This document shows, piece by piece, positions 1 through 37,972 of a stretch of 37,972 nt of DNA. The translations under genes were made by a program, and so were the position numbers. Each line of letters begins with the position of its first letter. Position 1 is the first letter of the stretch. The stretch lies in assembly GCF_947366995.1 (NCBI RefSeq), contig NZ_CANBCC010000040.1, forward strand, positions 1 to 37,972. The letters are read 5' to 3'. This stretch comes from an uncultured Aquabacterium sp. (GTDB lineage Bacteria; Pseudomonadota; Gammaproteobacteria; Burkholderiales; Burkholderiaceae_C). The notes below the pieces were generated by a model, which searched no databases, was not told the DNA's origin, and worked only from the letters and a program-made list of their open reading frames with translations.

Positions 1-55
1 GCCCTGGCTCAAAATTCAATCGGCACGGTGGCTCAATTTTGAATCGGCGCCAACA
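1..55. mobile_element. Terminus of an IS21-family-like insertion sequence (partial)
   Basis: Two 19-bp near-identical direct copies lie at 6-24 and 30-48, spaced 24 bp and differing at three positions. Each has the form GGCTCA-(AT-rich)-AATCGGC. Multiple internal copies of such a GGCTCAAAATT-like box close to an end that finishes in CA (TG on the other strand, here at 54-55) are typical of IS21-family termini, where they are transposase-binding sites. The HsdR reading frame loses its character at this point. No transposase gene (istA/istB) is visible because the window ends, so the family assignment rests on the terminus alone. The exact boundary at 55 is an estimate. Confidence 0.6.
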
Positions 56-2998
56 GATGACAAAGTCGACCGACTTGACGTTGGTGGAGCGGTGCTCTAC
101 CCGATACTCGGCAGCATCTTCTCGCACGTCCAACACCGTGGTGGGCATGGGGGGCGGTGTGATGGGCCTCTCGGCCAGGCCGATGACGTCGCGCAGCGCT
201 TCACGCATGGCGTCCAGTTGTGCAAAGGTGGGTGATTGCCAGAAGGCGTCTGAGCGCAGCGTCTTGAGCTCGTTGGCTTTGGCGCGCACCGGGTTGAGGT
301 GCGGGGGCAGCCGGCCGATCCATTCCAGAATCGCTTCGCGTTGTGGGTTGGGCTTGCCTGGCTCGGCAATGGCTGCGGCTTGGGCCTTGGCCAGCAGCAA
401 GTCCCAACGCAAGGCATCGCCTTGGCCGCGCACATCCACCGCGCTCATCAAGGGGGCCACGGTTTCGGTCAGCACTTGCCGGGTGACAGGGGCGAACTGA
501 TGCACGAGCTTGGCGTCTCGAGCCTGTTGCACAGCCTGCCAGTTCTCGCGCACGGCAATGGCACCGTCAGGCAGGACCGCAGCGTCTTGCTGGAGTTGCT
601 GGGCCAGCAGGTCGAAGGCATGCAGATCAGAACGGGCCAGCGCCAGGGACGCCAGCTCAACGCGGGCCTCATAACGGCGCTGGGTGAGTGGCTTTGGAAT
701 GCTCGGCTCCACCTCATCCGCGTTCAGGTCGTGGAAGGCGAAGTTTTCCCAGTGGTCGAAGATCAAGAACTCGCTCTTGTCCTTGCCGGGGCCGAACAGG
801 TTCTTGCAAAGGCGCGTGCCGCGCCCGATCATCTGCCAGAACTTGACCTTGCTCTTCACCGGCTTGGCAAAGACGAGGTTCACCACCTCTGGCACGTCGA
901 TGCCGGTGTCCATCATGTCCACCGAGATCGCGATGCGCAGGTCGCCATGTGGTTCCTTGAACTGATCGATCAGGTCTTCGGAGCGTGGCTCTTTGGAGTG
1001 GATGACGCGGCAGAATTTGCCCGCGAACTGCGGGTACATCTCGTCGAACAGCTCAGCCATCAGCCGAGCATGGTCGATGTTGCGGGCGAAGACGATGGTC
1101 TTGCCGGGCAGCTGGCCGTCTGCATCCCGCAGGCCGTTGTCCATCAGGTTGCGCAGGATGACGCGGTTGGTGTCCTTGTTGAACACGGCGTCGTCGATCT
1201 CCTTGGCGTCGAAGTCCAGGGTGTTGGGGTCGATGCCTTGGTCTTCCAGTTGAGCAATCTGCTCATCTGACAGGTGTGCGGCCTTGATGCCGTCGCGCAG
1301 GAACTTGGTGGTGTGCGCCACCACGCGGAAGGGCACCAGGTTGCGGTCTGCAATGGCCTGCTCCAGCGGGTAGTTGGCCGTGGGCAGCTTGTAGTCGCAA
1401 CCGAAGAGGCGGCAGGTGCTGCGGCTGACCATCTCCACGGGCGTGGCCGTGAGGCCGACCTGGATGGCGTCGAAGTACTTGAACAGGTCGCCGTAGAGGT
1501 TGTAGATCGAGCGGTGTGATTCGTCCGCGATGATCAGGTCGAAGAAGCCGACATCGAAGGATTCGTAGTCGTTGATCAAGCCTTGGTAGATGCCAATGTA
1601 GATGCGCGCATCCATCTTGCCCACATCGTTGGCTTGGCCGATGACGTAGATGGGCTCTTGAACGAAGTCATTGAAGGCGTTTTTGGCCTGCTTGCGCAGC
1701 TCTTTGCGGTCGCACAGGAACAGCACGCGCTTCACCCAGCGGGCATCGATCAGCAACTTTGCCAAAGCAATGGCCACGCGCGTTTTGCCCGTGCCGGTGG
1801 CCTGAACGACCAAGGCGCGACGATGCCGCTGCGAGAAACGCTCAGCAACGCGGGTGATGCTTTCGATCTGGTACAGGCGGCCGGCGATGTTGGCATCGGG
1901 GCGCACGTCGGTCAGCAGGTTCAGCTTCTCGCGACGCTGGAAGCCAACGCGGTATTGCAGCGTGTCTTTGGAGAAGAAGCCGAAGACCGACCGAGGCGGA
2001 TAGCCACCCGCGTCGTCCCACACCCAGATGTCGTGGCCATTGGTGTAGAAGATCATGGGCCGCTGGCCGTGCACCTTCTCAAGAGCGTCGGCATACAGCT
2101 TGGCTTGCTCTTGACCGGCGCGGGCATCGACTTGCGTTTTCTTGGCCTCCACAACGGCGAGGGGTTTGCCGTTGTCGTCCCACAGCACGTAGTCGCAGTA
2201 GCCCTTGCCGGTTTGGGTGGGCTGATGCGGAACCTCGACTTCCTGGCCGACCGAGTCGCTTGACGCTGTGCTAGCTGGCACGTCCCACCCAGCCATGCGC
2301 AGATCGCGGTCGATCAGCCACTTGCGGGTGTTGTCTTCGCTGAAGCGCAGTTGGTTGGCTGCGGAGGCGGATGCTTGGCCTGCTTGCTGCAGTTCTTGTT
2401 CGGTGAGCGCGATGAACTTGTGAGCTGCTGGTGCAGAAGCGTGGTCTGCTGCGCGCAGGGCGGCGAGCTCTTCCAGCGCTTGCTTAAGGCGCAGTTCCTT
2501 GAGGTTGTTTTCTTCGGCCAGAGCCTTGGCCTTGCGCTTGAACTCTGCTTTGCTGTCGATACCTTCGACAGGCGGTTGCTTGAATTCAGCAAAGTCGTTG
2601 ACCTGACCACCGAGGAAGGTCACGTGCAGCCAACGGGCCAGCTGCCATGCCTCTTGAATGCAGCGAACGGCGTCAGCAGCTTCCACATCTTCACCGTGTG
2701 CGCCCCGATTACCCAAACGGCGAAGCAGGTGAAGTTTGTCCAGCACCAGGGGCTGAGCGACCGCACGGAAGCTGGCGTTGTTCAGCAAGTCCACGAAGTT
2801 GGACTGGGGTGCGCGCTGCAGCTTTAGCTTGACGTAAACGCGATCAACCAGGCGCTCTGCGAAGTTGCGCAGCTTGACGAGTGCGCTTTCGGGGTCGCGG
2901 TGAGCGTAGTGCTCCGCATACCCGCCCATGTTGGCGAGCTCCGGGTACACCGCACGCAGCGGCTCGAAGTTCAATGACGTCAGGTCTTGCATCAACAT
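1..2998 (-). CDS. hsdR: Type I restriction enzyme R subunit (HsdR), interrupted near its C-terminus by the IS end
   Basis: This is the motor and nuclease subunit of a type I restriction-modification complex: it translocates DNA using ATP and cleaves unmodified DNA. Reading from ATG at 2998, residues about 15-130 form a DUF4145-type helical domain (LGNRGAHG). A PD-(D/E)xK nuclease follows with D269 and E284-A-K286. Walker A ATGTGKT is near residue 400 and the DEAD-like box DESH is at 492-495. A C-terminal helicase lobe includes MIGRGTRLC. GGGAGGG at 3009-3015 lies 10 nt before the ATG and supports this start. About 981 codons are HsdR-like. At about position 55 the frame enters the IS terminus and stays open to the window edge, so the C-terminal domain that docks on HsdM is lost or altered. 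No HsdM or HsdS is visible. The gene is probably inactive, or at best a truncated helicase-nuclease. Confidence 0.88.
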   Translation of the reverse strand, partial: MLMQDLTSLNFEPLRAVYPELANMGGYAEHYAHRDPESALVKLRNFAERLVDRVYVKLKLQRAPQSNFVDLLNNASFRAVAQPLVLDKLHLLRRLGNRGAHGEDVEAADAVRCIQEAWQLARWLHVTFLGGQVNDFAEFKQPPVEGIDSKAEFKRKAKALAEENNLKELRLKQALEELAALRAADHASAPAAHKFIALTEQELQQAGQASASAANQLRFSEDNTRKWLIDRDLRMAGWDVPASTASSDSVGQEVEVPHQPTQTGKGYCDYVLWDDNGKPLAVVEAKKTQVDARAGQEQAKLYADALEKVHGQRPMIFYTNGHDIWVWDDAGGYPPRSVFGFFSKDTLQYRVGFQRREKLNLLTDVRPDANIAGRLYQIESITRVAERFSQRHRRALVVQATGTGKTRVAIALAKLLIDARWVKRVLFLCDRKELRKQAKNAFNDFVQEPIYVIGQANDVGKMDARIYIGIYQGLINDYESFDVGFFDLIIADESHRSIYNLYGDLFKYFDAIQVGLTATPVEMVSRSTCRLFGCDYKLPTANYPLEQAIADRNLVPFRVVAHTTKFLRDGIKAAHLSDEQIAQLEDQGIDPNTLDFDAKEIDDAVFNKDTNRVILRNLMDNGLRDADGQLPGKTIVFARNIDHARLMAELFDEMYPQFAGKFCRVIHSKEPRSEDLIDQFKEPHGDLRIAISVDMMDTGIDVPEVVNLVFAKPVKSKVKFWQMIGRGTRLCKNLFGPGKDKSEFLIFDHWENFAFHDLNADEVEPSIPKPLTQRRYEARVELASLALARSDLHAFDLLAQQLQQDAAVLPDGAIAVRENWQAVQQARDAKLVHQFAPVTRQVLTETVAPLMSAVDVRGQGDALRWDLLLAKAQAAAIAEPGKPNPQREAILEWIGRLPPHLNPVRAKANELKTLRSDAFWQSPTFAQLDAMREALRDVIGLAERPITPPPMPTTVLDVREDAAEYRVEHRSTNVKSVDFVICWRRFKIEPPCRLNFEPG
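6..48. repeat. Pair of 19-bp direct repeats in the IS end
   Basis: Copies at 6-24 and 30-48 read GGCTCAAAATTCAATCGGC and GGCTCAATTTTGAATCGGC. They match at 16 of 19 positions, and the mismatches sit in the A/T core. Such spaced repeats are probable transposase-binding sites. Confidence 0.75.
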
Positions 2999-3043
2999 CT
3001 TTGACAAGCCCTCCCTAGTTTGGTTGTCGTTGCAACCTGCTAA

Positions 3044-3059
3044 TGCGGGGGGCGTGCCA
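3044..3059 (-). promoter_or_regulatory. Sigma-54 (-24/-12) promoter upstream of hsdR
   Basis: The minus strand reads TGGCACG, four C residues, then CCGCA. This matches the sigma-54 consensus TGGCACG-N4-TTGCA with a perfect -24 box, the invariant GG and GC in correct register, and two mismatches in the -12 box. Transcription would start near 3033, giving a leader of about 35 nt with a good ribosome binding site (3009-3015) before the hsdR ATG at 2998. The site lies in the 73-bp gap between a sigma-54 activator gene and hsdR. No obvious enhancer repeats for the activator were found. Confidence 0.6.
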
Positions 3060-3071
3060 GCCCTTCCTGGC

Positions 3072-4604
3072 TCAGTTTGTCTCGTCCTCAGATAGGCCTA
3101 AGTTGGCCATTCGGTTACTCAGTGTCTGGTAGTTGTTGAAGCCCAGCAGCGCCGCTGCTTTGGACTTTTTGTACTTGGTCGAACTCATAGCGCGGCTGAT
3201 GTAGTGTCGCTCCACTTCATCCAAAACGCCTTGTAAATCAAAGCCTTGCCCAATGGGGCGATTCAAGATTCCATCGCCCGCACCTGTGGGCATCTGGATC
3301 AAAGCAGCTTCGATGTCTGCGCCGCTCATCTGAGCATCTTGAGCCCAGATGGAAGCTCGCAGCAGGGCGTGATACAACTCGCGAACATTGCCAGGCCAAG
3401 CGTGAGATGTAAGAACTTTTCTTGCAGACTCAGAAAGATCTTTATGTTGGACCTCGGGGTGGCTGGGAGCGTCACGATTGATCTCGGCCATGAACTGGTC
3501 CGCCAACAAGAGGATGTCATCTTCGCGTTCGCGCAGCGGAGGCAAGCGCAGGATGCCGACCGCGAGGCGGTGAAACAGATCTTCTCGGAAGCGGCCGGCA
3601 GCGACATCTGCAGCCAAGTCACGGTGGGTGGCGGCAATCACCCGCACATCGACCTTTTGGACCTTTGACGAGCCGACCGGGGTGATTTCCTTGGATTGCA
3701 GAGCGCGCAACAGGCGAACCTGGCTGTCCAGTGGCAGGTCGCCCACTTCGTCGAGGAAGAGGGTGCCGCCATGGGCTTCCTTGAAATGGCCTGGCCTGGC
3801 TTTGTCTGCCCCGGTGAAAGCGCCTTTCTCGTGTCCGAAGAGTTCAGCATTTGCGAGCTCCTTCGAGATCGCGCCGCAGTTGACGGCAACAAAAGGCTTG
3901 CCTGCTCTGGGGCTGCTTTCGTGGATCGCTTGAGCGAAGAGTTCTTTGCCTGTGCCGGTTTCGCCCAGGATCAGGACCGGGACGCTGTAAGCAGCAACGC
4001 GCTGGGCCAATGTGATTTGCTGTCGCATCGCTGCACAACGGTGAACGATGCAGCCAAACGCTGGCTGCACGGCGGGAGGTGCGGCCATGCGACCGATGCG
4101 CTCATCGGTGCGCTGAAGGTACTCAGGCAGGAAGTCACTGGCCAGGTCGAACTGGAAGTCGACAGACTCCAGCCCCTTCTCCTTGGAGGTCTGGATCAGC
4201 TTGGCTGGGAAGCGGGTGCGCGCCAGCATGATCCAGATGGAGGCCATGGCAGGCGTGCCGGGGCTGAGGTGGAAGGTCAGCTCTACGCCGCCCCTTGGAA
4301 GGCCAGCTTGCTGCAGTTCACGGGAGACCTGTTCATAGATCTCCGAATAGTTGATGGGACTGGAAAGGTCGACGCTATACAGATCGACCGCACGGGGTGG
4401 GTATCCCGTCTCTTTTTCCAACCACGCGCAGAACGCTTTGCTTCTGTCGAAGTTGTAGTTGGTGAGAAGGTAGACGCGGCTGTACTTTTTGTCCCCCTTC
4501 AATGCAGTCGCGATGGGGCCGAGCTCACCCTGGCGCTTGCCTTCTGCGCACTGGTGATCTGTTTCGCCAACCCAAGAAATCAACCACGATTCAGTTTTGC
4601 CCAT
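3072..4604 (-). CDS. Sigma-54-dependent transcriptional activator with N-terminal CARF-like sensor domain (RtcR-type)
   Basis: The protein has 510 residues in three parts. Residues 1 to about 165 form a CARF-like Rossmann sensor with the motif HLSPGTPAM (112-120), resembling the ligand-binding (N/H)-x-(S/T)-x-GT-x-x-M signature of Csm6 and RtcR CARF domains. Residues about 185-410 form an AAA+ sigma-54 activation domain with Walker A GETGTGKE (214-221), the sigma-54 contact loop GAFTGA (261-266), Walker B LFLDEVG (282-288) and an arginine-finger segment FREDLFHRL. The C-terminus (about 478-503) is a Fis-type helix-turn-helix. In RtcR the CARF domain senses RNA-derived ligands and the target is an RNA-repair operon. 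Here no rtcA or rtcB is adjacent; the downstream gene is hsdR, with a -24/-12 promoter between. The inferred role is signal-gated induction of restriction. The sensor's ligand is unknown. All AAA+ motifs are intact. Confidence 0.88.
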   Translation of the reverse strand: MGKTESWLISWVGETDHQCAEGKRQGELGPIATALKGDKKYSRVYLLTNYNFDRSKAFCAWLEKETGYPPRAVDLYSVDLSSPINYSEIYEQVSRELQQAGLPRGGVELTFHLSPGTPAMASIWIMLARTRFPAKLIQTSKEKGLESVDFQFDLASDFLPEYLQRTDERIGRMAAPPAVQPAFGCIVHRCAAMRQQITLAQRVAAYSVPVLILGETGTGKELFAQAIHESSPRAGKPFVAVNCGAISKELANAELFGHEKGAFTGADKARPGHFKEAHGGTLFLDEVGDLPLDSQVRLLRALQSKEITPVGSSKVQKVDVRVIAATHRDLAADVAAGRFREDLFHRLAVGILRLPPLREREDDILLLADQFMAEINRDAPSHPEVQHKDLSESARKVLTSHAWPGNVRELYHALLRASIWAQDAQMSGADIEAALIQMPTGAGDGILNRPIGQGFDLQGVLDEVERHYISRAMSSTKYKKSKAAALLGFNNYQTLSNRMANLGLSEDETN

Positions 4605-4633
4605 GATCAGATGATACGAGCAAGGTAAGAAAA

Positions 4634-4663
4634 TTTATCCCACAGATGCACGCTTCAGTTCAA
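4634..4663 (-). promoter_or_regulatory. Candidate sigma-70 promoter of the CARF/sigma-54 activator gene
   Basis: On the minus strand TTGAAC (4658-4663) is followed after 18 bp by GATAAA (4634-4639). This gives a start about 20 nt upstream of the ATG at 4604. The fit is moderate. The rest of the 4605-4853 gap holds no supportable gene. Confidence 0.35.
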
Positions 4664-4853
4664 GAGTGTTGCTCGGCCTGCTACGTCTTGGCTTGGGTGC
4701 GGCCCACGCCCGGTGGGGTGCCGCGGGTCCCTTGATCAGCGACCTGAGCTGGGAGAGCCGCCGTTTGCGACCGAAACATCGCTGCGTTGCATAGCAGTCA
4801 CCATAGGGTGATGCGCCCGACGACAGATTGTGGCCCTTGCGCGAGGCCAAAGC

Positions 4854-5093
4854 TCATTGGCGCAGTGTCTTGCGTCGGCCTCCGGCTCGTGGGGTCCAAC
4901 GCTCCTGGTGCGAAAACGACTCCACAAGCCACCTCTCTAGCGCTGCCTGACTCCAGTACACCGCTTTGCCAATCCGCACGGGCGGCGGGAACAAGCCGTC
5001 CCGAACCATCGTTTCGAGGCATCGGGGAGAGACGCTCAGGTGCGCACAGACGGCATCTTTGGTAAGCAATGAGGGAACGTGACCTTCGGACAT
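4854..5093 (-). CDS. AlpA-family / excisionase-like helix-turn-helix DNA-binding protein
   Basis: This small 79-residue protein carries a MerR-like HTH_17/AlpA fold. LLTKDAVCAHLSVSPRCLE (9-27) is the DNA-recognition helix-turn-helix, followed by the wing PPPVRIGKAVYWSQAALERWL, a pattern typical of AlpA regulators and excisionases. In phages and integrated islands such proteins control integrase expression or act as directionality factors. Its position about 240 bp inside the tRNA-Phe attachment remnant supports that role. It is followed by a 249-bp gap before the sigma-54 activator on the same strand. The basic tail (TPRAGGRRKTLRQ) is compatible with DNA binding. Which promoter it controls is not shown; a perfect inverted repeat 49 bp upstream of its start is a candidate operator. 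Confidence 0.8.
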   Translation of the reverse strand: MSEGHVPSLLTKDAVCAHLSVSPRCLETMVRDGLFPPPVRIGKAVYWSQAALERWLVESFSHQERWTPRAGGRRKTLRQ

Positions 5094-5141
5094 ACGGCGA
5101 CTAAAGAATCTGGGAATGTGTGTATAGGTTCACCGCCGGCG

Positions 5142-5156
5142 CAATTCGGTGAATTG
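5142..5156. promoter_or_regulatory. Perfect inverted repeat, candidate operator
   Basis: CAATTC-GGT-GAATTG is a perfect palindrome with 6-bp arms. It lies upstream of the alpA-like gene (minus strand) and overlaps the first bases of the -35 box of a rightward promoter (5154-5181). The position suits a repressor or AlpA-type site. No binding protein can be assigned from sequence alone. Confidence 0.45.
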
Positions 5157-5181
5157 ACGTCCAAGTGCCAATTTGTATAAT
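5154..5181 (+). promoter_or_regulatory. Strong consensus sigma-70 promoter facing the island border
   Basis: TTGACG (5154-5159), a 16-bp spacer and a perfect TATAAT (5176-5181) form a near-consensus promoter on the plus strand. No convincing coding region follows before the tRNA-Phe remnant. A transcript starting near 5188 would run through 5334-5379 and end at the terminator at 5389-5417, about 230 nt long. It may express a small RNA or simply reach the neighbouring chromosomal gene. Confidence 0.5.
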
Positions 5182-5200
5182 TCAGCTTACGTGCCCCTTT

Positions 5201-5222
5201 CTGACGTTTTTCTGACGTTTTT
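5201..5222. repeat. Two tandem copies of an 11-bp repeat
   Basis: CTGACGTTTTT occurs at 5201-5211 and again, identically and head-to-tail, at 5212-5222. It lies between the alpA-like gene and the attachment remnant. Short tandem direct repeats in this position can be arm-type binding sites for an integrase or excisionase, but that is inference. Confidence 0.6.
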
Positions 5223-5333
5223 ATCTGTAGAGGGGGGGCGCCAGGCTGCGCTCGACTGCGTTTCAACGCGGCCAAGTGCTTGTTTTAACTGGAGTTTGCG
5301 TTTCGCTTTGCTCCACAGATGCCCGGGTTTCCC

Positions 5334-5379
5334 ATTGAAAATCCGCGTGTCGGTGGTTCGATTCCGCCCCAGGCCACCA
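5334..5379 (+). other. 3' half of tRNA-Phe: attachment-site remnant (attR-type)
   Basis: The fragment starts in the anticodon loop (TTGAAAA, anticodon GAA at 5337-5339) and includes the 3' anticodon strand. The T arm has stem GGTGG/CCGCC and loop TTCGATT. The 3' acceptor strand CCAGGCC, discriminator A and encoded CCA (5377-5379) complete it. No D arm, 5' acceptor strand (GGCCTGG expected) or 5' anticodon strand precedes it, so it is not a functional tRNA. Breaking exactly at the anticodon loop is one of the known crossover locations of tyrosine recombinases in tRNA genes. The intact gene is presumably at the other island end. Confidence 0.8.
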
Positions 5380-5388
5380 AACATCCGC

Positions 5389-5417
5389 AAACGCCCGCTC
5401 TCACGAGTGGGCGTTTT
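5389..5417 (+). terminator. Rho-independent terminator behind the tRNA-Phe remnant
   Basis: AAACGCCCGCTC, loop TCAC, GAGTGGGCGTTTT forms a 12-bp stem with one G-T pair and a T run. It begins 10 nt after the CCA end. It is presumably the original tRNA-Phe terminator, left on the chromosomal side of the island. Confidence 0.85.
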
Positions 5418-5458
5418 GCTTTGTGCGCGGCCCTTGTCTGTTGCGCGCACCACACGCC

Positions 5459-5863
5459 ATGAGATCCTCGATCCACATCGTCGACGTTGACCGCATCGAG
5501 ACCTGGAGTCGCTACCGCAACGGCCTGTGCGACACCTGCATGGCCAACTGCTGCACGATGCCGGTCGAGGTGAAGCTGCCGGATCTGGTCCGGCTCGGGC
5601 TCGTGGACCCGTTCGAAGCCGAGCACGAAGAGGCGCGGCAGATCAGCAAGCGCCTCATCAAGGCCGGCATTGCCGAGCGCTATCACCACAAGAGCGAGAT
5701 CTACACCCTCTCGCGGCGTGCCGATGGCGACTGCCGCTTTCTGGATGCGAGCACGCGGCGCTGCACGGTGTACGAACAGCGCCCCGCCACGTGCCGCAAA
5801 CACCCGCAAGTCGGCCCGCGGCCCGGGTTCTGCCCCTACGGGCCTCGGCAGGAACGCCGCTGA
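5459..5863 (+). CDS. YkgJ-family cysteine-cluster protein
   Basis: This is a 134-residue protein with a conserved cysteine set: C24-x2-C27-x3-C31-C32, then C92, C102, C112 and C125 (RPATCRKHP). This is the CxxCxxxCC pattern of the YkgJ / UPF0153 family, which probably binds a metal ion or iron-sulfur cluster; the molecular function is unknown. The ATG at 5459 is preferred over one 36 nt upstream because the extension is not family-like and lies just past the tRNA terminator. It is the first chromosomal gene to the right of the island border and stands apart from the LPS genes by about 80 bp. Confidence 0.82.
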   Translation: MRSSIHIVDVDRIETWSRYRNGLCDTCMANCCTMPVEVKLPDLVRLGLVDPFEAEHEEARQISKRLIKAGIAERYHHKSEIYTLSRRADGDCRFLDASTRRCTVYEQRPATCRKHPQVGPRPGFCPYGPRQERR

Positions 5864-5944
5864 GTCGCGAGCGTGCCGCACAACGGGCACCGCCACCACC
5901 GAACAATCCGGCAACAGAGACCCACGCTGGCACAATCCCGGGCG

Positions 5945-6907
5945 ATGTCCACGCCGCGCACCGCCTCCTCGCCTCGCCCCCTGATCGTCCGCCTGTGCAA
6001 CATGGTGGGCGACGTCGTCCTCGGCCTGCCCGCGCTGCACCTGCTGCAATCGCATGGCTGGGACTTGCACCTGTACGGCAAAGGCTGGGCGCCCAAGCTG
6101 CTGGCCGGCGAAGGCTGGCCCTGCACCACGCGTGCCGGTTCGCTGGGTGAGCGCGTGGCGCAACTGAAGAGCTTGCGCGCGCAATGCCAGGCCCAGGACG
6201 CGACATTTGACCAGCGCATCAACACCCTGGTCATGCCCAACTCCTTCTCCAGCGCCTTTGAGGCACGCTGGGCCGGCCTGCGCCCGGCGGGCTACCGGGG
6301 TGACGGCCGCAGCCTGCTGCTGCGCCCAGCCTGGCGGCGCGATCCACCCGCGCATGCACTGGAAGGTTTCTGGGGCCTCGCATGCCGCCTCACTGGCCAC
6401 GATGGCCACCCGCCCGAGCACATCCAGCTCACGGTCAGCGAAGCCGACCAAGCCGAGGCCGACCGCCTGCTGGCCGCGCACGACCTGACGCCCGGCTTCA
6501 TCTGCATCGTGCCCTATGCAGCAGGTGACGTCGACGGCAAGGACAAGCGCTGGCCTGACTTTGCCACCTTCACCGAAGCCCTCGCTCAACGCACCCCGCT
6601 GCGGATCGTGACCTGCCCCGGGCCCGGCGAAGAAGAGGTCGCCCGCGCGCACCCGGCCGCCCTGTGCCTGCCGAAGCTGGGGCTGGGCACCTATCTAGGC
6701 CTGCTCAAGCGCGCAGGGCTGGTGGTGTCCAACGACACGGGGCCGGCCCACATGGCGGCCGCGGTCGGCACCCCAGTGCTCAGCGTGCTGGGCCACACCA
6801 AGCCGGGCCAATGGCGCCCCTGGGGACCACAAAATCGCATCGCCATCGGCCGCGAGGGCCGACTCTGGCCCACGGTGGACGAGGTGTTGCGCGAGGTGCA
6901 GTCATGA
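5945..6907 (+). CDS. Glycosyltransferase family 9 protein (heptosyltransferase-like), first of a tandem pair
   Basis: This 320-residue GT9-type GT-B enzyme starts with PLIVRLCNMVGDVVLGLPAL (residues 11-30), the usual GT9 opening Rossmann strand. It carries the family signature VVSNDTGPAHMAAAVGTP in the C-terminal half. GT9 enzymes transfer heptose or related sugars from nucleotide donors to the LPS core at the inner membrane. The ATG at 5945 is chosen because upstream in-frame residues are low-complexity. Its TGA overlaps the ATG of the next gene (ATGA at 6904-6907), implying translational coupling. It is clearly paralogous to the next gene. The sugar specificity is unknown. Confidence 0.85.
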   Translation: MSTPRTASSPRPLIVRLCNMVGDVVLGLPALHLLQSHGWDLHLYGKGWAPKLLAGEGWPCTTRAGSLGERVAQLKSLRAQCQAQDATFDQRINTLVMPNSFSSAFEARWAGLRPAGYRGDGRSLLLRPAWRRDPPAHALEGFWGLACRLTGHDGHPPEHIQLTVSEADQAEADRLLAAHDLTPGFICIVPYAAGDVDGKDKRWPDFATFTEALAQRTPLRIVTCPGPGEEEVARAHPAALCLPKLGLGTYLGLLKRAGLVVSNDTGPAHMAAAVGTPVLSVLGHTKPGQWRPWGPQNRIAIGREGRLWPTVDEVLREVQS

Positions 6908-7875
6908 GCACCGCCACTGGCCAGGCCGGCAAAGGCCCGCTGATCGTCCGACTGTGCAACTGGGTGGGCGAGGCGGTCCTGTCGCTGCCCACACTGACCA
7001 TGCTCGAGCAGCAGGGCTACGAGCTCCACCTGATCGGCAAGCGCTGGGCACAGAGCCTGTTTGCCGGGCACGGATGGCCCGTGCACGTGCGGCCGGCTCG
7101 CCGGGGCGACGCCATCCGTCAACTCAAGGCCCTGCGCAAGGAGCTCAGCCTGCGCGACCCCGGCTTTGCCCGCCGCCCGAACTACCTGCTGTTCACCAGT
7201 TCGTTCTCCAGCGCGCTCGAAGGCCGGCTGGCCGGCCTGCGCCCTGCCGGCTACGACCGCGACAGCCGCGGGCTGCTGCTGGCCCACCGCGTGCCCTACA
7301 TCGCCGGCCTGCACGCCGCAGACGACTACTGGCGCATCGGCACCCACTTTGCGCGGGTGGCCGAGGCGCGTTCTGCCGCGCTGGGCCTGCAACCCAGCGC
7401 CGAGCAGAGCGCCCAGGCGCGCGCACTGCTGGCCGCCAACGGCCTCGCCGGCGCCGACTTCGTGATCCTCTGCCCCTTCTCCGGCGCGGCCGACACGACC
7501 GGCAAGAAGCTCTGGCCACCGTTCCCCGAACTGGCGCAGCGGCTGCAAACGCAAGGGCTGCAGATCGTGCTGTGCCCGGGCCCCGGCGAAGAAGCACAGG
7601 CCCACACGCAGTACCCCGGCGCTGTCATGCTCGAAGGCGTCGACCTGGGCACCTATGCTGCGTTGACCCGCCTGGCCCGCTGCACCGTATCCAACGACAC
7701 CGGGCCCGGTCACCTGGCCGCCGCTGCGGGCGCACGGCTGGTGAGCGTGCTGGGCCCGGATGCGGCCGACATGTGGCTGGCGCAAGGCGAGCACGTCACC
7801 CTGCTGCGCCCGGCCGCTGGCTGGCCCAGCCTGGAAGACGCCCTCACCGCGGTCCACACTCAGGTGCGCACATGA
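6904..7875 (+). CDS. Glycosyltransferase family 9 protein, second of a tandem pair
   Basis: This 323-residue GT9 enzyme resembles the preceding gene along its length. PLIVRLCNWVGEAVLSLP opens it, SSFSSALEGRLAGLRPAGY matches SSFSSAFEARWAGLRPAGY of its neighbour, and VSNDTGPGHLAAAAG is the C-terminal GT9 signature. The likely role is transfer of a heptose-type sugar in LPS or surface-glycan assembly. It overlaps the previous gene by 4 bp and the next gene's ATG by 4 bp (7872-7875), so the three form one translation unit. Divergence between the pair suggests different acceptors rather than recent duplication. Confidence 0.85.
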   Translation: MSTATGQAGKGPLIVRLCNWVGEAVLSLPTLTMLEQQGYELHLIGKRWAQSLFAGHGWPVHVRPARRGDAIRQLKALRKELSLRDPGFARRPNYLLFTSSFSSALEGRLAGLRPAGYDRDSRGLLLAHRVPYIAGLHAADDYWRIGTHFARVAEARSAALGLQPSAEQSAQARALLAANGLAGADFVILCPFSGAADTTGKKLWPPFPELAQRLQTQGLQIVLCPGPGEEAQAHTQYPGAVMLEGVDLGTYAALTRLARCTVSNDTGPGHLAAAAGARLVSVLGPDAADMWLAQGEHVTLLRPAAGWPSLEDALTAVHTQVRT

Positions 7876-8948
7876 CCCCGGCGCAGCCCTTCCACATCGC
7901 CCTGCAGTTCGGCCACATCCGCCACTTCAATGAAGGGCTGGCCGAATTCTCTCGACAGCTGGCGATGCAGTTTGCACGCCTGGCCCCTCAGCTGAAAGCC
8001 GAACGCAACTGGCACTTCCACTTCATCCTGCCGGCCCAGTGGCACGGCCTGTTCGGCCCCGACGTTCAGTATCACGAACTGAGCGACAGCATGCGCCTGC
8101 GACACCGCTTTCCGGTCGACCTCGATGTCTGGCACGGGCTGCATCAACACATGCGCTACCGCCCGCCCGTCAACAGCAGGCGCAACATCATCACGGTGCA
8201 CGATCTGAACCACGTGTACGCCAAGAAAGGCCTGAGCCTGTGGTGGCAGAACATGCGGTTGACGCGCCACCTGCGACGGGCGCATCAACTCGTCGCCATC
8301 AGCCAGTTCGTGGCCGATGACATTCGCAAACACCTTCCGTGGGCGCCGCCTGCCACGGTCATTCACAACGGCGTGGCCGACCTGACGCTGGTGCTGCAGG
8401 AGAAGCCGCCCGGCTTCTCTCTGACGGAAGGCGACTACCTTCTGCACATCAGCCGCATGTCGCCTTCGAAAAACGTCGGCAGCCTGATCGAAATGGCGGC
8501 GGTGTGGCCCGAGCAGGACCTGCTGCTGGTCGGGCCGAGCAGCCCGGAAGTGCAGAAGCACCAGGAACATGTCGCCCGACTCGGCCTGCGCAATGTCCAC
8601 TTCCTGCTGGACGTGACCGAGGCGCAGAAGGCCTGGTTGTATGCGCATTGCAAGGCGTTTCTGTTCCCGTCACTGCTGGAAGGGTTCGGGCTGCCACCGA
8701 TCGAGGCGATGTATTTCGGGAAGCCGGTGGTGGTGGCAAGGGCAACTTCGTTGCCGGAGGTGTGTGGGGAACGCGCGGTGTACTGGACGGATTTTACTCC
8801 GGCATCCATGAAAACAGTCGTGGTTCAAGAACTCATGCATCCGTCGACTGAAGAAAATGAACGCATACAACTCACTGACCGGAGCTGGACCACAGCGTGC
8901 GAAAAGTATGCCAAGACATATCACAACTCGCCAGGACGCGCCAGTTAA
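7872..8948 (+). CDS. Glycosyltransferase family 4 (GT-B) protein
   Basis: This is a 358-residue GT4 enzyme of the retaining GT-B fold. An N-terminal acceptor lobe is followed by an interdomain region with VIHNGV, DYLLHISRMSPSKN as the usual start of the Glycos_transf_1 domain, and the EGFGLPPIEAM nucleotide-sugar-binding motif at 270-280. The ATG overlaps the preceding stop. The last 60 or so codons switch to A+T-rich composition unlike the rest of the gene, and the C-terminal tail is not obviously family-like. A recombination boundary may therefore fall inside the gene near 8770. The donor and acceptor are not predictable. Confidence 0.85.
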   Translation: MTPAQPFHIALQFGHIRHFNEGLAEFSRQLAMQFARLAPQLKAERNWHFHFILPAQWHGLFGPDVQYHELSDSMRLRHRFPVDLDVWHGLHQHMRYRPPVNSRRNIITVHDLNHVYAKKGLSLWWQNMRLTRHLRRAHQLVAISQFVADDIRKHLPWAPPATVIHNGVADLTLVLQEKPPGFSLTEGDYLLHISRMSPSKNVGSLIEMAAVWPEQDLLLVGPSSPEVQKHQEHVARLGLRNVHFLLDVTEAQKAWLYAHCKAFLFPSLLEGFGLPPIEAMYFGKPVVVARATSLPEVCGERAVYWTDFTPASMKTVVVQELMHPSTEENERIQLTDRSWTTACEKYAKTYHNSPGRAS

Positions 8949-8949
8949 G

Positions 8950-9789
8950 ATGATCGACCTCCGCGCGGTAACGCTTATTTGCGTCGACACGGTAAACCCT
9001 AATCTCGCGATCAAGGCGATGCACAAATGCCTCTCTTCGGCAACTTTTGGATCTGCGGTTCTTGTCACCAAGAAGAATCCTGAGATCGCTGCAATTAGCC
9101 CACAAATACATGTTATCGAGACGGACGAGATCCGCAATATCGAGGATTACTCGACATTCATAATTAAATCAATAGAGCCGCTGACAAACACATCACATGC
9201 CCTCATTGTTCAGTGGGACGGATTCATTCAAAGTGCCGAAGCGTGGGACCCTTGCTTCTTAGACTACGATTACATCGGCGCAACTTGGCCTCAATACAGG
9301 GACCGAATGAGAGTGGGCAACGGAGGGTTTTCGTTAAGATCAAAAAAGCTATTGCTCGCTCTACAAGACCCCGCAATCAAAGCTCACAACCCAGAAGATG
9401 AGTGCATAACGCGAAAATACCGCACATATTTAGAAAGCAAACACGGAATATCGATCGCACCAGAAGCAGTCGCAGACCGATTTTCGCAAGAACGAAAAGA
9501 ACTGCCGTTTGATTCGTTCGGCTTTCACGGTCTCGCGCGCCTAGCCCGCACATTACAGAGACGGGAACTTGAAGAACTGGTTGATGAGTTGCCACCATCA
9601 GTGTTTAAGTCAACAGAAGCGAGGGGCTTCATTAAGAACCTACTCGACCTGGGACAACTGGACCTCGCAAAACGCGCCTTTTGCAAGCGAACGCAATATT
9701 CCCATCATGCCACGATAAAAGAAAAAATAGGAAACATTCGCCTCAAAGCAAGGTTAACTTTCAAAGAAAAAACAAAATGGGACCGCTAA
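8950..9789 (+). CDS. DUF5672 family protein, probable glycosyltransferase
   Basis: This 279-residue protein carries the DUF5672 hallmarks: an opening strand MIDLRAVTLICVDTV, then LIVQWDGFI, DYDYIGATWP and VGNGGFSLRS. Members occur in polysaccharide loci and resemble GT-A enzymes; the reaction is unproven. Starts at 8857 and 8911 are also in frame. I prefer 8950, one nucleotide after the preceding stop, because the family homology begins there and the upstream extension would overlap the GT4 gene by 92 bp. An AGGA lies 14 nt upstream. The gene is A+T-rich relative to its flanks. Its stop overlaps the start of the next gene. Confidence 0.75.
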   Translation: MIDLRAVTLICVDTVNPNLAIKAMHKCLSSATFGSAVLVTKKNPEIAAISPQIHVIETDEIRNIEDYSTFIIKSIEPLTNTSHALIVQWDGFIQSAEAWDPCFLDYDYIGATWPQYRDRMRVGNGGFSLRSKKLLLALQDPAIKAHNPEDECITRKYRTYLESKHGISIAPEAVADRFSQERKELPFDSFGFHGLARLARTLQRRELEELVDELPPSVFKSTEARGFIKNLLDLGQLDLAKRAFCKRTQYSHHATIKEKIGNIRLKARLTFKEKTKWDR

Positions 9790-11885
9790 TCATCATTCCG
9801 TTCTACAAAAACGAGCATCTGGTAGGGCGCCTCTGCCAATCACTTGAAGCTATTGCGCAGGAGTTGATCGAGCACGATTGCTCAATTGCCATGATCAACG
9901 ACTCGCCAGAGCACACTGCACTGGCGCGGGAAATAAAACTCTGGCAAACCCGTATCACAAACGCAGGCATTGATGTCGTCGTCTTCACCAATGAAAAGAA
10001 CGAAGGCTTCATCAAGTCAACCAACAAAGGCTTGATTCATGCGGGAACTCAGTTTCGAGACGCAATTCTCTTGAACTCGGACACCTACGTTTTCCCCGGC
10101 CTACTCAGAGAGATTTATGATGTCGCAAAAATAGACCCCATGATCGGGTTTATATGCCCACGCTCGAATAATGCGACAATCCTAACTTACCCACCGGACG
10201 GTTCTGGCGCCGCGCTCTCTCCACAGGAAGCCTTTGCACTGTACAGAAAGTCTGCACATTTCTTGCCGAAATATGACTACCTACCCACCGGCATAGGATT
10301 CTGCCTCTACATAAAAAAAACCGTTATCAAGGATTTTGGATTTCTCGACGAAATATACGGCAAAGGCTACAACGAAGAGAACGACTACATTATGCGAGCA
10401 GGGCGATGCGGCTATCGTGCCGCTGTCGCGAACTATGCATTTGTCTGGCACGAAGGCGAGCAATCATTCACAAAATCCAACGACTCTCGGCAGGTGTTGG
10501 ATCGGCAAAACAGAGCAATACTAGACTCTCGATACCCCGAGTACTCCAAGCTTGTCTGCGAATTTATTGAATCAGCCAACTATCAGAGCTGGAAGGCCGT
10601 TAGCAAGCTGAGCGCATCCAAGACCGACGAAATATCAGCCCTCATCGACTTTTCGCAGATGAGTGAGTTTCACAACGGGACCAATGAGGCCGCGAAACGC
10701 ATTCTTTTATCCATAGTCGACCGCTGGCCAGAAAACATTAAGATATCCCTTGCAATCAAGCAACATGTCGCAATCGCACATAAAATTTCCGACATAAAGA
10801 CCGTCAACATTATCGACGCAGACGGGCCAGATTGGGGCATACACGCCTTTGCGTTCCGGTTCGGTCAATTATTCGACGATGTCAGCGCGTTTAAACTTTT
10901 CGAGTCGAGCTGCGTTGTTTTGAACTTCATGCTCGACACAATTGCGATGGATTGCGGACAACTTGCAGTAAGATTCAATAGAGACTTATGGCAAATGGCA
11001 TGCGACGTATCTGACGTGATATTCACAAACTCTTCGTTCACCGCGAGCCAGATAAGTCACAGGTTCGATCTAACCTCCCGGTGCGAGCTTCGAGCACTTC
11101 TTCATTCAACCGATCCTCGTGACTACTTTGCCCCCCTAAGGCAGGAGACGCATCAACCACAGGACACTGAATACATACTCATTTTTGGAAACCATTACCC
11201 ACACAAATTTGTCTCTCAAGCGTGCAGGGCGATCTCGCAGTCGCTCCCCAACGAGCGAATTGTCTGTTTTGGTGTCCGCGGGCCCAACTATGGAAATGTG
11301 AAACACGTCGAAAGTGGAGCTTTAAGTGATCAGGCGATTGAACGCCTCATAAATAACGCGAAGCTGCTTGTATACCCGAGCCACTATGAGGGATTCGGTC
11401 TCCCATTGATGCATGCGATATCACGCGGAAAAAACATTATCGTACGCGACCTGCCTGTCTACAGGGAAGCGCTTGAGCAAATTAACCCATCCGTAACCGG
11501 GGTGCAATTCTTCCAGTACACCGACCAGATACCCGAACTTATCCGAATCGTGTTGCATTCGGAATCTCAACGGGGTTTTATCGAGAACCGGTTTGAATAC
11601 ACCTCTCGAAACGACTGGTCACACACTGCGGATGCAATACTTCGAACCGCTCTAGAAAAAATTGAATCTTTTGATTCAGCGAACCTCCGGCAAAGGCTCC
11701 GGAGGGTGCGCCTCGAGCGGCACAGGCATCAAGTTCGGAAGAATTCATCAGCAGGGAGAATACTAGAAATTAATTCAGGAGTGCGGGCGGGACCGCTTGG
11801 GGCGGTTCTGAATATAATAAGGGAGAAGAATCGGAATCGACTCGCCAAACGAAAGGCAAGGCGGGCAAGTCGATCGGATATGTAA
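9777..11885 (+). CDS. Two-domain glycosyltransferase: GT2 fused to GT4
   Basis: This 702-residue protein has an N-terminal GT2 (GT-A) domain, about residues 1-270. It starts GPLIIIPFYKNEH and has ILLNSDTYVFPG (97-108, DxD-like NSD) and GKGYNEENDY (acceptor/base region). The C-terminal half is a GT4 GT-B domain with YILIFGNHYPHK and YPSHYEGFGLPLMHAI (EGFGLP 538-543). A tail of basic residues follows (about 650-702). Such fusions can add two successive sugars to one glycan. Start 9777 is chosen because the GT2 fold begins immediately; an upstream in-frame ATG at 9681 adds 32 unrelated residues inside the preceding gene. It overlaps the preceding stop by 13 bp and is A+T-rich like its neighbours. 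Confidence 0.82.
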   Translation: MGPLIIIPFYKNEHLVGRLCQSLEAIAQELIEHDCSIAMINDSPEHTALAREIKLWQTRITNAGIDVVVFTNEKNEGFIKSTNKGLIHAGTQFRDAILLNSDTYVFPGLLREIYDVAKIDPMIGFICPRSNNATILTYPPDGSGAALSPQEAFALYRKSAHFLPKYDYLPTGIGFCLYIKKTVIKDFGFLDEIYGKGYNEENDYIMRAGRCGYRAAVANYAFVWHEGEQSFTKSNDSRQVLDRQNRAILDSRYPEYSKLVCEFIESANYQSWKAVSKLSASKTDEISALIDFSQMSEFHNGTNEAAKRILLSIVDRWPENIKISLAIKQHVAIAHKISDIKTVNIIDADGPDWGIHAFAFRFGQLFDDVSAFKLFESSCVVLNFMLDTIAMDCGQLAVRFNRDLWQMACDVSDVIFTNSSFTASQISHRFDLTSRCELRALLHSTDPRDYFAPLRQETHQPQDTEYILIFGNHYPHKFVSQACRAISQSLPNERIVCFGVRGPNYGNVKHVESGALSDQAIERLINNAKLLVYPSHYEGFGLPLMHAISRGKNIIVRDLPVYREALEQINPSVTGVQFFQYTDQIPELIRIVLHSESQRGFIENRFEYTSRNDWSHTADAILRTALEKIESFDSANLRQRLRRVRLERHRHQVRKNSSAGRILEINSGVRAGPLGAVLNIIREKNRNRLAKRKARRASRSDM

Positions 11886-11910
11886 ATCCGCTGAACTACG
11901 TCGTCCGGAA

Positions 11911-13230
11911 ATGAGCGAACCTACACTTGGGATGATTTGGGTCGCCGGCGTACCTGTCGCGTGCGCTGCGACCTTGGCCACGATTTCCGCGGTGGGCCAG
12001 CGTGCGCCGGAACGGTACTCCGCCTCTGGCTTGACCATCTGCCTCGTACTGTTTCTAGTCGGGGCTATGCTGCGGACCACCTACGCCTTTGTAACGCCGG
12101 ACTATTATGCTCCGGACGAACACTCGCACGTAAACTTTGTTAGATACCTTGCGCGCGAGTGGACGTTACCCGTTCAAAAGAACCTCACTGGAAGCCCAGG
12201 AAATGACTGGGAGTATTATCAACCACCTCTTTACTATACCATAGTAGCTGCCATCAAGGCAGCCCTCGCATCGTCACATCAGACTCCAAATGACGTCCTC
12301 ATAGGTAGGCTGGTTTCGATATTATTCTGGGCCACCTCAACGGCCGTCACCGCACGGACTCTTTTACATATTAAGGCCCCTGAGTGGCAACGTCTTTTTG
12401 TCGTCGGACTTCATGCGCTTTTACCAAGTTACATCACGTTATCCTCGTCGGTGAACAATGACAACCTCGCGATTTTACTGTTTTCCTGCTACATCTTAAG
12501 CGAGATTGTCGGACCAGGCTCCAAAATGAAGACGTTGCGATCATCTGCGCTGATCGGTTGCATTTTCTGGACAAAGCTAACCGCCGTTGTTGCTGTTTTC
12601 TTTTTCCTGGCCGTGCGTATCTCAAGAATCGAACGAAGGGATTGGCGCCCCACTCTTTTAGATGTTGCTCTCGGCGCGGCCGTAGCAGCAGCGATCTGGT
12701 CGCCTCTTGTTGCAAGAAACCTGATGGTCTACGGCAGCGTCACCGCTGAAGACATCGCGAACGTGCCTAGAACCTGGGCAACAACAGCGGAAGGCTTTCT
12801 AGCGACGATGAAGTACATAAGCGTCTCGTTCTGGGCAACCGCAGGTGTCTACAACAACATCAAAGGAAATTTTTATTTCCTCGGCTCTGTGCTTACGGCA
12901 CTTTCGACGATGGGCTGGATTAAGTACTGGCGCCACAAAACCAAAGAAAGGACCGCACCCTTTTTTGCGAGTGAATCATTCCCGTTTTACTCTGCGCTCG
13001 GCGTCAACTTCCTCCTTGTCATTCGCTTTGGTCTTAAGTACGACCAAGGACAAGGTCGATTTCTATTCCCGATGCTTACCGCCGTTGGTTTATTCCTTTC
13101 AGGCGGCATAGCTCACCTGTGCAAGGCGCGCAGACCAAAGCAGAGCACCCTATGGCTCGCAATGCTTGGCTTTATCCTTTGGGCCACCTCTTTCGTTTTT
13201 TACGCTATGTCCAAGGCTCCCCGTCAGTAG
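11911..13230 (+). CDS. DUF2142 / GT39-like multi-spanning membrane protein (GT-C type)
   Basis: This 439-residue integral membrane protein has roughly ten hydrophobic segments. PDYYAPDEHSHVNFVRYL (63-80) contains the acidic DEHSH in the first extracytoplasmic loop, and WEYYQPPLYY follows. This is the layout of GT-C glycosyltransferases that use polyprenyl-phosphate sugars and of the DUF2142 family. It probably decorates a lipid-linked or LPS glycan on the periplasmic face. It follows the GT2-GT4 gene by 25 bp and ends the A+T-rich cassette, before the G+C-rich DUF4254 gene. The substrate is unknown. Confidence 0.78.
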   Translation: MSEPTLGMIWVAGVPVACAATLATISAVGQRAPERYSASGLTICLVLFLVGAMLRTTYAFVTPDYYAPDEHSHVNFVRYLAREWTLPVQKNLTGSPGNDWEYYQPPLYYTIVAAIKAALASSHQTPNDVLIGRLVSILFWATSTAVTARTLLHIKAPEWQRLFVVGLHALLPSYITLSSSVNNDNLAILLFSCYILSEIVGPGSKMKTLRSSALIGCIFWTKLTAVVAVFFFLAVRISRIERRDWRPTLLDVALGAAVAAAIWSPLVARNLMVYGSVTAEDIANVPRTWATTAEGFLATMKYISVSFWATAGVYNNIKGNFYFLGSVLTALSTMGWIKYWRHKTKERTAPFFASESFPFYSALGVNFLLVIRFGLKYDQGQGRFLFPMLTAVGLFLSGGIAHLCKARRPKQSTLWLAMLGFILWATSFVFYAMSKAPRQ

Positions 13231-13257
13231 GATTACAATCGTTTTGCGTTTTGAGAT

Positions 13258-13938
13258 ATGACTATGGTTAGCTTCGAATCTCTTGGAAAGTCAGTTGCCT
13301 TACATCACGATGACGCGCTCAGCGCCACGGGCGCTCCCCCAGTGGCTGAGCCCGAAGCCTCCCGCGGCACCGACCGACAGGCCCTCCTGTGGCAATGGAT
13401 CGCCACCAACCACTTCTTCAACAGTTCCCTCTGGGCTGAAGAAGACCTGGCCCGCCGCACCACGGTGAGCGGCGACGAGATCGCCCAGAACAAGCGTGCC
13501 ATCGACAAGTTCAACCAGGCCCGCAACGACGCCACCGAGCGCGTCGACGAGATCCTGCTGACCGAGCTCGGCCTGGTCGACGCCACCTCGGCCCAGACCG
13601 ACGCCCCTGTGGCGAAGGTGCCCGCAGGCGCCCGCCTCAACAGCGAGACCGCCGGCAGCATCATCGACCGCATGTCCATCATGGCGCTGAAGATCCATGC
13701 CATGCGTGCGCAGACCGAGCGCACCGATGTGGACGACGCCCACCGTGCCAGCAGCCAGGTCAAGCTCGAAAAGTTGCTGCAGCAGCGCGCCGATCTCGGC
13801 CAGTGCCTCGACGAACTGCTGGCCGACACGCAGGCCGGCCGCGCGTACTTCAAGGTCTACCGCCAGTTCAAGATGTACAACGACCCGCGCTTCAACCCGG
13901 TGCTGGTGGCCGAACAGGCCGCGCAGTCCAAGGGCTGA
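13258..13938 (+). CDS. DUF4254 domain-containing protein
   Basis: This 226-residue soluble, mostly helical protein matches DUF4254. LLWQWIATNHFFNSSLWAEE comes early, SIIDRMSIMALKIHAMRAQ sits mid-protein, and there is a C-terminal KVYRQFKMYNDPRFNPVL. The family is found beside GT9 and LPS-core genes, as here, with waaC starting 17 bp downstream. Its biochemical role is unknown. The first 15 or so codons are A+T-richer than the rest, placing the right edge of the foreign cassette near the 5' end of this gene. An alternative start at 13264 removes two residues. Confidence 0.8.
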   Translation: MTMVSFESLGKSVALHHDDALSATGAPPVAEPEASRGTDRQALLWQWIATNHFFNSSLWAEEDLARRTTVSGDEIAQNKRAIDKFNQARNDATERVDEILLTELGLVDATSAQTDAPVAKVPAGARLNSETAGSIIDRMSIMALKIHAMRAQTERTDVDDAHRASSQVKLEKLLQQRADLGQCLDELLADTQAGRAYFKVYRQFKMYNDPRFNPVLVAEQAAQSKG

Positions 13939-13954
13939 TTCAGCGCGCGGCCGC

Positions 13955-14929
13955 ATGCGCATCCTTATCGTCAAGACCAGCTCCATGGGCGATGTCGTCC
14001 ATGCGCTGCCCGCGGTATCCGACATCGCCCGTTCCTTTCCCGATGCCCAGATCGACTGGCTTGTGGAAAAAGGCTTTGCCGCCATGCCGCAGCAGCACCG
14101 GGCGGTTCGCCGCGTGATCACGCTGCAGTGGCGCAAGTGGCGCAAGAGCCTGCGCTCGCCCGAGACGCGTGCGGCGCTGGCAACCTGGCGGGCCGAGATG
14201 GCCCGCGAGCGCTACGACCTGGTGATTGACCTCCAGGGCCTGCTCAAGAGCGCCCTGTTCGCCTGCTTCGCGCACGGCCCCCGTGCTGGCTACGACCGCC
14301 ACAGCGCCCGTGAACCCATCGCCTCGCTGTTCTACAGCCGCAAGGCCGCGGTCTCGCGCGACCTGCACGCGGTCGACCGCTGCCGGCAACTGGCTGCCGC
14401 GCTGCTCGGCTACCCGGTGCCCGACACGCCGCCCGACTTCGGCCTGCAGGCCGCCACCGACGCCTGGACCCCGGGCCTAGGCCCCTTCGCCGCCCTGATC
14501 CCCTGTGCCAGCCGGCCCGAAAAGCTCTGGCCCGAGGCCGACTGGGTGGCCGTGGGCCAGGCGCTCAAGGCGCGCGGCTGGCAGGTCGCCGTCTTCTGGG
14601 GCAGCCCGGAAGAAGAACAACGCGCCCACGCCATCGCGCGAACCATTGGCGCCGCCGTGCCCCCCTTCCTCACCGTGGCCCAGGTGGCCGACAGCCTCGC
14701 CCAGGCGCAGGCGGTGGTCGGACTCGACACCGGCATGAGCCACCTGGCTGCAGCCCACGGTCGCCCCACGGTGGGCATCTACTGTGATCACGAACCGGGC
14801 CTGGCTGGCCTGCGTGGCAGCGGCCCCGTCATCAGCCTGGGCGGCAAGGGCCAGGTGCCGACGCGCGCGGCCGTTCTGCAAGCGCTCGACACCGTGCTGC
14901 AGCCCGCGGTGTCAGAATCCCAGGTTTGA
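13955..14929 (+). CDS. waaC: Lipopolysaccharide heptosyltransferase I
   Basis: This 324-residue GT9 enzyme adds the first heptose to Kdo2-lipid A at the cytoplasmic face of the inner membrane. Its start MRILIVKTSSMGDVVHALPA is the canonical WaaC N-terminus, and YDLVIDLQGLLKSALFA, ASRPEKLWP and GLDTGMSHLAAAHGRPTVGIY are typical WaaC motifs. The ATG at 13955 is chosen over upstream in-frame starts, which fall inside the DUF4254 gene. It precedes msbA by about 25 bp, so heptosylation and export of lipid A-core are probably co-transcribed. The length is normal for the family. Confidence 0.92.
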   Translation: MRILIVKTSSMGDVVHALPAVSDIARSFPDAQIDWLVEKGFAAMPQQHRAVRRVITLQWRKWRKSLRSPETRAALATWRAEMARERYDLVIDLQGLLKSALFACFAHGPRAGYDRHSAREPIASLFYSRKAAVSRDLHAVDRCRQLAAALLGYPVPDTPPDFGLQAATDAWTPGLGPFAALIPCASRPEKLWPEADWVAVGQALKARGWQVAVFWGSPEEEQRAHAIARTIGAAVPPFLTVAQVADSLAQAQAVVGLDTGMSHLAAAHGRPTVGIYCDHEPGLAGLRGSGPVISLGGKGQVPTRAAVLQALDTVLQPAVSESQV

Positions 14930-14954
14930 TCGAACCGCGCCGCCAGGCCGATTT

Positions 14955-16685
14955 ATGGATTTTTCCGACACCTACGCGCGCCTCAAGGGCTACCTGATCC
15001 CCCGATGGAAGCAGCTGGCCACGGCGGTTGGCTTCTTCCTGCTGAGCTCGGCCATCGAGCCACTGGTGCCGGCCCTGTTCAAGAAGCTGATCGACTCAGG
15101 CTTCCAGGAAGGCCTGAAGTACCCGCTATGGATCGTGCCCATCGTCGTGATCGGGCTGTTCGTGGCGCGCGGCCTGTTCAACTTCGCCGGCACCTTCGTG
15201 ATGAACCACGCCACGTCGGCCATCGTGCTCGACCTGCGGCGTGACCTGATGAAGGCGCTGCTGCGCGCCGATGCCAAACTGTTCACGACCGTCAGCCCCG
15301 GCATCGCGGTCGCCAAGGTCATCAACGACCCGCAGCAAGCCTCGGGTGCGCTGGGTGGTTCCGTCATCTCCATCATCCGCGATGCGTCCACGCTGTTCTT
15401 CCTCGTAGGCTACCTGCTGTATCTGAACTTCCAGCTCACACTGCTTGCGTTCGTCACGATGCCGCTGCTGGGCTTCAGCGTGAAGCTGATCCGCAAGCGC
15501 CTGAATCGCGTCGGCGAGGCGCAGTACCTGGCCCAGCAAAAGCTCGTGTCCACGGTGGACGACAACGCCCGCGCCTGGCGCGTGGTGCGCACCTTCGACG
15601 CGGTCGACTTCGAGCTGGCCCGCTTCGAGCACGACGCCGTGCACCACCGCCGCATGATCATGAAGCAGGTGGCCACCAGCGCCCTGGTCACCCCCGTCAC
15701 CCAGGTGCTGGCCGCCGTCGGCGTGTCCATCATCCTCACGCTGGCCATCTGGCAGGCCAGCCAGGGGTCGTCCACGGTGGGCGAGTTCGTCTCATTCATC
15801 ACGGCGCTGCTGATGACGATCTCGCCGATGCGCCACCTGACGGACATCTACACCCCGATCAGCGGCGCCATGATCACGCTGCGTGGCGCGTTCGAGCTGA
15901 TCAACGCCCCCCCGGAACCCGACAACGGCACGCGCGAGCTGGCCACCTCGCGGGGCGACATCGCCTTCGAGAACGTGCGTCTGCAGTACGAAGGCGCCAG
16001 CGCGCCGGCCCTGGATGGGCTGAACCTGCAGATCCGCGGCGGCGAGACCATTGCGTTGGTCGGTTCGTCCGGCGCGGGCAAAAGCACCGTGGTGAGCGCC
16101 CTGCTGCGCTTCGCCCATCCCGACAGCGGCCGCATCACACTCGACGGCACCGACATCGAGGAACTCAAGCTCGCCAGCCTGCGTCGCCACTTCGCCGTGG
16201 TCTCGCAGGACATCGTGCTGTTCGATGGCTCGGTGGCCCAGAACGTCGCCTATGCCAGCCCGGACGGCGTCAACCGCGACAAGGTCGAGCGCTGCCTGCG
16301 TGCCGCCAACCTCTGGAACCACATCCAGACCCTGCCCGATGGGATGGATGCGCCCATCGGAACGAACGGGAGCAAGCTCTCGGGCGGCCAGCGCCAGCGC
16401 CTCGCCATCGCGCGTGCGCTGTACCGCGACGCAGCGATCTGGATCTTCGACGAAGCCACCTCCGCGCTGGATTCGGAATCCGAAGCAGTGGTGCAGCGCT
16501 CCATCGAAGACCTGCGCGGCAGCAAGACGCTCATCCTCATTGCCCACCGCCTGAGCACCATCCGCAACGCCGATCGCATCTACGTGATGGCCGACGGCCA
16601 GGTGGCTGAGCAGGGCAACCATGCCGAACTGATGGCGCAAGGCGGCATCTACGCCGGCATGGTGCGCATCCAGTCGGCCCACTGA
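14955..16685 (+). CDS. msbA: Lipid A export ATP-binding/permease protein MsbA
   Basis: This 576-residue half-transporter flips lipid A-core across the inner membrane as a homodimer. The N-terminal transmembrane domain (about 20-320, six helices) is followed by the ABC domain. That domain has Walker A GSSGAGKS (370-377), signature LSGGQ (475-479), Walker B with D499-E500, and H-loop H531 in IAHRLST. All catalytic residues are present and the length is normal. The ATG at 14955 is chosen because upstream in-frame sequence belongs to waaC. Linkage to waaC and GT9 genes supports the LPS role over a generic ABC exporter. A weak hairpin follows at 16706-16719, without a clear T run. Confidence 0.9.
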   Translation: MDFSDTYARLKGYLIPRWKQLATAVGFFLLSSAIEPLVPALFKKLIDSGFQEGLKYPLWIVPIVVIGLFVARGLFNFAGTFVMNHATSAIVLDLRRDLMKALLRADAKLFTTVSPGIAVAKVINDPQQASGALGGSVISIIRDASTLFFLVGYLLYLNFQLTLLAFVTMPLLGFSVKLIRKRLNRVGEAQYLAQQKLVSTVDDNARAWRVVRTFDAVDFELARFEHDAVHHRRMIMKQVATSALVTPVTQVLAAVGVSIILTLAIWQASQGSSTVGEFVSFITALLMTISPMRHLTDIYTPISGAMITLRGAFELINAPPEPDNGTRELATSRGDIAFENVRLQYEGASAPALDGLNLQIRGGETIALVGSSGAGKSTVVSALLRFAHPDSGRITLDGTDIEELKLASLRRHFAVVSQDIVLFDGSVAQNVAYASPDGVNRDKVERCLRAANLWNHIQTLPDGMDAPIGTNGSKLSGGQRQRLAIARALYRDAAIWIFDEATSALDSESEAVVQRSIEDLRGSKTLILIAHRLSTIRNADRIYVMADGQVAEQGNHAELMAQGGIYAGMVRIQSAH

Positions 16686-16853
16686 ACACGGATCCCCCGC
16701 CCGGACGCCCAGTTGGGCGGAAACGGGACGTTTTGCCCTGGCACTTCCACCGTTTACACCGGGTACCGATTGGGAGATCATTTGCTGTTCAAATAGATGG
16801 GGTGTGCGCCCGGCCCCGGGGCGCTGTCCGTCTGTTTCCGAAGCCCGACGACC

Positions 16854-18578
16854 ATGGCCGATTCCCTTCTCGCTGATGCCCCTGGCTCGCTGTCCGGCGT
16901 AGCCCGCGTGCTCGTCAATGCAGGCAAGCTGGATGCGCGCGCGGCCGAGACCCTCACGCGTACCGCCAAGGAGCAGAAGCGCAGTTTCGTCAGCACGCTG
17001 GTCCAGAGTGGCGTGATCGAACCCGGTGAACTCGCCCACACGCTGTCGAAGGCGCTGGCCGTGCCGGTGATGGACCTGGCCGCGCTCGACGTCGAGCGCC
17101 TGCCCAAGGGCGTCATCGACAAGAAGCTCTCGGCCCAGTACCAGGTGCTGGTGCTCTCCAAGCGGGGCAACCGCCTGTTCGTGGCCGGCGCCGACCCGAC
17201 CGACCAGGAAGCGATCGAGCGCATCAAGTTCGCCACGCAGCTTACGCCCGAATGGGTCATCGTCGAGCAGGACAAGCTCGCGAAGCTGCTCGACGGCCTC
17301 ACGGCCAGCGCAGAAGAGCAGCTCTCGGCGCTGGCCTCCAGCGATTTCGAGTTCGACGTCACCGAAGACGTGGGCAGCCCCCAGCCGGAGACGAGCGACG
17401 TCACGTCCGAGGTGGAAGACGCCCCGGTGGTGCGCTTCCTTCAGAAGATGCTGATCGACGCGATCAACGCGCGCGCCTCCGACCTGCACTTCGAGCCCTA
17501 CGAATACAACTACCGCGTCCGTTTCCGTGTCGACGGCGAGCTGCGTGAAGTCACACAGCCGCCGGTCGCAATCAAGGACAAGCTGGCCTCGCGCATCAAG
17601 GTCATCTCCAAGCTGGACATCGCCGAGAAGCGCGTGCCGCAGGACGGCCGCATGAAGCTGAAGTTCGGCTCGAAGGCCATCGACTTCCGCGTCAGCACCC
17701 TGCCCACGCTGTTCGGCGAGAAGATCGTGATCCGTATCCTCGACCCGTCCAGCGCCAAGCTGGGCATCGAGGCCCTGGGTTACGAGGCCATCGAGAAAGA
17801 GCGCCTGCTCAACGCCATCAAGCGCCCGTACGGGATGGTGCTGGTCACCGGCCCGACCGGTTCCGGCAAGACGGTGTCGCTCTACACCTGTCTGAACATC
17901 CTGAACCAGCCGGGCGTGAACATCTCGACGGTCGAAGACCCGGCGGAAATCAACCTGCCCGGCATCAACCAGGTCAACGTCAACGACAAGGCCGGCCTCA
18001 CCTTCTCGGCCGCGCTGAAGGCCTTCCTGCGCCAGGATCCTGACGTGATCATGGTGGGTGAAATCCGTGACCTGGAGACCGCCGACATCGCCATCAAGGC
18101 CGCCCAGACCGGTCACATGGTGATGTCGACCCTGCACACGAACGACGCGCCCACCACGCTGACGCGGTTGATGAACATGGGCGTGCCGCCCTTCAACATC
18201 GCTTCCAGCGTGATCCTGATCACCGCGCAGCGACTGGCGCGCCGGCTGTGCGACAACTGCAAGGCCCCGGCCGACATCCCGCGCCAGGCCCTGCTCGACG
18301 CCGGATTCAGGCAAGAAGACCTCGACGGCACCTTGACACCGTATCGCGCAGTGGGTTGCTCAGCTTGCAACAACGGTTACAAAGGGCGCGTGGGCATTTA
18401 CCAAGTCATGCCCATCAGTGAGGAAATACAACGCATCATCCTGAATCAAGGTACTGCGATGGACATCGCCAAGCAGGCCAAGCGGGAAGGCGTGCGAGAC
18501 TTGCGCGAATCGGGCCTGGTCAAGGTCAAGGCTGGCCTCACCTCACTGGAAGAGGTGATTTCGGTGACCAATGAATAA
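16854..18578 (+). CDS. pilB: Type IV pilus assembly ATPase PilB
   Basis: This 574-residue hexameric ATPase powers pilus extension at the inner membrane. An N-terminal N1/MshEN-type domain (about 15-150) is followed by the GspE/PilB core with Walker A GPTGSGKT (333-340), the Asp-box segment STVEDP, Walker B DPDVIMVGEIRD (395-406) and the His box LHTNDA. The zinc-binding tetracysteine is C466, C469, C502 and C505. The ATG at 16854 begins MADSLLADAPG and suits family length. It opens the pilB-pilC-pilD order standard in Burkholderiales. The 168-bp upstream gap separates it from msbA and should hold its promoter, which I cannot place with confidence. Confidence 0.95.
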   Translation: MADSLLADAPGSLSGVARVLVNAGKLDARAAETLTRTAKEQKRSFVSTLVQSGVIEPGELAHTLSKALAVPVMDLAALDVERLPKGVIDKKLSAQYQVLVLSKRGNRLFVAGADPTDQEAIERIKFATQLTPEWVIVEQDKLAKLLDGLTASAEEQLSALASSDFEFDVTEDVGSPQPETSDVTSEVEDAPVVRFLQKMLIDAINARASDLHFEPYEYNYRVRFRVDGELREVTQPPVAIKDKLASRIKVISKLDIAEKRVPQDGRMKLKFGSKAIDFRVSTLPTLFGEKIVIRILDPSSAKLGIEALGYEAIEKERLLNAIKRPYGMVLVTGPTGSGKTVSLYTCLNILNQPGVNISTVEDPAEINLPGINQVNVNDKAGLTFSAALKAFLRQDPDVIMVGEIRDLETADIAIKAAQTGHMVMSTLHTNDAPTTLTRLMNMGVPPFNIASSVILITAQRLARRLCDNCKAPADIPRQALLDAGFRQEDLDGTLTPYRAVGCSACNNGYKGRVGIYQVMPISEEIQRIILNQGTAMDIAKQAKREGVRDLRESGLVKVKAGLTSLEEVISVTNE

Positions 18579-18615
18579 GCAGCAGTGACGCTCGCGCGTC
18601 TTGGAGTTCCGATAC

Positions 18616-19839
18616 ATGGCCACGGCAGCAGCCAAGAAATCCGCCCCTCAGGAATACGTCTTCGAGTGGGAAGGCAAGGACCGCAACGGCAAGGTGGTCC
18701 GCGGTGAGATGCGCGCCGGCGGCGAAGCGATGGTGGGGGCCAGCCTGCGCCGTCAGGGCATTCTGGTCAACAAGGTCAAGCGGCGCCGCATGAGCGGTGG
18801 TTCGTCCATCAAGCCGAAAGACATCGCCATCTTCACCCGCCAGCTGGCCACCATGATGCGCGCCGGCGTGCCGCTGCTGCAGTCCTTCGACATCGTCGCC
18901 CGCGGCAGCACCAACCCCCGGGTCACCAAGTTGCTCAACGACATCCGCTCGGATGTCGAGACCGGCACCAGCCTGTCGATGGCCTTCCGCAAGCACCCGC
19001 TGCACTTCGACCACCTGTACTGCAACCTGGTCGAGGCCGGTGAAGCCGCCGGTATCCTCGAAACCCTGCTCGATCGCCTGGCCACATACCAGGAAAAGAC
19101 GATCGCCATCAAGCAGAAGATCAAATCGGCGCTGACCTACCCCACCGCCGTGCTGGTGGTGGCCTTCATCGTGGTCGCGGTGATCATGATCTTCGTGATC
19201 CCGGCGTTCAAGGAGGTCTTCACGTCCTTCGGTGCCGACCTGCCGGCGCCCACGCTGTTCGTGATGGGCATGTCCGAGGTCTTCGTGAGCTACTGGTGGG
19301 CCATCTTCGGCTCCATCGGCGGCGGGGTGTATTTCTTCCTGCAGTCCTGGAAGCGCTCCGAGGCCATGCAGAAGAAGATGGATCGCCTGTTGCTGAAGGC
19401 CCCGGTGTTCGGTGACCTGATGTTCAAGTCGGCCGTGGCCCGCTGGACGCGCACGCTGTCGACCATGTTCGCTGCCGGCGTGCCGCTGGTGGAAGCGCTC
19501 GATTCGGTAGGCGGCGCCTCCGGCAACGCGGTGTTTGCCGAAGCCACAGAGCAGATCCAGAAGGACGTCTCCACAGGTACCGGCCTGACCAACGCGATGC
19601 AGACCACGGGCCTGTTCCCGGTGATGGTGCTGCAGATGGCTTCCATCGGCGAAGAATCGGGCTCGCTCGACCAGATGCTGGGCAAGGCAGCCGACTTCTA
19701 TGAGGAAGAAGTGGACGAGGCCGTGAAGGCGCTGTCCAGCCTGATGGAGCCCTTCATCATCGTGTTCCTGGGCACGGTGATTGGCGGCATCGTTGTGTCG
19801 ATGTACCTGCCGATCTTCAAGCTGGGTCAGGTGGTGTAA
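18616..19839 (+). CDS. pilC: Type IV pilus inner-membrane platform protein PilC
   Basis: This 407-residue polytopic platform protein couples PilB to pilus assembly. It contains two T2SSF domains: one around IFTRQLATMMRAGVPLLQS and a second around WTRTLSTMFAAGVPLVEAL. Three hydrophobic segments are visible, two mid-protein and one near the C-terminus (FIIVFLGTVIGGIVVSMYL). The ATG at 18616 is preferred over a TTG at 18601 because TGGAG at 18602-18606 is a well-spaced ribosome binding site for it. It lies 37 bp after pilB and 7 bp before pilD. Confidence 0.95.
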   Translation: MATAAAKKSAPQEYVFEWEGKDRNGKVVRGEMRAGGEAMVGASLRRQGILVNKVKRRRMSGGSSIKPKDIAIFTRQLATMMRAGVPLLQSFDIVARGSTNPRVTKLLNDIRSDVETGTSLSMAFRKHPLHFDHLYCNLVEAGEAAGILETLLDRLATYQEKTIAIKQKIKSALTYPTAVLVVAFIVVAVIMIFVIPAFKEVFTSFGADLPAPTLFVMGMSEVFVSYWWAIFGSIGGGVYFFLQSWKRSEAMQKKMDRLLLKAPVFGDLMFKSAVARWTRTLSTMFAAGVPLVEALDSVGGASGNAVFAEATEQIQKDVSTGTGLTNAMQTTGLFPVMVLQMASIGEESGSLDQMLGKAADFYEEEVDEAVKALSSLMEPFIIVFLGTVIGGIVVSMYLPIFKLGQVV

Positions 19840-19846
19840 TCGCCGG

Positions 19847-20722
19847 ATGCTGTCTGATCTTGCCTTTCTGAACCCGGTCCTCGCGCAGCTGCTCACCCCC
19901 TGGGGCCTGGCCCTGGTGGGTTTGTGCGTGGGCAGCTTCCTCAACGTGGTGGTGCACCGCCTGCCCAAGATGATGGAGGCTCAATGGCGCATTGACGCCA
20001 GCGCGATGCTGGAGATCACCGCGCCCGCCACCGAGGGCCCCACGCTGTCGCTGTCGAAGCCCGCTTCGCGCTGCCCGTCCTGCGGCCACCAGATCCGCTG
20101 GTATGAAAACATCCCGCTGGTGAGCTGGCTGGCCCTGCGCGGCAAGTGCTCGGCTTGTGGCACACGCATCAGCGTTCGCTACCCCCTGGTCGAACTGGCC
20201 ACGGGCGCATTGTTCTACGCCAGCGGCGAGCTGGTGGCGTACCAGCCCACCGCGCTGCTGTGGTGCGGCTTCATGGCGATGCTGCTGGCTGCCGCGCTGA
20301 TCGACTGGGACACCACCCTGCTGCCCGACAGCCTCACGCAGCCCCTGACCTGGGCGGGCCTGATCGTCGCGGCCCTCGGTTGGAACCTGCCCCTGACCGA
20401 TGCGCTGTGGGGCGCCGTGGCAGGCTATCTTTCGCTGTGGAGCGTGTACTGGCTGTTCAAGCTGGCTACGGGCAAGGAAGGCATGGGCCAGGGCGACTTC
20501 AAGCTGCTGGCCGCCCTCGGGGCCTGGCTGGGCGCGCCCATGATCCTGCCCATCATCCTCGGCTCGTCCGTGCTGGGCGCCGTGGTCGGCATCGGCATGA
20601 AGGTGTCGGGCAGGTTGCGCGAAGGCGTGTACGTGCCCTACGGCCCCTTCCTGGCGGGCGCGGGCCTGGTGGTGGCACTGGCCGGACACGACACGGTGCT
20701 CGGCTGGCTGGGATGGGCGTGA
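19847..20722 (+). CDS. pilD: Prepilin peptidase / N-methyltransferase PilD
   Basis: This 291-residue inner-membrane bifunctional enzyme cleaves the prepilin leader and N-methylates the new N-terminus. The cytoplasmic zinc-binding cysteines are C76-x2-C79 and C101-x2-C104. The catalytic aspartates lie in [11 protein letters not shown] (151-161) and GMGQGDFK (212-219, D217). Several transmembrane helices follow the usual layout. The start at 19847 follows the pilC stop by 7 bp. Its stop overlaps the coaE start (20713), an arrangement conserved in betaproteobacteria. Confidence 0.95.
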
Positions 20723-21342
20723 CGCCCGTGCCGCTGACCATCGGCCTCACCGGTGGCATCGGCAGCGGCAAGTCCACCGTGGGCCAGATGCTGGTGGAGC
20801 TCGGTGCTCACCTGGTCGACACCGACGCCATTGCCCGCACGCTGACCTTGCCCGGGGGCGCCGCAATCCCTGAGATTGAACGGCACTTCGGCCCGGAGTT
20901 GATCGACGCGCAGGGGGCCATGCACCGCGATCGCATGCGCGAATTGGCTTTCACCGACCCGCTGGCGATGAAGCGCCTGGAGGGCATCCTCCACCCGCTG
21001 ATCGGGCAGCATGCCGACGCCCATGCCCGCCTTGCCCTACCCGGTCAAACTGTGGTGTTCGACGTGCCGCTGCTGGCGGAGTCAGGCCGCCGCTGGAAAG
21101 AGCGCGTCGACCGGGTGCTGGTGATCGACGCCTCGCCCGAAACGCAGATCGCCCGCGTGATGGTGCGCAATGGCTGGCCTCGCGAGGCCGTCGAGAAGGT
21201 GCTGGCCCGGCAGGCCGACCGCGCGACGCGCCTGGCCCTGGCCGACCACGTCATCGTCAACGACGGACAGACCCTGCCGGAACTGCGGGCCGAGGTCGAG
21301 AAGCTCTGGCGCTTGTGGAACAATCGCACGGATGGCCGGTGA
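20713..21342 (+). CDS. coaE: Dephospho-CoA kinase
   Basis: This 209-residue P-loop kinase catalyses the last step of coenzyme A synthesis, phosphorylating the 3'-hydroxyl of dephospho-CoA. It opens with [12 protein letters not shown] (11-22, Walker A). [20 protein letters not shown] and the lid [19 protein letters not shown] are characteristic. Its ATG lies inside the end of pilD with a 10-bp overlap, so it is translationally coupled. Longer upstream frames are shadows of pilD. The length is normal. Confidence 0.95.
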
Positions 21343-21360
21343 ACAGCTGCAGGTGGCACG

Positions 21361-22119
21361 TTGATCCTTTACGAATACCCTTTCGGTGAGAGCATCCGCA
21401 CCATGCTGCGGCTCGAGCACCTGTTCGACCGGCTGGGCGTGCTGATGTGGCGGGAAGACCCGATCGACCACCACTTCGCGCTGTCCACGATCTTCGAGAT
21501 CATGGACGTGGCCTCACGCGCCGACCTGAAGAGCGACGTGCTGCGCGACCTGGAGCGGTATCGGGCCCAGTTCATGTCCTACAAGGGCAATCCGGCCATC
21601 CAGGAAACCGTGCTCGATGAGGTGCTGTCCCGCATCGAGCGCGCCCACTCGGGCCTCAACCAACTGCAAGGCAAGGCCGGGCAGGCCCTGGCGGCCAACG
21701 ACTGGCTGATGAGCGTGCGCAGCCGCATCAGCATTCCCGGCGGCACCTGCGAGTTCGACCTGCCGGCCTACTATGCGTGGCAGCATGAGCCCGCCTCGAA
21801 GCGCCAGAGCGATCTGCAGCAGTGGATTGCCACGCTGACCCCGCTGGCCGATGCGTTGAAGGTGATGCTGGGCCTGCTGCGCGACGGCGGGCACCCCCAC
21901 ATGGTCGCCGCCCCCTGTGGTCAGTTCCAGCAGCAGCTGAAGGACAACCGCACCTACCACCTGCTGCGCCTGCGCATCGACCCGAGCCTCGGTCTGGTGC
22001 CCGAAATCAGCGCCAACCGGCTGATGGTGTCCATCCGCCTGATGCGTCCCGACCGGGACGGCAAGCTGCGTGTGGCCGCGGACACGGACGCCGGCTTCGA
22101 GCTGACGCTCTGTGCCTGA
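21361..22119 (+). CDS. zapD: Cell division protein ZapD (FtsZ-associated)
   Basis: This 252-residue DUF1342 protein cross-links FtsZ protofilaments at the Z-ring. LYEYPFGESIRTMLRLEHLF and the C-terminal half with RTYHLLRLRIDP and PEISANRLMVSIRLM match the family. The start appears to be TTG at 21361, with AGGTGG 5 nt upstream (21350-21355). No in-frame ATG upstream gives a better start. It lies between coaE and yacG, the conserved proteobacterial order. Confidence 0.92.
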   Translation: MILYEYPFGESIRTMLRLEHLFDRLGVLMWREDPIDHHFALSTIFEIMDVASRADLKSDVLRDLERYRAQFMSYKGNPAIQETVLDEVLSRIERAHSGLNQLQGKAGQALAANDWLMSVRSRISIPGGTCEFDLPAYYAWQHEPASKRQSDLQQWIATLTPLADALKVMLGLLRDGGHPHMVAAPCGQFQQQLKDNRTYHLLRLRIDPSLGLVPEISANRLMVSIRLMRPDRDGKLRVAADTDAGFELTLCA

Positions 22120-22144
22120 GCCCCTTGCTCTGGAGCCCCTCACC

Positions 22145-22363
22145 ATGAGCCAGACCGAATCCCCCCGCAAGCCGCTGGAAGTGCGTTGCCCCTCGTGCGG
22201 CGAAATGCATCTCTACAGCACCGACAACCCGTATCGCCCATTCTGCAGCAAGGGCTGCAAGGCCATCGACCTCGGGGCGTGGGCCAGCGAGGAATACCGC
22301 TTCGAAGCCAAACCCAGCCGCGACGAACTGCTGGAAGACCTGACCGACGACCCCGGTCACTGA
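22145..22363 (+). CDS. yacG: DNA gyrase inhibitor YacG (zinc-binding)
   Basis: This 72-residue protein has a zinc ribbon C15-x2-C18-x15-C34-x3-C38, followed by IDLGAWASEEYR, the YacG signature. In E. coli YacG binds GyrB and inhibits gyrase. The ATG at 22145 is chosen over a GTG at 22112. It ends the plus-strand block, and its 3' end overlaps the 3' end of the convergent helicase gene by 7 bp. Confidence 0.93.
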   Translation: MSQTESPRKPLEVRCPSCGEMHLYSTDNPYRPFCSKGCKAIDLGAWASEEYRFEAKPSRDELLEDLTDDPGH

Positions 22364-24828
22364 GCGGGCGCGCCCATGGCCTTCAGCGCCCGGGCGACGC
22401 GGTCGGAAAGTTTCTCGGTACTCAGGCGCTCCCGCAGGCGCTCCACCATCAGCGGCAGGCTGAAGGGGCTGGGGCTTTTCAGGTCGACCAGGTCGATGCG
22501 GCGCTGCTGGAGCGCCGTCAGCACCTCGCGCAGCCGGGCCACATCCAGCTCCTGGGAGAGCACCTCCTGCTGTGCCTGGGTCAGCAGCCGGTTGCCGGCA
22601 TCGTACTGACGGAAAACCTCGTAGAACAGGCTGCTGGAGGCCTGCAGTTGCTTGTTGCTCTTCGGCGCGCCCGGGTAGCCGGTGAACACCAGACCCGCCA
22701 CCCGCGCAATCTCGCGAAACCGGCGCCGTGCCAGTTCGGCCGCATTCAGGCTTTCCAGAATGTCCTCCAGCAGGTGATCTGGTGAGAGTACCGTGCGCAA
22801 CACGGCCTCGTTCACCGGCACCGGCTCGGCACTCAGCAACTCCAGACCGTAATCGTTCACCGCGAGGCTGAAGGTGTTGGGTTGCTGGCGTGCCAGCCGC
22901 CATGCCAGCACCGCGCTCAGGCCCTGATGGGCCAGCCGCCCGGCGAACGGGTACAACCACAGATGGTGCCCCTCGCGAGAGCGGTGCCGCTCGACCAGCA
23001 GGCGATCACGCCGGGGCAGGTGCGAGATCCGGGCTTGCGCCTCCAGCATGTCACGCGCTGCCTGCATCTCCGGCTCATGCCAGGCGCGGCCCTCGGCTGC
23101 CTCATCCAGCAGGTCCATCACCGCACGGGCCATTTCACTCGACAACGGCATGCGCCCGCCTTCCCAGCGCGGCACGATGCGCTTGCGTCCCTCGGCACGT
23201 CGCACGTAGGCGGTCATGTCCTGCACACGCACGAATTCCAGGGTGCGGCCGGCGAACACGAAGCAGTCGCCCTTGTTCAGGCGCGCGATGAAGCCCTCTT
23301 CCACCGAGCCGAGCTTCGGGCCGTTGAGGTAGCGCACCGCCATCGAGGCATCCGACACGATGGTGCCGACCTGCAGCCGATGGCGTCGGGCCACCAGCCG
23401 GCCAGGCTGCGTGTGCTCGGCCACACGCCACACGCCGGCGTCATCGGGCGCGATGCGGTGGTACTCGGGATAGGCTTGCAGGCTGTCACCGCCGCGCGCT
23501 GCAAAGTCGAGGCACCAGTCGAAGGCCTCACGAGTCAGGTTGCGGTAGCTGTGCGCGCAGCGCACCTCGGCGAACAGCGCATCGGGCGTGAAGCCGCCAC
23601 CCAGTGCGACGGTGACGAGATGCTGAACCAGTACGTCCAGTGGTTGATGGGGCGAGGGCCGCGCCTCCACCTGCCCGGCGAGCGCGGCACGCCGGGCCGC
23701 GGCCGCCTCGACCAGCTCGAGCGTGTGGGTCGGCACCAGCGACACACGGCTGGTTCGCCCCGGAGCGTGGCCGCTACGCCCGGCGCGCTGCAACAGGCGC
23801 GCGACGCCCTTGGGCGAGCCGACCTGGATCACGCGGTCGACCGGCAGGAAGTCCACGCCCAAATCCAGCGACGAAGTTGCCACCACAGCCTTCAGCTGGC
23901 CGGACTTCAATCCCGCCTCCACCCAGGCCCGCACTTCTGCATCGAGCGAGCCATGGTGCAAGGCAACCAACCCGGCCCAGTCTGGTCGGGCCTCAAGCAG
24001 CAGCTGATACCAGATTTCGGCCTGTGAACGGGTGTTGGTGAAGATCAATGTGGAGCCCGGGCCTTCCAGTTCGGCCACCAACTGGGGCACCATGGGCGCA
24101 CCCAGCCGCCCGGCCCATGACAAGCGGGTGGCCTGCTTGGGAAGCAGGGTGTCGATCACCAGGGCCTTGTCGACGTGCCCCTGAACAAGCACAGGCTCAC
24201 TCATTGAGCCAGCCTCGCGCACCGACGGCACCAACGCAGACAGCGCCTCGGCCTGGTTGCCCAGCGTCGCGCTCAAGCCCCACACCAGCAACGCCGGGCG
24301 CCACGTTGCCAAGCGTGCCAGCGCCAACTGCACTTGCACGCCGCGCTTGTTGCCCAGCAACTCGTGCCACTCGTCCACGATCACCGTGTCGAGCTTCGCG
24401 AACAAGGTCGCGGCATCGGCCCGCGCCAGCATCAGGCTCAGCGACTCGGGGGTGGTCACCAGGGCCTGCGGCCACGCGCGCTCCTGGCGGGCGCGCTCGG
24501 ACGAGGGCGTGTCGCCGGTCCGCAGACTGGCTCGCCAGCCGGGAAGGACCTCCGGCAGCGGCGCCTGGAGAGACAGCAGCGTGTCGGCCGCCAGCGCGCG
24601 CATGGGCGTGATCCAGAGCGCACGCAAACCCGACGACAAGCGCCCTGCTGCTTCGTCGTGGGCCTGCGCCCGCCGCAGCACGCCACCCCACGCAGCGAGC
24701 GTCTTGCCGGCCCCGGTGCTGGCATGCAGCAGCCCCGAACGCCCTTCGAGCATGGCTTGCCACACCGTCTGCTGGAACGGAAACGGTGTGAACCCGCGCT
24801 GGGTGAACCAGGCGGCCAGACGGTTCAT
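22357..24828 (-). CDS. Ligase-associated DNA damage response DEXH-box helicase (Lhr-like)
   Basis: This 823-residue superfamily 2 helicase has Walker A STGAGKT (37-43), DEXH box DEWH in VIVDEWHELLGNKRG (150-164), motif III SATLGN, motifs IV to VI with TLIFTNTRSQAEIW, TSSLDLGVDFLPVD and RLLQRAGRSGH, then the long C-terminal Lhr-type region. VDEWHELLGNKRG is distinctive for the subgroup normally encoded with an ATP-dependent DNA ligase, an exonuclease-like protein and a phosphoesterase. None of those partners is adjacent here. Instead its ATG overlaps the stop of the yjbG-yjbH fusion gene (ATGA at 24825-24828), so it looks translationally coupled to an exopolysaccharide gene. Confidence 0.9.
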   Translation of the reverse strand: MNRLAAWFTQRGFTPFPFQQTVWQAMLEGRSGLLHASTGAGKTLAAWGGVLRRAQAHDEAAGRLSSGLRALWITPMRALAADTLLSLQAPLPEVLPGWRASLRTGDTPSSERARQERAWPQALVTTPESLSLMLARADAATLFAKLDTVIVDEWHELLGNKRGVQVQLALARLATWRPALLVWGLSATLGNQAEALSALVPSVREAGSMSEPVLVQGHVDKALVIDTLLPKQATRLSWAGRLGAPMVPQLVAELEGPGSTLIFTNTRSQAEIWYQLLLEARPDWAGLVALHHGSLDAEVRAWVEAGLKSGQLKAVVATSSLDLGVDFLPVDRVIQVGSPKGVARLLQRAGRSGHAPGRTSRVSLVPTHTLELVEAAAARRAALAGQVEARPSPHQPLDVLVQHLVTVALGGGFTPDALFAEVRCAHSYRNLTREAFDWCLDFAARGGDSLQAYPEYHRIAPDDAGVWRVAEHTQPGRLVARRHRLQVGTIVSDASMAVRYLNGPKLGSVEEGFIARLNKGDCFVFAGRTLEFVRVQDMTAYVRRAEGRKRIVPRWEGGRMPLSSEMARAVMDLLDEAAEGRAWHEPEMQAARDMLEAQARISHLPRRDRLLVERHRSREGHHLWLYPFAGRLAHQGLSAVLAWRLARQQPNTFSLAVNDYGLELLSAEPVPVNEAVLRTVLSPDHLLEDILESLNAAELARRRFREIARVAGLVFTGYPGAPKSNKQLQASSSLFYEVFRQYDAGNRLLTQAQQEVLSQELDVARLREVLTALQQRRIDLVDLKSPSPFSLPLMVERLRERLSTEKLSDRVARALKAMGAPAQ

Positions 24829-27629
24829 GGCTGCCAGCTGGATGCGGCGGAGTCCGCGCGGGGGTCGCGCGAACGTGTGAGGTCGTACAGCGTGAAACGC
24901 CGACTCAGACGCGCACCGCCATCGCGGATCAATGGCGCGTAGGTGATGGTGGCCGCGCCGCCGCCCGTGCGCGGCAGCATGACGTCGAACGGGATGCTCA
25001 CGTAAATGCCCTTGTCGAAGGAGCCCTCACCGAACTGTGCCGCAGAGACATCCGTCTTCGTGGCGTATGCCCCGAATCTGACGCCGTTCGCAAAGACGCG
25101 CGAGGCGTCCACGGTGATGCCCACGTCCCCCGCGAGGTATCGCCCGGCGCTGAGGCGCAGCAGGACGTCTTCGAACCCCGTGTCCCAGTACAGCGTCGTA
25201 TGCCCCGTCGTCACTTTGTAGTCGCGCAGGCCGAGGCCTTGGCTGAACTCGCGCTGCTGCACGCGGTTCACGTCGACGCCCACGGCCCAGCGGCTGCCAA
25301 CGGGCCGGTACAGGTACTCGACACCGGCGCCCGCATACATGGATTCGAGCAGGCCGCCATAGGCCAGGTAGAAGTGGTTCTGCCCGGCCTCGCCAAAATG
25401 CGTGACTTGCGCCACCGGCACGGTCACACGCCGGTCGGTCTGGTACTCGCGGATGAAGGTGCGCACGCGGGGCAGGTTGCTGGGCGCCGTGTAATCGAAC
25501 TTGTCGTAGTTGTCGAGCAGGCGCAACTGCAGCACACCGGTGGCCCACAGGTCGTCGCGCAGGCGGTATTCGCCTTGCGCGACCGCGCCCAGGCTGAACA
25601 GCAATCCATCCGGGCCACCCAGACTCTGGGTGTAGTTCAGACCCAGCCCCGCACGCCCGCGCTGCCACAGGCCCGCCGCATCGCGGTCGTACAGGTTGCC
25701 GGGCTGCCGCGCGGGGTCGCCCGCGGCCACAGGCCGGGTCACGCGGTCTGTCTGGCGCTCGGAAGGCCGCAGAAACTCGGTTCGTTCACGCGCCCACCGG
25801 GTACGGTCCACCGCCACCTCGGCCACGGGCACACCGCGCTCTTCCAGCGCGACCCTGATGGTCTGCACCGTTGCGGGTGCGTCGCGGTGGGCCACAGCCA
25901 CCACCTTATCGACCAACGGGCGCTGGTCGCCGCGGTCCGCGCCGTCCAGAACCAAGGTCCAGCGCACATCGCCGCCGTGCATGCGCTTGACCGCAGCACC
26001 CGCCTGGCGCTCCAGCTCGGCCACTGTGTCGCTCACGGAATGAGCCTGTCCCGATGCGACACCCACAGGCCGAACCGGCACGCGAGGCGGATCCAGGAAC
26101 TTGATCATGTCGAGCCTGTTCATGCGCTCGTGCAGCGAGAAGCCGAACATGATCTGGTTGCCACGCTCGAACCCCACCGTGAGGTCGAGCCAGGAGCGGG
26201 CCCGGTACACCACGCCCACGTTCCACGGCGAGGCAGCCTGGATGTTGCCGCGGTCGGTGGGGCTCCGGTAATCGTTGCCGTCGTACTCGAGCTTCAGCAA
26301 CCACGACGGGTGACTGGGCAGTTGGTACTGGATGCCGCCGAAGAGCGCCGTGCGGCCACGGAAGTAGCCCTTGCTGTTGAGAGTGCCCCCTGATTCGGAG
26401 TGAATGACGGGGCGCTCGTCGAACCTCGATGACACCAGGCCCAGCGGGTTGCGGAACTGCCCGCGGCTGCCCAGGTAGCCCCAGGCCAGACCCAGACTGA
26501 GGTCAAGGTTGCCGAAAGCCTTGCTGGCTACAACGTATTCACTGGCGAACAGGCCAGTGCCGATGAGGTCGCGCAGGCCGACGACCACCTGGGGTCGCCA
26601 GGCGGCTTCGCGCCAAAGGCGCAGTTTGACGTCAGCGCTCTTGTCGACGTAGGAACGGTCACCCTCGTCATCGGCTGCACCATATAGCCGGTCGGAGGCG
26701 CTCACATAGCCAAACGAAACCGACAGCCAGTCGAACGGCTGGAGGCGCGCCTTCAGATGCGCATACGGCAACACGCGGCCGAACATCAGGCCGGCCGTGC
26801 CTGCGGGCTCCATTCGGGCCGTGGGCGTCTGCAACAGGCCCACCGTGCCCCAGTCGTTCACGCTGGTCGGTAGGGGGGCATCCGGCAAGCCGGGCTCGGC
26901 GGCGATGCGGCGATCACGGAGCGTCCAGGGGTAGGCCGGGTCAGCGGGGCCCTGCGTGGCGAGGAACTGCGCCAATCGGTTGGACACAGCCGGCGCGATG
27001 GCACCGTCGCCCGGCGGCACCCACAGCCACCCCCCCGGCGCCAAGACGGGCTGCGCGGTGTATCGTTTCAGTGCATCGGCGGTCACAACCTGCCCATCGG
27101 GCTGAATCAGCCACGAGAGCGCAGGCGCAACGGACGGATCGCAGGCCCGCACGTAGGCCAGCCACGAGGCCGCGGGCTGGTGCGCCACGCGGCACACATG
27201 GCCCGTGGGGAGCAACACCGCCACATCGGCGGGGCGCGCATGGCGCACCAGGGTGTCACCCTCACGCAGGATCGGATCAGCCGAAGGATTGGTCTGCAGC
27301 CAGCGCCCGTCCACCAAGGGCAAGGCCACTCGGCCCGTCACCGGCAGCGAACGGACAAAACCGGCCAGCGCGGAATGGGATGGTGCCAGGACCTCGGCCA
27401 GCTCACGCTGAAGCACAGCCTGCCCCCCGCGTTCGGAGGCCGCATGCCACGCCCACGAGGCAATGTCCCCCGGGGGCTGCGCCGAAGGATGGCGCTCGAA
27501 CCAGGCACTGAGACGCTCAGTCTGCGAAATTGCATGCGTCTGCGCAGTGTCCGCGCAGGCAGCCCATGACACTCCCAGCAGGCCGGCCCACAGGATGGGC
27601 GCCCGCCGCGCCGCAAAAACATGCTTCAT
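24825..27629 (-). CDS. YjbG(GfcC-like)-YjbH fusion, exopolysaccharide outer-membrane protein
   Basis: This 934-residue exported protein has a signal peptide at residues 1-26 (hydrophobic ILWAGLLGVSWAACA). Residues about 28-230 resemble GfcC/YjbG: LPVTGRVALP, NPSADPILREGDTL, LSWLIQPDGQ and GGWLWVP. From about 255 on the protein is YjbH-like, starting at WGTVGLLQTPTARM (260-273) and continuing as a beta-rich, barrel-like region to the C-terminus. In E. coli yjbG and yjbH are separate genes; here they are one frame, which also explains the length (YjbH alone is about 700). The ATG at 27629 fits the signal peptide; an upstream in-frame ATG at 27683 lies inside yjbF. It overlaps yjbF by 4 bp. Confidence 0.85.
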   Translation of the reverse strand: MKHVFAARRAPILWAGLLGVSWAACADTAQTHAISQTERLSAWFERHPSAQPPGDIASWAWHAASERGGQAVLQRELAEVLAPSHSALAGFVRSLPVTGRVALPLVDGRWLQTNPSADPILREGDTLVRHARPADVAVLLPTGHVCRVAHQPAASWLAYVRACDPSVAPALSWLIQPDGQVVTADALKRYTAQPVLAPGGWLWVPPGDGAIAPAVSNRLAQFLATQGPADPAYPWTLRDRRIAAEPGLPDAPLPTSVNDWGTVGLLQTPTARMEPAGTAGLMFGRVLPYAHLKARLQPFDWLSVSFGYVSASDRLYGAADDEGDRSYVDKSADVKLRLWREAAWRPQVVVGLRDLIGTGLFASEYVVASKAFGNLDLSLGLAWGYLGSRGQFRNPLGLVSSRFDERPVIHSESGGTLNSKGYFRGRTALFGGIQYQLPSHPSWLLKLEYDGNDYRSPTDRGNIQAASPWNVGVVYRARSWLDLTVGFERGNQIMFGFSLHERMNRLDMIKFLDPPRVPVRPVGVASGQAHSVSDTVAELERQAGAAVKRMHGGDVRWTLVLDGADRGDQRPLVDKVVAVAHRDAPATVQTIRVALEERGVPVAEVAVDRTRWARERTEFLRPSERQTDRVTRPVAAGDPARQPGNLYDRDAAGLWQRGRAGLGLNYTQSLGGPDGLLFSLGAVAQGEYRLRDDLWATGVLQLRLLDNYDKFDYTAPSNLPRVRTFIREYQTDRRVTVPVAQVTHFGEAGQNHFYLAYGGLLESMYAGAGVEYLYRPVGSRWAVGVDVNRVQQREFSQGLGLRDYKVTTGHTTLYWDTGFEDVLLRLSAGRYLAGDVGITVDASRVFANGVRFGAYATKTDVSAAQFGEGSFDKGIYVSIPFDVMLPRTGGGAATITYAPLIRDGGARLSRRFTLYDLTRSRDPRADSAASSWQP

Positions 27630-28291
27630 GGTTGCGTGGGAGGCCAGGTCTGCCAGGTCAGGCAGAACGTGGGAGCGAGGCACTGCTCACCGTACACCAC
27701 CTGCCCCGTGGAAGACGACATGGCATAGCGTGCGGGCAATGCACGGCTGTGTTGCTCATGCTCGGCAAACCAGCGCAATTGCTCAGGCGCCAAGTGCGAC
27801 AAGGCGGTATCTGCTGGTGCGGGCGCGGGCTGCACCGTGAGGTCGTGCTGCAGGCCCCATTGGTAGCCCGGCGAGACGTCTAAAGTGCGCCTGAACGAGG
27901 TTGGCTGGGCGATCTCAGCCCATTCGGGCGTGTCCTGAGCAAGCGCAACCTGACGCCATTCCACCGGCGTGCCGACGAGGCCCACCAAGCGGCCCGCCTG
28001 GGTACGCATCACCTCACCGGCGCTGCTGTACCAGACGTGAACGGGCCGCCCAAAGGGATCGCGATCGACGTAGCCCAGTGCCACGATCGCAGGCACGCCG
28101 TTGACCGTGAGCCGCAAGTACGAAAGGCCGTCAGAAAGGGGACGGCCATCGGGTGTCGCCCCCGGTGTCACCGCATAGCGCACAGTGGCCCACGTGGCAG
28201 CCTGATCCGCTGAGCAGGCAAGCTGGCTCACGGAAGCCGCCAACGACAACAACGCGACACACGACCGGGAGGCTAGAGGCTTCTCGGTCAT
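27626..28291 (-). CDS. yjbF: YjbF/GfcB-family exopolysaccharide protein, probable lipoprotein
   Basis: This 221-residue exported protein has a hydrophobic signal (residues 11-25) ending at C26 (SQLAC). The lipobox is imperfect because position -3 is Q, so lipidation is likely but not certain. The mature part, with YAVTPGATPDGRPLSDGLSY and a beta-rich RLVGLVGTPVEWRQV, resembles the GfcB/YjbF family of group 4 capsule and exopolysaccharide loci. It sits between the small YjbE-like gene and the yjbG-yjbH fusion, matching the yjbEFGH order. Its stop overlaps the next gene's ATG. Confidence 0.8.
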   Translation of the reverse strand: MTEKPLASRSCVALLSLAASVSQLACSADQAATWATVRYAVTPGATPDGRPLSDGLSYLRLTVNGVPAIVALGYVDRDPFGRPVHVWYSSAGEVMRTQAGRLVGLVGTPVEWRQVALAQDTPEWAEIAQPTSFRRTLDVSPGYQWGLQHDLTVQPAPAPADTALSHLAPEQLRWFAEHEQHSRALPARYAMSSSTGQVVYGEQCLAPTFCLTWQTWPPTQP

Positions 28292-28306
28292 GGATGCGGG
28301 CAGGTC

Positions 28307-28558
28307 TTACTTCGTGGTGCCGGTGGTGCCCGAACTGCCGCTGTTGTTCAGCGAAACGGCTGCGCCAACGATGGCCACTCCACCCACGGTGGCAGCGCCG
28401 GTAGCGGCGGTGATGCCGGTTGTTGTGGTGGCTGCTGCAGCGCTGGTGGCACCCGTGGCGCCGGCGCCCGTGCCTCCCGCCGCAGGAGGCTCGTTGCCCT
28501 GCGCAAAGGAGGCAGCGACAAAGGAACCCAGAACCACGGTAACGATTGCTTTCTTCAT
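28307..28558 (-). CDS. yjbE: Small exported YjbE-like protein, Ala/Gly/Thr-rich
   Basis: This 83-residue protein has a clear signal peptide, MKKAIVTVVLGSFVAASFAQ, cut after FA-. The mature part is almost entirely Ala, Gly, Thr and Ser, with a hydrophobic segment AATVGGVAIVGAAVSL and a TTGTTK end. Composition, size and position before yjbF match E. coli YjbE; low complexity makes sequence homology weak evidence, so the name rests mainly on context. AGGA 7 nt before the ATG is a good ribosome binding site. It is the first gene of the yjb operon, divergent from the WecA-like gene across 261 bp. Confidence 0.7.
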   Translation of the reverse strand: MKKAIVTVVLGSFVAASFAQGNEPPAAGGTGAGATGATSAAAATTTTGITAATGAATVGGVAIVGAAVSLNNSGSSGTTGTTK

Positions 28559-28777
28559 GTCGTCATCCTGTTCAAACCGTTATCCCGAACCACGCACTGA
28601 TGTGGCGCCCTAGTGCCCCATCATGCATCTAGCGAGAAGATCTTTCAAACGGTACGAGCGCGATCCGTGCGCCGACAGAGCGCAACACTGCTTCGCCCTA
28701 TCGACACCAATGGCTTAGGAAGGAACCGAAAAGTTGACAGACGCATTGGTACCTCTGAGCACCGACGGGTGAAAGAG

Positions 28778-28805
28778 ATGACGCCCAGTCACCGCTCGAT
28801 ACAAT
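28778..28805 (+). promoter_or_regulatory. Candidate promoter of the WecA-like gene
   Basis: ATGACG (28778-28783), a 16-bp spacer and TACAAT (28800-28805) would start transcription about 8 nt before the ATG at 28820, or 38 nt before the alternative ATG at 28850. The -10 box is good and the -35 is fair. The remainder of the 28559-28819 divergent gap shows no further element I can support. Confidence 0.35.
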
Positions 28806-28819
28806 GAATTCGTGTTGTC

Positions 28820-29983
28820 ATGACACTCAATCTACGAATCGAGCACGGGATGGTTTCCAACATCGGGTGGGTCTTTCTGTCTGTCAGCACCGTGGCCTTT
28901 CTTGCCTGCGCGTTTCTCGTGCTGACACAGCAGTGGCATGGGGCGCACTCCCTGGACAAGGAACTGAAGGGCGCGCAGAAGTTTCATGAAGTCCCTGTCC
29001 CGCGCGTCGGAGGAGTCGGTGTGGCGCTCGGTTTGGGCGCAGGGGTTCTGGTGGGCTTCATGATTCAGTCCAGAACGCACCCGACCGCCTTCAACCTGCT
29101 CCTCGCGTCCCTGCCCGTCTTTGGGGCAGGAATCATCGAGGACTTGACCAAGAACGTCTCGGCGCGCCGCCGCTTGGCGGCGTCATTTCTTTCTGCCGGG
29201 ATTGCGGCATACACCCTCGGCGCTCAGCTGAGCAGGATCGATGTTCCGCTCTTGGACAATCTGCTGACGCTGGCGCCGGTCGGCTTTTTATTCACCTGCT
29301 TTGCCGTCGCCGGGATGACGAACGCTGTCAACATCATTGACGGGTTCAACGGCCTCGCGTCCGGCACCGTGGCACTCATGCTCGGTGGCATGGCCGGAAT
29401 CGCCTGGCATCTCGGCGACATTGTTCTGGTCAAGCTATGCCTCTGGGGCGTGGCCGCGCTCGTCGGCTTCATGCTGATGAACTTCCCGTTCGGGAAGATT
29501 TTCATGGGCGACGGTGGTGCCTACCTAGCTGGATTCTGGGTGGCGGAATGCGCCATCCTGCTGCTGTCCCGGCACCCCGAACTGTCCACGTGGACAGTGC
29601 TGCTCTGCGTGCTCTATCCGGTGTGGGAAACGCTGTTCTCAATCTGGCGCAAAAGCATCCACCGCAAGACCGGCGCGGGAAAACCAGACCGAGTGCACTT
29701 CCATATGCTCGTCTATCGTCGCGTGGCCTGCTTGAAACTGGGCCGCGCTGCACCGCAGTGGCGCAAGCACGCCCTGACGAGCGCGATGATCTGGTCGTTG
29801 CCCTGTGCGTGTGCAGTTGCCGCCAATATCGCAGCACGCAGTGCCGAGGCGACGCTCTTATCAATCGCAGGTGTGGCTGTGTTTGGGGCCTTCTATGGGG
29901 CCTGGTATCGCAGTATGGCCGCGCCTACCAGCAGGGGGCATGTGTCGGCCAAGCTCTCCCGAAAACAGCGGACTGTCGGCTGA
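28820..29983 (+). CDS. WecA/WbpL-like polyprenyl-phosphate sugar-1-phosphate transferase
   Basis: This 387-residue multi-spanning enzyme of the MraY/WecA family transfers a sugar-1-phosphate to undecaprenyl phosphate and so starts a lipid-linked glycan. Motifs are KFHEVPVPRVGGVGV (54-68), the acidic site IIEDLTK (105-111, with E-D where many members have D-D), NIIDGFNGLASG (171-182), FMGDGGAY (228-235) and the cytoplasmic HFHMLVYRR near residue 300. An alternative start at 28850 removes ten hydrophilic residues and is plausible; neither has a strong ribosome binding site. It faces the exopolysaccharide operon convergently and could prime its repeat unit. The sugar is unknown. Confidence 0.85.
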   Translation: MTLNLRIEHGMVSNIGWVFLSVSTVAFLACAFLVLTQQWHGAHSLDKELKGAQKFHEVPVPRVGGVGVALGLGAGVLVGFMIQSRTHPTAFNLLLASLPVFGAGIIEDLTKNVSARRRLAASFLSAGIAAYTLGAQLSRIDVPLLDNLLTLAPVGFLFTCFAVAGMTNAVNIIDGFNGLASGTVALMLGGMAGIAWHLGDIVLVKLCLWGVAALVGFMLMNFPFGKIFMGDGGAYLAGFWVAECAILLLSRHPELSTWTVLLCVLYPVWETLFSIWRKSIHRKTGAGKPDRVHFHMLVYRRVACLKLGRAAPQWRKHALTSAMIWSLPCACAVAANIAARSAEATLLSIAGVAVFGAFYGAWYRSMAAPTSRGHVSAKLSRKQRTVG

Positions 29984-30014
29984 AAGCTCTACTCAGAGGC
30001 CTCGCAAACATGCC

Positions 30015-30039
30015 GGTGTGGGGCAGCCCGCCCAACACC
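30015..30039. terminator. Stem-loop between convergent genes, possible bidirectional terminator
   Basis: GGTGT-G-GGGC, loop AGCCC, GCCC-A-ACACC forms a nine-pair stem with one mismatch. It lies in the 155-bp gap between the convergent WecA-like gene and GT2 gene. There is no T run, so intrinsic termination is uncertain. Confidence 0.35.
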
Positions 30040-30138
30040 ACTGAGGCGCGGCGCACGCCACGCAACTTGGGAAACCGCAAACGGACTCCACTCGACGCGC
30101 CAACGGTTGCCTCCCATCATAGAACCTTGAGGCAGGCA

Positions 30139-30951
30139 TCAATGCTGCAGGTATTTCGCGACGCCCCGAATGGCGTAGTGGACAAAATAGTAAGCTGACC
30201 TGAATCTGCCGAGCTGCTCCAAACGACGGTAAATGAGCCACTGAGAAGCTGCCGCGGCAATCTTGTTACTCGAACGCGTATTGCGGCCTATTCGATAGTG
30301 CGCGAGGGGCTCCTGAATTCCCCGCGCCATGGCGCCCGGTCGCTTCAACAAGGAGAGCCAAAGACCATAATCCTCGTGAATGACCTGTCCCCCCAAGAGG
30401 TGCCGCCATAATCCGTGATCATTGGCTCGACCGAGTGAAGGAATGCAGACCCTGCCGAAGAAATGGCTGTCATACATCGCCGTGAGACATCCAATCTGAT
30501 TGGATTTTAAGATTTCGCGATAAGACAGCGTGGCAGGCACCTGAATCACCGCTGAACCCACAACGCTGTCGTCATCCATCTTTCGATAAGCGCCGTACGA
30601 GAAATTGCAACCGGTAGCCTGAAATAGGCTCAACTGCAGACTCAACTTGTTTGGTAACCAGACATCGTCACTGTCCAAAAATGCAATATAGCGACCACGT
30701 GCCTCTTGGATACCCGTGGTTCTGGCTTGCGCGGCCCCAGTTCGCCCTCCTGTTCGCAGCAACTTGATCCGCGCATCTGCCTCCCGAGCGAGACAGACAA
30801 TTTTTACGGTCTCATCTCTCGAGCCATCATCGATGACCAGCAATTCCCAATCCTCGAAATCCTGCGCCTGAGCCGAGCGAATGCTCTCAAGAATTGTACG
30901 GGCAGCATTGTAAGCCGGCATGATGATCGAGACATGAGGAAGCATGCGCAT
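30139..30951 (-). CDS. Glycosyltransferase family 2 protein
   Basis: This 270-residue GT-A enzyme starts VSIIMPAYNAARTILESI and has VIDDGSRDET (39-48) and AFLDSDDVWLP (90-100, the DxD metal and nucleotide-sugar site). The C-terminal HEDYGLWLSLLKRPG carries the expected catalytic-base acid. It is the last gene of the right-hand exopolysaccharide operon, 9 bp after the Wzy-like gene. It would add one sugar to the lipid-linked repeat unit on the cytoplasmic side. The specificity is unknown. Confidence 0.87.
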   Translation of the reverse strand: MRMLPHVSIIMPAYNAARTILESIRSAQAQDFEDWELLVIDDGSRDETVKIVCLAREADARIKLLRTGGRTGAAQARTTGIQEARGRYIAFLDSDDVWLPNKLSLQLSLFQATGCNFSYGAYRKMDDDSVVGSAVIQVPATLSYREILKSNQIGCLTAMYDSHFFGRVCIPSLGRANDHGLWRHLLGGQVIHEDYGLWLSLLKRPGAMARGIQEPLAHYRIGRNTRSSNKIAAAASQWLIYRRLEQLGRFRSAYYFVHYAIRGVAKYLQH

Positions 30952-30960
30952 GAATAACTT

Positions 30961-32232
30961 TTACCGAGAATCAGTTACCAAAGGCTGCCTAACGGATACC
31001 AGCCACAACAGCAACCAAGCAAAGAGGGCAACGATGACAGCGCGAGGCAACAAACCTCCCACGCCCTGCACGGACAAAACGCAGTAGGGTAGGACTACGA
31101 CTGCCATGAAGAATGCATTTGGGCCGAGCCTTCCATCCAAAGACTGGTCCACCCTGCACAGAAACCGCCCTGACACAAAAGATCCCAGAATTACCGCCAC
31201 GACCCCGCCAAAATAATATAGATCGCCAATATAGCCTAACACGATCCCCCCAGCAACCTCAGCCTGAGGATCATAAACAGCCCCATAGTCCCCTCGGATC
31301 CTCATATTGAATATTGTCCCAATAGGCGGATATTTCGCCGGATACGCAGAATAGGGAATCACCGAGAATACGATGTCGTACAAATAATGCCACCCATAGT
31401 GAAACTGCAAGGCTCCCTCCTCCACCAAACGCTCAACCTCAACCAACGAAGTCAAGCCATGAAACTGAAAGGAAAGAAACGAAGCAACTGCAAATCCCAG
31501 GGCATCAACACCTTGCACCCCCACGTCGTGGAGCTCGATGGAGTTTGATACTTCCGCGTGCATCACATCACGGAAATTTGCATAGACTGCATTGAATACC
31601 AATAGCAGCAACAATATCCGCCCGATATCAGGCCAGCTAAGACGTCTGAAAAAAGCATGATGAGCGAATGCCAGTGAAACCAGATATCCCACGGCTACAA
31701 ATCGGTGCGCAAAAATGAGATTCATGGCAAACGCCAGCATTTGCAACACCCACTGGAATACACCGACCTTTTCAACCTGACTGCATGCAAGATACAAGAG
31801 CAACCCGCTGGCAGTCGATAGGTTGATCAAACCCTTGATATATCCCACATCATTATTGACCTCTAGGCGGAAATAGTTTTGATACAAAAAATACGTCCAG
31901 ATGTCAGTGTCAGCGCGAACCACAAGCGCGGCACAGGCCGCTGCCCCTATAAACAAAAATACGCAGTGCAGATACAGAACGACATCGATTTGCAATCTGC
32001 GATTGCTGACATTCTGGACCTGCCTCAAAAAAGCCCGCCGATACCCAAAGATGAAACATACCAGGGATGCAAAAATAAGCGGCAACTGACTCGCGAATGA
32101 CAAGTCATCAGGAAGCGGAAAATACTCGAACGAGAGCACTCCCAGTGTTCTACATGCCGGCACGATCAAAAACGACATACCAAACAGCAGCACGAAAATG
32201 AGTCCGCTCGGGCCAAGGCCAACTGTCTTCAT
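30961..32232 (-). CDS. Wzy-like O-antigen/exopolysaccharide polymerase
   Basis: This 423-residue integral membrane protein has about ten to twelve hydrophobic segments and one larger extracytoplasmic loop (about residues 265-330, including FHYGWHYLYDIVFSVIPYSAYP). That layout and its place among glycosyltransferases match oligosaccharide repeat-unit polymerases, whose sequences are poorly conserved. AEVAGGIVLGYIGDLYYFGG resembles the typical late motif of this family, with a small-residue-rich membrane helix. It is more A+T-rich than the flanking housekeeping genes. Its start overlaps the stop of the GT-C gene (ATGA at 32229-32232). It would polymerise repeat units in the periplasm. Confidence 0.75.
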   Translation of the reverse strand: MKTVGLGPSGLIFVLLFGMSFLIVPACRTLGVLSFEYFPLPDDLSFASQLPLIFASLVCFIFGYRRAFLRQVQNVSNRRLQIDVVLYLHCVFLFIGAAACAALVVRADTDIWTYFLYQNYFRLEVNNDVGYIKGLINLSTASGLLLYLACSQVEKVGVFQWVLQMLAFAMNLIFAHRFVAVGYLVSLAFAHHAFFRRLSWPDIGRILLLLLVFNAVYANFRDVMHAEVSNSIELHDVGVQGVDALGFAVASFLSFQFHGLTSLVEVERLVEEGALQFHYGWHYLYDIVFSVIPYSAYPAKYPPIGTIFNMRIRGDYGAVYDPQAEVAGGIVLGYIGDLYYFGGVVAVILGSFVSGRFLCRVDQSLDGRLGPNAFFMAVVVLPYCVLSVQGVGGLLPRAVIVALFAWLLLWLVSVRQPLVTDSR

Positions 32233-33911
32233 CTGAGACCTCGGAACTGACAGACGTCTGCAAATCGGTCGACCAGATCACGCCGGATCACCAAGCCGAA
32301 CTCCCGAGCAGAATTCGGTCTGCAGTATTGGTAACGCTCGACAATGGCTTCGCTTTCATATAGGGCTTCCCAGAACGTCCAAGGCTGCTGGTCAATTAGA
32401 ACTTGCCGTCGAACTCGACTCGGCGAGCGCGCCACATCGTCACGGGCGATGATCACAGCCGGGTTCCATCGCTTCAAAGAGAGCGAAATATCCCATTTGT
32501 TATGCCCAGGTGGTCCCCACTTGACTGGCAAGGATGCGATCCGCTCGTCGCCTTTGCCCAAGAAGTCCACCACATCGAAGCCCCTGAGCTCATACGATGC
32601 TGCCCCGAGCCAGAACAGTCCTACGGTATGCAGTCGGGGGTCAAGGCGCTCACGGATGAGCCCCGCCAGCAGCGTATGCTCAACGGCTGGGTGCGCTATA
32701 CGGACAGCGGGCTGTGACAGCCGGGTGCGCCCTAAATCAACGACAACGGTTACAAGCACGCCGATCGTCGTGAGAACGATTCCGAGCCTGCTGACGAATC
32801 CGCCCGACACCAGTGGAGCTTCACCAACCGCTGCGGGGGACGATAGGACGGCAACAACAGCGAGTACAGCGACCATGCCGGCCGGAATGAACATCCTCGC
32901 GTACGGAAAAACATCCGAGACGGTCAACCCGTACAACAGGAAGAGCAAGAGGGACACCGTTGTCGCGCGTAACATGGGAGTAAGCCGAGAACGATTACTC
33001 AACAGCAAGTAAGCACAAAGCACGGTGACTGCCACAGCCGAACCATTGATAACGTTCGTGGCCATGTAAAGTAGGTTAGCCCACCAGTCCGTGGCTGCTC
33101 CCGCTTTCAGGCGGGCCGTTGTAGGCAGCAACCGTTGGAAGGTTTGCCATTGATATATCAGATACCCGCCCGCCGTGAGGGAGGACGAGATGAGAAATAC
33201 CACCCATCGCGTGCTGCGAGCACCAACAAACCAAAGCGACACCAGCAACCAAGGGCCAAAAAGAATGGCTGAATCCGCTCGAAACAGAAACGCCAGCGCG
33301 CATGCCACCCCTGCAAGCGATAACACAGCTATTGACGGACGATTTCCCTGTCTCTCCGCCCTCAGAACGCACACCGCAGACAAACTCAAGCAAAAGGCCT
33401 GCGGCAGATGCTCCCAGCCGGAGTAGGCATATTGGAGAACGGACGCATTGAAAAGAGCGATTACGATCCAGTGTGCTGGAACGCCTAGATTCTTTATCTC
33501 TTGTACTCGATAGATAAGAACGGCACATCCGAGCAGGCATCCCAAGCCGAAGAGGCACGCCGCTACAGGCATCACCCACGGGAACGATGGAGCATCGAGC
33601 AGAGAAAACAGGAGAGGGTATAGGTAGGAGGTCGCAGGCTGGGAGAGTTCGCTGGCATTTAAAGAAGCGCGCCCTGACTCTGCCTGCATCGCGGCGGCTC
33701 GCAGGCTGATCATCACGTCATCGGGCAGAAGCACCCGCAGTTGCCCGAGCCCGCTGGAGGCCGCACCGGCGCTCATGGGAGGCATGATCAGCACGGTAGG
33801 TAAGCTGCTGCGATTGAAGACCCCAATCAGCAGCAGCAACAAACCTGCAATCCCGAGCAATTGCCATACCGAACGCAACGAAAACGACATCAGAAAGCGT
33901 TCCGATATCAT
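32229..33911 (-). CDS. GT-C-type membrane glycosyltransferase-like protein
   Basis: This 560-residue protein has about ten transmembrane helices followed by a soluble periplasmic C-terminal domain of roughly 150 residues. LLPDDVMISLRAA (61-73) corresponds to the DDAYISLRYA-like acidic motif of arabinofuranosyltransferase-type GT-C proteins, followed by the ATSYLYPLLF segment. The C-terminal VGLFWLGAASYELRGFDVVD, GHNKWDISLSLKRWNPAVII pattern also fits that family. It probably transfers a sugar from a polyprenyl-phosphate donor to the glycan. The ATG at 33911 is chosen because it overlaps the preceding stop as ATGA; an ATG 69 nt upstream lies inside the fucosyltransferase gene. The substrate is unknown. 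Confidence 0.75.
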   Translation of the reverse strand: MISERFLMSFSLRSVWQLLGIAGLLLLLIGVFNRSSLPTVLIMPPMSAGAASSGLGQLRVLLPDDVMISLRAAAMQAESGRASLNASELSQPATSYLYPLLFSLLDAPSFPWVMPVAACLFGLGCLLGCAVLIYRVQEIKNLGVPAHWIVIALFNASVLQYAYSGWEHLPQAFCLSLSAVCVLRAERQGNRPSIAVLSLAGVACALAFLFRADSAILFGPWLLVSLWFVGARSTRWVVFLISSSLTAGGYLIYQWQTFQRLLPTTARLKAGAATDWWANLLYMATNVINGSAVAVTVLCAYLLLSNRSRLTPMLRATTVSLLLFLLYGLTVSDVFPYARMFIPAGMVAVLAVVAVLSSPAAVGEAPLVSGGFVSRLGIVLTTIGVLVTVVVDLGRTRLSQPAVRIAHPAVEHTLLAGLIRERLDPRLHTVGLFWLGAASYELRGFDVVDFLGKGDERIASLPVKWGPPGHNKWDISLSLKRWNPAVIIARDDVARSPSRVRRQVLIDQQPWTFWEALYESEAIVERYQYCRPNSAREFGLVIRRDLVDRFADVCQFRGLR

Positions 33912-34729
33912 GGGATTATCTCCTCCCAAGGCAAGAAGAAGTCCCGGTGCCTCTCTCTTGTGAATTTCAATGGGGCCCACGTCTTTCCACGTCGCTCATC
34001 CAGCGCGGTCGCCCACCAAGAAAACGTCGAGTTTCCTATGATTCTCGCTGGTGCTCGACGGAGCCGCTCAAAATCGAGCAATGCGTCGGATGTTCCAGCG
34101 GCCATCCTCCATTGGATTACCCGCGAAGCCCCGCATACCAACTCCATGGTCGATTCGGCATGAGAGCGGTCGTCTGTGACGACCACAAAGCGTTTCCAAC
34201 CGGAGCCGACAGCTCGCTGTACAGCGTGCGAATAGTAAGAGTGATCAATAACCTGATGAAGCGGGACCTTGAGAAAATCCCCGCCACGGATGTGAATGGC
34301 GCACTCGTCGTCGGCGGCAGACACCTCTTCTGAATCAATGGAAGAAGGTCCGAGCAGATCGATGGCCCGTTGCAAATGTCCCAGACTCCAGCCGACCTGG
34401 AAGTACCCATCCATCACCATAGGCCAGCGTCCGGGAGAACGGTCCGCAGCTGCCCAAAAATTCCTGTCGTTAATACCAAAAAGTGGGAGCACGCGCCCTA
34501 TGCGGGCCCCATCCACTAGACAGCGAGCGAGATCAGACCGACAGATCGTCTTACTCCATTCGGGAGCCAGCAGCCTGAATACATCCGGCTGGCGAGCTGA
34601 CGCGTAACGATGCAAGCCGTCCACCACGACCGATGGCTTCAGTCCTGTCCGTTCCGCGATCAGCGCCAACGCAGCAATCTGATACAGCTGGTTGCCGAGT
34701 CCGCCCGCAAGTCTTAGATAGGCTTTCAT
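33908..34729 (-). CDS. Alpha-1,2-fucosyltransferase-like protein (GT11)
   Basis: This 273-residue GT11 enzyme has the N-terminal GGLGNQLYQ (9-17), the GDP-sugar-binding HIRGGDF (146-152), VVVTDD (182-187) and NSTFSWWATAL (233-243), all hallmarks of the family. It would transfer fucose, or a related GDP-activated sugar, to a galactose-type acceptor in the repeat unit on the cytoplasmic side. The start and stop overlap its neighbours by 4 bp each, so it is tightly coupled in the operon. No GDP-fucose synthesis genes (gmd, fcl) are visible in the window. Confidence 0.9.
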   Translation of the reverse strand: MKAYLRLAGGLGNQLYQIAALALIAERTGLKPSVVVDGLHRYASARQPDVFRLLAPEWSKTICRSDLARCLVDGARIGRVLPLFGINDRNFWAAADRSPGRWPMVMDGYFQVGWSLGHLQRAIDLLGPSSIDSEEVSAADDECAIHIRGGDFLKVPLHQVIDHSYYSHAVQRAVGSGWKRFVVVTDDRSHAESTMELVCGASRVIQWRMAAGTSDALLDFERLRRAPARIIGNSTFSWWATALDERRGKTWAPLKFTRERHRDFFLPWEEIIP

Positions 34730-35718
34730 GAGTGACCTTGACCAAATGCCTCTGTTTCATCCACGGGAGCAAGCAGGCCACGGGCGTACTCGATGGCGGC
34801 GATCATCAATAATTGAAGGCCCAGCAGTGCAATAAGAGAACTCAGCACGGGCAGCTCCATTACAAATAGCGCCCACGAACCGCCACAAAACAAAAAACCC
34901 AGCTTCGCCAACACCTGATGCAGGCGGAGGCCAAGCTCCAGAAATCGCGCGCGGGTAACCGCGTTTGTTATCGAAGCAAAAGTATTGAGCGCAACGAGAA
35001 TTAAGGCACCATAGGCTGGTGCCATTCCGCTGAACTCATCACGGTAGCGCGTGATCATGCCCGAGATGATCATAAGGGCCACCGTAACAGCCGCCGTCAT
35101 GAGCGGGGGAGTACCGCCGCTCGGGCCGGAAGCGTCGAAACCGTTCCATTCATGTTTACAGATATGCCTGATAAAAAGCCACTGCAGCAAAGGCGCAAAC
35201 GGAATCAACAGCGCCAAAACGCCGGGAGTCTGCACTATATTTTGAGCGCGCGCCTCAAAGAAAAGCGAGTAAAGCAACAACATCGATAGGCCAGGTATGC
35301 CGCCAATCCAAGCCGATTCACGACGTGTCACCCGACCATTGAGTACGGCGTTGTAATAAACGCTCGCCACCTTGTACGACACAAAGTTGGACACAGCGCA
35401 CGCAAGAGCAAAGCTCAGCACTGTCGACGCTGCCATGGTTTGCAGCCCATCCAGCGCGCTCAGAGTGAGCAGACAGGTTAACACCTGAGCACCCAGCACC
35501 AACATGATCACCCACATGCTGGGTGCGCGCCCGCTGCGTACCTGACCAACCGCCAAGCACTCATTGAGCAACAACTGAAACGGCACGCAAGCACCTTGGG
35601 TCAGCAGCAAGGTCTGCAGGATTGGGTCAGCACCAAAGCCGCGCCAATGGGCAAGCGCTACCCACATTGGCGTAATCGACCACGAAAACGCCAAGGTCAG
35701 CAAGAAACGACTCAGCAA
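34726..35718 (-). CDS. Multi-spanning membrane protein, candidate polysaccharide flippase (unproven)
   Basis: This 330-residue protein has about nine or ten hydrophobic segments and a soluble tail (PVDETEAFGQGHS). I do not recognise a definite family. Position suggests the Wzx role: the operon has Wza, Wzz, Wzy and glycosyltransferases but no other flippase in the window. However, it is shorter than usual Wzx proteins (over 400 residues, 12 helices). FGADPILQTLLLTQGACVP near the start is faintly MOP/MurJ-like. It may be a reduced flippase or an unrelated membrane protein. Its start lies 14 bp after the DUF268 gene and its stop overlaps the GT11 start. Confidence 0.55.
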   Translation of the reverse strand: MLSRFLLTLAFSWSITPMWVALAHWRGFGADPILQTLLLTQGACVPFQLLLNECLAVGQVRSGRAPSMWVIMLVLGAQVLTCLLTLSALDGLQTMAASTVLSFALACAVSNFVSYKVASVYYNAVLNGRVTRRESAWIGGIPGLSMLLLYSLFFEARAQNIVQTPGVLALLIPFAPLLQWLFIRHICKHEWNGFDASGPSGGTPPLMTAAVTVALMIISGMITRYRDEFSGMAPAYGALILVALNTFASITNAVTRARFLELGLRLHQVLAKLGFLFCGGSWALFVMELPVLSSLIALLGLQLLMIAAIEYARGLLAPVDETEAFGQGHS

Positions 35719-35732
35719 GGGTGTCCCGGTGT

Positions 35733-36515
35733 TCAGGATTTACAGAATACGTAGCACCCACATCCAAAATCCAGGGCCGCTGCGTCGAGGAATCGGCTGT
35801 TTTCATGGAACATACCATGGTCATCCACATATGAAAATTCCTGCAGACGCAATCCATGAACCAAGGCCGCATCAATGATCTCTTGAGGTGCAAAGATGCG
35901 CTGCGCGTTGAACTCGATGCAAGGCAGGCCCACAGGCACGGATAAGTACAGCGCCCCCCCGGGCTTAAGCAGACTTGATAGCGCAGCAAGGCCCTTCAGC
36001 CAGCCATCCACGTCGACAGGATCACCATAGCGCCCCAGCCCGAAGTGCTCCAAGGCATGCAGGCAAGACACCGAGTCGGCGCAGGCCATCATTTCTCCAG
36101 GAGGATTCATCATGTCCACCTGCCGGAAAGTCAAGCCTGCTACCCGACTATCCAAGTGTCGGATGTCAAGCACCTCAACCGCCCGAAAGCAGAGTAAATG
36201 GGCGATGAAACCGTCAATACGAGAACCGACATCCACATGGCGTTTCGGATTGCGTTGGAAAATGCGCCGTGCGGCCCATAAGTCCTGATGGAAATAGTGT
36301 CCTTTAGCGGTACCGCTTGACGCGTACACGTCCGAAAGTGTTGGAACGAAGCGGACAGCTAGACGATTGCCGCTATTCCGCAGTTGCTCCCTGATCCTCC
36401 AGCCGTCGGTCACATAGCGCGGGACAGCCCGGAGCGCTGCCCACGATTTGCGAGGATCGAACCCCATAGAAATCAGTGCGGTTCCCAGCCGCCGGGCGAA
36501 AGAGGATGTACTCAT
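35733..36515 (-). CDS. DUF268 family protein, methyltransferase-like
   Basis: This 260-residue protein contains the DUF268 signature YFHQDLWAARRIFQRNPKRH (74-93), VDVGSRIDGFIAHLL (95-109) and VEVLDIR. It then has SCLHALEHFGLGRYGDPVD and GGALYLSVPVG, which follow the order of a class I SAM-dependent methyltransferase fold (motif I DVGSRIDG, post-I DIR, motif IV/V SCLHALEH). The enzymatic activity of DUF268 is unproven, but its place between wzz and the membrane protein suggests sugar modification, possibly methylation, of the repeat unit. It is 24 bp downstream of wzz. Confidence 0.75.
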   Translation of the reverse strand: MSTSSFARRLGTALISMGFDPRKSWAALRAVPRYVTDGWRIREQLRNSGNRLAVRFVPTLSDVYASSGTAKGHYFHQDLWAARRIFQRNPKRHVDVGSRIDGFIAHLLCFRAVEVLDIRHLDSRVAGLTFRQVDMMNPPGEMMACADSVSCLHALEHFGLGRYGDPVDVDGWLKGLAALSSLLKPGGALYLSVPVGLPCIEFNAQRIFAPQEIIDAALVHGLRLQEFSYVDDHGMFHENSRFLDAAALDFGCGCYVFCKS

Positions 36516-36539
36516 TGCATGCCAGTTAGATGATCGCTA

Positions 36540-37676
36540 TCACGCAGCGAGATGACGGGCTCGCCTGCGACGCTGCAGCAATCCCACACCGAATGCCGCA
36601 AGCACTGCCAGCGATGCGGTCAGGAAAATGCCCAGCGAAGCGATCAGCAACCTGGTCGGCCTCGATGGATGCTCAGATGGAACGGCCACATCTACCTGCT
36701 GGAGCAACGGGCTTTCTTTTGACTCATCAAGCTTGGCCACCTCAAGCTGCCGTATGTAAGCCTCCAGCAAAGCCTCCTGCAGCTTCACTTCTCTGTAGGC
36801 GTCGACCGCGCTCAGGTCTGGGCGTTGTTTATCGGTACTACCCAGGCCCCGCTCCAGATGCCCCAGTCGACGCGCCAGCGCGCTCTGCTCGGCCTGTAGT
36901 CGCTGGTACTCCGGGTTTTGTTCGGTTACAAAGCGACTCATGGTCTGGAGTTGCACCCCTACTGCCGCCAAACGCGCGCGGACTTCAGTCGACTCGCGGA
37001 GCCCACCCTCTGCCAAGGCTTCGCTCAATTGAAAGCCGTAGCGCACTTGGAAATCGCGAAACCGGTTGTCAGCATTGGTCAGCGACTCTTTGGTTTTACG
37101 CACCTGCTCCTCAAGAAAGACCCGCCTTTGTTGTGCCTCAGTGACTGCGATCTCCCCCAGCAAGGTACGCAGGGTATCGACGTAGCTGTTAGCCATATCA
37201 GCAGCACGTTTCGCGTCCAAGTCGGCGACCTCTATGGACACCAGCCCAGACTTCTTGTCGAGGCCGATGGTGACTGCTTTCACAAGCGTCCGGCGTGCGG
37301 CTTCAATCGACGAGACTTCATACACCTTCATCAGGCTGTGACGGCTGATGATGGCATCTTGCACGCGACGCGTTTTCATGAACGCAACGTACAGTTCGTC
37401 TGAACTCTTGAAGCTCCCGGAGCCCAGGCCGGAGAGGCCCGCCAGAGCGCCCAGTTGCGACAGCATGGGGCTTATGCCGGCCTGCGACTGCTGCGGCGGG
37501 AGCACCATCGTGTTGGAAACGTACTTTCTCGGATAGAGCGCTAACAGCGACAGCGTCACAAGTGAACCCAAGACCAGCACAGCGATCAGCCAAACGCGCT
37601 GCTCCATGAGTACCGACCAGACTTCCCAGAACCCCATGCCTTGCGACCCATTGGTCGTCGTCCGTTGTTCTTGCAT
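36540..37676 (-). CDS. Wzz/GNVR-type chain-length determinant protein
   Basis: This 378-residue inner-membrane protein has transmembrane segments at about 28-50 and 343-366. Between them is a periplasmic coiled-coil region (about 170-330) and, before the second helix, the proline-rich VDVAVPSEHPSRPTR typical of Wzz/PCP proteins. LERGLGSTDKQRPDLSAVDA marks the GNVR-type region. It controls polymer length together with Wzy and contacts Wza. No fused tyrosine kinase domain follows; the C-terminus ends in a short basic tail. It begins 9 bp after the Wza-like gene. Confidence 0.88.
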   Translation of the reverse strand: MQEQRTTTNGSQGMGFWEVWSVLMEQRVWLIAVLVLGSLVTLSLLALYPRKYVSNTMVLPPQQSQAGISPMLSQLGALAGLSGLGSGSFKSSDELYVAFMKTRRVQDAIISRHSLMKVYEVSSIEAARRTLVKAVTIGLDKKSGLVSIEVADLDAKRAADMANSYVDTLRTLLGEIAVTEAQQRRVFLEEQVRKTKESLTNADNRFRDFQVRYGFQLSEALAEGGLRESTEVRARLAAVGVQLQTMSRFVTEQNPEYQRLQAEQSALARRLGHLERGLGSTDKQRPDLSAVDAYREVKLQEALLEAYIRQLEVAKLDESKESPLLQQVDVAVPSEHPSRPTRLLIASLGIFLTASLAVLAAFGVGLLQRRRRARHLAA

Positions 37677-37685
37677 AGGTTGCCT

Positions 37686-37972
37686 TCAGTCGCGCAGAGT
37701 CTTGATGGCCGCAGCGCCCAGACTGAACTGGTAAATGATCTGCGTGATGTCCTTGGCATTACGTGTAAACACACTCCAGGCGCTTTCACGGTTCGTTTTT
37801 TCCGGAAGCACGATGACGTCTCCTGGCATCACCTTGGCGCCGCGAACACTGCTGAACCATCGGGCACCTGCATTCGACAAAACGCTGCCATCTGCACGGA
37901 TCACAAAAAGCTCATCCAGATCGGCGCCGCCAGTCAGACCAGAAAGATCGAGGTAATCCTGCACATCGCTGC
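37686..37972 (-). CDS. Wza-like polysaccharide export protein, C-terminal fragment (runs off the window)
   Basis: The visible 95 or so C-terminal residues are those of a polysaccharide export outer-membrane protein. SDVQDYLDLSGLTGGADLDE and LFVIRADGSV form an SLBB domain, VMPGDVIVLPEK is the usual next motif, and a helical C-terminal segment ITQIIYQFSLGAAAIK ends the protein. The frame is open to the right edge; the apparent GTG start at 37964 is not real because the domain is already under way. It lies immediately upstream of wzz in the operon, the common wza-wzz order. Confidence 0.85.
   Translation of the reverse strand, partial: SDVQDYLDLSGLTGGADLDELFVIRADGSVLSNAGARWFSSVRGAKVMPGDVIVLPEKTNRESAWSVFTRNAKDITQIIYQFSLGAAAIKTLRD

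Follow-up and report, generated by a model that had tools for sequence, protein, structure and literature searches.

Genes and Sites of the Locus

The window, that is, the whole stretch of 37,972 nucleotides analysed here, comes from an uncultured Aquabacterium sp. (contig NZ_CANBCC010000040.1). Close to one end of the window, a regulator gene is followed on the same strand by hsdR, which is cut at the contig edge. The genes and sites considered in this work are:

1..55, sequence that interrupts hsdR at the contig edge, with a 91% match to positions 33-82 of contig C94 (C94:33-82)
56..3007, minus strand, truncated hsdR with homology over residues 2-984 of about 1149 and an uncertain start codon between 2992 and 3007
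3044..3059, minus strand, sigma-54 -24/-12 promoter-like site TGGCACGCCCCCCGCA, 12 nt past the regulator stop
3072..4604, minus strand, CARF / sigma-54 AAA+ / Fis-HTH activator, 510 aa, intact; match to PDLC01995 RtcR_PspF2
3105..3224, minus strand, Fis-type HTH (residues 461-500); domain match
3236..3248, IHF-consensus-like site AATCAAAGCCTTG within the ORF, between the dyads and the promoter
3411..3423, enhancer-like dyad 2, AAGAA-N3-TTCTT, within the regulator ORF and spaced about 21 bp from dyad 1; site scan and conservation
3434..3443, enhancer-like dyad 1 within the regulator ORF, AAAGATCTTT; site scan and conservation
3534..4046, minus strand, sigma-54 interaction AAA+ domain (residues 187-357; GAFTGA at 261-266); domain match, motif from the translation
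4155..4604, minus strand, CARF domain (residues 1-150; HLSPGTPAM at 112-120); profile and fold comparison
4627..4638, lone dyad AAGAAAATTTAT ahead of the regulator start, 17.0 bits
4858..5094, minus strand, small protein upstream of the activator
5334..5379, 46 nt that repeat the 3' part of tRNA-Phe perfectly, matching C45:9688-9733; presumed island attachment repeat

The earlier note on this DNA had named hsdR as the adjacent target of the regulator and placed both inside an island. Gene order and HsdR homology bear out the adjacent target, in a truncated copy. Up to residue 984, the hsdR product shares 80-89% identity with five of six homologues (1135-1149 aa) and 44.5% with the sixth (L065); beyond this point it diverges into the sequence whose 91% match lies at the start of contig C94. 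It is thus an HsdR homologue, not a complete HsdR, with homology stopping at residue 984 of about 1149. The island context is also supported. A tyrosine integrase adjoins the intact tRNA-Phe on contig C45 (C45:10060-11433), and together with the 46-nt tRNA-Phe repeat of the window it suggests an integrated island, of which the repeat and its C45 counterpart are likely the ends. The repeated sequence at 1-55 is probably the end of a mobile element. An Rfam scan of the window gave nothing at gathering score. The small protein encoded at 4858-5094 has no Pfam match at 0.001; our impression is that it reads like an AlpA-type DNA-binding protein.

Domain Structure of the Regulator

The regulator matched the PADLOC profile PDLC01995 (RtcR_PspF2--CARF_AAA_HTH) with 643.5 bits, residues 6-504 aligning to positions 2-480 of 481. 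Judged by this match, it is a full-length member of the RtcR_PspF2 family, whose name reportedly comes from Makarova et al. 2020. The three parts predicted by the earlier note were all recovered: the N-terminal CARF sensor by profile and fold comparison, the sigma-54 AAA+ domain by domain match and the GAFTGA motif in the translation, and the Fis-type HTH by domain match to residues 461-500. A sequence search of the CARF part against solved structures gave no useful relative (two rows at E 0.27 and 0.34, and two isdG rows at E 0.06); the N-terminal assignment was settled by fold comparison. The nearest folds include CARF proteins bound to cA4 or cA6. No nuclease family was found in the regulator; beside the CARF part it contains just the AAA+ and HTH domains. 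The CARF part gave no match in a tblastn search of 50,697 phage records. Two RpoN genes are present in this genome.

The same note had likened the protein to RtcR. The likeness holds for the architecture and fails for the identity: the regulator scored 354.1 bits against the NCBIfam RtcR equivalog cut-off of 650, and no rtcBA was found in the genome. Neither RtcA nor RtcB was found in this assembly, and the E. coli positive control matched in both searches.

A Sigma-54 Promoter-like Site at the Regulator Stop

The consensus of sigma-54 -24/-12 promoters is TGGCACRNNNNTTGCW. Sites of the form GG-N10-GC were scored against this consensus, with a maximum of 16. In the window, the promoter-like site lies 37 nt ahead of the first possible hsdR start, and its -12 element is off consensus. 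Its score alone is not exceptional, as both strands of the 38 kb contain 10 such scores, itself included. The weight of the site therefore comes from its conservation across loci, not from its own score.

A scan of genome contigs confirmed 402 relatives of the regulator among 528 stretches, and the nearest 80 of the 402 were analysed. The locus set contained 87 loci, the window plus L039-L124. Four were dropped because no regulator ORF reached at least 300 bits (L042, L076, L103, L108), and four because less than 170 nt lay downstream (L074, L082, L113, L114); this left 79 loci for the promoter count. A set of 76 loci was obtained by removing three with regulator frames under 430 aa. L062 alone was searched to 600 nt.

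A promoter score of at least 14/16 was found within -30 to +170 of the regulator stop in 61 of 79 loci. At this threshold the background was 1.6% in dinucleotide shuffles, 1.2% in 6438 tiled windows of the same loci and 0/79 in antisense windows. As a control, 30 other sigma-54 activators were scanned, and three had such a site (L019, L030, L033). A score of at least 13 within 45 nt of the stop was found in 60/76 loci, at a median of 3.5 nt past the stop. There was no promoter call in seven of the 76, among which L061 and L116 carry strong ORF dyads. In L061, two small ORFs separate the activator from BrxL/PglZ defence genes, which are on the opposite strand and point toward it. Together with the enhancer-like sites described below, this conservation makes it likely that hsdR is under sigma-54 control.

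Enhancer-like Dyads within the Regulator ORF

Synonymous constraint was measured by shuffling synonymous codons within each gene. A peak was found at codons about 388-397, with z of 20.4 in the close HsdR group (n=21), 22.0 in the distant HsdR group (n=22) and 17.5 in the distant group with other partners (n=17). The peak was absent from the close VWA loci (n=10). These z values are inflated by relatedness (gene mean 1.1-3.7), which called for a second test with regulators thinned to less than 72% identity. After thinning, no codon window of the gene exceeded this peak in either distant group (n=9 and n=16), where it stood 5.9 sd over the gene mean. The group to which the regulator of the window belongs (n=9) gave 3.3 sd, with five of 501 codon windows higher, four of them at a second peak. 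It was again absent in the far-promoter VWA loci (n=5).

The constrained DNA under the main peak comprises two dyads with a spacing of about 20 bp; their sequences are approximately AAGAAAMTTTCT and AAGAAATNTTCTT. Scans for the exact dyad consensus were too strict, and profiles were used instead. When a profile built from regulators sharing no more than 55% identity was run across each locus, the top-scoring site was at the ORF dyads in all 46 HsdR loci, the window among them (26.1 against -10.3 for the next best site in the window), part of this score coming from conserved amino acids. The two-dyad site of the window is among the weaker ones, at 40.3 bits. A profile made from the coding-sequence sites also detects the double motif (score at least 5) ahead of the regulator start: 21/78 loci have it in the preceding 150 nt, compared with 0.04% of random windows and 0.19% of shuffles. 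In the window this region has one dyad at 17.0 and no double motif; the single dyad suggests a possible autoregulation of the activator.

The ORF dyads lie about 360 nt before the regulator stop and promoter; the usual sigma-54 enhancer-promoter distance is 80-200. Their presence largely follows the position of the promoter. Outside the training set, they were found in 14/14 loci with a promoter at most 45 nt from the stop and in 2/9 loci with a farther promoter; L062 and L120 kept them despite a far promoter. The held-out set contained 18 loci, of which L010 and L138 are the same DNA as the training loci L106 and L065, and L140 and L146 repeat L139 and L144, leaving 14 distinct loci. Twelve of these 14 had a promoter score of at least 14. 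The ORF dyads were present in 6/6 distinct loci whose promoter is no more than 10 nt from the stop and in 0/6 in which it is at least 80 nt away (8/8 and 0/8 among all 18, duplicates included). L142 had the dyads and no promoter, and L145 had neither. In the gaps of the nine far-promoter VWA loci, a dyad pair stands 95-108 nt before the promoter in six, and three have no pair. The upstream copies, the split by promoter distance and the pairs in the VWA gaps are good evidence that the ORF dyads are the predicted enhancer of the activator, to which it would bind.

A second synonymous peak was found in the close HsdR group at codons 453-460 (z 19; 4.4 sd after thinning). The DNA at this peak is CAAGGCTTTGATT, a perfect reverse match to the IHF consensus. 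A perfect IHF-like site in this part of the ORF was found in 12 of the 21 close HsdR loci and in none of the 22 distant ones, and also in the ORF of the plasmid loci L121, L123 and L124. Among the VWA gaps, those of L045, L050, L057, L060, L063 and L120 have a perfect site 40-41 nt upstream of the promoter, and that of L072 has one 31 nt upstream. These loci are seven of the nine far-promoter VWA loci; the gaps of L055 and L062 contain none. The IHF-like site is thus common in close relatives, not general.

Partner Operons of the Relatives

The earlier note had asked for a survey of genomes for pairing of the regulator with hsdR or other defence genes. A linkage of the homologues to restriction genes is supported, with HsdR downstream of the regulator in 42 of the nearest 80 of the 402 relatives. 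The other partners in this set were a VWA-PP2C-kinase-helicase operon (10 loci), a DUF3696-class ATPase (6) and a TPR protein (1); 10 loci had other partners, 7 were too short and 4 had no regulator ORF at threshold. Since these are the nearest 80 of 402, the shares do not stand for the whole family. Some assignments were made by hand. L112 was assigned to HsdR, as its HsdR frame overlaps the regulator; from Pfam, L080, L084, L093, L101, L107 and L109 were placed in the DUF3696 class, L080 and L107 by just shared AAA domains at E 0.001, and L091 with the TPR protein. The six plasmid loci examined (seven records matched, H6 left out) comprise four with HsdR, one of them broken, and two with VWA operons.

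The gene order R-M-S is found in 36/42 HsdR loci of the nearest 80 of 402. The distance between hsdR and hsdM varies from overlap to more than 2 kb; in part of the loci, hsdM may therefore have its own promoter. L062 and L073 have sister regulators and different partners; in L062, dyads are present both in the ORF and in the gap.

Several loci have other neighbours. In L142 (an IMG/VR contig), a GIY-YIG/DUF4357 protein and a 1240-aa reverse-transcriptase protein stand between the activator and an HsdR-like gene. L139-L141 (IMG/VR contigs classed as viral) contain close relatives of the activator followed by proteins without a Pfam match (three tested). In L058, the defence gene for a 2106-aa DEAD/MZB helicase is on the opposite strand and points toward the activator. 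L123 and L124 have a DUF3696 or similar AAA ATPase and a hypothetical protein after hsdS, and L144 has such a pair inside a helicase operon. This pair is of the same kind as the direct target elsewhere.

Proposed Switch

The regulator is probably a ligand-gated sigma-54 activator that works as a self-contained switch cassette for the defence operon downstream. This reading draws on the protein and its predicted fold, the gene order, and the conserved promoter- and enhancer-like sites with their joint movement. From these sequence features we infer DNA binding, sigma-54 dependence, a ligand and a defence outcome. In RtcR, the CARF domain is described as keeping the AAA+ domain inactive until the ligand binds (PMC7790460, PMC9650030). 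By analogy, a signal bound by the N-terminal CARF domain here would release the AAA+ domain. The Fis-type HTH would bind the two dyads about 20 bp apart, which in most loci examined are embedded in the coding sequence of the activator itself, some 360 nt ahead of its stop. The IHF-like site between the dyads and the promoter, found in more than half of the close betaproteobacterial HsdR loci, would bend the DNA. The activator would then open sigma-54 RNA polymerase at the -24/-12 promoter beside its own stop codon and drive hsdR. Given the R-M-S order, transcription would probably extend to hsdM and hsdS. The same cassette heads other defence operons, including Mokosh-like VWA-PP2C-kinase-helicase operons and DUF3696 ATPases, and the dyad copy upstream of the activator may serve autoregulation.

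A further reading, somewhat more likely than not, is that the cassette is portable. The activator gene would contain the enhancer in its coding sequence and the output promoter at its stop codon, and a defence operon of any kind that came to lie behind it would become inducible by the CARF signal. Under this proposal, the activator has exchanged its partner operon on many occasions, and the enhancer is lost from the frame once the promoter is displaced from the stop.

Alternative Explanations

The conserved ORF element might instead be another DNA or RNA element, such as an internal sigma-70 promoter for basal hsdR expression, the site of an unrelated regulator, or an mRNA element. Its AT-rich composition and its distance of about 360 nt from the promoter would fit such a role, and an internal promoter would be plausible if basal HsdM expression is needed to protect the cell. 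Further synonymous peaks of the gene lie outside the proposed sites: the distant groups have one at codons 189-196 (z 15.1 and 7.5), and the VWA group has one at codons 150-157 (z 9.8). However, the element is a dyad pair with its spacing of about 20 bp, and the same motif recurs upstream of the regulator start. The ORF dyads are mostly missing once the promoter is farther, where a pair then precedes the promoter by 95-108 nt in 6/9 VWA gaps. In addition, the double motif was absent from 30 other sigma-54 activators, the best score being 4.8. This explanation is therefore considered improbable. Still less credible is that the adjacency reflects mere company in defence islands, the activator controlling something else. 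The family is indeed sporadic, being found in 5/399 genomes of the order, the window's included, and in 0/11 other genomes listed for the bacterial family of the window's genome. Moreover, the partner class changes at least 16 times among 66 labelled loci on a quick tree of 79 regulators, close to the shuffled mean of 17.9. Yet in most loci, a sigma-54 promoter-like site is found between the activator and its partner, irrespective of the class of the partner.

In this genome, the system is probably a decaying remnant, in which the activator survives and restriction is dead, with hsdR cut and hsdM and hsdS gone. The hsdR homology ends at residue 984 of about 1149, and the frame runs into repeated sequence. 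The missing 3' part was not found in this genome assembly, in a search run without a positive control genome. Cognate hsdM and hsdS were not found in this assembly either, and the HsdM-like genes of the genome are just about 25% identical to the HsdM of the family. Against this, the assembly consists of 127 contigs, one of which ends exactly at hsdR, so that the remainder could be unassembled. Although the target is cut, the switch part in this genome (activator, promoter and dyads) looks intact by its sequence, and a remnant is compatible with the switch cassette as the best explanation. As for the signal, we lean to RNA ends with a cyclic phosphate, a reading with close to an even chance of being correct. 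A fragment of RNA ending in a 2',3'-cyclic phosphate, for example a tRNA half, would act here as it does with RtcR, whose CARF domain is reported to bind 5' tRNA halves ending in cyclic phosphate (PMC7790460). The Pfam RtcR domain is matched at E 0.01 or better by 40/49 homologous N-termini, but the window protein stays just below the cut-off (22.7 against 23.1). RtcR is also reported to need RtcA/RtcB in E. coli (PMC9650030), and neither was found in this genome. A cyclic oligoadenylate or a similar nucleotide, as with the CARF effectors of type III CRISPR, is an unlikely signal. The cA4- or cA6-bound proteins among the nearest folds would favour it. However, there is no clear Cas10 in the genome: five palm-domain matches were obtained (E 1.2e-5 to 8.2e-4), one marginally above the cut-off (27.4 against 27), and the E. 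coli control also matched. Oligoadenylates have been reported not to be the signal of RtcR (PMC9650030).

Relation to Known Systems

The central idea of the earlier note was a CARF regulator linked to restriction and controlling it through a ligand. The linkage stands; the novelty does not, as the association was published in 2014 and extended in 2024. Makarova et al. 2014 noted that RtcR-like CARF-AAA+-HTH proteins unlinked to rtc are often associated with R-M systems, and suggested that they may sense ligands and regulate RNA repair or DNA restriction (PMC4012209). The CoCoNuT paper of 2024 described type I R-M almost always directly after the CARF gene in superoperons, and proposed induction by RNA with cyclic phosphate ends (PMC11090510). 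The pairing of regulator and R-M is thus already known. Promoter or enhancer sequences at the regulator-target junctions were not found described in the literature searched, nor in the main-text passages of these two papers; the main text of PMC11090510 has a single unspecific mention of promoters.

Several known systems are similar to the one proposed here. RtcR_PspF2 (PDLC01995) shares the full-length match and the CARF fold, and its R-M linkage was noted in 2014 (PMC4012209). The RtcR homologues of type II CoCoNuT superoperons likewise have type I R-M directly behind the CARF gene (PMC11090510). RtcR of rtcBA shares the CARF-AAA+-HTH architecture, and at the rtcBA promoter of E. coli an upstream activation sequence is likewise combined with an IHF site and a sigma-54 site (PMC9650030). 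However, rtcR and rtcBA are divergent (PMC7790460), whereas the target here lies downstream on the same strand. The window regulator also differs from RtcR in falling under the equivalog cut-off, in a genome where no rtcBA was found, and in having an enhancer-like site inside its ORF. In comparison with Csm6, Can2, Card1 and Csa3 (type III CRISPR CARF effectors and Csa3), no nuclease domain was found here, and the predicted output is sigma-54 transcription.

Restriction-modification is usually regarded as always on. If the proposed switch is correct, type I restriction, Mokosh-like systems and DUF3696 ATPase systems would be inducible by one nucleotide or RNA signal, which raises the question of how cells keep their own DNA methylated ahead of induction. 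The predicted sites make the published suggestion of CARF control over restriction testable by reporter, footprint and mutation. To our knowledge, an enhancer kept within a protein-coding sequence is an unusual case; here it would be visible as synonymous constraint in several phyla.

Mokosh (MkoA/MkoB) is related to an alternative target of the cassette in relatives of the regulator, whereas the target in the window is hsdR. In the one case tested, the helicase of the VWA operon in L120 matched MkoA with 304.5 bits. The kinase, PP2C and VWA proteins of these operons, in contrast to Mokosh, are encoded by separate genes. In L054, the activator lies between a Mokosh-like operon running leftward and an R-M operon running rightward, and this position suggests that one activator may serve both.
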